From Sulfitobacter sp. F26169L (lineage in GTDB: Bacteria > Pseudomonadota > Alphaproteobacteria > Rhodobacterales > Rhodobacteraceae), in assembly GCF_026410285.1 (NCBI RefSeq), contig NZ_JAPMLP010000004.1:282036-346035 (forward strand): 64,000 bases of DNA, read 5' to 3'. The position numbers were made by a program, and so were the translations under genes. The notes under the pieces were generated by a model. That model ran no database searches, was not told where the DNA came from, and worked only from the letters and a program-made list of their open reading frames with translations. Positions 1 to 64,000 of this stretch are shown here, one piece after another; position 1 is the stretch's first letter, and each line of letters starts with the position of its first letter.

Positions 1-779
1 TAGACCAGGTTGACGATGCAGAACTGCTCGAACTGGTTGAAATGGAAATCCGCGAGCTGCTGTCCAGCTACGAATACCCTGGCGACGATATTCCGATCAT
101 TCAGGGCTCCGCGCTGGCAGCGATGAACGGCACCGATCCTGAAATCGGCGAAGAAGCGATCAAGAAATTGATGGCGGCTGTTGACGAGTACATCCCGACA
201 CCTGCACGTGCTGTTGACCAGCCTTTCCTGATGCCGGTCGAGGACGTGTTCTCGATTTCCGGTCGTGGTACAGTTGTGACCGGCCGTGTCGAGCGTGGCG
301 TGATCAACGTTGGTGACAGCATCGAAATCGTTGGTATCCGCGACACCAAAACAACGACCTGCACAGGCGTTGAAATGTTCCGCAAGCTGCTGGACCGTGG
401 TGAGGCAGGCGACAACATCGGCGCACTGCTGCGTGGTATCGACCGTGACGGCGTTGAGCGCGGTCAGGTTCTTTGCGCGCCCAAGTCCGTGATGCCGCAC
501 ACCAAGTTCGAAGCCGAAGCGTATATCCTCACGAAAGAGGAAGGTGGCCGTCACACGCCATTCTTCGCGAACTACCGTCCACAGTTCTACTTCCGTACCA
601 CGGACGTGACCGGCACCGTTAACCTGCCCGAGGGCACGGAGATGGTTATGCCAGGTGACAACCTGAAGTTCGACGTTGAACTGATCGCACCGATTGCGAT
701 GGAGCAGGGTCTGCGCTTTGCGATCCGCGAAGGCGGCCGCACGGTTGGCGCGGGCGTTGTGTCCAAGATCACCGAGTAA
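1..779 (+). CDS. tuf: Elongation factor Tu, C-terminal part (5' end outside window)
   Basis: EF-Tu is the GTPase that delivers aminoacyl-tRNA to the ribosome. The reading frame is open from the window edge (first full codon at position 3) to the TAA at 777-779, giving about 259 residues of a protein normally near 391, so the GTP-binding N-terminus is missing. What is visible is the end of the G domain and the two beta-barrel domains, including the stretch around [13 protein letters not shown] and the conserved GDN and [12 protein letters not shown] segments near the end. The gene is followed by a hairpin and a strong intrinsic terminator. Its place just upstream of rpsJ fits the usual str-S10 order. 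Confidence 0.97.
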
Positions 780-787
780 TCAGGTCC

Positions 788-807
788 GGCAGGGCGCAAG
801 CCCTGCC
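788..807 (+). other. GCAA-loop hairpin after tuf
   Basis: A perfect 8-bp stem (788-795 with 800-807) closed by a GCAA tetraloop lies right after the tuf stop codon and just ahead of the tuf terminator. It may protect the tuf mRNA 3' end; that role is inferred. Confidence 0.5.
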
Positions 808-821
808 TGATCCGAATCAAC

Positions 822-855
822 AAAGGCCGCTTCCCCAGGGAGGCGGCCTTTTTCT
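822..855 (+). terminator. Intrinsic terminator of tuf
   Basis: The arm AAAGGCCGC (822-830) pairs with GCGGCCTTT (843-851) and the hairpin runs into a T-rich tract. It ends the tuf transcript. Confidence 0.85.
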
Positions 856-914
856 TTCTCGGGTAGGGACGGCTTCTAAGCGACAGATCCAAACAATCGC
901 TCATGCAATCAAAT

Positions 915-948
915 GAAAAGAGCCGCGCCCGTAAAAGGGTGCGGCTCT
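915..948 (-). terminator. Intrinsic terminator of the desaturase gene (minus strand)
   Basis: A 12-bp stem (919-930 with 937-948, one G:U pair) is followed on the minus strand by TTTTC. It lies just beyond the stop codon of the minus-strand desaturase gene at 981. Confidence 0.8.
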
Positions 949-980
949 ACAGCGTTAAGTCTTCAGGTGTCTATACCCGT

Positions 981-2018
981 TCAGGCTGCGGGAACCCGTT
1001 TGGCATCCGAGAATGACAGCAACCGTTTACTGTCTTCGTCCCACAAGTGCAGGCGCGCATTTGCAAAGCTCTCACGAATTGTCATGCGGTTGATATCAGC
1101 CAATCCGCCATGGTCGCGTAACACTTCGGGCAGGCGATAGAAGGGTATGCGACTGTAGAGATGGTGTATGTGATGAATGCCGATATTTGCGCTAAGCCAC
1201 TGAAGCACCGCTGGAAGGACGTAGTAAGAACTGCCTTGCAACGCCGCATCATGCAGATCCCAGTTTTCGTTCGTTTCCCAATGGGTCGTTTCAAACTGGT
1301 GCTGGACATAGAAAAGCCAAACGCCAGCGGTCGCGGCGAGCAATGTTGAGGGAACGAAAATAAGCAGGATCGGCATGATACCCCCAAAATACCAGATCAC
1401 CAGAAGTACGACGATGATTGCGGCGTTGGTACACATCGCGCTGACCCAATACCGCGCTTTTTCCATCAACCCCAAAGGCAATCGGTTCTGAAGAAAGAAC
1501 AGATATCCTGGCCCAAGGCCGAACAGCACAACGGGATGGCGGTAAAGTCTGTATCCGAAGCGTTTAAGTGGGCTTAGGGCTTTGTATTCGGCCACCGTCA
1601 GTGTGCTGATGTCGCCCATACCGCGTCGGCCGAGATTGCCTGAAGCACTGTGGTGAATGGAGTGGGTTCGCCGCCAGACATCGTAAGGGGTAAGCGTAAG
1701 AACCCCGATCGCGCGCCCGACCCAATCGCTTAGCGTCCGGTCTTTGAAGAATGATGCATGACCGCAATCATGTTGGATTGCGAACAGTCGCAGCAAAAAT
1801 GCTGCATTACATATTGAAATTGCCAACGTTAGCCAGGCGCTGACAGACAGCGACCACCACGCCAACGCCCACAGGGCAATAAACGGTCCTAGGGTCACGG
1901 CGAGCTCGTAAAAGCTGCGCCAAGTGCTTGGTTCCCGGTAACTTGCGAGAACCTTAACCCAATCGCGCGCGCGGGTCTGGTCGGTTGGTTGGCTGATGGG
2001 TCCGGTATGCTTATTCAT
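981..2018 (-). CDS. Membrane fatty acid desaturase
   Basis: The 345-residue product belongs to the membrane-bound di-iron fatty acid desaturases, which insert a cis double bond into membrane acyl chains. The three histidine boxes are present: HDCGH (residues 83-87), HSIHH (119-123) and HHIHH (282-286), with hydrophobic segments at about 40-80 and 197-240. I chose the ATG at 2018 because AGCAGG lies 6 bases upstream; an in-frame ATG at 2060 would add 14 residues but has no good ribosome site. It is a minus-strand single-gene unit with its own terminator, inserted between tuf and rpsJ. Regiospecificity (delta-12-like or other) cannot be told from sequence alone. Confidence 0.88.
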   Translation of the reverse strand: MNKHTGPISQPTDQTRARDWVKVLASYREPSTWRSFYELAVTLGPFIALWALAWWSLSVSAWLTLAISICNAAFLLRLFAIQHDCGHASFFKDRTLSDWVGRAIGVLTLTPYDVWRRTHSIHHSASGNLGRRGMGDISTLTVAEYKALSPLKRFGYRLYRHPVVLFGLGPGYLFFLQNRLPLGLMEKARYWVSAMCTNAAIIVVLLVIWYFGGIMPILLIFVPSTLLAATAGVWLFYVQHQFETTHWETNENWDLHDAALQGSSYYVLPAVLQWLSANIGIHHIHHLYSRIPFYRLPEVLRDHGGLADINRMTIRESFANARLHLWDEDSKRLLSFSDAKRVPAA

Positions 2019-2272
2019 ATGCCTGCTTCTTATTCTCTGTTGGCAGTCTTGATAGACCAAACCGGCCGCTAAACAACTTGTAATGTGGGCAATACCGTTA
2101 AGAAGGTGTAAACATATTCAAAGTCGGACATTTATGTTTCACAACTCATGGGGGTGCCCACGTTATGAGGGGCATCATGCCGAGCCCATGCGAATTTGCA
2201 TTGGAAAATCTGGTTGAAATGGCTTGAGGTCGACTATTTGGGGGGGCTCCCACATTCCTCCCTGAAACCCCC

Positions 2273-2301
2273 TTGCCACGTTGGGTGATTCCCCCTATAG
2301 C
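2273..2301 (+). promoter_or_regulatory. Promoter of the rpsJ-rplC-rplD-rplW unit
   Basis: A -35 TTGCCA (2273-2278) and a -10 TATAGC (2296-2301) are separated by exactly 17 bases. Transcription would start near 2308 and give a leader of about 115 bases before rpsJ. The rest of the roughly 400-base gap between the desaturase start and rpsJ shows no gene. Confidence 0.6.
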
Positions 2302-2422
2302 CCCACAAATCACCGACGCGCATTCAGATGCATGTCGCGTGTATTTTCAAAGACGCGAAGAGGCGGAGCGATGAGCGTTCCCTCTCCAATCCGATCTCAA
2401 TCCCAATGTAAGGGATATGCAC

Positions 2423-2740
2423 ATGGCTCAGAGCCAGAACATCCGTATTCGCCTCAAGGCGTTTGACTACCGTGTTCTCGATGCTTCCACACAGGAAATC
2501 GTTAATACCGCAAAGCGCACAGGCGCTTCTGTTCGCGGCCCCATCCCGCTGCCGAACAAAATTGAAAAATTCACCGTTCTTCGTGGTCCCCACGTAGACA
2601 AAAAATCACGTGACCAGTTCGAAATCCGCACGCACAAGCGTCTGCTGGATATCGTTGATCCGACCCCCCAGACCGTTGACGCGCTGATGAAGCTCGACCT
2701 CGCCGCTGGTGTGGACGTCGAGATCAAGCTGCAGTCATAA
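2423..2740 (+). CDS. rpsJ: 30S ribosomal protein S10
   Basis: S10 (105 residues) is a 30S head protein and also serves as NusE in transcription antitermination. The sequence from [17 protein letters not shown] onward is typical of the alphaproteobacterial protein. Two ATGs lie 6 bases apart; the second (2423) is preferred because AAGGG lies about 8 bases upstream and the product then starts MAQSQ. It is the first gene of the S10 block and follows a good promoter. Confidence 0.97.
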
Positions 2741-2758
2741 GCGTAGGAGGGTAATATT

Positions 2759-3643
2759 ATGTTGCGCTCAGGCGTTATTGCAAAAAAGATGGGCATGACC
2801 CGTCTGTTCATGGAAGACGGTCGTCAGATTCCTGTTACTGTTCTTCAGCTCGATAACCTTCAGGTTGTTGCACAGCGCACAATCGAAAAAGACGGCTACG
2901 TTGCTGTCCAGCTCGGTGCAGGTACAGCCAAAGCCAAGCGGACTTCGCAGGCGATGCGCGGCCACTTCGCAGCAGCAAAGGTTGAACCAAAGCGCAAGGT
3001 TGCAGAATTCCGCGTTGATGCGGATGCAATGCTGGATATTGGCGAAGAGATCATTGCCGATCACTATTTCGCAGGCCAGTACGTTGACGTAGCAGGTACA
3101 TCAATCGGTAAAGGTTTTGCCGGTGCGATGAAGCGTCACAACTTTGGCGGTCTGCGTGCGACACACGGTGTTTCGATTTCGCACCGTTCGCACGGTTCCA
3201 CCGGTCAGTGTCAGGATCCCGGCAAAGTTTTCAAAGGTAAGAAAATGGCCGGTCACATGGGCGCTGCCCGCGTGACGACCCAGAACCTAGAAGTTGTCAA
3301 AACCGACAGCGAGCGCGGTTTGATCATGGTCAAAGGCGCAGTTCCCGGCTCCAAAGGTGGTTGGGTCACTGTCAAGGACGCGGTGAAAAAGCCGTTCCCC
3401 GAGAACGCGATTGTTCCCGGTGCCTTGGCATCCGCTGCCCGTGAAGCTGCAAAAGCAGCCGAAGAAGCAGCCGCAGCAGCAGCCGCAGAAGCCGAAGCAG
3501 AAGCAGCACGCCTTGCAGAAGAGCAGGCCGCCGCAGAAGCCGAAGCTTTGAAATCCGCAGAAGCTGATATCGAATCGGATAAAGCAGAAGCTGGCGATCA
3601 AAGCGAAACGCTTGACGCCGATAAGAAAGAAGGTGACGCATGA
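2759..3643 (+). CDS. rplC: 50S ribosomal protein L3 with Ala/Glu-rich C-terminal tail
   Basis: L3 nucleates 50S assembly and reaches the peptidyl-transferase centre. The core (about residues 1-222) is ordinary and includes the [18 protein letters not shown] segment, whose glutamine is the known site of PrmB methylation in this family. Residues 224-294 form an extra low-complexity, mostly Ala/Glu tail that ends in an acidic, Lys-containing stretch; E. coli L3 has only 209 residues. The tail is predicted to be helical or disordered and would project from the subunit. A strong site (AGGAGGG) precedes the ATG, and the stop overlaps the rplD start by ATGA. Confidence 0.96.
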
Positions 3644-4257
3644 AACTAGATGTCATCAAACTTGACGGCGGCAAAGCCGGATCGATCGATCTGGACGAGG
3701 CCCTGTTCGGTCTTGAGCCACGTGCCGATATCCTGCACCGTGTTGTCCGCTGGCAGCGTAACAACGCACAGCAGGGCACGCACAAGGTCAAGACACGCCG
3801 CGAAGTAAGCTACTCCACCAAAAAGATCTATCGCCAGAAGGGCACCGGCGGCGCACGCCACGGCGCACGTTCGGCACCGATCTTTCGCGGGGGCGGTATC
3901 TACAAGGGTCCAACACCCCGTAGCCACGGCCACGAACTGACCAAGAAGTTCCGCAAGCTGGGTCTGCGTCACGCACTCTCTGCAAAGGCGAAAGCCGGCG
4001 CGTTGGTGATTATCGACGATGCAGCATCAGACGGTAAGACAGCCGCATTGGCCAAGCAGGTGAAATCCCTTGGTTGGAAGCGCGCGTTGATCATTGACGG
4101 TGCAACCGTGAATGAGAACTTCCTGCAAGCCGCGCGCAACATTGAAGGTCTGGATATCCTGCCGACAATGGGCGCAAACGTATATGATATCCTGAAGCGT
4201 GATACACTTGTTATTACGAAATCAGGCATCGAAGCACTGGAGGCCCGTTTGAAATGA
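3640..4257 (+). CDS. rplD: 50S ribosomal protein L4
   Basis: L4 (205 residues) binds 23S rRNA and lines the exit tunnel. The family signature around [17 protein letters not shown] and the internal extended loop are present. In E. coli L4 also represses the S10 operon; whether that holds here is unknown. The start overlaps the rplC stop (ATGA) and the stop overlaps the rplW start, so translation of the three genes is probably coupled. Confidence 0.97.
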
Positions 4258-4550
4258 GCGCGAAGCCAGAACACTACGACATCATCCGCAAGCCGCTGAT
4301 CACGGAAAAAGCAACAATGGCTTCTGAAGCCAACGCCGTTGTTTTCGAAGTGGCTATCGCTGCAAACAAGCCAATGATCAAAGAAGCTGTCGAAGCTCTC
4401 TTTGGTGTCAAGGTGAAGGCCGTGAACACGTCCATCACCAAAGGCAAGGTAAAGCGCTTCCGCGGGCAGCTGGGTACACGTCGTGACGTGAAAAAAGCCT
4501 ATGTGACGCTCGAAGAAGGCAACACCATCGACGTGTCAACAGGTCTGTAA
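4254..4550 (+). CDS. rplW: 50S ribosomal protein L23
   Basis: L23 (98 residues) sits at the exit of the peptide tunnel and is the docking site for trigger factor and SRP. The sequence has the family hallmarks [13 protein letters not shown] near the start and a [12 protein letters not shown] basic loop. It is translationally coupled to rplD. Unlike in the standard S10 operon, rplB does not follow directly: an intrinsic terminator and about 1.8 kb with two other genes intervene. Confidence 0.97.
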
Positions 4551-4574
4551 GCCGATCTGTGATTTGAATGCCGG

Positions 4575-4604
4575 AAGGCCCTCGCGTTTTGCGGGGGCCT
4601 TTTG
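4575..4604 (+). terminator. Intrinsic terminator after rplW
   Basis: The arm AAGGCCCTCGC pairs with GCGGGGGCCTT (one G:U pair) and is followed by TTGCGTTTT. It ends the first S10 block. The 220 bases from here to cspA hold no gene and should contain the cspA promoter and leader, which I could not place. Confidence 0.75.
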
Positions 4605-4824
4605 CGTTTTGGGCTGGGTGTTTCAGAGCAGGGGAGGCGTAATCCTGCCTATATATCCAAAACCATTTAATCTGCTTGCCTTTAGGCTGGCAAAGGCGCA
4701 CATGGGGCCTGCGACGTTACTATATCTATCGGAATTACTGCTCCTTACGGCTCAGTCATACGATCTTTGAACTGACTTAGCCGACCTGCCGCATCCTGCG
4801 GGCAGCTTTACAAGGAATACACTA

Positions 4825-5031
4825 ATGGCCACTGGTACAGTAAAATGGTTCAACACAACTAAAGGCTTCGGCTTTATCGCTCCCGATGGCGGCAGCAAAG
4901 ATGTATTTGTACACATCTCAGCCGTTGAGCAAGCAGGCCTCACAGGTCTGTCCGATGATCAGAAAGTTACTTTCGACATCGAAGCCGGCCGCGACGGCCG
5001 CGAATCTGCGACAAACATCGCATTGGCATAA
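4825..5031 (+). CDS. Cold-shock domain protein (CspA family)
   Basis: This 68-residue single cold-shock domain protein is an RNA chaperone that binds single-stranded nucleic acid and melts mRNA structure. Both RNA-binding motifs are visible: KGFGFI (about residues 13-18) and VFVHIS (27-32). AAGGAAT lies about 7 bases before the ATG. The gene lies between rplW and rplB and is closed off by terminators on both sides, so it is probably transcribed alone. Cold-shock mRNAs often have long structured leaders, and the upstream 220 bases would allow one. Confidence 0.93.
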   Translation: MATGTVKWFNTTKGFGFIAPDGGSKDVFVHISAVEQAGLTGLSDDQKVTFDIEAGRDGRESATNIALA

Positions 5032-5070
5032 GCTGGCGGCTCCGTAAGGGGCCGAGGCTTTAAAGAATTT

Positions 5071-5110
5071 GAAGGGCGTGGTCATAGTGGCCGCGCCCTT
5101 CTTCGTTCTT
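5071..5110 (+). terminator. Intrinsic terminator of cspA
   Basis: A 14-bp stem with G:U pairs and a 3-base loop spans 5071-5101 and is followed by a T-rich stretch. It separates cspA from the DUF1206 gene. Confidence 0.8.
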
Positions 5111-5216
5111 GGTAAGATTGCCAGAGAAAAATGACTTGGGGAACCAATACCCCAGGCGCGGGTTTAATTTGCACGTGGCAGTTCGTCGCGCATCTCGTGG
5201 CTCCGGAAGGTTTATC

Positions 5217-6125
5217 ATGTCAATTTCCGATGCTCTATCGATTGATCCAAATTCTACTCGTGCCAAGATCCTTTCCAAAGTTGATCCGGATTCCTTTGCG
5301 TGGACACTACCAATCATGCGCGCGGGGTACGCGGGGCGTGGTCTGGTTTATCTTGTGGTGGCAGGCTTGTCCCTATGGTCACTTTGGCAGGGCGGAGAGG
5401 CTGAGGGCACTGGTGCCGCTATGCGCTCAATGAGTGGTAGCGTAGGGGCTCTTATTGTAACATTGATTGCGGCAGGTATGTTTGCATATGCGATCTGGCG
5501 CTGTATCGATGCCATTTGGGATCTTGAGGCACATGGCGCTTCTGCCAAAGGTGTCGTTGCTCGAATTGCCATTGCCGTGACCGGTTTGCTGCATGGGGCG
5601 ATCGGTGTTCTCGCGATTACCTCACTGGGATTTTCTTCAAACAGTGGCAGCAGCAAACAGAGTATGCTTTCACAGATAATGCAAACTACAGCAGGCCAAT
5701 TGGCGGTCGCAATGGCTGGTGCGGTAACCATAGCAGCGGGAGTGTATTATATTTACAAAGCTGCATCCCAAAGCTACCGCGACGATATTCAGGCTAATCA
5801 CTTTACGCTCCATTGGAACCCGCTATTGCGGGCAGGCTTGGTTGCTCAAGGCGTCAGTGTGGCAATTATCGGCGGACTGATCCTCTACGCTGCACTGACG
5901 CTGGACCCAGCACAGGCGGGGGGGCTGGGGTCTGCATTCGATTGGCTGCGCGAACAAAGCTATGGCTGGTTTCTAGTAATTGCGCTGTGTCTGGGTCTGC
6001 TTTGTTTCTCCCTGCTTTGCTTTGTAAACGCAGCCTACAGAATCGTGCCAAAGGCGACAGACGGTTCGGTACAGAACTTGACAGCACGGCTCAGGAAAAA
6101 GGGCAAAGATGCACTGCGCGGGTAG
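5217..6125 (+). CDS. DUF1206 membrane protein
   Basis: The 302-residue protein matches the DUF1206 pattern: three repeats of a paired-helix unit, giving six transmembrane segments. Each repeat begins with an R-x-G-Y/L-x-x-x-G-L-V-type motif, seen clearly in the first as GYAGRGLVYLVV near residue 38. The function of the family is not known. The ATG at 5217 is preferred (GGAAGG 7 bases upstream) over a TTG at 5109 that would add 36 unlikely residues and overlap the cspA terminator. It sits between cspA and rplB. Confidence 0.85.
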   Translation: MSISDALSIDPNSTRAKILSKVDPDSFAWTLPIMRAGYAGRGLVYLVVAGLSLWSLWQGGEAEGTGAAMRSMSGSVGALIVTLIAAGMFAYAIWRCIDAIWDLEAHGASAKGVVARIAIAVTGLLHGAIGVLAITSLGFSSNSGSSKQSMLSQIMQTTAGQLAVAMAGAVTIAAGVYYIYKAASQSYRDDIQANHFTLHWNPLLRAGLVAQGVSVAIIGGLILYAALTLDPAQAGGLGSAFDWLREQSYGWFLVIALCLGLLCFSLLCFVNAAYRIVPKATDGSVQNLTARLRKKGKDALRG

Positions 6126-6143
6126 CATTCGCGGTTTGTCCGC

Positions 6144-6172
6144 TTGACCCCACTGCCCATCCCCCCTAACAG
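6144..6172 (+). promoter_or_regulatory. Possible promoter for the rplB block
   Basis: A good -35 TTGACC (6144-6149) is followed 17 bases later by a weak -10 TAACAG (6167-6172). A hairpin lies just downstream, so if used this promoter would give an rplB leader with a possible attenuator. Confidence 0.3.
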
Positions 6173-6185
6173 ACATCAACGACAC

Positions 6186-6217
6186 AGCCCCAGATTCGTC
6201 TGGGGCTTCGTTGTTGT
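6186..6217 (+). terminator. Terminator after the DUF1206 gene, or rplB leader hairpin
   Basis: AGCCCCAGA (6186-6194) and TCTGGGGCT (6199-6207) form a perfect 9-bp stem with a TTCG loop, followed by TCGTTGTTGTT. It is probably the terminator of the upstream gene. Confidence 0.7.
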
Positions 6218-6328
6218 TCGCGAGCGACAAACTTCGGTTGCTCTTGGACATCTCTACTGGGACCTTCGGGGCCCTCTAACCACAGCGGACCTACGGGGCC
6301 GCATACAAGCAAACGGAAGACAGAGAAC

Positions 6329-7171
6329 ATGGCACTCAAGTCGTACAAACCGACGACGCCAGGCCAGCGTGGGCTGGTACTGATCGACCGTTCGGAGCTT
6401 TGGAAAGGTCGCCCTGTCAAGGCCCTCACTGAGGGACTTAGCAAGCACGGCGGACGGAACAACACCGGACGGATCACAATGCGTCGCAAGGGTGGTGGTG
6501 CAAAACGCCTCTACCGCATCGTCGATTTCAAGCGTAACAAACTGGACGTCGTCGCGACGATCATGCGTATTGAATATGACCCGAACCGGACTGCGTTTAT
6601 CGCACTGGTAAAATACGAAGACGGTGAGCAGGCATATATCCTTGCTCCTCAGCGTATCGCCATTGGCGATCAGGTGATTGCGTCTGCCAAGGCAGACATC
6701 AAGCCCGGTAACGCGATGCCATTTTCCGGCATGCCCATCGGTACGATCATCCACAACATCGAAATGAAGCCAGGTAAAGGCGGTCAGATCGCCCGCGCTG
6801 CAGGCACCTACGCCCAGTTCGTGGGCCGTGATGGTGGCTACGCCCAGATCCGTCTGAGCAGTGGCGAGCTTCGCCTCGTACGTCAGGAATGCATGGCCAC
6901 CGTTGGTGCCGTGTCCAACCCCGACAACAGCAACCAGAACTACGGTAAGGCTGGTCGTATGCGTCACAAGGGCGTCCGCCCGAGTGTTCGTGGTGTTGTC
7001 ATGAACCCGATCGACCACCCGCACGGTGGTGGTGAAGGTCGTACATCCGGTGGTCGTCACCCGGTTACCCCATGGGGCAAACCGACAAAAGGTGCCAAGA
7101 CTCGTAACAAGAAAAAAGCGTCAAGTGCTCTGATCATCAGATCGCGCCACGCCAAGAAGAAGGGACGCTAA
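6329..7171 (+). CDS. rplB: 50S ribosomal protein L2
   Basis: L2 (280 residues) is a core 50S protein needed for subunit joining and peptidyl transfer. The conserved C-terminal segment [20 protein letters not shown] contains the histidine known to be important for activity in this family. The leader from the upstream gene is about 200 bases. It opens the second S10 block (rplB-rpsS-rplV-rpsC-rplP), which runs without gaps of more than 12 bases. Confidence 0.97.
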
Positions 7172-7173
7172 GA

Positions 7174-7452
7174 ATGTCTCGTTCAGTATGGAAAGGTCCT
7201 TTTGTTGACTCTTATGTCCTCAAAAAGGCCGAAGCCTCCCGCGAGGGCGGTCGTAACGAAGTGATCAAGATCTGGTCGCGTCGTTCTACGATCCTGCCGC
7301 AGTTTGTTGGCCTGACGTTCGGCGTCTATAACGGTCACAAGCATATTCCTGTAAACATCACTGAAGACATGATCGGTCAGAAGTTTGGTGAGTATTCACC
7401 AACGCGCACCTATTATGGTCACGCAGCTGATAAAAAAGCGAAGCGGAAATAA
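7174..7452 (+). CDS. rpsS: 30S ribosomal protein S19
   Basis: S19 (92 residues) forms a complex with S13 in the 30S head and contacts tRNA. The N-terminus [17 protein letters not shown] and the segment [18 protein letters not shown] are family hallmarks. It starts 2 bases after rplB and ends 3 bases before rplV. Confidence 0.97.
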
Positions 7453-7455
7453 GCC

Positions 7456-7836
7456 ATGAGCAAGGATAAAAATCCCCGCCGCGTGGCAGACAATGAAGCC
7501 CGCGCAAAACTGCGCATGCTGAAAACGTCGCCGCAGAAACTCAACCTCGTTGCTGCGATGATCCGTGGCAAGAAAGTGGACAAGGCCCTTACGGACCTCA
7601 CTTTCTCCAAGAAGCGTATCGCAATTGATGTGAAGAAATGCCTTCAGTCCGCGATTGCCAACGGCGAGAACAACCACAACCTCGATGTGGACGAACTGAT
7701 TGTCGCGGAAGCCTATGTCGGCAAGAACATGACACTCAAGCGTGGTCGTCCACGTGCGCGTGGCCGTTTCGGCAAGATCATGAAGCCGTTTGCGGAAATC
7801 ACCATCGTCGTGCGTCAGGTTGAGGAGCAAGCATAA
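7456..7836 (+). CDS. rplV: 50S ribosomal protein L22
   Basis: L22 (126 residues) spans the large subunit; its beta-hairpin lines the exit tunnel at the constriction where macrolides act. The hairpin region [12 protein letters not shown] is present. The TAA stop overlaps the rpsC ATG (TAATG), implying translational coupling. Confidence 0.97.
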
Positions 7837-8543
7837 TGGGTAATAAAGTCAATCCAATCGGCATGCGCCTTCAGGTTAACCGTACGTGGGATAGCCGCTG
7901 GTATGCCGACACGAAAGATTTCGGGAACCTTCTTCTGGAAGACCTCGCAATCCGCGATTTCATCAAGAAAGAGTGCCATCAGGCGGGTATTTCCCGTGTG
8001 ATCATCGAGCGCCCGCACAAGAAGTGCCGCGTTACGATCCACACAGCACGCCCTGGTGTGATCATCGGCAAGAAAGGTGCAGACATCGAAGGTCTGCGCA
8101 AGAAGCTGTCACGGTTCACCGAAAGCGAACTGCACCTCAACATCGTTGAAGTGCGCAAGCCGGAACTGGACGCGGCTCTTGTTGGTGAAAGCATTGCACA
8201 GCAGCTTGAGCGTCGGGTTTCGTTCCGTCGCGCCATGAAACGTGCGGTACAGAATGCCATGCGTATGGGTGCCCTTGGTATCCGCGTGAACCTTGCGGGT
8301 CGTCTTGGCGGTGCCGAGATCGCGCGTACGGAATGGTATCGTGAAGGTCGCGTGCCACTGCACACACTGCGTGCGGACATCGACTATGCACATGTTGAAG
8401 CAATGACTGCCTATGGCATCATCGGCATCAAAACGTGGATCTTCAAAGGCGAGATCATGGAACATGATCCTGCTGCCCGTGACCGCAAGGCACAAGAAAT
8501 GCAAGACGGTCCAGCACCCCGCGGTGCCGGCGGTCGGCGTTAA
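7836..8543 (+). CDS. rpsC: 30S ribosomal protein S3
   Basis: S3 (235 residues) lies at the mRNA entry channel and has helicase activity with S4 and S5. It begins [12 protein letters not shown], carries the KH-domain motif around [14 protein letters not shown] (about residues 72-85), and the usual C-terminal domain, ending in a short Gly/Arg tail. It overlaps rplV by one base. Confidence 0.97.
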
Positions 8544-8554
8544 GGAGTAGATAG

Positions 8555-8968
8555 ATGCTACAGCCAAAACGTACGAAATTCCGTAAGCAGTTCAAAGGCT
8601 CTATCAAGGGTCTTGCGAAGGGCGGGTCAGACCTGAACTTCGGTACTTACGGTCTGAAAGCAACTGAGCCGGAGCGTGTAACAGCGCGCCAGATCGAAGC
8701 TGCACGTCGTGCCATGACGCGTCACATGAAGCGTCAGGGCCGTGTCTGGATCCGTATTTTTCCAGACGTACCTGTCACCTCCAAGCCCGTCGAAGTGCGT
8801 ATGGGTAAAGGTAAAGGTTCCGTGGATTTCTGGGCATGCAAGGTCAAACCAGGCCGCGTAATGTTTGAAATCGACGGCGTCAACGACGACATCGCCCGCG
8901 AAGCCCTGCGCCTCGCCGCGATGAAGCTGCCGATCAAAACCCGCGTTATTGTACGCGAAGATTGGTGA
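8555..8968 (+). CDS. rplP: 50S ribosomal protein L16
   Basis: L16 (137 residues) is a late-assembly 50S protein that helps shape the A site. It starts [15 protein letters not shown] and contains [12 protein letters not shown] and [14 protein letters not shown], as expected. GGAG lies about 8 bases upstream. In the classical order rpmC follows directly; here strong terminator structures and a 2.6-kb island intervene. Confidence 0.97.
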
Positions 8969-8973
8969 CGGAC

Positions 8974-9088
8974 GCACCCGCGTAAGCGGGTGCCGTCGAG
9001 CCGGAGGCAGGGTATTCTGCAAAGAATGCCCGTTCCGGCCCCGCTTGAAATAGAGAGCCCCCGCTGTGAAACCGGCGGGGGCTTTTTT
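8974..9088 (+). terminator. Tandem hairpins and intrinsic terminator after rplP
   Basis: A perfect 8-bp stem (8974-8981 with 8986-8993) is followed by a classical terminator, GCCCCCGC (9057-9064) with GCGGGGGC (9075-9082) and a TTTTTT tract. The T tract abuts the stop of the minus-strand DUF3800 gene. Confidence 0.9.
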
Positions 9089-9986
9089 ATCTTTCATTTT
9101 CTTTGAGCCAATTGAAATCATAGCCAAACTCGGAAAAGAAGGCTTTCTGGTCTTCATCCAAGTAGCGGTGAGAATTCTTTACTGGGAAAACGGTAAGCCC
9201 TACATTGTTTCGTAAAATGGGCCCGTTTGGCCAACGCCTTTTGCCCGCAATTATCTTTCGCAATAACCTAGCGGGTTTGTCGTGGTAGTTTGGGGAAGAT
9301 CGCTCAATTGATTGAAAAGTTGCGCTTACAACAGCATCAGCCAATTGTAGTCCGGCCAAAGATGATGCTGGAAAGCGCGCAATGAGACTGTACGCAAACA
9401 GCTGTGGATTGATTTCTTTGGCGTTAAGAAAGGTTGTCTTGGCCATTGCTTGCCGGATAAGTTGAAGAACATAAGCCTTGAAATGACCGAAATGGTGCCC
9501 TCTCCGGCTGGCCATAACAATCTTAATCTTGGGATCGGGTATTCCCTGCTTTTCAGCGTCGTTGGTAACAAACTCACTAACACGCTCAAGGAGAAGTCTG
9601 GCTACAAAGTTGTAGAGATATTGACGGTTTGAAGACGCCGTTCCAGCTGCCGCGGCCCGATGATTTTTATGGCCGACCATAGTTTTTTTGAATGAGCAGA
9701 CAACAAAGGCTCGGGCGGAGTGATTGCCGAGCGCCTTGGCAATCTTTAGGCGGTTCCATGGTTTATGTTTTCTAAAATGAAGTGGGCTACCGGTCTGCCC
9801 TCCAAACGATTTGTATATACAATCTCTGCGGTCATCCAGTGTTGCCATAGCTTCATATCGAATGAGGTAGCCGCCAAGACACAACCATTCTGAATTTCCG
9901 TTTGGATTTTTTGGCTTGAGGTCATGAGTTTTATCGTCACCCGCTTCGTCAATGTATAAGATGTAATGATAATTGGAGTTTTTCAT
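9087..9986 (-). CDS. DUF3800 protein
   Basis: The 299-residue product starts with the hallmark of DUF3800, YIDEAGD (residues 11-17), and has the matching C-terminal LQLADAV motif. The family has an RNase H-like fold, so Asp13, Glu14 and the Asp of QLAD are candidate metal ligands. DUF3800 genes are often found in mobile or accessory islands, some linked to defence, but no substrate is established. The gene is on the minus strand, ends right at the rplP terminator, and has no clear ribosome site before the ATG. Its surroundings in a ribosomal operon suggest an acquired gene. Confidence 0.75.
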   Translation of the reverse strand: MKNSNYHYILYIDEAGDDKTHDLKPKNPNGNSEWLCLGGYLIRYEAMATLDDRRDCIYKSFGGQTGSPLHFRKHKPWNRLKIAKALGNHSARAFVVCSFKKTMVGHKNHRAAAAGTASSNRQYLYNFVARLLLERVSEFVTNDAEKQGIPDPKIKIVMASRRGHHFGHFKAYVLQLIRQAMAKTTFLNAKEINPQLFAYSLIARFPASSLAGLQLADAVVSATFQSIERSSPNYHDKPARLLRKIIAGKRRWPNGPILRNNVGLTVFPVKNSHRYLDEDQKAFFSEFGYDFNWLKENER

Positions 9987-10106
9987 ATTTTTGACTTGGG
10001 TTTTGCGATAGCCTTTTCTAAGGCCCTGAGTGGAAGTGGTGAGCTATTTCGTTTGTTAAGCAATCAGGTTAACTTAGAGGAAATATAGCTCAAGGAACCA
10101 CCCCCC

Positions 10107-10313
10107 ATGAAACAAGTCCCCAAACCCACCACCGACGAAGATCTCATCGCCGAGTTTCTCAACAAGGGCGGCGCGATCAAGAAGGGTAAAACCAAGCCGA
10201 TGCCTGCCGATCTTGGACTGTCCAACAACCAGTGGGGCAACAAGATGACCAAGGAAGAGAAGGCCTTGGTCAAGGAGCAGGAAGAGGCGCGCAAGACGGG
10301 ACCGAAACCGTAG
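10107..10313 (+). CDS. Small basic conserved-type hypothetical protein
   Basis: The 68-residue product is hydrophilic and lysine-rich, without membrane segments or cysteines, and ends in RKTGPKP. The motif AEFLNKGGAIKKGKTKP suggests a nucleic-acid or protein contact, but I do not recognise a characterised family. AAGGAA precedes the ATG by about 9 bases and codon use resembles the neighbours, so it is probably expressed. It lies alone on the plus strand between two minus-strand genes. Confidence 0.6.
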   Translation: MKQVPKPTTDEDLIAEFLNKGGAIKKGKTKPMPADLGLSNNQWGNKMTKEEKALVKEQEEARKTGPKP

Positions 10314-10346
10314 GGTGGGTGGAACCCCGGCTCACCTGTTCAACCG

Positions 10347-10958
10347 CTATGACCAGCTATAGTTAAAGCTCACCGAAATCCGGTCTTCTTCCGACATGTT
10401 CATCGGCACTTCGTGGCGGATGAAACTCTCCCAGAGCAGCACATCGCCCACCGCAGGGGCCACATAGTGGAACGTCCGCAATTCCTCACGCGTGTCTTTG
10501 CGTCTTGCGGGGCTGGCCATCATCATCGGCAGGCGAGGGTCTTCGAATTTGATCGCGCTCGCGCCTTCGGGCATCGCCACATAGGTGGTGCCTGAAATGA
10601 CCGAGTGAGGGTGGATGTGCCCTGTGTGTATCCCGCCCTCGGGCAGGATGTTGATCCAGATGTCTTCCAGTTTTAGCTCACGCCCGTCCAGATCAAGCTC
10701 TAGATCCTTGGCGAATGCGGCGACATGGTTATCCAGCGCATTGATCACATCGGCAAATATCGGGAAACGCCAGCCGAGGTCGGTAAGCGAGGCATAGGAC
10801 GTATAACCGGGATAGCCGTTTTCCTCACACCAAGCCTGGCCTGCCTCATCATCTTGGGCGATGGACCAGCAGGACGCTTCCAGCTCGGATGCAGAGATTT
10901 CATCGCCAAGCGATGAATGGTAGAGGCGGGTCACAAAGAGGGATTTTAGAATTTTCAT
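10347..10958 (-). CDS. Putative 2-oxoglutarate/Fe(II) oxygenase (TIGR02466 type)
   Basis: The 203-residue protein resembles the small 2OG-Fe(II) oxygenase family TIGR02466. Candidate iron ligands are in the H-T-G-H-I-H-P-H segment (residues 111-118) and the distal His182; Arg193 would bind 2-oxoglutarate. The pattern SxxSGTTYV after the histidines and the aromatic SFNYSW end also fit. The substrate is unknown. It is a single minus-strand gene in the island between rplP and rpmC. Confidence 0.7.
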   Translation of the reverse strand: MKILKSLFVTRLYHSSLGDEISASELEASCWSIAQDDEAGQAWCEENGYPGYTSYASLTDLGWRFPIFADVINALDNHVAAFAKDLELDLDGRELKLEDIWINILPEGGIHTGHIHPHSVISGTTYVAMPEGASAIKFEDPRLPMMMASPARRKDTREELRTFHYVAPAVGDVLLWESFIRHEVPMNMSEEDRISVSFNYSWS

Positions 10959-11074
10959 ATCAGATACTTGCCGTTTCTTGGAGTGAACGATAGCCTCAAA
11001 TCAGTTTCTTTGATGTTGGCAAAATGTGGGTAGCAGGACTCTGGCGTTCTTAAAACCCTCTTGGGAGCTGGGGT

Positions 11075-11608
11075 ATGTTTCGAGTTGCGGTGTTTGTTTT
11101 TCTCTTATCGGTTCAGCAAGTATACGCGGACCGATATCAATCCCGCGCACTTTTCTCACATAAGGCATGGGGCGTTGAGTTGACGCATGATACCATGGAC
11201 GGCGCGCTGTGGTGTTCAGCTGAAACTGGAAACCGTGCAAATCAGAAGCTTTCAATTACGGTCTATCCGGATGGAACACTAACGTTATTCGTTTTTGACC
11301 GTAGATGGGCACTGAGCGAACGTTACGTCGATTTCATCATTGATGTAGATTATTCCCGTTGGAATATGCGGGGAAAAGCGTCGGACATTGCGATCAGTGT
11401 AAGCGTCAAGCCAGGTGAGGATACTGGCAAGTTTATAGGTGAACTGGCTGCGGGACGCGCAGCGGCACTTTACAATAACGATTTGCGCCGGCTGGCAGTT
11501 TTCACACTTTCAGGCTCCAGAGCCGCACTCATAAAATTGACCGAGTGTTGGGATGGCATAAAAGCACAAGGCGCCGATCCCTTCGGGCCTGCAAAGGATC
11601 CATTCTAA
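11075..11608 (+). CDS. Exported hypothetical protein
   Basis: The 177-residue product starts with a short signal peptide, cleaved probably after VYADR-type residues near position 19, and then a soluble domain with alternating beta-like segments and two cysteines (in ALWCSAE and TECWDG) that could form a disulfide in the periplasm. I do not recognise a characterised family. It has a weak ribosome site (GAGCTGGGG) and is followed after about 180 bases by rpmC. Confidence 0.6.
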   Translation: MFRVAVFVFLLSVQQVYADRYQSRALFSHKAWGVELTHDTMDGALWCSAETGNRANQKLSITVYPDGTLTLFVFDRRWALSERYVDFIIDVDYSRWNMRGKASDIAISVSVKPGEDTGKFIGELAAGRAAALYNNDLRRLAVFTLSGSRAALIKLTECWDGIKAQGADPFGPAKDPF

Positions 11609-11681
11609 GCTGACATGACGCAATGATCTCTAAGGATGCGTTTCCGTCCGACCTTTCTTTTCGCGAGCAGAGGACAGGGGG

Positions 11682-11710
11682 TTGCGTTGCGCTGGCTTTG
11701 GGCCTAAACG
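11682..11710 (+). promoter_or_regulatory. Possible promoter of rpmC-rpsQ
   Basis: TTGCGT (11682-11687) and TAAACG (11705-11710) are 17 bases apart. The pair closely resembles the promoter in front of the tRNA-Arg gene at 46699. It would restart the ribosomal cluster after the island. Confidence 0.4.
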
Positions 11711-11787
11711 GCCAGTTCATCATGAACTCCATCAGAATCATGGTCACCCTGTCGGGGCCTGCTGGTGATGTTGAAAAGGAAGACGGC

Positions 11788-11994
11788 ATGAAAGCCAGCG
11801 AACTACACGACAAGACGCCGGACCAGCTCCGCGACGAGCTTGTCAATCTGAAGAAAGAAGCATTCAACCTGCGTTTCCAGCAAGCCACCGGCCAGTTGGA
11901 AAATCCGGCACGTCTGCGCAGCGTCAAACGTGACGCGGCCCGTGTGAAAACAGTTTTGAACCAAAAAGCTGCAGCCGCAGCAACAGACGCGTAA
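11788..11994 (+). CDS. rpmC: 50S ribosomal protein L29
   Basis: L29 (68 residues) lies beside L23 at the tunnel exit. The product starts [19 protein letters not shown] and contains [15 protein letters not shown], typical of the family. AAGGAAG lies 5-6 bases before this ATG; an upstream in-frame ATG at 11623 would add 55 residues with no L29 character and is rejected. It is followed after 14 bases by rpsQ. Confidence 0.95.
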
Positions 11995-12008
11995 GAGGAG
12001 CCTGACCC

Positions 12009-12245
12009 ATGCCAAAGCGTATCCTGACAGGCACCGTAACCTCGGACGCCAATGACCAGACAATTTCCGTATCCGTAGAGCGTCGCTTTCGCCATCCGGT
12101 TCTGAAAAAGACTATTCGTAAGTCCAAAAAGTATCGGGCTCACGATGAGAATAACACATTCAAAGTAGGCGACTCTGTTCGCATTATCGAATGTGCACCA
12201 CGTTCCAAAACCAAGCGTTGGGAAGTGATTACTGCGGAAGCATGA
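12009..12245 (+). CDS. rpsQ: 30S ribosomal protein S17
   Basis: S17 (78 residues) is a primary 16S rRNA-binding protein. The sequence [10 protein letters not shown], the segment [23 protein letters not shown] (abridged here to its start) and [11 protein letters not shown] match the family. GAGGAG lies about 8 bases upstream. A structured gap of 113 bases separates it from rplN. Confidence 0.95.
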
Positions 12246-12251
12246 TCCTTT

Positions 12252-12340
12252 ACGCATCGGCCCATCCGGTCCGGTGCGTTATCCATTTCGGATAACAACT
12301 TAATCGAAACCCCGGGGACAGGGCACGCATCGCCCCCCGG
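12252..12340 (+). promoter_or_regulatory. Structured leader upstream of rplN
   Basis: Three hairpins fill the gap between rpsQ and rplN: ACGCATCGG with CCGGTGCGT, a small ATCC/GGAT loop, and a GC-rich stem around the CCCCGGGG to CCCCCCGG stretch. This may be an attenuator, processing site or repressor target for the spc block. The role is inferred. Confidence 0.4.
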
Positions 12341-12358
12341 AAGGTCGGGAGAAATCAA

Positions 12359-12727
12359 ATGATCCAGATGCAGACCAACCTGGATGTTGCTGACAACAGC
12401 GGCGCGCGCCGTGTTCAGTGCATCAAGGTCCTGGGTGGTTCCAAGCGTAAATACGCATCCGTTGGCGACATTATTGTCGTATCGGTAAAGGAAGCCATTC
12501 CACGCGGCCGTGTAAAGAAAGGTGACGTCCGTAAGGCCGTTGTCGTTCGTACCGCAAAAGAAGTTCGTCGTGACGATGGCACAGCCATCCGTTTTGACCG
12601 CAATGCTGCTGTTATCCTGAACAACAACAACGAGCCGATCGGTACCCGTATCTTCGGGCCAGTTGTTCGTGAGCTGCGCGCCAAAAACTTCATGAAAATC
12701 ATCTCACTCGCTCCGGAGGTGCTGTAA
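12359..12727 (+). CDS. rplN: 50S ribosomal protein L14
   Basis: L14 (122 residues) contacts the 30S subunit through inter-subunit bridges. It begins [19 protein letters not shown] and has the conserved [22 protein letters not shown] lies about 7 bases upstream. It is the first gene of the spc block rplN-rplX-rplE-rpsN-rpsH-rplF-rplR-rpsE-rpmD. Confidence 0.97.
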
Positions 12728-12729
12728 CC

Positions 12730-13035
12730 ATGGCTGCTAAGCTGAAAAAAGGTGACACTGTCATCGTTATGGCCGGTAAGGACAAGGGTAAGGAAGGCAA
12801 GATCGCCTCAGTTGATCCCAAGTCCAACAAGGCCATCGTAGACGGCGTGAACATCGCAATCCGTGCGACACGCCAGACACAGGATTCACAGGGCGGCCGC
12901 ATCCCCAAAGCGATGCCGATCGACCTGAGCAACCTGTCGCTGAAGGATGCCAACGGCAAGCCGACACGCGTAGGGTTCAAAATGGATGGCGACAAGAAAG
13001 TGCGCTATGCCAAAACAACAGGGGATGTAATCTGA
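12730..13035 (+). CDS. rplX: 50S ribosomal protein L24
   Basis: L24 (101 residues) is an assembly initiator protein of the 50S subunit. The KOW motif is visible near the start as [19 protein letters not shown]. It starts 2 bases after rplN and its stop overlaps the rplE start (TGATG). Confidence 0.97.
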
Positions 13036-13598
13036 TGCTTGATACCGCAACATATACCCCCCGCCTTAAAGCCGATTACAAGGACCGCATCCGTGCGGCC
13101 CTGAAAGAAGAGTTCGGCTATAAGAACGACATGATGATTCCTCGTCTGGACAAGATCGTCCTGAACATCGGGTGTGGCGCCGAAGCTGTTCGTGACAGCA
13201 AGAAAGCCAAATCCGCACAGGAAGACCTGACCGCAATCGCGGGCCAGAAAGCATTGACCACCATCGCCAAGAAATCCATTGCGGGTTTCCGTGTACGTGA
13301 AGAAATGCCACTGGGTGCGAAGGTTACACTTCGTGGTGATCGCATGTATGAATTCCTTGATCGTCTGATCACGATTGCAATGCCCCGCATCCGCGACTTC
13401 CGCGGTATCAAAGGCACTTCTTTCGATGGCCGCGGCAACTATGCCATGGGTATGAAAGAGCACATCGTGTTCCCCGAAATCGACTTTGATAAAGTCGACG
13501 AAACATGGGGAATGGACATCATCATCGCCACCACGGCGAAAACCGATGCCGAAGCGAAAGCCATGTTGAAGCTCTTCAACATGCCGTTCAACTCGTAA
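13035..13598 (+). CDS. rplE: 50S ribosomal protein L5
   Basis: L5 (187 residues) binds 5S rRNA and contacts S13 across the subunit interface. The motifs [22 protein letters not shown]-like [19 protein letters not shown], and [14 protein letters not shown] are as expected. It overlaps rplX by one base. Confidence 0.97.
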
Positions 13599-13617
13599 GC
13601 GGGAGAAGGAATTAGAT

Positions 13618-13923
13618 ATGGCTAAGAAATCCATGATCGCACGCGAGAAGAAGCGTGAAGCACTGGTCAAGAAGTACGCCTCAAAGCGTGCGGAGTTGAA
13701 AGAAATCATCAACGATGAGTCAAAGCCGATGGACGAGCGTTTTCGCGCGACCCTGAAGCTGGCGAAGCTGCCGCGCAACTCTTCGGCTGTGCGTCTGCAC
13801 AACCGTTGCCAGCTGACCGGTCGTCCACACGCCTATTATCGTAAATTGAAAATCTCGCGGATCGCGTTGCGGGATCTTGGCTCAGCAGGCCAGATCCCCG
13901 GCATGGTCAAGTCGAGCTGGTAA
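13618..13923 (+). CDS. rpsN: 30S ribosomal protein S14
   Basis: S14 (101 residues) completes the 30S head. This is the long, zinc-independent form: the C-x-x-C pairs of the short zinc form are absent, and the conserved [17 protein letters not shown] is present. GGAGAAGGA lies about 9 bases upstream. It is followed by rpsH after 12 bases. Confidence 0.96.
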
Positions 13924-13935
13924 GGAGCGCATCAG

Positions 13936-14328
13936 ATGACCGATCCTATCGCAGATATGCTGACACGCATCCGCAACAGCCAGTTGCGCGGCAAATCCAC
14001 AGTTATGACACCAGCCTCAAAGCTGCGTGCATGGGTGTTGGACGTGCTGGCGGACGAAGGCTACATTCGTGGCTATGAAAAGGTAACAGGCGCCGATGGG
14101 CATCCTGCTATCGAAATCAGCCTGAAATACTACGAGGGCGAACCAGTAATTCGTGAACTGAAGCGGGTATCAAAGCCCGGTCGTCGCGTCTATATGGGCG
14201 CACAAGACCTCCCTTCTGTCCGTCAGGGCTTGGGTGTGTCGATTGTCTCCACCCCGCAGGGTGTGATGTCGGACGCACGCGCACGCGCAGCCAACGTTGG
14301 CGGCGAAGTGCTCTGCACCGTATTCTAA
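13936..14328 (+). CDS. rpsH: 30S ribosomal protein S8
   Basis: S8 (130 residues) binds the central domain of 16S rRNA and in E. coli represses the spc operon. It begins [14 protein letters not shown] and ends with the conserved [20 protein letters not shown] region and [15 protein letters not shown] lies close upstream of the ATG. Confidence 0.97.
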
Positions 14329-14338
14329 GGAGAAGCAG

Positions 14339-14872
14339 ATGTCTCGTATTGGTAAGAAACCGGTCGACCTGCCCAGCGGTGTTTCCGCTTCGGTCAGCGG
14401 CCAGACCATCGAAGTGAAAGGTCCCAAAGGGACCCGCAGCTTCAAAGCAACCGATGATGTAAACCTGACTGTGGAAGATAACACGGTTACGGTCACACCA
14501 CGCGGCAAGTCCAAGCGCGCGCGTCAGCAGTGGGGCATGTCCCGCACAATGATCCGCAACCTTGTGACCGGCGTAACCGAGGGTTTCAAGAAAGAACTTG
14601 AAATTCAGGGTGTTGGTTACCGTGCTGCCATGACTGGCAACGTATTGAAACTGAATCTCGGCCTGTCCCACGATGTCGATTACACGCCACCGGAAGGTGT
14701 CACTGTAACCGCGCCGAAGCAGACCGAAATCATTGTGGAAGGCATTGACGAACAGCTTGTTGGTCAGGTCGCTGCGAACATTCGTGCATGGCGCAAGCCC
14801 GAGCCCTACAAGGGCAAAGGCATCCGCTATAAAGGTGAGTTCGTCTTCCGCAAAGAAGGCAAGAAGAAGTAA
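14339..14872 (+). CDS. rplF: 50S ribosomal protein L6
   Basis: L6 (177 residues) lies near the GTPase-associated centre. It starts [15 protein letters not shown] and ends with [15 protein letters not shown] and a basic tail. The ATG at 14339 with AAGGAGAAG upstream is chosen; an in-frame ATG at 14297 lies within rpsH and is rejected. Confidence 0.97.
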
Positions 14873-14883
14873 GGAACGCAAAG

Positions 14884-15243
14884 ATGGCAAACAGCAAAAG
14901 ACAACTGTTCATCAAACGCCGCCTGCGCGTTCGGAACAAACTTCGTCGCACGAACCGGGGCCGTATGCGCCTGTCCGTGCACCGCTCAAACAAGAACATC
15001 AGCGTCCAGCTGATCGACGATGTGAACGGCGTAACAGTCGCTTCCGCTTCGTCGCTTGAAAAAGATCTTGGCGTTGTGGGCAAAAACAACATGGAGGCCG
15101 CTACAAAAGTGGGCGAGGCAATTGCCGAGCGCGCGAAAAAAGCCGGTGTTGAATCTGCGTACTTCGACCGTGGCGGTTTCCTCTTTCACGGTAAGGTGAA
15201 GGCTTTGGCCGACGCAGCCCGTGAAGGTGGTTTGAAGATCTAA
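14884..15243 (+). CDS. rplR: 50S ribosomal protein L18
   Basis: L18 (119 residues) binds 5S rRNA with L5. The basic N-terminus, [18 protein letters not shown] and the end [19 protein letters not shown] match the family. AAGGAA lies about 7 bases upstream. A 130-base gap with a strong hairpin follows before rpsE. Confidence 0.97.
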
Positions 15244-15251
15244 GTCAAATT

Positions 15252-15285
15252 GGCGGGGCCTGACGCTCCGCCGATACTTTTTGAA
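15252..15285 (+). terminator. Hairpin between rplR and rpsE (attenuator-like)
   Basis: GGCGGGGC (15252-15259) and GCTCCGCC (15265-15272) form an 8-bp stem with one G:U pair, and a TTTTT tract follows six bases later. Because rpsE and rpmD follow on the same strand it is probably a partial terminator or a processing site. Confidence 0.5.
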
Positions 15286-15373
15286 GAGGCTTAAACCCTC
15301 TCGATGATCCGGGAGCACTCGCTCACCGCGATTGTGAAAACAGGGCGCTTGCCCACAAGACAAGGAGGCCAGC

Positions 15374-15979
15374 ATGGCCAGAGATGACAACCGTGGCGGT
15401 AACCGTCGCAACCAGCGCGATGAAGCGCCAGAATTCGCTGACCGTCTGGTCGCGATCAACCGTGTATCCAAAACTGTAAAGGGCGGTAAGCGCTTCGGGT
15501 TTGCTGCACTTGTTGTGGTTGGTGACCAAAAAGGCCGCGTAGGGTTTGGCAAAGGTAAAGCCAAAGAAGTGCCTGAAGCGATCCGTAAGGCAACCGAGCA
15601 GGCGAAGCGCCAGATGATCCGCGTACAACTGCGCGAAGGCCGCACGTTGCACCACGATATGGCCGGCCGTCATGGCGCGGGCCGCGTGATCATGCGTACA
15701 GCGCCAGAAGGTACCGGTATTATTGCCGGTGGTCCGATGCGTGCCGTTTTCGAAATGCTGGGCGTGAAAGACGTTGTGTCCAAGTCGATCGGTTCACAGA
15801 ACCCTTACAACATGATCCGCGCCACCATGGACGGATTGAAGAAAGAACAGTCTCCACGTTCCGTCGCGCAGCGTCGCGGCAAGAAAGTGGCCGACATTCT
15901 GCGCAACGACGTAAAGATCGACGAGCAAAGCGATGTGGCCCACAACAGCCCCTCCGCACAAGCAACGACAGACGCGTAA
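15374..15979 (+). CDS. rpsE: 30S ribosomal protein S5
   Basis: S5 (201 residues) acts in mRNA unwinding and decoding accuracy. The double-stranded-RNA-binding-like N-terminal domain carries [17 protein letters not shown], and the second domain has [21 protein letters not shown] (start quoted). About 35 residues beyond the E. coli length are added, mainly as a polar C-terminal tail from residue 165. AAGGAGG lies 7 bases upstream. Confidence 0.96.
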
Positions 15980-15991
15980 GGAGAGCATACA

Positions 15992-16180
15992 ATGGCTAAG
16001 ACAATCGTCATCAAGCAGGTAGGCTCGCCTATCCGCCGCCCCGCAAAGCAGCGCGCAACGCTGGTTGGTTTGGGCTTGAACAAAATGCACCGTGTCCGTG
16101 AGTTGGAAGATACACCTTCCGTTCGCGGTATGATCAACGCGGTCAGCCACATGGTTGAAATTGTCGAAGAAAAGGGCTGA
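15992..16180 (+). CDS. rpmD: 50S ribosomal protein L30
   Basis: L30 (62 residues) is a small 50S protein found in many but not all bacteria. The sequence [20 protein letters not shown] and [21 protein letters not shown] (start quoted) is typical. It is the last gene of this block; a strong terminator follows, so rplO is not co-transcribed from here. Confidence 0.96.
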
Positions 16181-16222
16181 TCCCGCCGCAGATACCCTTA
16201 TTCTAAGATCTCAAGCAACAAG

Positions 16223-16255
16223 CGCCCCGCAGGAGACAGCGGGGCGTTTTGCGTT
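16223..16255 (+). terminator. Intrinsic terminator after rpmD
   Basis: CGCCCCGC (16223-16230) pairs perfectly with GCGGGGCG (16239-16246), followed by TTTTGCGTTTG. It closes the spc block before the inserted acyltransferase gene. Confidence 0.85.
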
Positions 16256-16392
16256 TGTTGCAAAATTGGACCAGAGCCTTTTGTAAATGCGGTTTTGCAT
16301 CTTAATGGCAACAAATCTCTCTAATAAATACAGCAACTTTGGGTATTCTTTTAACGACGATTTGCGCCGAAAATTTACCAAGAGCCTGACGA

Positions 16393-17385
16393 ATGATCTC
16401 CACGCGAAACCGATTTGATGCAATCGACAGCGCTAAAGGTATTGGCATTATCCTTGTTGTTTTCGGTCACGCATGGCGCGGGGCCTATAATGCTGGTGTC
16501 ATTTCTGATTATCCGATTTTTGCAGCGGTGGATGCCGGAATTTACGCATTTCATATGCCGCTGTTCTTCTTCCTGTCTGGGCTGCTGTTTCTCGACGTCT
16601 TGAGAGAATACAACGCAGGCGATCTGCTGAGAGGACGGGTAACAAGGCTGCTTTGGCCAATGGCGCTCTGGACGTGGTTTTTTTTCGGGTTCAAGCTGAT
16701 CGGTGGCTCGGCAGTAAATACGCCGGTTACGATGAATGATATGCCGCTAGTGCCGCTGCCCCCGTATGAGCATCTGTGGTTTTTATGGGCATTGTTTCTC
16801 TGTCAGGTGATCCTGATCGGGGTTTACGCGGCGCTGCTGCGTCCGCTTTCTGATTCTGCGCTGCGGCTAGGGGCAGGTGGCATAGGAATTGCCCTCGCTG
16901 CCGTGCTTCCTTCACTGGCTGTTCCATCGTTAATCTGGGGGCCTATGGTTGCGCATATGCCCTATTTCCTGATCGGGATTGCAGCAGGGGGGCACCGGCA
17001 GCTGCGGGGCGGTAAAGCTGTCGCGTCTCTTGCTGCTTTCGTGTTTCTTGCCAATTTGTGGCTTGTTATCACTGCCGTTCCGCCCGGTGCTTCAGCACTC
17101 ACGTCAGCCCTGCTTCTGATTTTTGCATGGATGGTTTGGCCGCAGGTTGATCGTGGTGGCCATGTTTCTACGCTAAGAATGCTGCGTTATCTGGGGAATG
17201 CGTCGATGGTGATCTACCTGACGCACACGATTTTTTCTGCTGTCTTGCGGATCATTATGTTGCGGAGCGGGTTTGACGGCGCGGTTCCCGTTCTGCTTGT
17301 CACCACGGCGGTAGGTCTGGTTGGACCGCTGGTTTTGCTTTTTGCTGCGCGCAAGCTTCGGGTGGTGAAACTGCTGGGATTCTAG
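16393..17385 (+). CDS. Acyltransferase family 3 membrane protein
   Basis: The 330-residue product is an integral membrane protein of the acyltransferase-3 (OafA/NodX-like) family, which transfers acetyl or other acyl groups to extracytoplasmic sugars. The family N-terminus is clear: FDAIDSAKGIGIILVVFGHAWRG, with the conserved His in VFGHAW near residue 26, followed by an AFHMPLFFFLSG motif near 53. About ten hydrophobic helices are visible. The substrate cannot be told. It is inserted between rpmD and rplO with a terminator before and a promoter for rplO after it, and no obvious polysaccharide partner nearby. Confidence 0.82.
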   Translation: MISTRNRFDAIDSAKGIGIILVVFGHAWRGAYNAGVISDYPIFAAVDAGIYAFHMPLFFFLSGLLFLDVLREYNAGDLLRGRVTRLLWPMALWTWFFFGFKLIGGSAVNTPVTMNDMPLVPLPPYEHLWFLWALFLCQVILIGVYAALLRPLSDSALRLGAGGIGIALAAVLPSLAVPSLIWGPMVAHMPYFLIGIAAGGHRQLRGGKAVASLAAFVFLANLWLVITAVPPGASALTSALLLIFAWMVWPQVDRGGHVSTLRMLRYLGNASMVIYLTHTIFSAVLRIIMLRSGFDGAVPVLLVTTAVGLVGPLVLLFAARKLRVVKLLGF

Positions 17386-17397
17386 GTGCGCAGGGAC

Positions 17398-17426
17398 TTG
17401 CCTCACAGTGTGCCATCGCCTATACG
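17398..17426 (+). promoter_or_regulatory. Promoter of rplO (and perhaps secY-adk)
   Basis: TTGCCT (17398-17403) and TATACG (17421-17426) are exactly 17 bases apart, immediately after the acyltransferase stop. The layout mirrors the rpsJ promoter at 2273. Confidence 0.55.
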
Positions 17427-17520
17427 CCCCCGGTGGGCAGAAGGCTGCCCGACAGAATCGTAACGCCGCGTTTGTCCACTCCCGTCGCTGGGGGGCAATT
17501 CCGGCAAAAGGAGAAGCGAC

Positions 17521-18003
17521 ATGAAACTGCATGAACTTTCAGACAATCCAGGTGCAACAAAACCACGCAAGCGCGTAGGCCGTGGCCCAGGCTCAGGTAT
17601 GGGTAAAATGGGTGGCCGTGGTATCAAAGGCCAGAAATCCCGTTCGGGTGTAGCGATCAAGGGTTTTGAGGGCGGCCAGATGCCGATCTACCAGCGCCTG
17701 CCAAAGCGTGGCTTTAGCAAACCCAACCGCAAAGCATATTCCGCGATCAACCTCGGTTTGATCCAGAAGTTTGTTGATGCAGGCAAGCTGGATATCAAAT
17801 CCGTCATCACCGAAGATGCGCTGGTTGCGTCCGGGGTCGTGCGTCGCAAGCGCGATGGTATCCGCATCCTTGCAAAAGGTGACGTGACATCCAAGCTGAA
17901 CATCGAAGTTACAGGCGCGTCCAAATCTGCTGTAGAAGCTGTTGAAAAAGCGGGCGGCAGCCTGACTGTCAAAGCCGCGGCGGTTGTAGAAGCTTCCGAA
18001 TAA
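17521..18003 (+). CDS. rplO: 50S ribosomal protein L15
   Basis: L15 (160 residues) is a late-assembly 50S protein. The glycine-rich N-terminus [20 protein letters not shown] and [17 protein letters not shown] are typical. AAAAGGAGAAG lies 6 bases upstream. It precedes secY but a terminator-like hairpin lies between them. Confidence 0.97.
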
Positions 18004-18059
18004 CGCTTCGGTCTTGTGAGCGGCGCTCAAGCCGCTTACATAGTCTTCAAGTTTTCCCA

Positions 18060-18100
18060 AACGCCGCCCGCCGGAAAACGGTAAGGGCGGCGTTCTTGTT
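18060..18100 (+). terminator. Hairpin between rplO and secY
   Basis: AACGCCGCCC (18060-18069) and GGGCGGCGTT (18085-18094) form a perfect 10-bp stem followed by CTTGTTC. It is a probable partial terminator that would lower secY relative to rplO. Confidence 0.6.
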
Positions 18101-18118
18101 CAAAAAGAGAGCCCTCAC

Positions 18119-19483
18119 ATGGTATCTGCCGTCGAGAATATGGCCGCCAATTCAAGCTGGTCCGCCTTTGGCAAGGCAACCGACCTGCGCCACCGCATCC
18201 TTTTCACTTTGGGACTGCTGATCGTGTACCGCCTGGGGACGTTTATCCCAGTGCCGGGCATTGATGGCGCAGCCCTGCGGGAATTTATGGAAAGCGCAGG
18301 GCAGGGCATCGGCGGCATGGTTTCGATGTTCACCGGTGGTGCCTTGGGGCGCATGGGTATTTTTGCTTTGGGTATTATGCCCTACATCTCTGCGTCGATT
18401 ATCGTGCAGCTTCTGACGTCCATGGTGCCGTCACTTGAGCAGCTCAAGAAAGAAGGCGAGCAGGGGCGGAAGAAAATCAACCAGTACACCCGATGGGGTA
18501 CTGTCGCTCTCGCCACGGTGCAGTCATATGGCCTTGCCGTATCGCTGGAAGCAGGCGATATCGCTGCCGATCCGGGCATGTATTTCCGCATCGCGTGTAT
18601 GATTACACTGGTGGGGGGCACGATGTTCCTGATGTGGCTGGGTGAGCAGATCACCGCACGCGGCATCGGTAACGGTATTTCCCTGATCATTTTCGTCGGT
18701 ATCATCGCCGAAGTTCCCGCCGCCATCGCGCAGTTCTTTGCTTCGGGCCGCTCCGGTGCGATCAGCCCTGCGGTGATTGTGGCTGTTCTGATTATGGTGA
18801 TCGCGACAATTATGTTTGTTGTGTTTATGGAACGCGCCCTGCGCAAAATCCATATTCAGTATCCGCGCCGCCAGGTCGGGATGAAGGTCTATGACGGCGG
18901 CTCCAGCCACTTGCCGATCAAGGTGAACCCCGCAGGTGTTATTCCGGCGATCTTCGCCAGTTCGCTGCTGCTGTTGCCCGTGACAATCAGTACATTTTCC
19001 GGCAATTCGACGAGCCCTGTGATGTCGTGGCTGCTGGCGAACTTCGGACCCGGACAGCCGCTGTACCTGCTGTTCTTTATCGCGATGATCGTGTTCTTTG
19101 CCTATTTTTACACGTTCAACGTATCGTTCAAACCGGATGACGTGGCTGACAACCTGAAAAACCAGAACGGTTTCGTTCCGGGTATCCGTCCGGGCAAGCG
19201 CACTGCCGAATATCTGGAATACGTTGTGAACCGCGTGCTTGTCCTTGGTTCGGGCTACCTTGCTGCGGTCTGTATCCTGCCCGAAATTCTGCGCGGCCAG
19301 TTCGCAATTCCGTTTTACTTTGGCGGTACTTCGGTATTGATTGTGGTATCTGTCACGATGGACACCATCCAGCAGGTACAAAGCCATCTTCTAGCGCATC
19401 AGTATGAAGGTCTTTTGGAGAAGTCGCAGTTGCGCGGTAAATCCGGAAAAGGCCGCAAGAAACGGAGCCCAGCACGCAAATGA
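18119..19483 (+). CDS. secY: Protein translocase subunit SecY
   Basis: SecY (454 residues) is the channel of the Sec translocon in the inner membrane. Ten hydrophobic helices are visible; conserved cytoplasmic loop segments include [18 protein letters not shown] near the start, [17 protein letters not shown] and [12 protein letters not shown]. The ATG at 18119 is used; an ATG at 18140 is a possible alternative. Its stop overlaps the adk start by ATGA, as often seen for secY-adk. Confidence 0.97.
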
Positions 19484-20061
19484 ACATTATTCTTCTCGGC
19501 CCCCCCGGTGCGGGCAAAGGCACCCAAGCGCAAAAGCTGGTTGAAGACCGCAACATGGTTCAGCTTTCAACAGGCGATATGCTGCGCGCTGCGCGTACCT
19601 CCGGTACCGAGATGGGTAAGAAAGTCGCTGCCGTTATGGATGCCGGCAATCTGGTTACAGACGAGATAGTTATCGGCTTGATCCGTGAGCAGCTTGAAGC
19701 TGGCGGCGACCATGGCGGATTTATTTTCGATGGGTTTCCGCGCACACTTCCACAGGCTGATGCGTTGGGTGAACTGCTCAAAGAGATGGGCCATACACTA
19801 GATTATGCGATTGAACTGGAAGTCAACGATGACATTCTCGTCGAACGTATTATCGGGCGCGCTGCCGAAGCAGTTGCCTCAGGTGGAACCGCCCGCGCGG
19901 ATGACAACGAAGAAAGCCTCAAAACCCGCCTGATGGCCTACTACAAGCAAACCTCCCCGTTGATCGGTTATTACTACGCCAAAGGGGATTTGCGCGGTGT
20001 GAATGGCCTTAGTGCGGTAGATGATGTTGCAGCTGAAATTGCGGCACTTCTCGACGCTTGA
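19480..20061 (+). CDS. adk: Adenylate kinase, short-LID form
   Basis: Adenylate kinase converts ATP and AMP to two ADP. The P-loop [10 protein letters not shown] (residues 7-16), the AMP-site [10 protein letters not shown] and [11 protein letters not shown] are all present. At 193 residues it is the short form: the LID insert with four zinc-binding Cys of long bacterial enzymes is absent and replaced by a short Ala/Gly-rich loop near residue 130. It is translationally coupled to secY. Confidence 0.95.
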
Positions 20062-20191
20062 TCCGGAAATAACCGATTTTCGGTAGTCTTGGAAAAGATC
20101 GAAGAGCCATGAGCCAGCGCGCGCGCTGTGATAGTTGCTGGCCATGAAGGGGCTTATTGGGAATAGTATTTCACTAGGGGCCTCTGGCACC

Positions 20192-20220
20192 TTGACTGCA
20201 CCTTCCAAGACTCATACTTA
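20192..20220 (+). promoter_or_regulatory. Possible promoter of the rpsM-rpsK-rpoA-rplQ unit
   Basis: TTGACT (20192-20197) is a good -35. With a 17-base spacer the -10 would be TACTTA, or with 15 bases CATACT; both are imperfect. The 315 bases between adk and rpsM hold no gene. Confidence 0.35.
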
Positions 20221-20290
20221 GCGCTATCTCGAAAGAGAATCATTTTGTGAACATGGGTCGCACCCGGTTTACAATTGTACCTAATCAGCT

Positions 20291-20322
20291 GTAGCCCGCT
20301 GGCCTCATAGCCTCGGGCTTAC
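20291..20322 (+). other. Leader hairpin upstream of rpsM
   Basis: GCCCG (20294-20298) and CGGGC (20314-20318), with flanking GTA/TTAC pairing, form a hairpin about 55 bases upstream of the rpsM GTG start. It could be a ribosomal-protein binding site of the alpha operon; this is inference. Confidence 0.3.
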
Positions 20323-20376
20323 GTTGTGAAAAAAGGGTCTGGGATCACGGACCCGCAACGAAAAGGAATTGCACAC

Positions 20377-20745
20377 GTGGCACGTATTGCCGGCGTAAAT
20401 ATCCCGACTGCAAAGCGGGTTCCAATCGCCCTCACATATATCACAGGTATCGGAAACGCTTCCGCAGAGAAAATCTGCGAAGCTGTTGGCATCGACATGA
20501 CGCGCCGCGTCAACGAGCTGTCCGATGTTGAAATCGTAAAAATCCGCGAGCACATCGACGAAAACTACACCGTCGAAGGTGATCTGCGCCGCGACACCAC
20601 AATGAACATCAAACGTTTGATGGACTTGGGTTGCTACCGTGGCCTGCGCCACCGCCGCAACCTGCCTGTGCGTGGTCAGCGGACGCACACCAACGCACGC
20701 ACACGCAAGGGCCCTGCAAAGGCCATTGCCGGTAAGAAGAAATAA
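20377..20745 (+). CDS. rpsM: 30S ribosomal protein S13 (GTG start)
   Basis: S13 (122 residues) sits in the 30S head and contacts tRNA and L5. The sequence [27 protein letters not shown] and [20 protein letters not shown] is typical. The start is the GTG at 20377 with AAGGAA about 9 bases upstream; the in-frame ATG-like start at 20326 would add 17 residues not found in S13. It heads the alpha block. Confidence 0.95.
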
Positions 20746-20760
20746 GGGAGGGCTCGGATC

Positions 20761-21150
20761 ATGGCACGCGATGCAAAACGCACCAAAAAGAAGGTCTCCA
20801 AGAACATCGCCGCAGGTGTGGCGCATGTGAACTCTTCTTTCAACAATACAAAAATCCTTATCTCGGATGTACAGGGCAATGCGATCAGCTGGTCCTCTGC
20901 CGGTACGATGGGCTTCAAAGGGTCGCGTAAGTCGACACCTTATGCCGCCCAGATGGCTGCCGAGGATGCAGGTAAGAAAGCACAGGATCATGGCGTGAAA
21001 ACGCTGGAAGTCGAAGTGCAAGGCGCTGGTTCAGGCCGTGAAAGCGCGCTGCGCGCGTTGGCTGCTGCCGGTTTCAACATCACCTCTATCCGTGATGTGA
21101 CCCCGATGGCGCACAACGGCTGCCGCCCGCCAAAGCGCCGCCGCGTCTAA
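20761..21150 (+). CDS. rpsK: 30S ribosomal protein S11
   Basis: S11 (129 residues) shapes the 30S platform and the mRNA exit. It contains [40 protein letters not shown] and the end [11 protein letters not shown], all conserved. AGGGAGGG lies about 9 bases upstream of the ATG. Confidence 0.97.
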
Positions 21151-21265
21151 GCGACGATCATTCTTTTCGGGGTTCGCGTTCCGGCGCGGACCCAACAAGA
21201 CTTTCTGAAACCTCGGGAGTTTGCCCCGGTTGGACATACGGGCGCGAACAAGAATGGAGGGACAT

Positions 21266-22282
21266 ATGATCCACAAAAATTGGGCCGAATTGATCAAGCC
21301 GACACAGCTTGATGTGAAACCTGGCAATGATCCTGCGCGTCAGGCCACCGTGATTGCAGAGCCGCTGGAGCGTGGTTTTGGCCTTACGATGGGCAACGCG
21401 CTGCGTCGCGTTTTGATGTCCTCACTGCAAGGTGCGGCGATCACATCTGTACAGATCGACAACGTATTGCACGAGTTTTCGTCAGTTGCCGGTGTGCGTG
21501 AAGATGTAACCGACATCATTTTGAACCTCAAAGGTGTTTCCATCCGCATGGAAGTCGAGGGACCAAAGCGTCTGTCGATCTCCGCGAAAGGCCCCGGCGT
21601 TGTGACAGCTGGCGATATTAGTGAATCCGCTGGCATCGAAATCCTGAACCGTGACCATGTAATCTGCCACCTTGATGATGGTGCGGATATCTACATGGAG
21701 CTGATGGTTAACACCGGCAAGGGCTATGTTTCTGCCGATAAAAACAAGCCTGAAGATGCGCCAATCGGTCTTATCCCGATCGACGCGATCTACTCGCCTG
21801 TGAAGAAAGTCAGCTACGATGTGCAGCCCACCCGTGAAGGGCAGGTACTGGATTATGACAAACTGACGATGAAGGTTGAAACCGATGGCTCCCTGACACC
21901 GGACGATGCCGTGGCATTTGCCGCGCGTATTCTTCAGGACCAGTTGGGCATCTTTGTCAACTTTGACGAGCCTGAGTCAGCTTCCCGTCAGGACGATGAT
22001 GACGGTCTTGAGTTCAACCCGCTTCTGCTGAAGAAAGTGGACGAGTTGGAACTGTCTGTACGTTCGGCCAACTGCCTCAAGAACGACAATATCGTGTATA
22101 TTGGCGATCTGATCCAGAAAACCGAAGCCGAAATGCTGCGCACGCCGAACTTTGGCCGCAAATCCTTGAACGAGATCAAGGAAGTGTTGTCAGGCATGGG
22201 GCTGCACCTTGGTATGGACGTTGAGGACTGGCCGCCGGAAAACATCGAAGATCTGGCCAAGAAGTTCGAAGATAACTTCTGA
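21266..22282 (+). CDS. rpoA: DNA-directed RNA polymerase subunit alpha
   Basis: RpoA (338 residues) forms the dimeric scaffold of RNA polymerase; the C-terminal domain contacts UP elements and activators. The N-terminal domain has [18 protein letters not shown] and the C-terminal domain has [12 protein letters not shown] and [12 protein letters not shown]. The ATG at 21266 is chosen because GGAGG lies 5 bases upstream; in-frame ATGs further up add residues foreign to the family. Confidence 0.97.
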
Positions 22283-22289
22283 ACCATAG

Positions 22290-22357
22290 GGGCGGGTGAA
22301 AGCCCGCCCTGATACACGACCGGGCATCTGCCCTTCCAGTGCCCGCCCATGGGCGGG
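22290..22357 (+). other. Hairpins between rpoA and rplQ
   Basis: GGGCGGG (22290-22296) pairs with CCCGCCC (22303-22309), and a 16-base perfect palindrome CCCGCCCATGGGCGGG lies at about 22342-22357. No T tract follows, so a processing or stability role is more likely than termination. Confidence 0.5.
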
Positions 22358-22477
22358 AAATTACCGGGTTACGCGCCTCCCTTCGGGTGACGCTGACCCC
22401 AAGGAGAGTTGGCGCTACGCACGCCAGCCGGACAAAGCAAAACCGCCCGTAGAGGGCATATCTATTGGAGACTTAAT

Positions 22478-22894
22478 ATGCGTCACGCACGTGGATACCG
22501 CCGTCTGAACCGCACACATGAGCACCGCAAGGCGCTCTGGGCCAACATGGCCGGTTCGCTGATTGAACATGAGCAGATCAAGACAACCCTGCCAAAAGCA
22601 AAAGAATTGCGCCCGATCATCGAAAAGATGATCACGCTCGCCAAGCGCGGCGATCTGCACGCCCGCCGTCAGGCCCGCGCCCGCCTGAAAGAAGACCAGT
22701 ATGTCAGCAAACTGTTCGACGTGCTCGGTCCCCGCTACAAGGACCGCCAGGGCGGTTATGTGCGCGTGCTGAAAGCGGGCTTCCGCTATGGTGACATGGC
22801 GCCCATGGCGATTATCGAATTCGTGGACCGTGACCGCGACGCCAAAGGCGCAGCAGACAAGGCACGCGTTGCAGCAGAAGACGCAGCCGAATAA
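22478..22894 (+). CDS. rplQ: 50S ribosomal protein L17
   Basis: L17 (138 residues) is a 50S protein at the tunnel exit side. It starts [20 protein letters not shown] and has the conserved [25 protein letters not shown] lies 8 bases upstream; an upstream ATG at 22409 is rejected. It ends the ribosomal supercluster. The C-terminal tail is Ala-rich. Confidence 0.97.
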
Positions 22895-22916
22895 GAATTT
22901 GTTCTCCGGTGAGAAG

Positions 22917-22946
22917 AAGAGCCCTGCCATCTGGCGGGGCTTTTTG
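22917..22946 (+). terminator. Intrinsic terminator of the alpha block
   Basis: GCCCTGCC (22921-22928) pairs with GGCGGGGC (22933-22940, one G:U pair), followed by TTTTTGC. Confidence 0.85.
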
Positions 22947-22964
22947 CATTTCGTGCTGTGTATT

Positions 22965-22989
22965 GGATATTTGAAGCCAAAAGAAATAG
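22965..22989 (+). repeat. 25-base dispersed intergenic motif, copy 1
   Basis: This stretch (GGATAT ... GCCAAAAGAAATAG) matches another at 63928-63952 at 23 of 25 positions. Both copies follow a gene end with a strong hairpin. Confidence 0.6.
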
Positions 22990-23030
22990 AGCGGTTGCAT
23001 CATTCACACCGGCTGCGCATATCATGGGTT

Positions 23031-24407
23031 ATGAGATATTTAATCCTGATCCTTGCCTTGTTTGTGACGCCTGCCAGCGCGCAGCAGATTCCGCAATCGG
23101 CTGCCGACATACAGCTGAGTTTTGTGCCTGTCGTGAAGCAGGCTGCACCCGCGGTGGTAAACATTTACGCAAAAATCGTGCGGGAAGTCCGTAGGACGCC
23201 GTTGCAATCTGACCCGTTTTTCGAACGTTTTTTCCGTGATCCGCTGGCGGACAGAAAACCACGGGTGCAAAACTCGCTCGGGTCGGGGGTGATCCTTTCC
23301 GAAGACGGTATCGTGGTGAGCAATTATCATGTTGTCGGCATGGCGACAGATATTCGCGTTGTGTTGAACGACAGGCGCGAATTCACAGCGCGGGTATTGC
23401 TGGGGGATGAGGAGAGCGATCTGGCCATCCTGAAAATTGACGCGCCGGACGATCTGCCCTTTCTTGAACTGCGCGCCAGCGACAGTGTTGAGGTTGGTGA
23501 GCTGGCTTTGGCGATTGGCAATCCGTTTGGTGTGGGGCAGACCGTGAGCAGTGGTATCGTATCAGGGCTCGCCCGTTCGGGCGGTACTGCTGGTCGGGGC
23601 CACGGGTATTTCATCCAGACTGATGCGCCGATCAATCCGGGCAATTCAGGCGGCGCGTTGGTGGATATGGCGGGGCGGCTGATTGGCGTAAATACCTCGA
23701 TCCTCACGCGCTCTGGCGGGTCCAACGGGATCGGCTTTGCAATCCCCGCTGATCTGGTTGCGGCCTTTGTTGCCCAATCCCAAGAGGGGCGAAACAGTTT
23801 TGAACGCCCGTGGGCGGGCATAAGCGGTCAGCCACTGGACGCCGATATGGCTGCCACATTGGGGTTTGACCGATCCGGGGGGATCATCATATCGGGATTA
23901 CATCCGGCCAGCCCGTTTTTGCAGGCAGGGCTTGCTGTGGGGGACGTGATTTTGGCTGTCGGCGGACAATCGGTAAACACCCCGTCAGAAATGGTGTACC
24001 GGATGAGTGTTGCAGGGCTTGAGGCGCAAGCGGAAGTAACATTTAGCAGGCAGGGAGAAGAGCGTACTGCGAAAGTAGCGCTGATTGCCGCGCCGGAAGA
24101 GCCTTCGCGTGATAAGATAACCTTGCCTGAGCGCAGCCTGTTTCCGGGGCTGACGCTGGCGCGGATCAACCCTGCTGTTCTGTCGGAACTCAATCTCTCA
24201 TTAGAAGTGGAAGGGGTTGCGGTGATGGATGTGGGACCGTTTGCAGTGCGTGCAGGGCTGCGCACCGGTGATGTGCTGATGGAAATCAACGGTGAAACAC
24301 TAGCGCACCCAGACGATGCGGCAAAACTGCTGTCCGGTTCGGTGCGCCGTATTGAAATGATTGTGCAGCGCGGGGTGCGGCGCATCACCATGCGATTCAG
24401 AGGATAG
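23031..24407 (+). CDS. Periplasmic serine protease, DegP/HtrA family
   Basis: The 458-residue protein has a signal peptide (cleavage after ASA, residue 17), a trypsin-like domain with His100, Asp130 and Ser206 (in NPGNSGGAL), and two PDZ-like domains from about residues 255-345 and 360-455. It should degrade or refold damaged envelope proteins. The ATG at 23031 is chosen because it gives a clear signal peptide; the same frame is open upstream into rplQ. It is followed 2 bases later by rarA. A second HtrA is encoded at 59611-60693. Confidence 0.9.
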   Translation: MRYLILILALFVTPASAQQIPQSAADIQLSFVPVVKQAAPAVVNIYAKIVREVRRTPLQSDPFFERFFRDPLADRKPRVQNSLGSGVILSEDGIVVSNYHVVGMATDIRVVLNDRREFTARVLLGDEESDLAILKIDAPDDLPFLELRASDSVEVGELALAIGNPFGVGQTVSSGIVSGLARSGGTAGRGHGYFIQTDAPINPGNSGGALVDMAGRLIGVNTSILTRSGGSNGIGFAIPADLVAAFVAQSQEGRNSFERPWAGISGQPLDADMAATLGFDRSGGIIISGLHPASPFLQAGLAVGDVILAVGGQSVNTPSEMVYRMSVAGLEAQAEVTFSRQGEERTAKVALIAAPEEPSRDKITLPERSLFPGLTLARINPAVLSELNLSLEVEGVAVMDVGPFAVRAGLRTGDVLMEINGETLAHPDDAAKLLSGSVRRIEMIVQRGVRRITMRFRG

Positions 24408-24409
24408 CT

Positions 24410-25717
24410 ATGGCCGACTTGTTTGGCGCAGCTCCCGCAGCCAGAGACAGCAGCCACCGCCCCCTTGCGGACCGTTTGCGCCCCAAATCTCTCGGCGAGG
24501 TAATCGGCCAGCAGCAGGTGTTGGGCCCTGATGCCCCGCTAAGTGTAATGCTGGAGTCCGGCGCGCTTGGTTCTTTGATATTCTGGGGGCCGCCGGGTGT
24601 TGGGAAAACCACAATTGCGCGGTTGTTGGCGGATGAGACTGATCTGCACTTTATCCAGATCAGCGCGATTTTCAGTGGCGTGCCTGAACTGCGCAAGGTT
24701 TTCGATGCGGCCAAAATCAGGCGGCAGAACGGGCAGGGCACATTGCTGTTTGTCGATGAAATTCACCGGTTCAACAAAGCCCAGCAGGACGGGTTTTTGC
24801 CGCATATGGAGGACGGCACTATTCTGTTGGTGGGTGCCACAACAGAAAACCCCAGTTTCGAGTTGAACCGGGCGGTTCTGAGCCGTGCGCAGGTTTTGGT
24901 GCTGGAACGTCTGGATAATCCAGACCTCGAAAGACTTGTCGTGCGGGCCGAGGCCGAATTGAAGGTTCAACTGCCGCTTGATCCCGCCGCGCGGCAGGCA
25001 TTGCTGGATATGGCAGACGGCGACGGGCGTGCGCTGCTTAATTTGATCGAGCAGATCGCGGCTTGGAAAGTTGATGCGCCGCTGGACACCGTTGCACTGA
25101 GCAAACGTCTCAGCAAACGGGCCGCGCAGTATGACAAAGGCGGGGACGAGCATTATAATCTGATCTCGGCCCTGCATAAATCGGTGCGGGGCAGTGACCC
25201 TGATGCGGCACTATACTGGTTTGCGCGGATGCTGGAGGGCGGCGAAGACCCGCGCTATCTGGCGCGTCGGATTGTGCGGATGGCGGTGGAAGATATCGGT
25301 TTGGCCGATCCGCAAGCGCAGGCCGTGTGCCTTCAGTGCTGGGATACGTATGAACGGCTCGGCTCGCCCGAGGGGGAACTGGCTCTGTCCCAAGCGGTGA
25401 TCTATCTGGCGCTAGCCCCAAAGAGTAACGCGAACTATGTCGCTTATAAAGGCGCGCGCAAGGCGGCGAAAGCGACGGGATCAGAACCGCCACCCAAGCA
25501 TATTTTGAATGCTCCGACGTCGATGATGAAGGATCAGGGATTTGGTGCGGGATACGCCTATGATCATGATGCGGAGGATGGATTTTCAGGGCAAAACTAT
25601 TTCCCCGACGCGATGGAGCGGCCCACCCTTTATCAGCCGGTCGAGCGCGGATTCGAACGTGATCTGAAAAAGCGGCTGGATTACTTCACAAAGCTGCGGG
25701 CGCAACGCAAGCAGTGA
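24410..25717 (+). CDS. rarA: Replication-associated recombination protein A (MgsA/RarA)
   Basis: RarA (435 residues) is an AAA+ ATPase related to clamp loaders that acts at stalled replication forks. The Walker A motif is GPPGVGKTT (residues 60-68) and Walker B is VDEIH (115-119). The N-terminal RPLADRLRPKSLGEVIGQ and the C-terminal tetramerisation region with YPD-like NYFPDAM are typical. It begins 2 bases after the htrA-type gene, so the two may share a transcript. Confidence 0.93.
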   Translation: MADLFGAAPAARDSSHRPLADRLRPKSLGEVIGQQQVLGPDAPLSVMLESGALGSLIFWGPPGVGKTTIARLLADETDLHFIQISAIFSGVPELRKVFDAAKIRRQNGQGTLLFVDEIHRFNKAQQDGFLPHMEDGTILLVGATTENPSFELNRAVLSRAQVLVLERLDNPDLERLVVRAEAELKVQLPLDPAARQALLDMADGDGRALLNLIEQIAAWKVDAPLDTVALSKRLSKRAAQYDKGGDEHYNLISALHKSVRGSDPDAALYWFARMLEGGEDPRYLARRIVRMAVEDIGLADPQAQAVCLQCWDTYERLGSPEGELALSQAVIYLALAPKSNANYVAYKGARKAAKATGSEPPPKHILNAPTSMMKDQGFGAGYAYDHDAEDGFSGQNYFPDAMERPTLYQPVERGFERDLKKRLDYFTKLRAQRKQ

Positions 25718-25737
25718 CGTCAGAGTTGACTCTGACG
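25718..25737 (+). other. Palindrome between rarA and crcB
   Basis: CGTCAGAGT and ACTCTGACG form a perfect inverted repeat with a 2-base centre. It could be a weak hairpin or a protein-binding site. Confidence 0.4.
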
Positions 25738-25760
25738 GCGTCGCGCGCGATTGGAGCAGC

Positions 25761-26141
25761 ATGATTTCAACTATTTCCCTTGTCGCCTTGGGTGGCGCGA
25801 TTGGTGCTGCATCTCGTTTTCTTGTCGGTCTGGGGGTCTTGCGCCTGACAGGTCCGGCAGAGTTTCCGCTGGCGATTGTCACCGTAAATATCATCGGATC
25901 ATTCTTGATGGGTATTGTGGTTGTTGCCGCTTCGAGCAAGGGGCTGGCGCATCTGAATCCGTTGGTGATGACCGGAATTCTTGGCGGATTTACGACGTTT
26001 TCGTCGTTTTCGCTGGAGGCGGTGACGCTGATTGAACGCGGGCAGATCGTGGCGGCAGGCACATATGTGGCGCTGTCGGTTGCGCTTAGTCTGGGTGGAT
26101 TGATGTTGGGCCTATGGATCGCGAGAGGAATATTCGCATGA
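25761..26141 (+). CDS. crcB: Fluoride efflux channel CrcB/Fluc
   Basis: The 126-residue protein is a four-helix fluoride channel that works as an antiparallel dimer in the inner membrane. The family motif with the fluoride-lining Phe residues is seen in GILGGFTTFSSFSLEA near residue 75-90, and the conserved Asn in VNIIGSF. No fluoride riboswitch fits in the 43 bases upstream. The stop overlaps the next start (ATGA). Confidence 0.92.
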   Translation: MISTISLVALGGAIGAASRFLVGLGVLRLTGPAEFPLAIVTVNIIGSFLMGIVVVAASSKGLAHLNPLVMTGILGGFTTFSSFSLEAVTLIERGQIVAAGTYVALSVALSLGGLMLGLWIARGIFA

Positions 26142-27187
26142 GCCGCGTACAGACACTAACTGTTGAAGAAGGTGACGGAGATCAGCGACTGGACCGCTGG
26201 TTCAAGCGCATCTTTCCGCAAATCCCGCAGGGGCGCATTGAAAAGATGTGCCGCAAGGGGGAAATTCGGGTGGACGGGGGCCGGGTAAAGGGCTCGACCC
26301 GCATCGAGGTGGGGCAGCAAATCCGCATTCCACCGCTGCCCAGCGGAGAAGCACCGCCGCCGCCCAAGCGGACCAGCGTAACAGACGCAGAGGCGAAGAT
26401 GATCCGTGCTTGCGTGATCTACCGTGATGATCACGTAATCGCGCTCAACAAACCCCCCGGGCTGCCTGTGCAAGGCGGGTCGGGACAGGGAGAGCGGCAC
26501 GTAGATGCGTTGTCAGAGGCGTTGATGTTTGATCTGGAAGAAAAGCCGCGCCTTGTGCATCGGCTGGACAAGGACACATCCGGCGTTTTGGTTCTGGCGC
26601 GTACCCGCGAAGCGGCCAAAGCGTTGACCGCCAATTTCCGGCATCGCGAAACACGCAAGATTTATTGGGCCGTTGTCGCAGGCGCGCCGCATCCGCGCAA
26701 CGGTACGATCAAGTTCGGCCTTGTCAAGGCGGGCGGACATGGCGCGCGGGGCGAGGGCGAAAAGATGTATGCGGTCCATCCCCGTGACATCGACGAAACC
26801 GAAGGCGCCAAGCGCGCTACCACTGATTATTCAGTATTGGAACAGGTTGGTACACGTGCGTCGTGGATGGCTCTCAGCCCGGTAACGGGCCGTACGCACC
26901 AGCTGCGTGTGCATATGGCCGAGATCGGCCACCCGATTGTAGGGGATGGCAAGTATGGCGGCTCGGGGCAGGAAAATATGGGCGATGGCTGGGGTGCGCA
27001 GTTGGGTGGCGATATTTCCAAAAAGCTGCATTTGCATGCGCGCAGCCTGAAGATCGAGCATCCTGTGACCAAATCGGTGTTGAATTTGGTCGCGCCATTA
27101 CCCGATCACATGCAGCGCACTTGGGACACGTTCGCGTGGCAAACAAAGTTTGCGCCGGATGACCCGTTCGGAGACGACTGGGGATGA
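26138..27187 (+). CDS. RluA-family 23S rRNA pseudouridine synthase (RluC-like)
   Basis: The 349-residue enzyme isomerises uridines of 23S rRNA. An S4-like RNA-binding domain occupies about residues 8-65, and the catalytic domain carries RLVHRLDKDTSG with the nucleophile Asp144. The ATG at 26138 overlaps the crcB stop and has GAGAGGA upstream. The target is most likely the RluC sites (955, 2504 and 2580 in E. coli numbering), but RluD cannot be excluded from sequence alone. A Gly/Glu-rich insertion lies near residue 205. Confidence 0.85.
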   Translation: MSRVQTLTVEEGDGDQRLDRWFKRIFPQIPQGRIEKMCRKGEIRVDGGRVKGSTRIEVGQQIRIPPLPSGEAPPPPKRTSVTDAEAKMIRACVIYRDDHVIALNKPPGLPVQGGSGQGERHVDALSEALMFDLEEKPRLVHRLDKDTSGVLVLARTREAAKALTANFRHRETRKIYWAVVAGAPHPRNGTIKFGLVKAGGHGARGEGEKMYAVHPRDIDETEGAKRATTDYSVLEQVGTRASWMALSPVTGRTHQLRVHMAEIGHPIVGDGKYGGSGQENMGDGWGAQLGGDISKKLHLHARSLKIEHPVTKSVLNLVAPLPDHMQRTWDTFAWQTKFAPDDPFGDDWG

Positions 27188-27864
27188 CACAGACGCGATT
27201 GCGGCTGGTGATTTTTGATGTCGACGGCACGCTGGTAGACAGTAAAGCTGATATTCTGGCGGCGATGCATCTTGCTTTCGCGGCGGAAGGGCTGGTCACA
27301 CCGCCACGCGCGCAAGTGCTGGGCGTTGTTGGTTTGTCTCTCGATGTATTGATGCCCCGACTGGCAGCTGAAACGGATAGCGCTACGCAGATGCGGTTGA
27401 TACAGGGCTACAAGGAAGCCTACATGACCCTACGTGCCGAGCAGGGCGGGGCGCTGTCATCGCCGTTTTACCCCAATGCGCGACAGGTTCTGGAGACGTT
27501 GAATGCCCGGCCTGACGTGCTGTTGGGCGTTGCAACAGGCAAATCGCGGCGCGGACTTGATAAGCTGATCGAGGCGCACGGATTACAAGGGATCTTTGTC
27601 ACTCGTCAGGTTGCCGATTTTCACCCCTCCAAACCGAATCCTGCAATGTTGTTGCAGGCACTGAGCGAAACCGGCGTAGAGCCGGATGACGCGGTAATGG
27701 TTGGTGATACCACATTTGATATGGAAATGGCGCAGGCTGCGGGGATAACAGGGATTGGCGTCAGTTGGGGCTATCATCCGGCCGGGCGTCTGACTGCGGC
27801 GCGTCATATCGTTGAGCGGTTCGAGGCGCTGCCGCCGCTGTTAGATACTATCTGGAAGGTCTGA
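27184..27864 (+). CDS. HAD-family hydrolase (phosphoglycolate phosphatase-like)
   Basis: The 226-residue protein is a HAD superfamily subfamily-IA phosphatase. Motif I is DVDGTLVDS (residues 13-21), the GVATGK segment forms motif II, and VGDTTFDMEMAQAAG forms motif IV. The substrate is not defined by sequence. It overlaps the pseudouridine synthase gene by ATGA and is followed by the ATP12 gene after 3 bases. Confidence 0.87.
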   Translation: MTQTRLRLVIFDVDGTLVDSKADILAAMHLAFAAEGLVTPPRAQVLGVVGLSLDVLMPRLAAETDSATQMRLIQGYKEAYMTLRAEQGGALSSPFYPNARQVLETLNARPDVLLGVATGKSRRGLDKLIEAHGLQGIFVTRQVADFHPSKPNPAMLLQALSETGVEPDDAVMVGDTTFDMEMAQAAGITGIGVSWGYHPAGRLTAARHIVERFEALPPLLDTIWKV

Positions 27865-27867
27865 GAC

Positions 27868-28575
27868 ATGAGCGAATGGAAGGCAAAGCGGTTCTGGAAA
27901 GCCGCAAGTGTTGTGGAAAAAGATAGCGGCTTTGCCGTTGAACTGGATGGCCGTGCGGTTAAAACGCCGGCCAAGCAGGCGCTGCAGGTGCCCACCCACG
28001 CGATGGCCGCTGCCATCGCCGCAGAGTGGGATGCGCAAGAGGAGATTATCAATCCACACACAATGCCCGTCACCAAAACCGCTAATGCGGCACTTGATAA
28101 AGTCACTATCCAACATGGGGAAGTTGCCGACATGCTGGCAGCTTACGGGGATAGTGATCTGTTGTGTTATCGCGCGGATACCCCCGAAGAACTGGTCGCA
28201 CGGCAGGCTATGCTTTGGGATCCGATGCTGGATTGGGCGGCTGACGCGCTTGATGTGCAGCTGCAGACTCGTATCGGTGTGATACATGCGCCGCAAGATC
28301 CTGATGTTCTTGCCGCGCTGAGCCGCCGAACCCATGCGCTTGATGCCTTTGAGCTGGCTGCATTCCATGATCTGGTCAGCCTGTCGGGATCGCTTGTGCT
28401 GGGATTTGCCGCGACACTGGATGCCAGACCTGCCGAGGAGTTATGGACCCTCTCACGACTGGACGAAATCTGGCAAGAGGAGCAATGGGGAAAAGATGAT
28501 GATGCGACCGCGCTAGCCGAAATAAAGGGCGCCGCATTTTTGCATGCGAAACGGATGTTCGATCTGGCACAATAA
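27868..28575 (+). CDS. ATP12-family F1-ATPase assembly chaperone
   Basis: The 235-residue protein belongs to the ATP12 family, which binds the F1 alpha subunit during assembly of ATP synthase in mitochondria and alphaproteobacteria. The hallmark segments are WKAAS-V near the start, the DGRAVKTPAKQALQVPT motif (about residues 29-43), AAEWDAQ and the WDPMLDWA region. It closes the crcB-to-ATP12 gene run. Confidence 0.88.
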   Translation: MSEWKAKRFWKAASVVEKDSGFAVELDGRAVKTPAKQALQVPTHAMAAAIAAEWDAQEEIINPHTMPVTKTANAALDKVTIQHGEVADMLAAYGDSDLLCYRADTPEELVARQAMLWDPMLDWAADALDVQLQTRIGVIHAPQDPDVLAALSRRTHALDAFELAAFHDLVSLSGSLVLGFAATLDARPAEELWTLSRLDEIWQEEQWGKDDDATALAEIKGAAFLHAKRMFDLAQ

Positions 28576-28776
28576 ATCGTTCCAAAATTAGCTGTTTCCC
28601 TTTCGTAAAGCAGCGGTTCTGGTCTGTTTCTGCAAGCACAACCCTTGACCTTTACGCGAAAATCCGCCCACACTTGAGGCCACTATGCGGGCCACACCCG
28701 TGCAGTATCACCGCCGGCGTGCAAAGTGCCGGTATTGTCCATCCAAAAAGTGGTGGAAAATCAGGAAGAGGTAACA

Positions 28777-29793
28777 ATGAAAAAATCAATTATTCTTGGC
28801 GCGTTGACGATCGCTGGTCTGGCTGCTGGTGCAGCGGCCGCTGGTACGCTTGACGATGTCAAAGCGCGTGGCAAACTGAACTGTGGTGTCACAACAGGTC
28901 TGGCCGGCTTCTCCGCACCTAACGCCGATGGCGAATGGAACGGTTTTGACGTCGCCATTTGCCGCGCGGTAGCTGCGGCTGTTCTAGGTGATTCGACTGC
29001 GGTTGAATTTGTCCCGACAACGGGCAAAACACGCTTCACGGCGCTTGCGTCAGGTGAGATTGATCTGCTTGCGCGTAACACGACATGGACTCTTCAGCGT
29101 GATGTTGACCTGAAGTTCGATTTTGTCGGCGTAAACTATTATGATGGCCAAGGCTTCATTGCACCAAAAGAACTGGGCGTTTCCTCGGCCAAAGATCTTG
29201 ATGGCGCAACTGTCTGCATCCAGACAGGCACAACAACCGAACTGAACCTTGCCGATTTCTTCCGTGCGAACAACATTTCGTATGAGCCTGTTCCAATCGA
29301 AACAAACGCAGAAGCGATCCAGCAGTATCTGGCAGGCGCTTGTGACGTGTACACCACCGACGCATCCGGTCTGGCGTCTACCCGTGCGACATTCGAGGCA
29401 CCCGGCGACCACGCCCTGCTGCCCGAAATCATTTCCAAAGAGCCTCTCGGCCCACTGGTACGTCATGGTGACAACGAATGGGCAGATATTGCACGCTGGA
29501 CTTTGAACGCGTTGATCACAGCGGAAGAGCTGGGCGTTTCATCTGCCAACGTGGAAGAAATGGCGACATCGACCACAAACCCCGAAGTCGCACGTTTGCT
29601 CGGCACAGAAGGTAACCTCGGCGAGATGCTGGGTCTTGATGCCGATTGGGCCAAGCGCGCAATCCAGACACAGGGTAACTACGGTGAAATCTTTGCCAAG
29701 AACATTGGCGAAGAAACCCCTATCGGTTTGGCACGTGGCCTGAACGCACAGTGGACAGACGGCGGCCTGCTGTACTCTCCTCCATTCCGTTAA
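28777..29793 (+). CDS. aapJ: General L-amino acid ABC transporter, periplasmic binding protein
   Basis: AapJ (338 residues) is the binding protein of the broad-specificity L-amino acid transporter of alphaproteobacteria. A signal peptide is cleaved near residue 22 (AAAAG). The sequence GTLDDVKARGKLNCGVTTGL and FDVAICRAVAAAVLGD is typical of the family. AGGAAGAGG lies 6 bases before the ATG at 28777. A perfect hairpin after the gene should stabilise its mRNA relative to the membrane genes. The 200 bases upstream show no clear promoter. Confidence 0.95.
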   Translation: MKKSIILGALTIAGLAAGAAAAGTLDDVKARGKLNCGVTTGLAGFSAPNADGEWNGFDVAICRAVAAAVLGDSTAVEFVPTTGKTRFTALASGEIDLLARNTTWTLQRDVDLKFDFVGVNYYDGQGFIAPKELGVSSAKDLDGATVCIQTGTTTELNLADFFRANNISYEPVPIETNAEAIQQYLAGACDVYTTDASGLASTRATFEAPGDHALLPEIISKEPLGPLVRHGDNEWADIARWTLNALITAEELGVSSANVEEMATSTTNPEVARLLGTEGNLGEMLGLDADWAKRAIQTQGNYGEIFAKNIGEETPIGLARGLNAQWTDGGLLYSPPFR

Positions 29794-29804
29794 ACACTAA
29801 TGTC

Positions 29805-29835
29805 AAAGGGCGCGAAAATATTCGCGCCCTTTGCG
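29805..29835 (+). terminator. Strong hairpin between aapJ and aapQ
   Basis: A perfect 12-bp stem (29805-29816 with 29821-29832, loop AATA) follows aapJ with a short T-rich end. It is a likely partial terminator or 3'-end stabiliser giving excess binding protein over permease. Confidence 0.75.
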
Positions 29836-29920
29836 TATCACGACCAGACGACCAAACAGATGATCCGGTAAAGACGTCAAAAGACGCGTAAAACAAGCCG
29901 GACCAACGGGGATACATTTC

Positions 29921-31159
29921 ATGTCGACACTCTCGGACCCACCAAAGGGCTCGTTCCGGCTATCTATGCTGCTGAACGACACTCGGTACCGCTCAATGAC
30001 GTTACAGGTCATTGCTGCGGTTATTCTGGCTCTCGCCCTTGCCTATCTTTATTCGAATCTTGCAGCCAATTTGCGTGCAGCGGGTTTGAATATTTCGTTT
30101 TCCTTTCTGGGAAGTGCGGCAGGCTATGATATCAACCAGACCCTGATCGAATACACTAGCCAGTCTTCGAACCTTCGCGCGGCAATTGTGGGTATCCTCA
30201 ATACCCTTCTAGTGGCGGTGTTGGCGTGCGTAACGGCCACGTTTTTCGGGGTCATTGCGGGTGTTCTTCGCCTGTCCAACAACTGGTTAGTACGCAAGTT
30301 GATGGCGTTTTACGTCGAGATTTTCCGCAACATTCCTGTGCTTATCTGGATTATCATTATCTTCACGATCATGACGGCGGTTATGCCCAGCCCACGTGAC
30401 TTTCGGGGTGATGATCCCGCGTCGACCATGTTGCTTGATCTGTTTGCCTTTACAAATCGCGGCGTTTACGTGCCCGGACCCTATTTCACACGTGGCCTCG
30501 GGGGTGAGGACGGGAGCACGCTTAACTGGCTTCTTGTGATTGCGACCCTTGTCGGATCCTTCTTTGCCGCCCGCTATGCCAGCGCGCGGGCAAACCGTAT
30601 TCAGGAAGCTACAGGTGTGCGTCCGAAAACATTGTGGAGCAATCTGGCCATATGGATTGTTCCGGTTTCGGTTCTGTGCCTGATCCTTGGCCTAAGCTGG
30701 GATATACCTGCGTTGAAAGGTTTCAACTTTTCCGGCGGATTGAAAGTGGGCGGTCCGCTGATCGCCCTTTGGTTTGCGCTTTCAATCTACACAGGTGCCT
30801 TTATCGCCGAAAACGTCCGCGCCGGTATTCTGGCCGTTTCCAAAGGCCAGACCGAAGCAGCTGCCGCTCTCGGTCTGCGTCCGCGTCGCGTGATGAGCCT
30901 GGTGGTTCTGCCACAAGCATTGCGCGTAATTATCCCGCCGCTGATCTCCCACTACCTTAACATCACCAAAAACTCGTCTCTGGCGATTGCGGTCGGGTAC
31001 GCGGATATCACCGCGACCTTGGGCGGCATCACGTTGAACCAGACAGGGCGGGCAATTGAATGTGTGCTGCTGTTGATGGCGTTTTACCTCATCATTTCGC
31101 TGCTCATCTCGGCGGGCATGAACGTTTATAACTCAACCATGAAACTGAAGGAGCGCTGA
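29921..31159 (+). CDS. aapQ: General L-amino acid ABC transporter permease
   Basis: AapQ (412 residues) is one of two inner-membrane permease subunits. The first hydrophobic segment is at about residues 25-45; the HisM-type permease core lies in the second half, with the EAA-like loop ILAVSKGQTEAAAALGLRP near residues 305-325. It has the large insertion between helices typical of AapQ. It ends 1 base before aapM. Confidence 0.95.
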   Translation: MSTLSDPPKGSFRLSMLLNDTRYRSMTLQVIAAVILALALAYLYSNLAANLRAAGLNISFSFLGSAAGYDINQTLIEYTSQSSNLRAAIVGILNTLLVAVLACVTATFFGVIAGVLRLSNNWLVRKLMAFYVEIFRNIPVLIWIIIIFTIMTAVMPSPRDFRGDDPASTMLLDLFAFTNRGVYVPGPYFTRGLGGEDGSTLNWLLVIATLVGSFFAARYASARANRIQEATGVRPKTLWSNLAIWIVPVSVLCLILGLSWDIPALKGFNFSGGLKVGGPLIALWFALSIYTGAFIAENVRAGILAVSKGQTEAAAALGLRPRRVMSLVVLPQALRVIIPPLISHYLNITKNSSLAIAVGYADITATLGGITLNQTGRAIECVLLLMAFYLIISLLISAGMNVYNSTMKLKER

Positions 31160-31160
31160 T

Positions 31161-32459
31161 ATGTCGGACACACATGCACAATCGGTCGCCTTCGTGCGCG
31201 AATCCGCAATCCCGCAACAGCCGGCACCCGCAAGCGCGGTTGGCCCCGTCAAATGGCTACGTGAAAATCTGTTTGCGACCGTTCCAAACGCGGTTCTCAC
31301 CATATTTTCCCTCTACGTATTGTATTTCGTCTTAAGCAGCACGCTTCCGTGGATATTGAACGGCGTCTGGGACGCAAACAGCCTCGCTGAATGCCGCGAG
31401 ATATTGCAAGGCACGTCAGGCGCATGTTTCGCGGTCCTGACAGAACGGTGGCCGCAGTTGATATTCGGCTTCAAATATCCGTCTACCGAATATTGGCGCC
31501 CGGCGCTGGCGTTTGCGTTTATGTTGCTGGCAATAGCGCCTGTTCTTTTCTTCGACCTGCCCAGAAAGCTGCTGGTTTTCACCATCTTATTTCCTTTCGT
31601 CGCCTATTGGCTGATCTGGGGCGGCACGATCTGGATTTCGATTTTTGCTATGGCAGGATTTGCTGCAGCTTATGTCGTGTATTCCCGTTTGGTCGGGCAG
31701 AATTTTGCGCTGGGTTTTTTTGGGGGGGTAGCAGCGGCTGTGATTGTCTGGATCATCGCCAGTTATGTTGTGCCGGCCATTGCGCCGGAACAACCCCTGC
31801 TGGAAGCGGTGCCTTCGCGTGATCTGGGCGGCTATATGCTGAATATGATGCTGGGGATCACCTGTGTGTCCCTGTCGATCCCGCTGGGGATCGCGCTGGC
31901 GCTCGGGCGTCAAAGCTCGATGCCGCTGATCAAGTGGATATGTGTGGTCTTCATCGAATTTGTACGCGGAGTGCCGCTGATCACCCTGCTTTTTGTAGCC
32001 AGTGTGATGTTAGCGTATTTCTTTCCGCCCGAGCAAACTGTCGATCTGTTCTTGCGTGTGGTGATTATGATCACCATGTTCTCGGCGGCATATATCGCGG
32101 AAGTAATTCGCGGCGGTCTGGCTGCCCTGCCCAAGGGGCAGTACGAAGCGGCAGATAGTCTGGGCCTTGATTATGCGCAGGCCATGCGCCTCATCATTCT
32201 GCCGCAGGCGTTGAAGATTTCCATTCCCGGCATTGTGAACGTGGCAGTTGGCCTGTTCAAGGATACAACGCTGGTGTCCGTGATTTCGATGTTCGACATC
32301 ATCGGTATGATCCGTGGTCCGATCCTCGCTTCAACAGACTGGAACGGCGTCTATTGGGAGCTGCTGGGCTTTGCCTGTCTGGTCTTCTTTGTCGTTTGTT
32401 ACTCCATCTCACAATATTCGCAGTGGCTTGAACGCCGTCTTGCAACAGATCACCGTTAA
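31161..32459 (+). CDS. aapM: General L-amino acid ABC transporter permease
   Basis: AapM (432 residues) pairs with AapQ. About nine hydrophobic segments are visible, and the EAA loop that docks on the ATPase reads [19 protein letters not shown] near residue 320-340. AGGAG precedes the ATG within the end of aapQ. It is followed by aapP after 13 bases. Confidence 0.95.
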
Positions 32460-32472
32460 GGGAGGCCGCACC

Positions 32473-33240
32473 ATGGCTGATACAGCAGAACTGAAAGTAT
32501 CCGACGAAGTCGCGATTTCCATTCAAAAGATGAACAAGTGGTATGGCACGTTCCATGTGCTGCGCGACATCGACCTGACGGTGTATCAGGGTGAACGGAT
32601 TGTAATCTGCGGCCCGTCGGGTTCGGGTAAATCCACGCTGATCCGGTGTATCAATGCGCTGGAGGAGCACCAGAAAGGTTCGATTGAGGTGGATGGTACG
32701 TTGCTTTCGTCCGACCTCAAGAACATCGATAAAATCCGATCGGAGGTTGGCATGTGCTTCCAGCACTTCAACCTGTTCCCGCATCTGAGTATTCTGGACA
32801 ATCTGACGCTGGCGCCGATCTGGGTGCGTAAAACGCCCAAGAAGGAAGCCGAAGAGATCGCGATGCATTACCTCGAAAAGGTGAAAATCCCTGATCAGGC
32901 GGATAAGTTTCCTGGGCAGTTGTCGGGTGGGCAGCAGCAGCGTGTGGCAATCGCGCGATCGCTGTGCATGAAGCCACGGATCATGCTGTTTGACGAGCCG
33001 ACATCAGCGCTTGACCCCGAGATGATCAAGGAAGTGCTTGATACAATGATCGAGCTTGCCGAAGAAGGCATGACGATGCTGTGCGTGACCCATGAAATGG
33101 GCTTTGCCCGTCAGGTGGCAAACCGCGTGATCTTTATGGACGAGGGCCAGATTGTTGAACAGAACGAGCCGGAAGAGTTCTTTAACAACCCACAGAGCCC
33201 GCGTACGCAACTGTTCCTGAGTCAGATTTTGGGGCACTAG
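32473..33240 (+). CDS. aapP: General L-amino acid ABC transporter ATPase
   Basis: AapP (255 residues) is the ATPase subunit. Walker A is GPSGSGKST (about residues 48-56), the signature is LSGGQQQR, and Walker B is [14 protein letters not shown]. The ATG at 32473 with GGGAGG upstream is used. It ends the aap operon and is convergent with sixA. Confidence 0.95.
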
Positions 33241-33254
33241 CTGTTTTAGTGATT

Positions 33255-33285
33255 GGGGGGGCGGGGAGAAATCTCTGCCCCTCAA
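33255..33285 (+). terminator. Possible bidirectional terminator between aapP and sixA
   Basis: GGGGAGA and TCTCTGCCCC (about 33263-33281) can form a short bulged hairpin in the gap between the two convergent genes. Confidence 0.35.
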
Positions 33286-33776
33286 TCCATCAGATCGCGG
33301 GGCACCGAAAATTCCACAACCTGTCCGCAGCCATGACGCAGCGCGTCCCACCGCGAGATGTCGAAATCGGCTACAAGTGTTGCGCAGGTTGGATAGCTGT
33401 AGAATTGGGGATGTGCGGGCGCGTTTGCCAGCAGCTGATCGGCAAGCATTGCAATGCCCGGATTGTGGCCAATCATTAATACGCAATCGGCGCTGTGGGC
33501 GTGCAGGGTTGCGGCCATTACGTCAGGCTCTGCCAGATACAGCTCTCGCATAAAGGCGGTAGGAATTTCGCCCAGTGAAAGCCGTGAAAGGGTCTCCCGT
33601 GTGCGTGCTGCATCGGAACAGAGCACTTGATCCGGCAGGAAATCATGCTCGCGAAGCCAGTTTCCCATTGCATCGGCACTGCGCTGGCCGCGCTGGTTCA
33701 ACGTACGCGCATGGTCAGAGGCGTTGAGATCAGACCAATCGGATTTGGCGTGTCGCATAAGTATCAGGCGTTTCAT
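33282..33776 (-). CDS. SixA-like phosphohistidine phosphatase
   Basis: The 164-residue protein is a histidine phosphatase of the SixA type, which removes phosphate from phosphohistidine in signalling proteins. The catalytic RHA motif is LMRHAKSDW with His9, and the second His is in MIGHNPG (about residue 103). It starts directly next to the stop of the upstream ferredoxin-like gene, so the two are one unit. The physiological target is unknown. Confidence 0.85.
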   Translation of the reverse strand: MKRLILMRHAKSDWSDLNASDHARTLNQRGQRSADAMGNWLREHDFLPDQVLCSDAARTRETLSRLSLGEIPTAFMRELYLAEPDVMAATLHAHSADCVLMIGHNPGIAMLADQLLANAPAHPQFYSYPTCATLVADFDISRWDALRHGCGQVVEFSVPRDLMD

Positions 33777-34463
33777 CTAAAATCCTTTGAAAGCCCGCAT
33801 GTGGTGGGCGGTTTGCGCGTTGGGTCGATTAAAGCGCTGACTGACGGGGCAGGCAAGGCGCGTGGCACACCCGTTACTCATACAATCCCGCCCCGCAGTT
33901 GTCGCGAGGAAGGATTTGCATACAGGCACATCATAGAAGTGATTGGGTGATAGCGCCCCGACAGGGCAGGCGGTTTCACAGGAGCGGTCCTGACAGGTGT
34001 CACAGGGATTGGTGGGTGCATCGGCAGGCAGATGAATACGGCCGCTAAAGACAAGCGCACCACGATAGGAAATCATCAATCCCGCCTTTACATGCACCAG
34101 CATTCCCGTTGGGCTGTCAAAGGCTTCACGTGTTGCTTTGGCCCAGCTGATAAACGGTGCATAGGGTGGGCCATCAAATGGATAGACCACACCAGCGGCT
34201 CCCGACGCTTGCGCGATCATTGGCAAAAGGCGCTGTGACCAGCGATCTACAGGATCGGGTGCTCCGTCCTCATGCTCAGGGCTTTTTTTGAACTCGGGCC
34301 AGAAATGCGCTGCGGTTCCGATCAGCACCAGAGTTTCCGGGGGCAGATCAGGGTCAGTATGCAAACCACCCATCGCCATTAAACCATGCGGCGCAGCCAA
34401 CGCATCGACCTTATCTAATAGCCCATGCGATAGCTTTTCAGGTGATTGGGTGGTTCGTTTCAT
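33777..34463 (-). CDS. Ferredoxin-like 4Fe-4S protein
   Basis: The 228-residue protein has a C-terminal region with [17 protein letters not shown] (about residues 152-168) and further Cys in [13 protein letters not shown], enough for one or two 4Fe-4S clusters. It resembles the C-terminal part of epoxyqueuosine reductase QueG, but lacks the full catalytic domain, so its role is uncertain. It overlaps the argB stop by ATGA and abuts sixA. Confidence 0.7.
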
Positions 34464-35323
34464 CCTGCCCGAATAATTGTGCCGGCACCATGATCTGTGA
34501 ACAACTCCAGCAGGCAGGCATTCGGCGCGCGACCATCAAGTATGACGCAGGCACGCACTCCGGCTTGTAGCGCATCAAGGGCAGTTTGGGTTTTGGGAAT
34601 CATACCGCCAGCAATCGTGCCATCCGCTGTCAGTTCTTCAATCTGTGTCGCGGTCAGGTCTGTGAGGACTTCGCCAGCGGCATTCTTTACGCCCGAAACA
34701 TCGGTTAGTAACAGCAAGCGATCTGCCTTGAGCGCCGCTGCGATCGCACCGGCAGCGGTGTCGCCATTGATGTTGAACGTTTCGCCCTTCATCCCCATCC
34801 CTAGCGGAGCGATAACGGGGATCAGTTCTTTTTCCGCCATATCGAGCAGCAGGCGCGGGTTTACCTTGGTCGGTTTCCCTACAAGTCCAAGCGCGGGATC
34901 TTCCTGTTCACAGATAATGAACCCGCTATCCTTTCCAGACACACCAACGGCCCGCCCCCCTTGGGAAGAGATCGCTTGCACAATCTTGGCGTTTACAAGG
35001 CCAGACAACACCATCTCGACCACTTCCATGGTCGCCGGATCTGTCACCCGCTTGCCGTTTGAAAACTCGGATTTAATGTTAAGCCGCCCCAGCATATCAT
35101 TGATCATGGGGCCGCCGCCGTGCACGATCACGGGGTTCACCCCGACTTGCCGCATCAGGACAACGTCGCGCGCAAATTCCGTCATCGCCTCGTCGCTGCC
35201 CATGGCGTGACCGCCCAGTTTGATCACAACGGTAGCGTCATTATAGCGCTGCATATAGGGCAACGCCTTGGACAGGGTGGCGGCGGTTGTAGCCCAATCA
35301 AGGTTCATGTTCTGTTTTCTCAT
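34460..35323 (-). CDS. argB: Acetylglutamate kinase
   Basis: ArgB (287 residues) phosphorylates N-acetylglutamate in arginine synthesis. [14 protein letters not shown] near residue 32, the glutamate-binding [12 protein letters not shown] and the [18 protein letters not shown] segment fit. I start at 35323 because the family begins MxxxxMNxDWxxTAATL; an ATG at 35353 would add 10 residues. The gene lies in the yidC-MOSC-engB-argB order common in Rhodobacterales. Confidence 0.95.
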
Positions 35324-35359
35324 CTTTATGATCCCGAAGTTTGCAGGGATCATAGATGC

Positions 35360-36010
35360 TTATTCCAGCGTGGCAATCACAGAGCGCAGCGTTGGAATAC
35401 CCCAGCCCTTTTCGGATGAGGTCACGATAATTTCGGGATAAGCGGCAGGGTGCTTCGCCAACGCGCCGCGCACCTGATCAAGAACGGCAGCGCGCTCTTT
35501 CTCCTTAACCTTGTCGGCTTTTGTCAGCACCGCCTGAAACGTAACTGCGGAACTGTCCAGCAGGCTCATGATCTCGTCATCTACTTTCTTGACCCCGTGA
35601 CGCGCATCAATCAGCACGAAGGCGCGGCGCAGGGTTTGGCGACCTTGCAGAAATTGTTTGAGCAATCGTTGCCATTTTTCGACCACAGGCAGGGGTGCAT
35701 TTGCGTAACCATAGCCGGGAAGATCGACAAGATAGAGATCATCGCCGGCCGTGAAATAGTTTATTTCCTGGGTGCGGCCGGGGGTGTTTGAGGCACGCGC
35801 AAGCGCTTTCATTCCCGTTAGTGCGTTGATCAACGTGGATTTTCCCACATTGGACCGCCCCGCAAAACAAACCTCCATTCGGTCTGCTTCGGGCAGGCCG
35901 GACATGGCGACCACACCTTTTACAAATTCTGTTTCCCCCGCAAATAACAGGCGTCCCCGCTCCAGTGTTTGCGCATCGGGTTCTTCAGCGAGAGGGAAGG
36001 GCAATTGCAT
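35360..36010 (-). CDS. engB: Ribosome biogenesis GTPase EngB/YsxC
   Basis: EngB (216 residues) is a GTPase for 50S assembly. G1 is GRSNVGKST (residues 51-59), G3 is DLPGYG and G4 is TKADK. It overlaps the MOSC gene by one base (36010). Confidence 0.95.
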   Translation of the reverse strand: MQLPFPLAEEPDAQTLERGRLLFAGETEFVKGVVAMSGLPEADRMEVCFAGRSNVGKSTLINALTGMKALARASNTPGRTQEINYFTAGDDLYLVDLPGYGYANAPLPVVEKWQRLLKQFLQGRQTLRRAFVLIDARHGVKKVDDEIMSLLDSSAVTFQAVLTKADKVKEKERAAVLDQVRGALAKHPAAYPEIIVTSSEKGWGIPTLRSVIATLE

Positions 36011-36750
36011 CAGACAAGTTCCAATTGGTTGCCAAGAGATATCCGGCCGGTTTCAATCACACGGGCGTAAATCCCGAAGTTCTGGTGCCCCAAAGTTTTC
36101 AGCGCCCCCAGCGTATCTACGTCCCGCAGGCCTGTGTCGGGGCTCGCAGTTGTGGCGCGACACCGCACAATCGGGTCGATTACTTCCAGTCGGGCACCGC
36201 CAAGCTTTATCTGGCGACCGATCCAGTCGAACTCTGCCCATGCTGGAGAACCATCAAACCAAATATTGCCGCGCCAGCGTTCGGTTTGTAGTGCGGCGCC
36301 TGCAAGCGCTTCGACCGCAGCATGTGACGCGCTATTGCAGAGAGATACAGACGGGTAGGGCGTGTCGGTGAAGCCGCGCCCGTCGAGGCGGAAAACCTGC
36401 GCCGGTTGTGCGCGGCTGTCATCGACCAGAGGGCGAACCCAGTTTAGTAGCGCTTCGGGGTCTGTATCCGGCTGGACCTTAATCTCCGGCTGATTGGGGT
36501 GGCGAAGTGTTATCGTTTCTGTCGCCTCATCCAATTTCGCACTTATGGCCATCAACGCAGGGGATTTCGCCCCGCGGCTGAAATTTTGGCAGACAGCCCA
36601 TTCGGTGCCGTCTGTTTTGGCCGCGTCGTGGGCGATTGCCCAAAGGCGATCATACGGCAAACTTTGGCCTTCTGTCAGCGTAACACGCTCAAGCGCCTCA
36701 CGCCCGTGGGCCTTTATTGGATGCCGCCAGAGCGCCGATACGCTGATCAC
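36010..36750 (-). CDS. MOSC domain protein
   Basis: The 246-residue protein has a beta-barrel N-terminal domain and a C-terminal MOSC domain, a molybdenum-cofactor-related sulfur carrier fold. The conserved Cys that would carry sulfur is in the segment DPIVRCRATTA near residue 200. Its overlap with yidC by ATGA and position between yidC and engB follow the Rhodobacterales order. Substrate unknown. Confidence 0.85.
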   Translation of the reverse strand: MISVSALWRHPIKAHGREALERVTLTEGQSLPYDRLWAIAHDAAKTDGTEWAVCQNFSRGAKSPALMAISAKLDEATETITLRHPNQPEIKVQPDTDPEALLNWVRPLVDDSRAQPAQVFRLDGRGFTDTPYPSVSLCNSASHAAVEALAGAALQTERWRGNIWFDGSPAWAEFDWIGRQIKLGGARLEVIDPIVRCRATTASPDTGLRDVDTLGALKTLGHQNFGIYARVIETGRISLGNQLELV

Positions 36751-38573
36751 TTTTTCGATCCGGCATTGGCTTTGCGTGTAAAGCTGCCTTTGATATTGCC
36801 CAGCAAATCAGGTTTGTAGCCCTGACTGCGCATAATCAGGTACTGCTGCGTAAATGTGATTGTGTTGTTTGCAATCCAGTACACTACAAGACCCGAGGCA
36901 AAGCTGCCGAGCATAAACATAAACACCCAGGGCATCCACGCAAAGATCATCTGCTGCGTCGGATCGGTGGGCGCTGGATTTAGCTTTTGCTGCAACCACA
37001 TGGACACGCCAAGCAGCAGCGGCAGGATACCGATAAAGACCAGCGCCATGATGCTGCCCGCTTCGGGAGCGCCCCATGGCAAAAGACCGTAAAAGTTAAA
37101 AATCGAGGTCGGATCAGGCGCACTGAGGTCCTGGAACGGGCCGAAGAACGGCGCATGGCGCAGTTCGATTGTGACAAAGATCACCTTGTACAGCGAGAAG
37201 AAGATCGGAATCTGCAAAAGGATCGGCAAACAGCCAGCGGCTGGGTTTACCTTTTCTTTCTTGTAGAGGGCCATCATGCCCTGCTGAATCTTCTGTTTAT
37301 CGTCGCCGGCTTCTTCTTTGAGCTTTTCCATTTTCGGCTGAAGCTCTTTCATCTTGGCCATTGAAACGTAGGATTTATAAGCCAGCGGGAAAAGCAGTGC
37401 CTTGATGAACAGCGTCAGGGCGATGATCGAGATACCCATGTTGCCGATCAGGATGTTAAGCTGGTGCAGCAACCAGAATATCGGTTTGGTCAGGAAAGCA
37501 AACCAGCCCCAGTCAATCGCATCGATGAAGTTGTAAACGCCGGCATCTTCATAGGATTTCAGAACATCCCATTCTTTCGGACCTGTGAAAAACTGCGTTG
37601 TATTGCTGATTTTTTCGCCGGGCGCTACGGACTGAACGGGGCTTACTGCCTCTGTTTGGTAGATATCGCGGCGCTCGTCGTATTTGGCGACTGATTTGAA
37701 TGCAGTGCCCTGAACCGGGACAAGAACACTCATCCAGTAGTGGTCGGTAAATCCGATCCAGCCGTTTTCGGTTATGCTCTTTTCCTGAGTACGCGCGCCT
37801 GCGCGCTGGTTGTATTCAAACTCGGGCATTTCGTCCCAGTCAATTTCGGAATACTCGCCATCGGTCATGGCGACCACACCTTCGTGCAGGATGAAGAAGT
37901 TCTTTAGATCGGTCGGTTCACCGTGACGGGCCAGAACGGCATAGGGGGCCATTGCGGCGCTGGCTGTGCCGGTATTCTCGACGGACTGGGTAATGGTAAA
38001 CATATACTGGTCGTCAATTGCGATCTGTTTTGTAAACAGCAATCCGGCGCCATTGTCCCAGCTGAGCGTGATAGGCGCATCAATGCCCAGAGTCTCGCCC
38101 GAGCTTAGCTGCCATTCGGTATTCGGACCAGGAACGGCGGTGGGCTCCACGCCGCTGGCGGCTGCCCAGCCGTGTAGCGCGTACTGCGCATTTTCTTCAT
38201 TTGCCGGATAGAGGATTTCCACGATCGTGGCATCTTCATCAAGGGAGGTTTTGTAGTCGTTCAGCGACAACCGGTCGATCCGCCCACCGAGCAAAGACAA
38301 CGATCCGCTTACGCGCGGCGTTTCGATTGCGACGCGCGGCGCGCTTTCGATTGCGCTTGGCGCGGTTTCGCTACCGGCCGAGGTCGAAGGAGTCGCGGCT
38401 GGAAGCTCGGCGCTGGGGGTCGCCAGCGTGCCCTCTTGCGGTGCAGTCAGCGAGGTTGTTGTGCCGTCAATCGGCGAATCTGCCTCAGGAGGAGGGAAGA
38501 GTACAAACCATACAAGGATCACAACAAAGCTGAGCGCTGTTGCAATGATTAGGTTCTTGTTTTGATCGTCCAT
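36747..38573 (-). CDS. yidC: Membrane protein insertase YidC
   Basis: YidC (608 residues) inserts and folds inner-membrane proteins with or without Sec. It has an N-terminal membrane anchor (IIATALSFVVILVWFVLF), a large periplasmic domain (about 60-370) and five helices in the C-terminal part. A Pro/Ser/Thr/Ala-rich linker follows the anchor. The ATG at 38573 begins MDDQNKN as usual in the family; upstream in-frame starts are rejected. Confidence 0.96.
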   Translation of the reverse strand: MDDQNKNLIIATALSFVVILVWFVLFPPPEADSPIDGTTTSLTAPQEGTLATPSAELPAATPSTSAGSETAPSAIESAPRVAIETPRVSGSLSLLGGRIDRLSLNDYKTSLDEDATIVEILYPANEENAQYALHGWAAASGVEPTAVPGPNTEWQLSSGETLGIDAPITLSWDNGAGLLFTKQIAIDDQYMFTITQSVENTGTASAAMAPYAVLARHGEPTDLKNFFILHEGVVAMTDGEYSEIDWDEMPEFEYNQRAGARTQEKSITENGWIGFTDHYWMSVLVPVQGTAFKSVAKYDERRDIYQTEAVSPVQSVAPGEKISNTTQFFTGPKEWDVLKSYEDAGVYNFIDAIDWGWFAFLTKPIFWLLHQLNILIGNMGISIIALTLFIKALLFPLAYKSYVSMAKMKELQPKMEKLKEEAGDDKQKIQQGMMALYKKEKVNPAAGCLPILLQIPIFFSLYKVIFVTIELRHAPFFGPFQDLSAPDPTSIFNFYGLLPWGAPEAGSIMALVFIGILPLLLGVSMWLQQKLNPAPTDPTQQMIFAWMPWVFMFMLGSFASGLVVYWIANNTITFTQQYLIMRSQGYKPDLLGNIKGSFTRKANAGSKK

Positions 38574-38691
38574 TGGCACCGCCACCTGATGTCTGAAAAC
38601 TATCCGCTGGGTACACAACGCAGGCAAGCAAAGGTCAAGCGGATTCGGGCCAGTGAACTGCCATTGAGGGGCGGTTTTGAGACGTTTCCAC

Positions 38692-40278
38692 TTATTTTCG
38701 GCGGCCCTGCATGATCTGGGGCACATCTTGCAGCTTTGCGTTGTGTGCGGCAATCCACGCGAGGGTCTGGTCGAAAGGCATTGGTCGTGCGATGCCAAAA
38801 CCCTGAACGTGATCGCACCCCAATTGGGCCAGCAGCACATGTTCGCCCACCGTTTCCACGCCCTCTGCAAGGGTTTCCACCTGCAAACGTTCTGCCATGG
38901 TTAGGATTGCGCTGATCATGCGCTGCTGTTCGGGGTCGCGATCTGCCTTCATCACAAAGCTGCGGTCGATCTTGATCCTGCTGACCGAAAAGCGGCGAAT
39001 AGATGCGATGGATGCATTGCCTGTGCCAAAATCGTCCAGATCAATACGGCATCCCAGAGCGCCCAAGGCATTGATGTTTCGGGTGATCATATCGTCTGGA
39101 GCACTTGCTACAACGGTTTCCAGCACCTCCACTGCCAATCGGTCGGGGGTAAGTTCAAACCGGTCCAGATCCCATTTGATTTTTTCCACCAATCGCGGAT
39201 TGCTAAGCTCTGATCCGGCGAAATTTACGCCCACCTGCGGCACTTCGACGCCTGCACTATCCCACTGCTTCAGCGCGCGAAAGCTGTGATACATCATGAT
39301 CTCGGCCAGACGCTCCAGCAGGTTTGCGGCCTCGACTGCGGGCAAAAATTCGGCAGGGCCGATGACGCCGCGTACGGGATGGGTCCAGCGGGCCAAAGCT
39401 TCAAATCCGCTGATCCGACCTGTATCGGTGCAGATTTGCGGCTGGAACCAAGGGGCAATCTCCCCGCTATCAAGGGCAGTGACCACATCTTCGTGCAAGG
39501 CGCGGCGGGTTTTTCGCTCTTGGTGCATCTGGGCTGAATAGGCGCGAATACTTGACGGGCCGTTGGCCTGCGCGCGGCGCAGCGCGATGCAGGCTGCCTC
39601 CAGCCAGCCGGTGGCACGATTGTCCGGCGCGCGGGTGTGTTGACAAAATCCGATGCAAACGTCGGCGTAAATTACCGTCCCGTCGATCGAGTTCGGTTCT
39701 TCTGCGGCTGCTTGAATGCGACCGGCCAGCTGAATGCAGGATTCAAGCGACAGATGCATTACAGGGCTGACGCAGACAGCGAAACGGGCATCGCCGATAT
39801 GGCCGATGATGTCGCCATCGCGCATGACGCCTGCAATCCGTTCGCCCATACGTTGGATCACCGTGTCACCTGCGGCAGCACCGAACCGGTCAACCAGTTC
39901 GATGAAATCTTCGATTTCGATCACGTGGATGCACGAATTTAGCCCGTTTGTGACTGATACATCAAATACATCTTCGCAGGCATCTTCCATCATGGACCGG
40001 CTGAGAAAGCCGTTGTGAGCATGACGCCCCAACGGAACCTGCCCCAGCGCAGTATGAAGACCGCCCGACAGAAGATATAAAGCAGGGATAAGGGCCGCAA
40101 CGACAAGCAGCGCGCCCTCACCGCCGAACCAAAAGGCGGCCAGTGAGAATGCCGGTATAAACGCGAGCGCCGGCGGGCCGGTAAGCATGTTAAATACGCG
40201 CTTGCGCAGTTGGGTTACATAGATACTGATCGTCGCTTCGGTGTCTGGCACAGGCGCCCCTCCTGATCCGGAAGACAT
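38692..40278 (-). CDS. EAL-domain c-di-GMP phosphodiesterase with degenerate GGDEF
   Basis: The 528-residue protein has two N-terminal hydrophobic helices (about residues 30-75), a GGDEF-like domain in which the signature is IGDAR instead of GGDEF (around residue 190), and an intact EAL domain with FEALAR, EVLET, DDFGTG and KIDRSF. It is therefore predicted to hydrolyse c-di-GMP rather than make it. The ATG at 40278 has GGAG 5 bases upstream; a TTG at 40317 is an alternative. It is a separate insertion in the yidC-ttcA region. Confidence 0.85.
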   Translation of the reverse strand: MSSGSGGAPVPDTEATISIYVTQLRKRVFNMLTGPPALAFIPAFSLAAFWFGGEGALLVVAALIPALYLLSGGLHTALGQVPLGRHAHNGFLSRSMMEDACEDVFDVSVTNGLNSCIHVIEIEDFIELVDRFGAAAGDTVIQRMGERIAGVMRDGDIIGHIGDARFAVCVSPVMHLSLESCIQLAGRIQAAAEEPNSIDGTVIYADVCIGFCQHTRAPDNRATGWLEAACIALRRAQANGPSSIRAYSAQMHQERKTRRALHEDVVTALDSGEIAPWFQPQICTDTGRISGFEALARWTHPVRGVIGPAEFLPAVEAANLLERLAEIMMYHSFRALKQWDSAGVEVPQVGVNFAGSELSNPRLVEKIKWDLDRFELTPDRLAVEVLETVVASAPDDMITRNINALGALGCRIDLDDFGTGNASIASIRRFSVSRIKIDRSFVMKADRDPEQQRMISAILTMAERLQVETLAEGVETVGEHVLLAQLGCDHVQGFGIARPMPFDQTLAWIAAHNAKLQDVPQIMQGRRK

Positions 40279-40353
40279 TGTGCTCCGGTGGATCAACCGT
40301 AGCGAGAATCGACCCAACCTGAAGTTAACGGAGGTAGGCTTTGTGACAGGTGT

Positions 40354-41193
40354 TTAGCTAAAATTCTCCGGATCTCGCGATAGAGCGGCGAAATCGAACA
40401 GTTTGGGATCAAGCATATGGGAGGGGCGTACGTTTGCCAGCGCGCGGAACATAACCTGACGACGGCCAGGTTGGTTGCGCTCCCAACCGTCCAGAATTGC
40501 CTTTACCTGCTGGCGCTGAAGGCCATCTTGCGAGCCGCACAGATCACATGGAATAATCGGGTATTCCATTGCACTTGCAAATTTTTCGCAATCCTCTTCG
40601 GCGACGTGGGCAAGCGGGCGATAGACAAACAGGTCACCTTCGTCATTGAGCAGTTTTGGCGGCATCGTGGCCAACCGGCCGCCGTGAAACAGATTCATAA
40701 AAAAGGTTTCTAGCATGTCGTCACGGTGATGCCCCAATACCACGGCAGAACAACCCTCTTCGCGGGCGATGCGGTAAAGATTTCCGCGCCGCAAGCGGGA
40801 ACACAGCGCACAAAAGGTGCGACCTGTCGGGGTTTTATCCATCACGATGGAAAAGGTGTCCTGATATTCAATCCGGTTCGGGACGCCCATTTCGTCCAGA
40901 AACTGGGGAAGGACCGTTGCCGGAAATCCCGGTTGGCCCTGATCCAGATTGCATGCCAAAAGCTCGACCGGCAGCAGACCGCGCCACTTCAATTCGTGAA
41001 GAACGGCAAGCAGGGTATAGCTGTCTTTGCCGCCCGACAGGCAGACCAGCCATTTTGCGCCTTCTTCGATCATCCCGTACTGCTCTATCGCTTCGCGCGT
41101 CTGGCGGACGATTCGTTTGCGCAGTTTTCTAAAGCTGGTGGATTGTGGCGCACTATGAAACAGCGGGTGAATTTCGTCAGAATGATCAAGCAT
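40354..41193 (-). CDS. ttcA: tRNA 2-thiocytidine synthetase TtcA
   Basis: TtcA (279 residues) thiolates C32 of some tRNAs using a 4Fe-4S cluster. The PP-loop motif is SGGKDS (residues 53-58), and two C-x-x-C motifs are present, CALC and CDLC. I use the ATG at 41193 with GAGGA about 7 bases upstream; the upstream ATG at 41331 adds 46 residues of low quality. Confidence 0.9.
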
Positions 41194-41367
41194 ATAAAAA
41201 TCCTCGGGGCGGGTAACTTTTTCTATCTCACGTTTCCGGAGAACTAAAGGGACATGATCGAGCAGTTTTTTAGCAGGGTGAAGACCCGCAGGTGTAGCTG
41301 GGATCACGGACCGCTCTAAGCTTACTCGCACAGATGTTGCGGCAAGGACACAACGCGACCTCGTAAA

Positions 41368-41956
41368 TCACTCACGCGTCCGGATCACTTGATCCCGGGG
41401 AAGCTCTCCCGATGGTAAGGAAATACGCGCGACGTGCGTGCCATCGGCGGTGCTTTCCAGAACAGAAGTTACGCCTTCGGTGATTTTGACAGGTGTGCTC
41501 CAATTGGCGTCTGTGTCGATGGCAGTATCCCGTTTTTCGTCCTGCTTATACGGAAGACGAATCGTATCGAGAAACAGCTGTTCTCCTTCGGGGAACAGCC
41601 AGTGGCTTGATTGTGCATTGGTGTCGACAATCCGGTAGTCGACCAAATCGTTCTTGCTGATGCTGCGGTCTATATATTGCTGCTCAACGTACAGCGGCAG
41701 CAGGTATGCACCTTTTGCAGATTGTCGGAAGGGTGGTGCGCAAAAAAGCTTTTTGCCGAGAATGGTCTGTTTTCATCATCGGATAACGCTGAATCCTCAG
41801 GCGTGATCGCAATAGAATTTGTCACGCGTGTGGGAAGGGCTTTCTAAGCAGGCCACCTGTAAGCTCCCACAGGATCATCGACAGGGATACCAGTGCTATA
41901 ATCGCTATCACCAACGCATTAAACTGCCATACTCATTTGAAAAATCCGGTTTCCAT
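41368..41956 (-). pseudogene. Decayed membrane-anchored gene downstream of yidD
   Basis: On the minus strand an ATG at 41956 lies 4 bases after the yidD stop with AAGGA upstream. It reads METGFFK, then a TGA that looks like a mutated Trp codon, then a hydrophobic anchor VWQFNALVIAIIALVSLSMI. The frame shifts near 41840 into a segment TRVTNSIAITPEDSALS, and again near 41750-41765 at A-runs into a segment including LFCAPPFRQSAKGAYLLP and IVDTNAQSSHWLFPEGEQLF, ending at 41368. Three lesions interrupt about 195 residues. It resembles an uncharacterised membrane protein that follows yidD in relatives; this is from memory. Confidence 0.65.
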
Positions 41957-41959
41957 CAC

Positions 41960-42187
41960 TTAGTCCTTATCTGGAACAGGGTCGTACCCGTCCGATCCGA
42001 ATGGATGACAGCGCCCGATCCGCCGCGCGGCGAGCAGACTTCCTTTTAGCGGTCCGTGAATTTCCAGCGCTTCAAGGGCATATGCCGAGCAGGTCGGCTG
42101 GTATCGGCAATTAAACCCGACCCACGGACTGAACACCAAGCGGTAAAAACGGACGGGGAGGGCGACAATGTGGGCAAGGGGCGTCAT
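41960..42187 (-). CDS. yidD: Membrane protein insertion efficiency factor YidD
   Basis: YidD (75 residues) aids YidC-mediated insertion. The family motif is PSCSxYAL-like PTCSAYALEALEIHG (about residues 32-46), with three cysteines. It overlaps rnpA by ATGA. Confidence 0.95.
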   Translation of the reverse strand: MTPLAHIVALPVRFYRLVFSPWVGFNCRYQPTCSAYALEALEIHGPLKGSLLAARRIGRCHPFGSDGYDPVPDKD

Positions 42188-42603
42188 TTTCGCGATACAT
42201 GCAGAATAGAAAGTGCCTTTTCCATATCCACCAATAATTGATCAAACGGCAAGCCGGCTGTGGTTTTGTTACGCCCGATCAGCACGTAATCGTGACCGTT
42301 CTTGCCCAATGTCGGCAGTTTTGCACGGGCCACTTCCCGCAGCCGCCGCTTGGCGCGATTGCGCGCAACTGCATTGCCAACCTTCTTGGAACAGGTGTAG
42401 CCAATGCGGATACTGTCATCACTTGAATCTGGGCGGCGCAACATCTGCAAGACAAAGCCCGGCATCGCCACCCGCTTTCCCCGCGCTGCGCGCTGAAAAT
42501 CGCGCCGCTGGGTCAGTGTTGTAAGTTTTCGGCATGCCAAAACCGCCGGAGACTCATCCCCGATGGCGTTTGTGCCAATCAGGTCAGTCTCCGGCGGTGT
42601 CAT
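42184..42603 (-). CDS. rnpA: Ribonuclease P protein component
   Basis: RnpA (139 residues) is the protein subunit of RNase P, which matures tRNA 5' ends. The RNR motif is seen in VARNRAKRRLREVAR (around residues 79-93). It has an N-terminal extension of about 20 residues compared with E. coli. Its start is 23 bases after the rpmH stop and it overlaps yidD. Confidence 0.93.
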   Translation of the reverse strand: MTPPETDLIGTNAIGDESPAVLACRKLTTLTQRRDFQRAARGKRVAMPGFVLQMLRRPDSSDDSIRIGYTCSKKVGNAVARNRAKRRLREVARAKLPTLGKNGHDYVLIGRNKTTAGLPFDQLLVDMEKALSILHVSRK

Positions 42604-42625
42604 ACCAATAGCCTTTTGGCGCGAA

Positions 42626-42760
42626 TTACGCGCTCAGCTCTTTGCGGCCCTGTGCGCGGCGCGCATTGATGATCTTACGGCCGGCTTTTGTTGCCATGCG
42701 CGCACGGAAACCGTGGCGGCGCTTGCGGACGAGGTTGCTCGGTTGAAAGGTGCGTTTCAT
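42626..42760 (-). CDS. rpmH: 50S ribosomal protein L34
   Basis: L34 (44 residues) is a small 50S protein: [20 protein letters not shown] is diagnostic. The ATG at 42760 gives the standard length; an upstream in-frame start is rejected. It heads the rpmH-rnpA-yidD unit. Confidence 0.97.
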
Positions 42761-42828
42761 CGCTCCGTCTCCATCTTGTGTCAGTTGCGCGGCAGCAGAT
42801 TCGCAACCACACGTCAATTCAGACCTGT

Positions 42829-42857
42829 CCTCTAAGGTGCTGTCGGCGTCAAGTCAA
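42829..42857 (-). promoter_or_regulatory. Possible rpmH promoter
   Basis: On the minus strand TTGACT (42857-42852) is followed after 17 bases by TAGAGG (42834-42829). The gap 42761-43052 holds no gene. Confidence 0.4.
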
Positions 42858-43052
42858 ACCCTGTAAGGCTGGAAAAGACATAGAACTGCAATAAAACTGT
42901 CTGACGGTCCGACAATATGTTTCAAAACAGGAACAGAATGCCCCAACTGGCTCCTATTTCCAACACGGACGATCAAGCACGCGTGAGCAGTGTGTCTTTG
43001 TCCATAGCAAAGGCGCATCTATAGGCAATCCCATGCCAAGCCGGAGCGCAAC

Positions 43053-43796
43053 ATGACAGATACGGGCCAGAAAATGAGAAACAAAAACTCGATCGCGCGC
43101 TATCTTCCGTTTGCCGTTATTCTGACGGTTGCAGTGATCGGTGCGTTTACGCTGCGTGACTATTTCAGTTTTGAGGTTCTGCGCGACAATCGTGAGGCGT
43201 TGATTGCCTTTCGAGACAGTAATTTTGTGCTGACGCTGCTGGTGTTTGTTGCAGCCTACGTGTTGATTGTCACATTCTCGCTGCCAGGGGCATTGGTTGC
43301 AACTCTGACGGGCGGTTTTTTGTTCGGGGCATTCTTTGGCGCGGCTGTAAACGTGATTGCGGCAACCTCGGGAGCAATCCTGATTTTTCTGGCCGCCAAG
43401 TCCGGTCTGGGTGACAAGTTGAAAGCGCGGATGGATGCATCGGATGGCAAAATCGCGCGGTTCAAAAAGGGTTTGGATGAAAATCAGTGGTCTATGCTGT
43501 TTTTTATCCGCTTGGTGCCCGCGGTGCCGTTTTTTGTGGCCAATCTGATCCCTGCGTTTTTGGGTGTTCCGCTTCGTCGTTTTGCTATTTCGACCTTTTT
43601 CGGAATCATTCCGGGATCATTGGTCTATACCTCGGTGGGAGCCGGTCTGGGGGAAGTATTTGCCCGTGATGAAACTCCTGATCTGGGAATAATTTTTGAG
43701 CCGCATATTTTACTGCCGATACTGGGGTTGTGTGCGCTATCGCTGCTGCCGGTGGCGATCAAGGCCGTAACGGGCAAGAAGGAACTGATGGAATGA
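43053..43796 (+). CDS. TVP38/TMEM64 family membrane protein
   Basis: The 247-residue protein is a DedA/VTT-domain membrane protein with about six hydrophobic helices. The signature is in the stretch FSLPGALVATLTGGFLFGAFF and FIRLVPAVPFFVANLIPAFLG (start quoted). Family members have been linked to lipid flipping or transport. GGAG lies 7 bases upstream. The stop overlaps the start of the flavin disulfide reductase by ATGA, so the two are coupled. Confidence 0.85.
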   Translation: MTDTGQKMRNKNSIARYLPFAVILTVAVIGAFTLRDYFSFEVLRDNREALIAFRDSNFVLTLLVFVAAYVLIVTFSLPGALVATLTGGFLFGAFFGAAVNVIAATSGAILIFLAAKSGLGDKLKARMDASDGKIARFKKGLDENQWSMLFFIRLVPAVPFFVANLIPAFLGVPLRRFAISTFFGIIPGSLVYTSVGAGLGEVFARDETPDLGIIFEPHILLPILGLCALSLLPVAIKAVTGKKELME

Positions 43797-45211
43797 AACG
43801 TATCAAAACCGATATTCTGGTTATTGGGGCAGGGTCCGGCGGGCTTTCGGTGGCTGCAGGCGCCGCGCAGATGGGCGCGGATGTGGTACTGTTGGAAGGG
43901 CACAAGATGGGTGGCGATTGCCTGAATTACGGCTGTGTTCCGTCCAAGGCGCTGATCGCGACGGGCAAGGCGGCGTACAGCCAGCAAAACAGCGCGCAAT
44001 TTGGCGTAGCGGACGCGGCTGGCATAGTGGATTATGCGGCGGCAAAGGATCACGTTGCGGATGTGATTGCGACAATTGCGCCGGTAGACAGTCAGGAACG
44101 GTTTGAAGGTTTTGGCGTCAACGTCATCCGTGAATTTGGCAGGTTCATCTCGAAATCAGAGGTGCAGGCAGGTGATACTGTGGTCAAGGCGCGCCGCATT
44201 GTGATCGCCTCAGGATCATCGCCTCTGGTGCCGGCGATTCCCGGTCTGGAGAACGTGCCATACGAGACAAACGAAAGCCTTTTTGATTTGCGGGAAAAGC
44301 CGGAACATCTGTTGATCATCGGGGGGGGACCCATCGGCATGGAAATGGCGCAGGCCCATGTCCGGATGGGCTGTAAAGTGACGGTGATCGAGGGTGCCAA
44401 AGCGCTGGGCAAGGATGATCCGGAATTGGCGGCGGTGGTTTTGGCAACGCTCAAGGATGAAGGTGTAGAGATTGCCGAAGACGCGCAGGCCGCGCAAATA
44501 CGCGGGCAGGAGGGCGCAATTGAAGTAGAGGCCGAGGACGGCCGCGTTTTCAAGGGATCGCACCTGTTGGTTGCGGTTGGGCGGCGGGCAAATACAGAAA
44601 GACTTGATCTTGAAGTAGGCGGCATTGAACCGACGAAAAATGGTATCAAGGTTGATGAAAGTCTGCGGACCAGCAACAGACGGGTTTATGCCATTGGTGA
44701 TGTGGCAGGCGGAATGCAGTTTACCCATGTCGCGGGGTATCACGCGGGGGTAATCATCCGCTCGATGTTGTTTGGTCTGCCGTCGAAAGCAAAAGCTTCG
44801 CATATACCATGGGCCACCTATACCGACCCCGAACTGGCACAGGTGGGCCTGACGCAAGCGCAGGCATACGAAAAACATGGCGATGCGCTGGAGGTCGTGC
44901 GATTTGAGTACAGCCACAATGACCGCGCAATTGCAGAACGCAAAACCAAGGGCTGTATCAAGGTTATGGTGGTGAAGGGGCGGCCCGTTGGCGTCTCTAT
45001 TGTGGGGTATCAGGCGGGTGAATTGATCAATCTCTGGGCGCTGGCACTGGCCAACAAGATGAAGATGAGCCAGATTGCCGCCATGGTTGCCCCCTATCCG
45101 ACAATTGGTGAAGTAAACAAACGCGCGGCTGGTGCATATTTCAGCCCCCGCTTGTTTGATAGTGCCTTGGTGAAACGTGTGGTCGGGCTCGTCCAGCGGT
45201 TTATTCCGTGA
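43793..45211 (+). CDS. Pyridine nucleotide-disulfide oxidoreductase (mercuric reductase/dihydrolipoamide dehydrogenase-like)
   Basis: The 472-residue FAD enzyme has the N-terminal GAGSGG motif, the redox-active CLNYGC motif (Cys43 and Cys48), an NAD(P)-binding GGGPIGMEMA motif and a C-terminal dimer domain with an HNDR-type segment. No mercury-binding N-terminal domain or C-terminal Cys pair is seen, so mercuric reductase activity is unlikely. It overlaps the TVP38 gene. Substrate is unknown. Confidence 0.85.
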   Translation: MKRIKTDILVIGAGSGGLSVAAGAAQMGADVVLLEGHKMGGDCLNYGCVPSKALIATGKAAYSQQNSAQFGVADAAGIVDYAAAKDHVADVIATIAPVDSQERFEGFGVNVIREFGRFISKSEVQAGDTVVKARRIVIASGSSPLVPAIPGLENVPYETNESLFDLREKPEHLLIIGGGPIGMEMAQAHVRMGCKVTVIEGAKALGKDDPELAAVVLATLKDEGVEIAEDAQAAQIRGQEGAIEVEAEDGRVFKGSHLLVAVGRRANTERLDLEVGGIEPTKNGIKVDESLRTSNRRVYAIGDVAGGMQFTHVAGYHAGVIIRSMLFGLPSKAKASHIPWATYTDPELAQVGLTQAQAYEKHGDALEVVRFEYSHNDRAIAERKTKGCIKVMVVKGRPVGVSIVGYQAGELINLWALALANKMKMSQIAAMVAPYPTIGEVNKRAAGAYFSPRLFDSALVKRVVGLVQRFIP

Positions 45212-45272
45212 GCTGTGCAGCGCGCGTCTGCGACGACGCCCCGCCCACCATCCCGCAGCTAGAGTAGACGTT

Positions 45273-46658
45273 ATGATCAATTCACTTTCCGGTCGCCTTC
45301 TGGTGTTGACGACTGTCTTTGTGATGGTCGCTGAAATACTGATATTTGTGCCCTCTATTGCGCGATTTCGCGAAGATTACATGCTCAACCGGCTGGAGCG
45401 CGCGCAGATCGCATCCCTGAGCTTGCTTGCGGATGATATGATCGATGCGGAACTGGAGGCTGAACTGCTGCGTAATGCCGAAGTGTTTAATGTGGTACTG
45501 CGCCGTGACGAGCTGCGGCAGCTGGTACTTAGCTCTCCGATGCCGCGGGTGATTTCCGGCACTGTCGATTTGCGGGACAGTTCCGCGCTTGTGTTGATCC
45601 GTGATGCCATGCGCAGAATGATCAGTACGCAGAACGATGTGATCCGTGTGATCGGTGCGCCTGTGCGTGATGCGGGCCTGTTGATCGAGGTCACGATGGA
45701 AACGGCCCCGATGCGTGCTGCGATGATAGACTACGGTCTGCGCATATTGATGTTGTCGGCAGCGATTTCCGTGATTACGGCGTTATTGCTCTTTGTCGCT
45801 ATGCGTATCCTTTTGGTGAAGCCGATCAAAGGTGTGGTTGAACAAATGCAGCGCTATGCTGCTGCGCCGGAAGACGCGCGGCGCATCATCACACTCTCGG
45901 CACGCGTGACGGAGCTTCGGGAGGCTGAGGAAGCCCTGCAATTTCTGGAAACCGAACTGACGAGTGCCTTGCGGCAAAAGGAGCGGCTGGCGCAGCTTGG
46001 CATGGCGGTTAGCAAAATCAGCCACGATTTGCGCAATATTCTGACTTCGGCGCAGCTATTTACAGACCGCATCGAAATGTCCGAAGATCCTGTTGTGGCG
46101 CGCATGGCGCCCAAGCTGGTGGGCTCGATCACCCGCGCTGTCCATCTGTGCGAATCTACCCTGAGTTTCGGACGGGCAGAAGAGCCGGGGCCGACGCTGA
46201 CGCGGCTGGACCTATCGGAAGTGGTAGAGGATGTGCTGGACAGTGAGCGGCTTGCCATCGGCGCGCGTGATTTGACCATAAGCGCGGATATTCCCGAACC
46301 CTTCGAGATTCGCGCCGATCCTGAACAGATGTACCGTATTCTTGGCAATCTGGTCCGCAACGCGCGGCAGGCGATCCTTAATTCGACAAAGAACGGCGAG
46401 ATTCGCATCATTGCATCCGAAGAGCCCGATTCTTGGCGCATTTGCGTGCGCGATAACGGACCCGGATTGCCTCAAAAGGCGCAGGATCACCTGTTTACTC
46501 CATTCCAGGGGGCGGTGCGCAAAGGTGGTACGGGCCTTGGGCTCGTGATTTCTGCCGAACTGGTGCGGGGGCATGGCGGCGAGCTCCGCTTGCTCAAAAC
46601 AGATGCAGATGGCACCGAATTTCTGATCCAATTGCCCAAAGGAGACAGCGCAAAATGA
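45273..46658 (+). CDS. Sensor histidine kinase (orphan)
   Basis: The 461-residue protein has two hydrophobic helices (about residues 10-30 and 157-178) that frame a periplasmic sensor region, a HAMP-like linker, a coiled coil (about 215-240), and the phospho-acceptor His251 in the motif ISHDLRN. The ATP-binding part has NARQA, DNGPG and GTGLGL. No response regulator is next to it, so its partner must lie elsewhere. The start ATG is at 45273. Confidence 0.87.
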   Translation: MINSLSGRLLVLTTVFVMVAEILIFVPSIARFREDYMLNRLERAQIASLSLLADDMIDAELEAELLRNAEVFNVVLRRDELRQLVLSSPMPRVISGTVDLRDSSALVLIRDAMRRMISTQNDVIRVIGAPVRDAGLLIEVTMETAPMRAAMIDYGLRILMLSAAISVITALLLFVAMRILLVKPIKGVVEQMQRYAAAPEDARRIITLSARVTELREAEEALQFLETELTSALRQKERLAQLGMAVSKISHDLRNILTSAQLFTDRIEMSEDPVVARMAPKLVGSITRAVHLCESTLSFGRAEEPGPTLTRLDLSEVVEDVLDSERLAIGARDLTISADIPEPFEIRADPEQMYRILGNLVRNARQAILNSTKNGEIRIIASEEPDSWRICVRDNGPGLPQKAQDHLFTPFQGAVRKGGTGLGLVISAELVRGHGGELRLLKTDADGTEFLIQLPKGDSAK

Positions 46659-46698
46659 AGAATTTTGCGATCAAGCCGATTTTACCCGTCAAGAGGGC

Positions 46699-46727
46699 TT
46701 GCATTGCCCGTTTGCTACTACTAAACC
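46699..46727 (+). promoter_or_regulatory. Promoter of tRNA-Arg
   Basis: TTGCAT (46699-46704) and TAAACC (46722-46727) are 17 bases apart and the -10 ends 9 bases before the mature tRNA. Confidence 0.5.
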
Positions 46728-46736
46728 GCCCCCAAT

Positions 46737-46813
46737 GCACCCGTAGCTCAGCTGGATAGAGTACCTGACTACGAATCAGGGGGTCAGAGGTTCGAATCCT
46801 CTCGGGTGCACCA
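46737..46813 (+). tRNA. tRNA-Arg (anticodon ACG)
   Basis: A 77-base cloverleaf: acceptor stem GCACCCG pairs with CGGGTGC, the anticodon stem CCTGA/TCAGG encloses loop CTACGAA with anticodon ACG, and the T loop TTCGAAT is standard. The CCA end is encoded. The A34 is normally edited to inosine by TadA. Confidence 0.97.
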
Positions 46814-47090
46814 TTTTCAAAATACATTATCCGGCTGCCTTCATAGGCAGATATGTCAGGTGCAGTTCGCGCCTGTCAGTCAAGCGGCGCAGGATTGAAG
46901 GTTCCGACGGCCTACTGCGCCGAAATCCGGGGCATCCGACGCGCGTGACCTCCGGCCTATGAGAAACGGTTTTTGCGCTTTGTTAAGTCATCTTTTGGGT
47001 TAACCCTGTTTCTGACCCATTTGAAACGACAGGCTGATTTTTGCCTCCGTTTTAATCTGAAGGACGTCAGCAGGTTTGAAGAGGGAACTC

Positions 47091-48978
47091 TGTTTGTTCT
47101 TCACTATTGATGATCTGAACCCGCCAAGGGGCTACATGTGCGGATCTGATCAGCCCGAGGGGCATTCGCTATGGCAGTTCTTGATATTGCCACGTGGTTA
47201 GCGGATGCTGGTGGGTCCACTGTTTGAGGCACACGCACGCTTAGCGGAGAGGGCGCAGCACCATCATTACAGGCTCGTTTTATAAAAATACTTGGGACAC
47301 GAGCCAGAGTGGGCACAATATCCGATTTCGGTGCCTTTGGCGTTAGATCCCCGAAAACCGCAGCGGAGCCGTATTTGATGACCTCTAGACGTGTTATATC
47401 CATGATGAAAATGGCGCGCTCATTCCCGCCAGCAGCGTTGTTGCATGGCTGGCAACGTTCAGGGCGAACTTATAACAACTAATCCGGACGGAGATGTCGA
47501 CATCAGCGCAACTGACGGCACCGCCACTGATATTTCCGTTGCTCTGACCGGTCCGGTTACACATCTGACACTGTTGATGCAGGACGCCCCTGAAAGGGCG
47601 CCATCAGGCGGCAGTAGCATCAGTAACTTTAGCTTCACGATACTTGATCCGAACGACGATATAATATCGTGCGCAGGCTGGGGCGGATACGGTCGACTCA
47701 GGTTGCACCGACGCTGGTGGATGGCAGTGATGCGCTGGGCACACCCGGCGAAGCTGTCGGGTCGGTGGTGCCAGCCATGATAACGTTTTGGGGCGGTTAA
47801 GTTAACGATCCCATTATTGGCGGCGCAGGCAGGGACACGCTTAATACCTAGCCCCTAGGCAGCCTATCGGTATCATTCACAGTGGGTAGATACTGACACT
47901 AACAAAATTCGGGCAAGGTTGAACTGTGGGATGCATGCAGGAACGGGATAACCGCAAGGTTTCCAGAAATGAAATCTATTGTTCTGCCCACGACAGATCT
48001 GACGGCGGATGATTCGTTGAAGGAAGCAGCGGTGAAGACGCGGTTGACAGGAGCTGTTCGGGCGATCCCGAAGGTGACGGGATCGATAACACCGATGCAC
48101 CTGACGGATTGTAAGACGATTTTGTTCAGGGGGATGGCGGCAGCAATTCAATCTATTCCTGAACGGGTGCAGATTCAATTTTTACCGCTATAGGCATTGA
48201 TACTGTCACCAGCGATGATGATGGCGCCTTTGTTTTTCCGAATTTTGTATCGGGCAGATCATACTTGTTGGAGGCGAAGGCGTCACAATCGGTAAAGACC
48301 GGGATTTATTGGAGGGTAAAGTGCTGAGTAATGAAGCAACGATTGTCTACTCCGGCTGTCACCGGCCGATCTGAACGGCGGCAAAGCAACCGTTATCGGC
48401 GGTAAGGCAGGCAAAACTGGCGATGACGCGCTAAACATTACCGGACCGGCGCAGATGTGTATAAAAACTCTTCATTAGGGAGGGTCACAATCACCTATCT
48501 TTACATCGGTGAAGTGGTGGCGTTTCCGAAGATAGAAAATCTGAATTACTTGTCGTGCTTCGCTCCGGGGACGTTGATCAAAACGGATCAGGGTGAAAGC
48601 CTATAAAGGATATGCGCGTTGCAACATGGGATTCGACGCTTGATCTCAAGTTCATGCCCGTTCTCTGGTATGGCAGACGTAAGGTTGGCGCAACGTCGTT
48701 GGCCAAATATCCGGCGTGTACCAGACGGGATTGATCAGGTTGACGTAAAAGATGTTCTTTCACCCACTTCATGTTCGACATGTACGAAGTTGTCACGCCC
48801 GAGGGGTGCAGCAGCGAAAGCTTTCAACCCGGCGCCAAGATACCGTCCGCTCTCTACAGTGGCGCGCGCGGAATTGCTGGCCCTCTTTCCGCAGCTTGCC
48901 GAAGTGAGCAATGCAAGAACATATCCGACAGCGCGACCTTCAATGGATGCCTGTCAGGCCAGGGTTCTGTTCGCCTGA
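47091..48978 (+). pseudogene. Decayed RTX/Hint-domain exported protein gene
   Basis: This stretch holds remnants of one long gene in shifting frames. An N-terminal piece reads LFFTIDDLNPPRG (47094 on); a later stretch reads DVDISATDGTATDISVALTG and SISNFSFTILDPNDD (about 47490-47660); an RTX-like GGAGRDTLNT follows near 47820. At 48556-48600 CFAPGTLIKTDQGE is the start of a Hint (hedgehog/intein-like) domain, and 48605-48720 contains VLWYGRRKVGATSLAKYP. The end, MFDMYEVVTPEGCSSESFQPG then, after a frameshift, ARAELLALFPQLAEV (48771-48978), matches the Hint C-terminal region. Many stops and frameshifts make it non-functional. Confidence 0.75.
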
Positions 48979-49008
48979 ACCGCCGGAGCGCGGCAGTTGA
49001 TCAGCGCG

Positions 49009-49956
49009 CTACTGCCGCCAGGTGAAAAAGTCCGATCCGGCCTGTGACAGTAGCTTTCGCGCCATCTCTTTGCCTGCCAGCGCACCATCCTCGATCGGGC
49101 AGCTTGCCGCATCGCCCAGCATCTCCGAGCCGTCAGGACGGTACACCTCGCCGCGCAGATGCAGCGTCCCGCCTTCCAGCACGGCCAATCCCGCAATTGG
49201 GGTTTCGCATGACCCGTCCAGTTCCAGCAGGAAAGAGCGTTCTGCGGCAAGACGCTGACCGGTTTGCAGATCGTGGATCGCGCGTAGCATTTCGGCCACG
49301 GTTGCATCGTCCGTGCGCCGTTCGATGCCGATTGCACCTTGGGCAATTGCGGGCAGGACCACATCTGTTTCAATCGGGCTGCGGGGGACTTCGTCAATTT
49401 TCAAACGGTTCAGCCCAGCCATGGCAAGAAAGGTCGCCGCCGCCACGCCTTGCTCCAGCTTCATCAGCCGGGTTTGCAAGTTGCCGCGAAATTCTACCAC
49501 TTTCAGATCGGGCCGCTTAAGAAGCAGTTGCGCACGGCGGCGCAAGCTGGAGGTGCCGATAACTGTGCCCGCTTCCAGCGCATCAAGGTTTTTGGCTGTC
49601 GGGGAAATAAACGCATCGCGCACGTCCTCGCGCGGCAGATAGGTGTCAAGCGTCAAGCCATCGGGCTGTAGTGTCGGCATGTCTTTCATCGAATGAACCG
49701 CGATGTCGATCTTGCCTGACAGGAGTGCCTCTTCGATTTCGCGGGTGAACAGGCCCTTGCCGCCGATCTCTTTTAACGGGCGGTCGATGATCATGTCGCC
49801 GGTGGTTTTGATCACAACAATGGTGAAGGCTTCGAACGGCAGATCGAACGCCTTGGCCAGCCGATCACGTGTTTCATGTGCTTGGGCCAAGGCCAGCAGC
49901 GATCCGCGGGTGCCAATGTTCATCGGTTGGGCGGGGGAGGGCAATTTCAATGACAT
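49009..49956 (-). CDS. hemC: Porphobilinogen deaminase (hydroxymethylbilane synthase)
   Basis: HemC (315 residues) joins four porphobilinogens into hydroxymethylbilane for heme synthesis. The N-terminal IGTRGSLLALAQAHE, the catalytic ELDGSCETPIAGLAV with the dipyrromethane-carrying Cys, and the GTSSLRRRAQLL region are present. An alternative ATG at 49923 would shorten the protein by 11 residues. It is divergent from hemE. Confidence 0.95.
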   Translation of the reverse strand: MSLKLPSPAQPMNIGTRGSLLALAQAHETRDRLAKAFDLPFEAFTIVVIKTTGDMIIDRPLKEIGGKGLFTREIEEALLSGKIDIAVHSMKDMPTLQPDGLTLDTYLPREDVRDAFISPTAKNLDALEAGTVIGTSSLRRRAQLLLKRPDLKVVEFRGNLQTRLMKLEQGVAAATFLAMAGLNRLKIDEVPRSPIETDVVLPAIAQGAIGIERRTDDATVAEMLRAIHDLQTGQRLAAERSFLLELDGSCETPIAGLAVLEGGTLHLRGEVYRPDGSEMLGDAASCPIEDGALAGKEMARKLLSQAGSDFFTWRQ

Positions 49957-50057
49957 AAGTCCTCTCTAGTGCGCGACGTGCGACCTTACAACTCTTGAAC
50001 CTTACCTGCCCTTTGGCGCATGGTGGCGCAAGCCGAATTCAATGATAGAGACAGCAT

Positions 50058-51092
50058 ATGCCCCCCCAGAAGACAATCCTGCGCGCCTTGGCAGGTGAAA
50101 CCCTGCCGACCCCACCGATATGGATGATGCGACAGGCAGGCCGCTATTTGCCAGAGTACCGCGCCACCCGTGCACAAGCGGGTGATTTCCTGAAACTGTG
50201 CTACAATTCCGAACTGGCCGCAGAGGTCACGCTGCAACCGATCCGCCGCTACGGTTTTGATGCGGCAATCCTGTTTGCCGATATCTTGCTGGTGCCACAG
50301 GCGCTGGGTGCCGATTTGTGGTTCGTCACCGGCGAAGGGCCGCGTTTGTCGACAATCACCACCCAGGCGGAACTGGACAAACTGGTTCCGGCAGATGCCA
50401 TTCACGACCACCTCAACCCGATTTATGAAACTGTGAAGCTGCTGTCAAAAGAACTTCCTTCCGAGACAACACTGATCGGGTTTGCCGGTGCGCCGTGGAC
50501 TGTGGCCACCTACATGATCGCGGGGCAGGGCACGCCGGACCAAGGCCCTGCACACAAGCTGAAGTCCGAAAACCGTGCGGTGTTCGACAGCTTGATAGAG
50601 CGGATCACCGAAGCCACCATCCACTATCTATCCAGGCAGATCGATGCGGGGGCCGAGGTTGTCAAACTGTTCGACAGCTGGGCCGGTTCGTTGCAAGGCG
50701 ATGACTTTATGGATTATTCCATTAAGCCTATGGCCCGCATCGTTGCTGCGTTAAAGGAAAAGCACCCCGACGTGCCGATCATTGCTTTCCCGCGCGGCGC
50801 GGGCGAGCGGTATGAGGGCGCGCATACCGCCATTGGTGCCGATTGTATTGCTGTTGATGATGGTGTCACAGCTGCGTGGGCGGCGGAGCACGTACAGACC
50901 GCCGGATGTATTCAGGGTAATCTTAAATCGACCCATATGGTTACAGGCGGGGATGCGCTGGTGTCTGAAACGCGCCGTATCGTTCAGGCCTTTTCCAAGG
51001 GGCCGCATATCTTCAACCTCGGCCACGGTATAACGCCAGATGCCGATCCGGAAAACGTGCAGTTGATGATCGATACCGTACGTAACGGCTGA
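50058..51092 (+). CDS. hemE: Uroporphyrinogen decarboxylase
   Basis: HemE (344 residues) removes four carboxyl groups from uroporphyrinogen III. The signature [16 protein letters not shown] is near the start, and [14 protein letters not shown] and the [10 protein letters not shown] end are typical. The 101 bases between hemC and hemE should hold two divergent promoters. Confidence 0.96.
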
Positions 51093-51098
51093 TTTGTC

Positions 51099-51124
51099 GC
51101 CCCCGGCCGTAATCCGGCGGGGGC
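51099..51124 (+). terminator. Hairpin after hemE
   Basis: GCCCCCG (51099-51105) pairs with CGGGGGC (51118-51124). There is no T tract, so it is a weak or partial terminator before tspO. Confidence 0.45.
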
Positions 51125-51199
51125 ATCCTCGCCGTCGCACAGGTAAAGCTGGAAAAGAAAGAACTGGCATCAAGCCGTTTACGAGCCATATGGTCGGAT

Positions 51200-51676
51200 A
51201 TGGATATTATACTTTTCTTCATTTTTCTGCTGGCCTGTGGCGCGGCTGCTGTGACCGGCGTGGTTTTCAAACCGGGTGTTTGGTATGAAAACCTTGAAAA
51301 GCCCGCTTTTACGCCACCTAACTGGGTGTTTCCCATTGCGTGGACCAGTATTTATGTACTGATCTCCTTTGCCGGTGCGCGCCTTGCGGTGGTGGAGGGC
51401 AACGCCTACGCCATGGCTTTCTGGGCTGCACAAGCAGCGCTTTCAACGTTGTGGACACCGCTGTTTTTCGGTCTTCATAAGATGAAGGCCGGACTTTTGG
51501 CCATCGTGCCGCTTTGGTTGTGTGTGTTGGGGTGCCTCATCACAGCCTTTTGGTTGGATTTCTGGGCGGGGCTTGCGTTTATCCCCTACATGGTCTGGGT
51601 CAGCATCGCTGTGGCGCTCAACTTTGAGGTCTGGCGGCTGAACCGCAAACGGGGCGTGATCCCCTCCCGGCCCTGA
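51200..51676 (+). CDS. tspO: Tryptophan-rich sensory protein TspO/MBR family
   Basis: TspO (158 residues) is a five-helix membrane protein that binds porphyrins and in Rhodobacter represses pigment genes. The hallmark segments KPAFTPPNWVFPIAWTSIY and several tryptophans are present. It is next to hemE, which fits a tetrapyrrole link. The ribosome site is weak. Confidence 0.92.
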   Translation: MDIILFFIFLLACGAAAVTGVVFKPGVWYENLEKPAFTPPNWVFPIAWTSIYVLISFAGARLAVVEGNAYAMAFWAAQAALSTLWTPLFFGLHKMKAGLLAIVPLWLCVLGCLITAFWLDFWAGLAFIPYMVWVSIAVALNFEVWRLNRKRGVIPSRP

Positions 51677-51712
51677 CTGCACCGGTCGGGCGGCGCGTGT
51701 GACTTAATTTTT

Positions 51713-52240
51713 TCAAATGGCATCGCCGAAGATCAGCGCGCTGTGCTGATCCATGTAAATGCGCAGCCAGGGGGTGAATTTTTGCGGTGTGACCGCAATT
51801 TCCGCGCGCAGTTCTTCCAGGTTGATCCAGCGTGTATCCATGACTTCGTCGGCATTCGGTGACAGGGATAAATCGGGGGGCGATTCCGCCACAAAAACTT
51901 CAACCTGTTCGTGTTCAGTTAATCCGCCGCCCACATCCGCGTGGTACTCGACCCGCCCACGGTGCTGCAATTCCAGCCCCTTAATGCCCAGTTCTTCATC
52001 CAGACGGCGATGGGCACATGCCGCGTCCGTTTCCGCCCAATCGGGATGGGTGCAGCAGGTATTCGCCCAGAGGGACGGCGTGTGATATTTGGTGCGTGCG
52101 CGTTGCTGGATCAACAGGGCGCTGCCCGCCATGACAAATACAGATACGGCTTTATGTCGCAGGCCGCGCTGGTGCGCCGCCAACTTTTCAACGGGCTGCA
52201 GCTGACCGTCAATCCATGCAGGTATCATAGTTTTTGTCAT
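51713..52240 (-). CDS. idi: Isopentenyl-diphosphate delta-isomerase, type 1
   Basis: Idi (175 residues) interconverts isopentenyl and dimethylallyl diphosphate. It has the Nudix fold with LWANTCCTHPDW, carrying the active-site Cys, and RLDEELGI, with the metal-binding Glu. It is convergent with tspO. Confidence 0.93.
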   Translation of the reverse strand: MTKTMIPAWIDGQLQPVEKLAAHQRGLRHKAVSVFVMAGSALLIQQRARTKYHTPSLWANTCCTHPDWAETDAACAHRRLDEELGIKGLELQHRGRVEYHADVGGGLTEHEQVEVFVAESPPDLSLSPNADEVMDTRWINLEELRAEIAVTPQKFTPWLRIYMDQHSALIFGDAI

Positions 52241-52479
52241 GGCATATCCATTGCGCAGTTATTTCCGGCTTAATATTTCGTATAATGCGCAGGGTTTTAA
52301 CGCGATTAACTGGCATCGCCAAGAGCCAGCAAAATTGTGTCTGGGAGACCCGGTAATAGAAAGAAGGCACGTTTTGGATAGCCGCTGAAATTTTTGGAGT
52401 GTGCACCATGAGTTTCAGATAATCCTTTACGTTGATCCCGAAAAGCCTAGGTTATGATTAGAAAAATAGGAGGAATACC

Positions 52480-52938
52480 ATGAAGATATTCGCAGCTACA
52501 GCACTGGGCTTTGCACTGATCGGTGCGCCTGCATTTGCAGATAGCCACGCAACAGGTGACGCAGAAGCCGGTGAAAAGGTGTATAACAAGTGCAAAGCTT
52601 GTCACATGATTCAGGACGCGGACGGTAACGACATCGTCAAAGGTGGCCGCACAGGTCCCAACCTGTACGGAATCTACATGCGCGTCGCAGGATCCGAAGA
52701 TTTCAGATACGGCGATTCTTTGGTTGAGGCTGGTGAAGCCGGTCTGGAATGGAACGAAGAAGCATTCGTGAAATACGTCGCTGATCCGAAGAAGTTCTTG
52801 GCCGAATACAATGATGATAAACGTGCGAAGTCGAAGATGAGCTTCAAACTGAAGAACGAAGAAGATGCCACAAATCTGTGGGCCTACCTCGTATCGGTCG
52901 GCCCAGAAGTGGAAATGGAAGAAAAATCCGACGGCTGA
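52480..52938 (+). CDS. Soluble c-type cytochrome (c2/c-550-like)
   Basis: The 152-residue protein has a signal peptide (cleavage after AFA near residue 20), one heme c site CKACH (Cys38, Cys41, His42) and the methionine ligand Met120 in KSKMSF. It should be a periplasmic electron carrier between bc1 complex or dehydrogenases and terminal oxidase. A strong ribosome site AGGAGG precedes it. It is followed by a good terminator. Confidence 0.93.
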   Translation: MKIFAATALGFALIGAPAFADSHATGDAEAGEKVYNKCKACHMIQDADGNDIVKGGRTGPNLYGIYMRVAGSEDFRYGDSLVEAGEAGLEWNEEAFVKYVADPKKFLAEYNDDKRAKSKMSFKLKNEEDATNLWAYLVSVGPEVEMEEKSDG

Positions 52939-52964
52939 ATTTGCGCAACAGCGTAAAGATTCGG

Positions 52965-52995
52965 ATGGCGACCTGTTCTTCAGGTCGCCATTTAT
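52965..52995 (+). terminator. Intrinsic terminator after the cytochrome c gene
   Basis: ATGGCGACCTG (52965-52975) pairs perfectly with CAGGTCGCCAT (52981-52991), loop TTCTT, then TTAT. Confidence 0.75.
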
Positions 52996-53102
52996 CATTC
53001 GTGGATATCCGGTATTTTGAGCAGGTATACAATTCTGCTTTAACGGGTGCGGTTTTTACGGCGGGGGCAGGCAATCTGGTAGACTGCTGCGCGCTCCAGC
53101 TC

Positions 53103-53282
53103 TCACTTCGCGGCTGCGATCGCTTGCGAAAGCAGAGCACGATCCCCGATATGGTTTGCCAGCGTCAGGATCAACCGCGCGTCAAGTGCATCGCTTTGCG
53201 CTTTGTCCAAACCTTCGTGCGCGCGGATCAGCTCTTCATAAAATCCGTCAGGGTCGGAAATATTCGGTGCAAGGTTCAACAT
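53103..53282 (-). CDS. DUF2783 protein (59 residues)
   Basis: This 59-residue protein starts MLNLAPNISDPDGFYEELIR and has the ARLILTLANHIGD centre of DUF2783, a family often encoded beside aromatic monooxygenases. Function is unknown. It lies 2 bases downstream of the FAD monooxygenase stop on the same strand, so it is co-transcribed and may help that enzyme. Confidence 0.75.
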   Translation of the reverse strand: MLNLAPNISDPDGFYEELIRAHEGLDKAQSDALDARLILTLANHIGDRALLSQAIAAAK

Positions 53283-53284
53283 TT

Positions 53285-54904
53285 TTAGGCCTTTCCGATA
53301 GCAGTTTTCAGGGCTGTAGCAACCGCGTCAGCGTTATAGTCGGGCCAGCGTGCTACGATGTGTTGATCGGGACGGATAAGATAAACTGCACAGGGGTGCG
53401 CACCCAGATACCGCGCCCTCATGGCGTCGGACGGCGCTTTGATGTTCACTGCATTTGCCAAAACGCCGTGCGCTTTCAGATCGTCGGCCATGCATCCGAT
53501 TGCCAGCAAGGTAAATTCGCCGCCCAGCCGCTCCAGAATATAGCCGTCAAGATGGGGCGCGTCGGGGCAAGCCATGCCAGGCTGCGTACCTTCCGGGCCT
53601 TGCAGGGCATCTTCGCCAAACAGGTCAAATCCGATATAGTTACAAGGCACAGACAGACGGCCCGAATTGACCAAAGGCCGCGCGAAGGCATGTCTATTCG
53701 CCAGATCCAGAACCGCATTCCGGAAGGTTTTGGAGACATCGGATTTCGGCGTCATAAAATCTGTCGCACGGGAGGAGTTGAGGATATTTTCGTCTGCCGC
53801 GTGTTGACGCTCCGTGGCGTAGGTATCCAGCAAGTTTGGCTCGGCGAGGCCTTTCAGCACCAGATCAAGTTTCCATGCCAGATTATCAGCATCCTGCACG
53901 CCCGAATTCGCACCGCGTGCGCCGAAGGGGGATACCTGATGTGCGCTGTCGCCAGCAAAGATCACATTACCATGGCGGAACTTCTTCATCCGGCGGCACT
54001 GGAACGTGTAAATCGAAGTCCACTCAAGTTCGTACTCCGGCACATGACCGGCCTGCGACGATAACATCGCATCCACACGGGCGCGGATGCGCGCGGGGTC
54101 CAGCTCTACTTCGCGGTCAATATCCCAGCCCAGTTGAAAATCGATGCGCCAGATATCGTCGGGCTGTTTGTGCAGCAGCGCAGATTGACCGGCGTTCTCA
54201 AAAGGCGGTTCAAACCAGAACCACCGCTCGGTCGGAAAATCTGCTTTCATATGTACATCGGCGATCAGGAAGTTGTCCTCAAAGACACGTCCGTCAAAGC
54301 TTAACCCCATCATGTCGCGCAGTGGCGAGCGCGCGCCATCACATGCGATCAGATAGTCGGCCTCAAGTTGATAGCTGCCGTCCGGTGTGTTCACCGTCAG
54401 GGTGCTGTAGGTGCCGTGATTTTCCAATGCAGTGACGCAGTTGCGGCCACGAATCTCGATCGGGGCGCCAGCGGATTGGGCCGCATTTATTGCATCGCAG
54501 AGAAACTTTTCGAAATACGGCTGTTGCAGATTGATAAAGGCCGGGTTGCGATGCCCGGCTTCCGGTTGCAGATCAAAGTCGTAAATTTTCTGGTCGGCGT
54601 GAAACACTTTGCCAACATTCCAGACGACGCCTTTGTCCACCATTTGCTGGCACGCGCCAAGGCGGTTGGCGATGTCGAGGGTGCGTTTGGCAAAACAGAT
54701 CGCTTTTGATCCTAGACCCGCGCCATCGTGATCATCCAACACCAGCACGGGCGTACCTTTTTTCCCCAGATCAAGTGCAAGTGTCAGCCCCACAGGACCT
54801 CCCCCCACGATCACAACAGGGTGACGGGTTGCTGTACCTTCCTGCGCTGCAATTCTGGTGTAGGGGTAAAGCTGAAAGGCGGTCTTATAGCGTTCTGCAA
54901 GCAT
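53285..54904 (-). CDS. FAD-dependent aromatic monooxygenase
   Basis: The 539-residue protein is a class A flavin monooxygenase. The FAD-binding GGGPVG (residues 34-39), the DG-motif CDGARSPLR and the GDSAHQVSPFGARGAN motif are present, plus a C-terminal thioredoxin-like domain as in MhpA-type hydroxylases. The ATG at 54904 has GGGAG upstream. In this cluster it may make a homogentisate-pathway substrate, for example from a hydroxyphenylacetate, but the substrate is inferred. Confidence 0.85.
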   Translation of the reverse strand: MLAERYKTAFQLYPYTRIAAQEGTATRHPVVIVGGGPVGLTLALDLGKKGTPVLVLDDHDGAGLGSKAICFAKRTLDIANRLGACQQMVDKGVVWNVGKVFHADQKIYDFDLQPEAGHRNPAFINLQQPYFEKFLCDAINAAQSAGAPIEIRGRNCVTALENHGTYSTLTVNTPDGSYQLEADYLIACDGARSPLRDMMGLSFDGRVFEDNFLIADVHMKADFPTERWFWFEPPFENAGQSALLHKQPDDIWRIDFQLGWDIDREVELDPARIRARVDAMLSSQAGHVPEYELEWTSIYTFQCRRMKKFRHGNVIFAGDSAHQVSPFGARGANSGVQDADNLAWKLDLVLKGLAEPNLLDTYATERQHAADENILNSSRATDFMTPKSDVSKTFRNAVLDLANRHAFARPLVNSGRLSVPCNYIGFDLFGEDALQGPEGTQPGMACPDAPHLDGYILERLGGEFTLLAIGCMADDLKAHGVLANAVNIKAPSDAMRARYLGAHPCAVYLIRPDQHIVARWPDYNADAVATALKTAIGKA

Positions 54905-54923
54905 GTGTTTCTCCCTGTTGGGT

Positions 54924-54957
54924 GTCGGGCGCATGGGGCTTTCCGGATGCGCCCGAC
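54924..54957 (-). other. Intercistronic hairpin
   Basis: A perfect 11-bp inverted repeat (54924-54934 with 54947-54957) lies between the MBL hydrolase and monooxygenase genes; it may be an mRNA stabiliser or attenuator. Confidence 0.5.
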
Positions 54958-54965
54958 GTATAGGC

Positions 54966-55916
54966 CTAGCCCTGCAAGGCGGCCCACATTTCCAAATCAC
55001 GCTCGGCGGTCCAGATGCGCGGGTGGGTAATGCCGCGGGCCTCGTCATACGCGCGGGCCACGTTGAACGGCAGGCAGTGCTCATAAATTGCGTAATCCGA
55101 AAATTTCGGGTCACATTCTGCGCGCACGGCGTCCCAGGCCTGTTTCAACGTGCCACCCTGGGCGGCAACGCGCGCAGCGGGTGCGTAGGTGGAGTTTACG
55201 AAATCGCGCGTGCTTTCAATCGCGCGGTTCACGGCCTCCTTGCCAATCAGCGCGCCCCCCCGACCGGGGGCGATGGAATTCACTTCAAACGCCTTGATCG
55301 CGTCCAGCGTGTTGCCCCAATCGGCAAAATGTCCGTCACCGCAGTAGCAGGCGGAGTGGTCCTCGACGATGTCGCCGGTGAACATCACGTTTTCATCCGG
55401 CACATGAATCACAATATCGCCAGCTGTGTGCGCGCGCCCAAGGTGCATCAAATCAACGCGCCGGTTGCCCAGATAGACCGTCATACGGTCGTTGAACGTG
55501 GTGGTGGGAAAGGTCAGTCCGGGGATGCTCTCATGTCCCTCGAACAGGCGGGGAAAGCGTTGGAATTCGGAGTCCCAGTCATCCTGACCGCGTTCCATCA
55601 CCATGCCGCGGGCGGCTTCGCCCATGATGATCTGATCGGCACCATACGCCGATGCCCCCAGCACGCGAACAGCGTGATAATGGGTCAGCACGACATGGCT
55701 GATCGGCTTGTCGGTGACTTCGCGCACCTTTTCGATAACCTTGTTGGCAAGGCGCGGGGTTGCCTGCGCCTCAACGATCATCACGCTGTCTTCGCCGATA
55801 ATCACGCCCGAGTTAGGATCGCCTTCTGCAGTGAAGGCCCACAGATCGCGGCCGATCTCGTCGAAGGTTATTGTTTTTTCGCTCATGTCGCCTTGAGAGG
55901 CAAATGCTTTGGCCAT
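54966..55916 (-). CDS. MBL-fold metallo-hydrolase
   Basis: The 316-residue protein has a metallo-beta-lactamase-like fold. The usual HxHxDH motif is altered to HYHAVR (about residues 79-84), while the downstream HTAGD and the GDIVEDH segment are kept; the pattern is similar to SoxH/quinoprotein-relay subfamilies. Whether it binds two metals is uncertain. The first ATG at 55916 is kept; an ATG at 55886 is possible. It lies between fumarylacetoacetase and the monooxygenase. Confidence 0.75.
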   Translation of the reverse strand: MAKAFASQGDMSEKTITFDEIGRDLWAFTAEGDPNSGVIIGEDSVMIVEAQATPRLANKVIEKVREVTDKPISHVVLTHYHAVRVLGASAYGADQIIMGEAARGMVMERGQDDWDSEFQRFPRLFEGHESIPGLTFPTTTFNDRMTVYLGNRRVDLMHLGRAHTAGDIVIHVPDENVMFTGDIVEDHSACYCGDGHFADWGNTLDAIKAFEVNSIAPGRGGALIGKEAVNRAIESTRDFVNSTYAPAARVAAQGGTLKQAWDAVRAECDPKFSDYAIYEHCLPFNVARAYDEARGITHPRIWTAERDLEMWAALQG

Positions 55917-55937
55917 TGTAGCTATCCTAACGTGAAT

Positions 55938-57191
55938 TTACGTGAATTTGACGGCAGGCAGGATCGTGGCGGTACACGTGCCGAAACCGATCTGATAGCC
56001 GTCACCCTTTGCCGCGCCGTGCAGGGTCAGCGTATCGCCATCCTCGATAAAGCTGCGGGTCTGGCCTCCCCCGATGTCAATCGGCTCTTTCCCGCCCCAT
56101 GACATCTCAAGCAGGCTACCGCGCTGGTTCTTCTCAACGCCGGAGATGGTGCCGGAACCTAGCAGATCACCGGGGGTCATGGCGCAGCCGGAGCTTGCGT
56201 GATGCGCCAGTTGCTGTGCGGCTGAGTAATACATCTCGTTGTAGTTCGTCTCGCAGATCGTCACTTCCTTGCCATCTCGGGGCTGAAGCGTGACGCTGAG
56301 ATCAATGTCATAGAGCATCGGCTTGGGCTCTTGCAGGTGAGGCAGAAGCTCCTTTTCACGCTCTGGCGTAGAGGTGCGGAACGGCTCGAGTGCGGCGCGG
56401 GTAACAATCCACGGGGAAATAGAGGTGGCGAATGCTTTGGCCTGAAACGGGCCAAGTGGCTGATATTCCCAAGCCTGAATGTCGCGTGCGGACCAGTCGT
56501 TCAGGAGAACATAGCCAAAGATCATTTCGTCCGCTTGCGTCACGCTTACCGGATGCCCCATTTCGGAACCCGTTCCCACAATCGCGCCCATTTCAAGCTC
56601 GATGTCCAGACGCTTGCAGGGGCCGAAGCTTGGTGTGTCAGCGTCCGGTGCTTTGGTTTGCCCGTTGGGGCGCACGACATCCGTGCCCGAAACTACTACG
56701 GTCGAGGCACGGCCGTTATACCCGATCGGAATATGCAGCCAGTTCGGAGGTAACGCATTTTCCGCGCCGCGAAACATGGTGCCGACGTTTACAGCGTGGT
56801 TCTTGCCAGCGTAGAAATCGGTGAACTCGGCCACTACCATCGGCAGTTCCATGCGTGCATCCGACATGGGCACCAGCAAGGGCGCAACTGCGGCCTGCTC
56901 GGCGGCGCCTTCGGCCAGCAATTGGATCAGGCGGCTGCGCAGGGCGTCCCATGCCTCGGGTCCCAATTCCATCACGTCGTTCCAATAAGGCACGTCAAAC
57001 ACCGCATCTTCGGCCAGTTCGATCAGGCCAGCCTCTTCGGCGGCGAACATGTCAAGGATCATGTCACCGATGGCAACGCCACAACGGGGTTCCAGACTGT
57101 TGGTCGCAAACACGCCATAGGGCAAATTGTTGAGCGGGAACTGGCTGTCGACGCTGTTTGCGCTCTCTACCCATGATTTCTGTAGTGGCAT
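55938..57191 (-). CDS. fahA: Fumarylacetoacetase
   Basis: FahA (417 residues) hydrolyses fumarylacetoacetate to fumarate and acetoacetate, the last step of tyrosine/homogentisate breakdown. The motifs DFYAGKNHAVNVG, GSEMGHP and DWSARDIQAWEYQPLGPF carry catalytic and metal residues. The ATG at 57191 has AGGAAAT upstream. Its gene appears intact, unlike hmgA next to it. Confidence 0.93.
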   Translation of the reverse strand: MPLQKSWVESANSVDSQFPLNNLPYGVFATNSLEPRCGVAIGDMILDMFAAEEAGLIELAEDAVFDVPYWNDVMELGPEAWDALRSRLIQLLAEGAAEQAAVAPLLVPMSDARMELPMVVAEFTDFYAGKNHAVNVGTMFRGAENALPPNWLHIPIGYNGRASTVVVSGTDVVRPNGQTKAPDADTPSFGPCKRLDIELEMGAIVGTGSEMGHPVSVTQADEMIFGYVLLNDWSARDIQAWEYQPLGPFQAKAFATSISPWIVTRAALEPFRTSTPEREKELLPHLQEPKPMLYDIDLSVTLQPRDGKEVTICETNYNEMYYSAAQQLAHHASSGCAMTPGDLLGSGTISGVEKNQRGSLLEMSWGGKEPIDIGGGQTRSFIEDGDTLTLHGAAKGDGYQIGFGTCTATILPAVKFT

Positions 57192-57233
57192 TTTATTTCC
57201 TTTGTTTCCGGTGCAGGTGTGCTGCACGTATCT

Positions 57234-57416
57234 TTAGCCGCCGCCATCTGCGCTGCCGCTGTCTCCTTCAAGGCGGCCATCCCCGCCGCCCACATGCCAA
57301 ACGTCGGACTTATCCCCCGGTTTACGAGGAGGACGCGCGCCGCGCCGTATGTCATGAAACATGATGATGGCGGAGATTATAGTAAACGCGATGACGGCGA
57401 AAAAAATTCCTTTATT
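57234..57416 (-). pseudogene. Possible small membrane ORF without a start codon
   Basis: On the minus strand an open stretch ending at 57234 encodes a hydrophobic segment, GIFFAVIAFTIISAIIMF, followed by basic and Gly-rich residues. No ATG, GTG or TTG begins it; NKGIFF is preceded by an ACA codon where a start would fit. It lies between fahA and hmgA and may be a decayed gene or chance. Confidence 0.35.
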
Positions 57417-58016
57417 TGTTGTCCCGTGCGCCGGCGGGCTTGTTTTCTAAATTGGCACAGTAATTGATGTAGTCGTCCTGCACTGGTGCTTCTTTCGCGG
57501 CAAAGGCAGCCAGATACCGGGAGAGAACCCTGTTTCGAACGTAACTGACATGGTGTTGCCTAGCTCTTCGACACGGTACACAATGCCGAGCGGGATAGTG
57601 ATGGTTTCCTGAGGCTCGATTTGTTTCACGCCCGGTTCCGTACCAAAATGCACGCACCCTTCTTGCGGAACAACCAGCAATTCGGAATCCGCAGGGTAGA
57701 AATTTAGATCCTTCATGGATGCAGTGACAAGATCGAAATTGCTTGTCACTCCGACCTGCGTTTCAACATCGCTTGCCGTCGTCATGGTGCGCATGCCCGT
57801 TGATCCTGAAGGCTGGATACCATAACTGCGAAAGCCGCTAAGTTGCTCGCCGTACAGACCGTAGTTTGCTTTTTGGGGTGAATTCATGTCGCGGGTCAAT
57901 GCGCCTGAAAGCCCCGCTGTTTCAAAGTCGTTGCCGAAACCGTGTATGTAACACCCAGTGCTGGCCACAGGCGTCGGGGCAGTTTGGAGCCCAGACGGAG
58001 AAGTCTCATTGTGCAT
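57412..58016 (-). pseudogene. hmgA: Homogentisate 1,2-dioxygenase, disrupted
   Basis: The remaining sequence starts at the ATG at 58016 with a good GGAGG site and reads through the known HmgA N-terminus (GFGNDFETAGLSGAL, then NYGLYGEQLSG), jumps to GMRTMTTASDVETQVG, continues through ADSELLVVPQEG to VYRVEE, and then joins LGNTMSVTFETGF from the C-terminal end. The last piece, AAFAAKEAPVQDDYINYC, is in another frame. A normal HmgA is about 430-450 residues; here two internal deletions and a frameshift leave about 200, and the iron-ligand region is gone. It is thus inactive. Confidence 0.85.
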
Positions 58017-58047
58017 GCGAACCTCCACCACATAATGCCACACGGTT

Positions 58048-58076
58048 ATTGGTTTGATATGTAACTAACAACCAGT
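58048..58076. promoter_or_regulatory. Possible MarR operator between hmgA and its regulator
   Basis: ATTGGTT (58048-58054) and AACCAGT (58070-58076) form an inverted repeat with one mismatch and a 15-base spacer in the 71-base divergent gap. Confidence 0.35.
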
Positions 58077-58087
58077 AAGTTGATGCT

Positions 58088-58519
58088 ATGAGCAATCCAG
58101 AGTTCAATTTAGATCAGTTTTTGCCTTATGTGCTTAGCCGCGCAGCCGAAGCGTCAAGCCTTGGCTTTCAGAAATTTTACCGCCAGCGCTACGGTATGCT
58201 GCGCACGGAATGGCGGGTTCTGTTTCACTTGGGGCGTTACGGTGACATGACCGCAAAAGCTGTGTGCGAACGGGCCAGTCTGCACAAAACCAAAGTAAGC
58301 CGCGCGGTGCGAGCTTTGGAAAAGAAGCGATTTTTATCGCGCACGCGGCAAGAGCATGACCGCAGGCACGAGACTTTGTCGCTCACGCGACACGGGCTGG
58401 TCGTTTATACGGATTTGCAGCAGTTGGCAAAAGAGTACGATGCAAAACTGGCGTCCCGCTTTACCCCGCAAGAGCGGGAGGTATTGAACCGCTGTCTGGA
58501 CAAAATTACTAAGTTGTAG
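58088..58519 (+). CDS. MarR-family regulator (probably HmgR)
   Basis: The 143-residue protein has a winged helix-turn-helix domain with AKAVCERASLHKTKVSRAVR (about residues 57-76), followed by the wing with RTRQEHDRRHE. It is divergent from hmgA, in the place of the homogentisate regulator HmgR. The gene appears intact although its main target is broken. It ends in a strong bidirectional terminator. Confidence 0.85.
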   Translation: MSNPEFNLDQFLPYVLSRAAEASSLGFQKFYRQRYGMLRTEWRVLFHLGRYGDMTAKAVCERASLHKTKVSRAVRALEKKRFLSRTRQEHDRRHETLSLTRHGLVVYTDLQQLAKEYDAKLASRFTPQEREVLNRCLDKITKL

Positions 58520-58550
58520 TCAGGTCGGAAATCGTTCCGACCTGACTTTG
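58518..58550 (+). terminator. Bidirectional terminator between marR and the PCuAC gene
   Basis: A perfect 13-bp stem (58518-58530 with 58535-58547, loop ATCG) lies between the convergent genes. Confidence 0.85.
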
Positions 58551-58556
58551 AGCTAC

Positions 58557-59051
58557 TTAATCCGCGTCTTTATGATCGGAATGGTTCATGGTGCCATGGT
58601 CTTTTGCACTACGTGCTTCGATGTCGAATGTGATGTCCAGCTCGCCTGCGGTTTCAAATACCAACGTCGCATCGACCTTGTCGCCCACTTTGAACGGATT
58701 CCCGTCCAGTCCCATAAACATGACGTGTAACCCACCTGGTTTCAGGGTGACGGTTTCCCCAGCGGGGATCGGGATGCCGTCCTGTTTGGTCATGCGGGCA
58801 ACGCCGTTTTCGTCAGTTTCCGTCAGGTGCAGCTCGACACGCGGAATTTTGGCGACACGCACTTCCAGCAGCGTATCCGCCGTATCCGAAGTGTTTTCGA
58901 GGGTCATATAGCCGCCGCCCACTTTTGCGGTCTTGGCTGTTTCAAAAGCCTTTGGATGCATAACGGTGATCGGGCCGACCTTGTAGTCGTGTGCCATTGC
59001 TGCTGACGTGGTAAGAAATACCGCAACTGCGGCTTGAAGAAGGTGTTTCAT
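58557..59051 (-). CDS. Copper chaperone PCu(A)C
   Basis: The 164-residue protein is a periplasmic copper chaperone that loads the CuA or CuB site of cytochrome c oxidase. It has a signal peptide (cleavage after AMA near residue 20) and the copper ligands His75, Met87, His109 and Met111, with the family spacing H-x11-M-x21-H-x-M. The C-terminal tail is rich in His and Asp. AGGAAA lies upstream of the ATG at 59051. Confidence 0.92.
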   Translation of the reverse strand: MKHLLQAAVAVFLTTSAAMAHDYKVGPITVMHPKAFETAKTAKVGGGYMTLENTSDTADTLLEVRVAKIPRVELHLTETDENGVARMTKQDGIPIPAGETVTLKPGGLHVMFMGLDGNPFKVGDKVDATLVFETAGELDITFDIEARSAKDHGTMNHSDHKDAD

Positions 59052-59118
59052 ATCATTTTTCCTGTGATGCGCACGCAATTTTGCATGCTGACGTGACGTG
59101 GTGCTGATGCTGTAATAG

Positions 59119-59475
59119 TCAGATCAGAGGTGGCGCACGTACAGGAGGCGTGTAGCGCAGCGGTGGAAGGTGGGCCGTTTGCCCGTCATCAAGATTGCCA
59201 TCGAGTAATCTGGGCACCAGTGTCGGGCGAATACCGAGTACTGCAGGTGGCAGCAAAATGGACGTTCCGACCGTGCAGTTTTCGCATCCCACCGAAGGAT
59301 GGCCAAACGTGCCACCGCAGATGTCGGAAGGATCACCGCCCATGGCAAGAAACTGGGCCATCTCCGGGGAAACAGGGGCTGCACCGACACGGTGGGCGAA
59401 AGGCAAGCCGACAAGTACAAGTGCCATCATGGCCATAATGACCTGACGCAACAGCATATGTACAAGCTTGTTCAT
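59119..59475 (-). CDS. Small membrane or exported Cys-containing protein (DUF2946-like)
   Basis: The 118-residue protein has a hydrophobic N-terminus (about residues 8-28) and then CGGT and GCENC, which could bind a metal. It resembles small DUF2946-type proteins found near copper genes. It is on the same strand as and upstream of the PCuAC gene, separated by 67 bases, so the two may act together. The ribosome site is weak. Confidence 0.6.
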   Translation of the reverse strand: MNKLVHMLLRQVIMAMMALVLVGLPFAHRVGAAPVSPEMAQFLAMGGDPSDICGGTFGHPSVGCENCTVGTSILLPPAVLGIRPTLVPRLLDGNLDDGQTAHLPPLRYTPPVRAPPLI

Positions 59476-59544
59476 GCGCGAAGATTACCTCGCCACAATG
59501 GGGGTTACCAGTAGAGATTGCGTCAATTGCGATTTGCTGGTGAG

Positions 59545-59601
59545 CCGGTTTTCAGGCAACTGGAACCGGTTTCCGCGCGCTTGCCACTGACAGGCGCGCG
59601 G
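59545..59601 (-). terminator. Hairpins downstream of the HtrA protease gene
   Basis: CCGGTT with AACCGG (about 59545-59569) and a perfect 8-bp GC-rich stem (59573-59580 with 59594-59601) lie after the stop at 59611. T tracts are short, so termination is only likely. Confidence 0.45.
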
Positions 59602-59610
59602 GTAGATTTA

Positions 59611-60693
59611 TCAGGCTTCTTGCGGCTCCAACGTGCCGATGGTGACATCTACCGAAACCTCTTTGCCGCGCCGCAGAACGGTAAGTTTCGCGCTGTCGTC
59701 AGGGTCTTTTGCTGCCACAGCTTTTGTCAGATCACGCAAAGCCTCGATTTTTGCGCCGTCAAAATCGATAATGATGTCGCCTTTGACCAGACCGGCCTTT
59801 TCGGCGGGGCTTTCTTTGGCAACTGCTTCGACCATCGCTCCCCTTGCGTGATCAAAGCCCAGAACCTGTGCAACTTCTTCGCTGACAGGGCGAATGCTGA
59901 CGCCCAGCCAGCCACGGGTGACGGTTCCGTCTTGCGCCAGTTCGGCAACCACTTCGCGCACCACGTCCGACGGGACGGCAAAGCCGATGCCAACCGATCC
60001 ACCGCCGGGCGAGAGGATGGCAGTATTCACACCGATCACTTCGCCTTCGTTGTTGAACAATGGCCCGCCGGAGTTTCCGCGGTTGATTGCGGCGTCGGTC
60101 TGGAGGAAGTCATCATACGGGCCGGAGTTGATATCACGGGATTTGGCCGAGATGATGCCGCTGGTTACCGTCGAGCTAAGGCCGAAGGGGTTGCCCACAG
60201 CCACGACCTCGTCGCCTACGCGCATCGTGTCGGACGTGCCGAAATCAACGTGGGGCAATTTTACATCCGCTTTGATCGACAGAAGGGCGATATCTGTTGC
60301 AGGATCGCTGCCCAGCACTTCGGCATCGAAAATCCGCCCGTCTGCAAGCGTGACCTGTACAGACTGCGCACCAGCGACAACGTGGTGGTTGGTCACAATC
60401 TGTCCGCCTTCGGATATGATGAAACCCGACCCCAATCCGGCGCGCGGCGTCGCCTCGGGAAGTTGGTGCTGAAACCGTTTGCGCATGGCCTCGGGCATGT
60501 TGTCGGGGAGGGTGGCGCCGGTCTGCACCGCGCTTGTCACCTCGATGAAAACAACAGCGGGTGCAACATCTTCTACCAGATCGCCATAGCCGCCTGCGGG
60601 TACGGCAAAAGCGGCGGTCGGTGCCAGAACAGGCGTCATGGCAAGAGCAGCGGCAAGCGCCAGCGGGGCGGTTTTTGAAAGCAATGATGTCAT
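59611..60693 (-). CDS. HtrA-type serine protease with one PDZ domain
   Basis: The 360-residue protein has a signal peptide, a trypsin-like domain with His104, Asp134 and Ser208 (in NRGNSGGPLF) and a single PDZ domain (about residues 255-350), unlike DegP which has two. The ATG at 60693 has GAGG about 6 bases upstream. It is divergent from a response regulator and kinase pair, which probably controls it in response to envelope stress. Confidence 0.9.
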   Translation of the reverse strand: MTSLLSKTAPLALAAALAMTPVLAPTAAFAVPAGGYGDLVEDVAPAVVFIEVTSAVQTGATLPDNMPEAMRKRFQHQLPEATPRAGLGSGFIISEGGQIVTNHHVVAGAQSVQVTLADGRIFDAEVLGSDPATDIALLSIKADVKLPHVDFGTSDTMRVGDEVVAVGNPFGLSSTVTSGIISAKSRDINSGPYDDFLQTDAAINRGNSGGPLFNNEGEVIGVNTAILSPGGGSVGIGFAVPSDVVREVVAELAQDGTVTRGWLGVSIRPVSEEVAQVLGFDHARGAMVEAVAKESPAEKAGLVKGDIIIDFDGAKIEALRDLTKAVAAKDPDDSAKLTVLRRGKEVSVDVTIGTLEPQEA

Positions 60694-60787
60694 GTTTACC
60701 TCGTGCATCTGTTTTGCGATTGCACCCTAGATGGCGCACCAAGATTACGGGAAAGCCAGTGGTTCTTATACAAAAGTGTAATACGCG

Positions 60788-60813
60788 ACAGGGTGCAGAG
60801 CGGGACGCCCTGT
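60788..60813. promoter_or_regulatory. Inverted repeat upstream of the response regulator
   Basis: ACAGGGTG (60788-60795) and CGCCCTGT (60806-60813), with one mismatch, flank a 10-base centre just upstream of the response regulator start. It may be an autoregulatory site. Confidence 0.35.
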
Positions 60814-60828
60814 ATTATATAAGATGAC

Positions 60829-61500
60829 ATGAAGATACTTGTGATCGAGGATGACGCCACGACTGGCACCTACATCGCGCGCGGTTTGCGCGAGGAAGGC
60901 CATGTTGTGGACTTGGTGGCGGATGGCCGCGCAGGGCTGCTGGCCGCAACTGGTGGTGGTCATGATGTGCTGGTCGTCGACCGGATGCTACCTCATGTGG
61001 ATGGACTGACGCTGGTAAAAACCTTGCGCGGGGCGGGAAACAAAACGCCTGTTTTGTTTCTGACGGCAATGGGATCGGTCGAGGACCGGATCGGCGGGTT
61101 GAACGCAGGTGGCGATGATTATCTGGTCAAACCGTTTGCCTTTGGCGAGTTGTCGGCGCGGGTTGCCGCCCTCGGCCGCCGCCCGCAAGCGGTCGAACAG
61201 GACGTGACATTGCACGCGGGCGATCTGACGCTGGATTTGTTGACCCGCAAGGTCGTGCGTGGCGGGCAGGAAATTGATCTGCTGCCGCGCGAATTCGCGC
61301 TGTTGGAATTTTTGTTGCGCCGCAAGGGGCGGGTGCAGACCCGCACGATGTTGCTGGAGGGCGTTTGGGATTTGTCCTTTGATCCGATGACCAACGTGGT
61401 CGAAACCCATATCAGCCGGTTGCGGGCAAAGGTGGATAAACCTTTTGATACAGAGCTTATCAAAACGGTGCGCGGCGCGGGCTATAGGATCGACGGGTGA
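60829..61500 (+). CDS. OmpR-family response regulator
   Basis: The 223-residue protein has a receiver domain (phospho-acceptor Asp51, conserved Lys near 100 in VKPF) and a C-terminal winged helix DNA-binding domain with LLPREFALLEFLLRRKG. Its stop overlaps the GTG start of the partner kinase. It is divergent from the HtrA gene. Confidence 0.93.
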   Translation: MKILVIEDDATTGTYIARGLREEGHVVDLVADGRAGLLAATGGGHDVLVVDRMLPHVDGLTLVKTLRGAGNKTPVLFLTAMGSVEDRIGGLNAGGDDYLVKPFAFGELSARVAALGRRPQAVEQDVTLHAGDLTLDLLTRKVVRGGQEIDLLPREFALLEFLLRRKGRVQTRTMLLEGVWDLSFDPMTNVVETHISRLRAKVDKPFDTELIKTVRGAGYRIDG

Positions 61501-62861
61501 GGCGTCTGTGGCGCTCTATGCCGTTGCGGCTGGCGCTGGTGCTGGTCGTGCTTTTCGGCACCGTCAGCTTGCTGAGCCTTGCGGCGAGTTATGCTTTCAC
61601 GCGCGCCGCATTCGAACAATCCATTCGCGATAATCTGGCGCAGGATCTGGCGGGGTTCCGCGCCGCGCCGTCTGCGCGGGCGGTTGCGCTGTTGGTGCAG
61701 GCAGAATCCGAGGACACCGATCCGGGGCGGCTGGTGCTGAGTTATGTCACACGAACCGGCCAGATTTACGGCAACGGCGCAGTGGCACGTGACGATGAGG
61801 GGTTTCACATCATCTCGCTTAAAGAGGGGCGCGCGCAACTGGATGGCGAGTACCTCGCGCTGAGTGCGCGGCTGTACGGGGGCCGTCTGACCATTGCGCG
61901 CAGCCGTGCCGAAATCGAAGCGCTGCAACCGGTATTTTTCAACATTCTATGGATCAGTTTGTTGCCAACGGTGCTGATTGCCCTGTCTGGTGGCTTGATC
62001 CTTGCACGGCGCTCACAGCGTCATGTCGAGGTGATCAGCAAGGCGCTGGAGCGGATGACGGGCGGTGATCTTGCGGCGCGGGTGGTGACGGGGCCGCGTT
62101 GGTCGGATGATTTGTTGCATATTGGTGAAACGGTCAACGGCATGGCGGATGCGCAGGAACGCTCTGTAACGGCACTTCGGCAGGTTTCATCCGATATTGC
62201 CCATGATTTGAAAACCCCGGTGCAACGGGTTTCATTGCAACTGGAGGCGCTGGGCGAGGTTGTCCCCGCCGGAGAGGCCGCGGAGCTGGTGGCGCAAACG
62301 CGCGCCGAAGTTGACGGTATTTCCGCAGTGTTCCGATCTTTGTTGCAACTGGCACAGATGGAAAACGGCGCATTGCGCGCGCAGTTTGCGCCCGTAGATC
62401 TGGCAGATTTGTGCCGGACGATGGCCGAAGTTTATGAGGCGAGCACAGCGGAGCGCCAGCAGACGCTGACAGTAGATGTGCCGGATACGGTTAAGGTACA
62501 TGGCGAGAAAAACCTGCTGGGCCAGATGATTGCAAACCTGCTGGAAAACGCCGTGCGCCACAGTGGTGAGGGCGCCGCGATCTCCGTTACGGTTATTCAG
62601 AGCGAAAATGAAGTTGTTCTGAGTGTTTCCGACAACGGTTTTGGTATCCCCGAGTCTGAGTGGACAAAGGTTACGCAACGTCTTTATCGTCTGGACCGCA
62701 GCAGAAACACGCCGGGAAACGGGCTGGGGCTGAGCCTTGTTGACGGGGTTGCGCGCCTGCATGGCGCAAGGCTATCGCTGGAAAACGCGCAACCGGGGCT
62801 TCGCGCGGTGGTGCGGTTTTCCAGAGGTACTGGCGCTACCGCAAAACCCTCCGGCACTTGA
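61497..62861 (+). CDS. Sensor histidine kinase (GTG start)
   Basis: The 454-residue kinase has two membrane helices (about residues 10-33 and 148-170), a HAMP domain, a phospho-acceptor His236 in IAHDLKTP, and an ATPase domain with NLLENAVRHS, DNGFGIP and GNGLGLSL. The GTG start at 61497 overlaps the regulator stop. It pairs with the response regulator for signalling. Confidence 0.93.
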   Translation: MRRLWRSMPLRLALVLVVLFGTVSLLSLAASYAFTRAAFEQSIRDNLAQDLAGFRAAPSARAVALLVQAESEDTDPGRLVLSYVTRTGQIYGNGAVARDDEGFHIISLKEGRAQLDGEYLALSARLYGGRLTIARSRAEIEALQPVFFNILWISLLPTVLIALSGGLILARRSQRHVEVISKALERMTGGDLAARVVTGPRWSDDLLHIGETVNGMADAQERSVTALRQVSSDIAHDLKTPVQRVSLQLEALGEVVPAGEAAELVAQTRAEVDGISAVFRSLLQLAQMENGALRAQFAPVDLADLCRTMAEVYEASTAERQQTLTVDVPDTVKVHGEKNLLGQMIANLLENAVRHSGEGAAISVTVIQSENEVVLSVSDNGFGIPESEWTKVTQRLYRLDRSRNTPGNGLGLSLVDGVARLHGARLSLENAQPGLRAVVRFSRGTGATAKPSGT

Positions 62862-62919
62862 TGTTAATTCGGGGCTGCGCCAGAAGTTGGCCTGACAGTT
62901 ATCAAGTGAGGACATCCCC

Positions 62920-63885
62920 ATGCAGGCCATGCAAGTTACCGAACACAATTCGCCCCTGACCCTGCGAGAACTTGAAATGCCCATTGCGGCGGCAGGCCAA
63001 GTGGTAGTGCATGTGGCAACCTGTGGTTTGAATTTCGGGGATACGCTGCTGGTGAAAGGCAGCTATCAGGAGAAACCGGCGCTTCCGTTTACGCCTGGAA
63101 TGGAGCTGGCCGGTACAATCACTGCTGTTGGCGATGGTGTTGAAGCATTTGCCGTGGGACAACGTGTTGCCGCGTATTGCGGTGTTGGCGGACTGGCCGA
63201 ATATGCCGGAGTAAGTGCGGATGTGTGTGTGCCTTTGCCGGATGAAATGTCATTCACCGACGCCGCAGCGTTTTTGATCACCTATGGAACCAGTCACATT
63301 GCGTTGGGCGCAAGGGCAGCGCTGCAACCGGCGGAACGTTTGTTGGTGCTGGGAGCTTCTGGCGGCGTCGGATTGACGGCGGTTGAATTGGGCAAGCTGA
63401 TGGGAGCCGAGGTGATCGCCTGCGCTCGCGGAGCCGACAAGCTGGCGATCTGCGCCCAAAAAGGTGCAGACCACCTGATTGATTCAGATAGTGATGATAT
63501 TCGCGAAAGCGTGAAGGCGTTAGGAGGGGCGGATGTGGTGTATGACCCGATTGGTGGTGCCCAATTCAAGGCGGCGATGAGGGCCAGCAATCAGGGTGCG
63601 CGCCTGTTGCCGCTGGGGTTTGCCAGTGGTGAGGTGCCGCAAATACCGGCAAATATTTTGTTGGTTAAAAACATGACTGTGTTGGGCCTTTATCTGGGCG
63701 GGTTTGCGAAGCTGAGCCCGCGCGCGATGACCGAAAGTTTTGCGACCTTGATCGACTGGTATGTTGCGGGCAAGTTGAAGCCGCACGTAAGCCATGTGCT
63801 GCCGTTGGCAGAAGCAAATGCCGGTCTTGATTTGCTGCGTGCGCGCTCCGCCACGGGCAAGGTTGTGATTGAAATCAGCCAGTGA
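62920..63885 (+). CDS. Zinc-independent quinone oxidoreductase (MDR family)
   Basis: The 321-residue protein is a medium-chain reductase of the NADPH:quinone oxidoreductase type. It has the GroES-like N-terminal domain and the NADPH-binding LVLGASGGVGLTAVELGK segment (about residues 143-160). The structural zinc Cys cluster is absent. GAGGA lies 7 bases upstream. The substrate is not determined. Confidence 0.88.
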   Translation: MQAMQVTEHNSPLTLRELEMPIAAAGQVVVHVATCGLNFGDTLLVKGSYQEKPALPFTPGMELAGTITAVGDGVEAFAVGQRVAAYCGVGGLAEYAGVSADVCVPLPDEMSFTDAAAFLITYGTSHIALGARAALQPAERLLVLGASGGVGLTAVELGKLMGAEVIACARGADKLAICAQKGADHLIDSDSDDIRESVKALGGADVVYDPIGGAQFKAAMRASNQGARLLPLGFASGEVPQIPANILLVKNMTVLGLYLGGFAKLSPRAMTESFATLIDWYVAGKLKPHVSHVLPLAEANAGLDLLRARSATGKVVIEISQ

Positions 63886-63920
63886 ATGGGGGCCAGCCCC
63901 CATCGGCGCCTTGCGCCGAT
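63886..63920 (+). terminator. Twin hairpins after the quinone oxidoreductase gene
   Basis: ATGGGGGC/GCCCCCAT (63886-63903) and ATCGGCG/CGCCGAT (63902-63920) follow the stop codon. No T tract follows directly; a dispersed motif does. Confidence 0.55.
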
Positions 63921-63927
63921 CCCCCCG

Positions 63928-63952
63928 GGATATTTTTAGCCAAAAGAAATAG
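63928..63952 (+). repeat. 25-base dispersed intergenic motif, copy 2
   Basis: Matches 22965-22989 at 23 of 25 positions. The last 48 bases of the window beyond it hold no recognisable feature. Confidence 0.6.
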
Positions 63953-64000
63953 TGAGAGCCGATTAGTGGGGGCGGGGCAAAGGACGGGGTGCAATCCGTT

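Follow-up and report, generated by a model that had tools for sequence, protein, structure and literature searches.

A decayed homogentisate dioxygenase gene in the native cluster of a Sulfitobacter genome that carries a second, complete gene set

Does a visibly broken hmgA gene in a catabolic gene cluster mean that the bacterium has lost the breakdown of tyrosine? This question is raised by a stretch of 64,000 nucleotides from Sulfitobacter sp. F26169L (contig NZ_JAPMLP010000004.1, positions 282,036 to 346,035; hereafter the window), in which a first-pass annotation, made from the sequence alone, described the homogentisate 1,2-dioxygenase gene hmgA as a deletion pseudogene.

The hmgA remnant extends from position 57412 to 58016 of the window on the minus strand, exactly where it had been placed, and was compared with its orthologous counterparts in those eight relatives whose monooxygenase, encoded in the same cluster, is most similar (81–85% identity). 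In the alignment, the same insertions and deletions were counted against all eight. The reading frame starts with the ATG at 58016 and runs through 189 codons to a stop at 57447–57449 (minus strand). Soon after the codons for QLSG, one additional nucleotide is present at 57833, and a 169-nt deletion (junction at 57803–57804, minus strand) puts the frame right again; both together remove a net 56 codons, which agrees with the approximately 55 residues reported as lost after NYGLYGEQLSG. A second deletion of 591 nt or 197 codons (junction at 57565–57566, minus strand) is in frame, joins VEE to LGNTM and takes out the iron-ligand region. Near the 3′ end, a 2-nt insertion (57527–57528, minus strand) puts the C-terminal tail out of frame, so that translation ends approximately 12 codons before the old end of the gene, while the former C-terminus (...LAAFAAKEAPVQDDYINYCANLENKPAGARDNK) carries on in a different frame as far as the original stop at 57412. 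The reported loss of most of the C-terminal half at the VEE/LGNTM joint, followed by a frameshift, is thereby borne out.

The remnant protein matched only HgmA_N in Pfam (93.8 bits) and reached 94.2 bits with TIGR01015, far below the cut-off of 510.75 for a full-length match; scored singly, its two pieces yielded 55.5 and 37.7 bits. The iron ligands of the Pseudomonas putida enzyme, which we take to be H331, E337 and H367 in line with the alignment, correspond to H347, E353 and H383 of a second HmgA encoded on contig 11 of the same genome. The remnant is not an enzyme, because these three ligands fall within the 197 codons absent from it; judged from its sequence, the window copy is incapable of coding for a dioxygenase.

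That the genome is a draft of 30 contigs might suggest an assembly or sequencing artefact, an explanation to which we assign hardly any probability: the locus sits within a long contig, and the retained codons carry many substitutions, which are not the product of an assembly fault. Over these codons, dN between the remnant and the eight relatives was 0.22–0.24 in contrast to 0.04–0.05 among the relatives (three comparisons), which argues against a sequencing slip, and at 136 of the 197 retained codons the remnant departs from the codon most frequent in the relatives, with an altered amino acid at 70 of them. A codon model with two omega values, fitted to 161 of the 197 codons (without the first 20 and those around the +1 and +2 insertions) on a single topology, a nine-taxon guide tree with many poorly supported inner nodes, and with iterations limited to 80 per fit, gave an omega of 0.134 for the window branch and 0.013 elsewhere (lnL −2286.2). 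The fit was poorer with one omega (lnL −2300.9) or with omega set to 1 on the window branch (lnL −2300.5); the value of 2ΔlnL between the two-omega and the one-omega model, about 29.5, is approximate, the window branch length in the latter being at its upper limit. As the average omega over the branch is well under 1, most of the window branch is read as spent under constraint, and the excess on it corresponds to approximately 0.16 neutral changes per site according to our own arithmetic. With an intact orthologue in relatives, disabling changes and relaxed selection, the remnant is a true pseudogene.

The comparison with relatives proposed by the first-pass annotation also identified the locus itself. 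An uninterrupted hmgA is flanked in all eight by the genes for PCuAC, the MarR regulator, FahA, the metallo-beta-lactamase-fold hydrolase and the FAD monooxygenase in the syntenic place; the shared gene order therefore marks the window locus as the native homogentisate cluster of the genus Sulfitobacter. Six of the eight stretches carry a DegP-like gene on the side where the window has it, and L074 carries it on the opposite side; no such gene was seen in the stretch covered for L076. The native cluster consists of MarR, hmgA, fahA, metallo-hydrolase and FAD monooxygenase genes, to which a maiA-like gene is added in close relatives.

The neighbours FahA, monooxygenase, hydrolase and MarR regulator had been called intact, and profile scores and low dN/dS values confirm this for each of them. 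The fumarylacetoacetase gene fahA (55938–57191, minus strand) scored 531 bits with TIGR01266 (cut-off 375), with dN/dS of 0.03–0.09; the metallo-hydrolase gene (54966–55916, minus strand; PF00753) showed dN/dS of 0.02–0.03 and encodes the most conserved protein of the cluster (95–97% identity to the eight nearest relatives); the gene for the FAD-dependent aromatic monooxygenase-like protein of the PRK08132 subfamily (53285–54904, minus strand; 732 bits, cut-off 416) showed 0.04–0.07 in the six of eight comparisons in which dN/dS was computable; and that of the MarR-family regulator, a putative hmgR (58088–58519, plus strand), showed 0.07–0.09 in the two of eight, synonymous sites being at or near saturation in many of all these comparisons. 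The solved structures nearest to the monooxygenase by sequence are polyketide and phenolic oxygenases with modest scores (127 bits at best). Genomes G008, G010, G019, G051 and G077 (L093–L101, L103) carry a monooxygenase gene of the window type far from a MarR-hmgA-fahA-hydrolase cluster, and the two parts of the native cluster are therefore separable.

The description of the cluster as otherwise intact holds for these four genes but is a little too favourable in view of two others. The maiA-like gene that comes after the monooxygenase gene in all eight relatives has no orthologue in the window genome, where the best match (46% identity) lies on contig 11, and no significant match within the window (best E 0.63); therefore two native genes are gone, not one. 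Moreover, a homologue of the small membrane ORF that follows hmgA in several relatives has lost its start codon and is present as a stop-to-stop frame only (57234–57446, minus strand). By eye, this ORF consists of one transmembrane segment and a Gly/Asp-rich tail; its overlap with the stop codon of hmgA is seen in several relatives, and the three relatives' versions searched matched no Pfam family above cut-off. It was seen after hmgA in the relatives' loci L073, L074, L077 and L078.

The intergenic region between marR and hmgA (58017–58087) contains an operator-like inverted repeat, TTAGTT-N8-AACCAA, at 58049–58068 (TTAGTTACATATCAAACCAA), which mostly reads TTAGTT-N8-AACTAA in relatives. The motif TTAGTT-N(6-10)-AA[CT][CT]AA was found within 160 bases before hmgA in 16 of 36 scanned loci (L073–L088) and was absent from the other 20, contig 11 among them; as the motif was chosen from those same relatives, this count is purely descriptive. 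The repeat fits a MarR operator that may still control the native operon. Its presence, together with the start codon and the GGAGG motif of a ribosome-binding site still found in the remnant, would also suit a different reading of the pseudogene, namely that it has been retained as a translated leader through which ribosomes and RNA polymerase reach fahA and the metallo-hydrolase and monooxygenase genes without polarity. The compensation of the additional nucleotide by the 169-nt deletion, the in-frame 591-nt deletion and the lack of any in-frame stop in the 197 retained codons point in the same direction. However, a stop-free frame is not improbable under neutral decay: of 2000 simulated runs each, 228 kept it at 0.16 changes per site and 467 at 0.10, and the analytic chance was 0.01–0.19 depending on the assumptions (0.01–0.23 for all estimates together). 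By our own arithmetic, the correct frame after two deletions arises by chance in about one of nine cases, and the 2-nt insertion does disrupt the frame some 12 codons before the old gene end. The stop-free frame thus fits neutral decay only moderately but is compatible with chance according to the codon model and the simulation, for which reason a retained leader is kept as a rival of low probability.

Contig 11 of the same genome carries a full-length hmgA of 451 aa (C11:314789–316141, minus strand), which scored 636.2 bits with TIGR01015 (cut-off 511) and retains all three metal ligands in the alignment to the P. putida enzyme. It thus has the sequence features, full-length match and ligands, of a predicted homogentisate 1,2-dioxygenase. 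A maiA gene (257 bits, cut-off 171) and a second fahA (499 bits, cut-off 375) are located downstream of this hmgA, and a divergent MarR gene of its own upstream. Since a gene for 4-hydroxyphenylpyruvate dioxygenase (HPPD) is present on contig C24 (358 bits, cut-off 277), all steps that turn 4-hydroxyphenylpyruvate into fumarate and acetoacetate would be present on paper in the window genome. Beside this second set, contig 11 (L007 1568–5281) harbours two pirin-like genes, one esterase-like gene and one gene resembling a VOC-family ring-cleaving dioxygenase; these putative names are taken from the sequences, and the group is reminiscent of quinone detoxification sets.

The first-pass annotation had advised a search of the genome for a second hmgA and had otherwise expected that the breakdown of tyrosine and phenylalanine would be blocked without HmgA, with homogentisate accumulating and giving rise to pyomelanin. 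The window copy, unable to encode a dioxygenase, and the HPPD present to make homogentisate would be in keeping with this expectation, but the search returned the full-length gene beside maiA and the second fahA, and with hmgA, maiA and fahA all intact in this second set we regard the block as very improbable. Because of this set, and with HPPD also present, neither a block nor pyomelanin is predicted. A natural pyomelanin producer, understood as a genome with no full-length hmgA, is not what we find here.

Instead, the native hmgA has very probably decayed as a redundant gene beside the second complete set, and what is left of it is an ordinary redundant pseudogene, not the sign of a lost pathway. 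We propose that the MarR, hmgA, maiA and fahA genes elsewhere made the native hmgA redundant, presumably as an operon that arrived by horizontal transfer before the native gene decayed. Released from constraint, the redundant copy would then have gathered small indels and two large deletions in addition to point changes. The maiA homologue of the native set most likely disappeared entirely after it, too, had become redundant. Homogentisate would now be opened by the HmgA of contig 11, provided that this enzyme is expressed and active as inferred.

The second set was likely acquired horizontally. A FahA of the contig-11 type (87–90% identity; next best 73%) occurs in four of 62 genomes of the genus, i.e. 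the window genome (G000), G023, G049 and G077, and forms a clade of 100% support separate from the window FahA. TRAP transporter, IclR and MarR genes adjoin hmgA in all four loci, with maiA between hmgA and fahA in L007 and L105; maiA was not found in L102 or L107. In S. pontiacus EE-36, genes for TRAP, IclR, MarR, HmgA, MaiA and FahA also stand together, in an unchanged gene order, on the plasmid pls1 (CP144550.1, 349,750 bp, typed as non-mobilizable). A patchy distribution and a lineage of its own are therefore seen for FahA, the HmgA tree being less clear in this respect, but a compositional island is not: no sharp G+C island appeared in the 15 kb profiled around the set (0.53–0.60). The nucleotide identity between the contig-11 set and the other loci of its type is 71–82%, and these values, together with the lack of an island in the profiled stretch, disfavour a recent transfer from one donor. 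In the HmgA tree, the copies of G000 and G023 are placed apart from those of G049 and G077, unlike in the FahA tree, both trees having low support at many inner nodes; owing to this disagreement on the four loci, no donor is claimed.

The same two observations, the missing island and the only moderate identity to the other loci, would also be in line with a variant of our explanation, in which the two hmgA loci go back to an ancient duplication within the lineage followed by many losses in other species. An old paralogue of this kind, or a mosaic, is a possible alternative to transfer. We nevertheless hold the duplication to be the less likely origin by a clear distance, given the patchy distribution (4/62), the MarR, IclR and TRAP neighbours that the contig-11 set has to itself, the existence of a plasmid-borne relative and an identity of just 67% between the FahA proteins of the window and contig 11.

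How often one of two hmgA loci decays was assessed in a family sample, in which 132 of 198 genomes, the window genome included, had an hmgA match and nine of them more than one. G209 was omitted from the following counts, as its two pieces look like one gene split over two contigs. One long and one broken or fragmentary hmgA were present in five of the remaining eight two-locus genomes (G000, G097, G158, G227 and G249), or in four of seven without the window genome; the least certain of these is G097, whose second match is 57% identical and has none of the searched cluster neighbours. Two long copies were found in three of the eight: G182, G195 (completeness 78, contamination 5) and G229 (contamination 4). 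Within the genus, no copy is visibly broken in four other genomes with two loci (G007, G023, G049 and G077), which is evidence against decay of one copy as a general rule; G023, G049 and G077 keep a full-length or nearly full-length hmgA of the native type. In G249, hmgA was lost from the locus beside TRAP and IclR. G158, a member of another genus, repeats the situation of the window: its fahA, metallo-hydrolase and monooxygenase genes are intact and preceded by an hmgA fragment of 52 residues, and elsewhere the genome has a full hmgA-maiA-fahA set. Two further genomes have a single hmgA match with one in-frame stop (G078:C12:56730–58034 and G154:C80:58009–59325), which may be pseudogenes or sequencing faults. 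The window genome thus provides a clear case of hmgA turnover in a family whose two-locus genomes often have one broken copy.

Because the same cluster in G158 has also lost its hmgA, the fahA, hydrolase and monooxygenase genes suggest a role independent of the local hmgA, and it is the uncharacterised pair of metallo-hydrolase and FAD monooxygenase that is retained when the local hmgA goes. A more specific proposal is that these native genes form a peripheral pathway which starts from an aromatic substrate other than tyrosine and delivers homogentisate or something related to it; they would be selected whichever hmgA serves, the latter being interchangeable and the remnant perhaps a leader. 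We put this forward tentatively and consider it rather doubtful. It may be that G018 (S. undariae; L074) obtains homogentisate from another substrate: its hmgA-fahA-hydrolase-monooxygenase cluster is intact, and no HPPD exceeded the cut-off in this draft of about 40 contigs (best 21.9 bits), a combination that would fit another source there. In G072, HPPD is present (351 bits). A different pattern was observed in G065, a Sulfitobacter genome of four contigs and completeness 100, which has an HPPD above the cut-off (389 bits) and a fahA, with no hmgA match and no monooxygenase of the window type at E 1e-60. It is this genome, not that of the window, which is a candidate for natural homogentisate accumulation.

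The corrected prediction implies that a pathway should not be taken as lost on account of a pseudogene in its catabolic cluster before the rest of the genome has been checked. Loss-of-function mutations of hmgA are reported to lead to pyomelanin, for example in Vibrio anguillarum 531Ad, Bacillus anthracis and Burkholderia cenocepacia (PMC6787238, PMC4457819, PMC11218447). A broken homogentisate 1,2-dioxygenase gene is common to those alleles and the window; however, the window genome has an intact second set, so that no pyomelanin is expected from it, and its break is an old one that carries many substitutions, not a recent mutation at strain level. An apparently incomplete homogentisate pathway is reported for two further strains of Sulfitobacter (PMC4031333). 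Among the literature matches listed for homogentisate/hmgA, pyomelanin, Sulfitobacter, Roseobacter and Rhodobacteraceae, there was no paper on an hmgA displacement of this kind. In Burkholderia xenovorans LB400, 3- and 4-hydroxyphenylacetate are reported to feed the homogentisate pathway (PMC3053370). Both systems share a central route of hmgA and fahA that peripheral aromatic hydroxylases can feed; the window monooxygenase belongs to the PRK08132 subfamily. Replacing horizontal transfer, or pseudogenisation in the wake of redundancy, is a general concept (PMC11375855). Two homologous sets per genome, with part of the older one decayed, are what the window genome has in common with this concept, whereas its native set has lost only hmgA and maiA, and fahA, hydrolase and monooxygenase genes stay in place.
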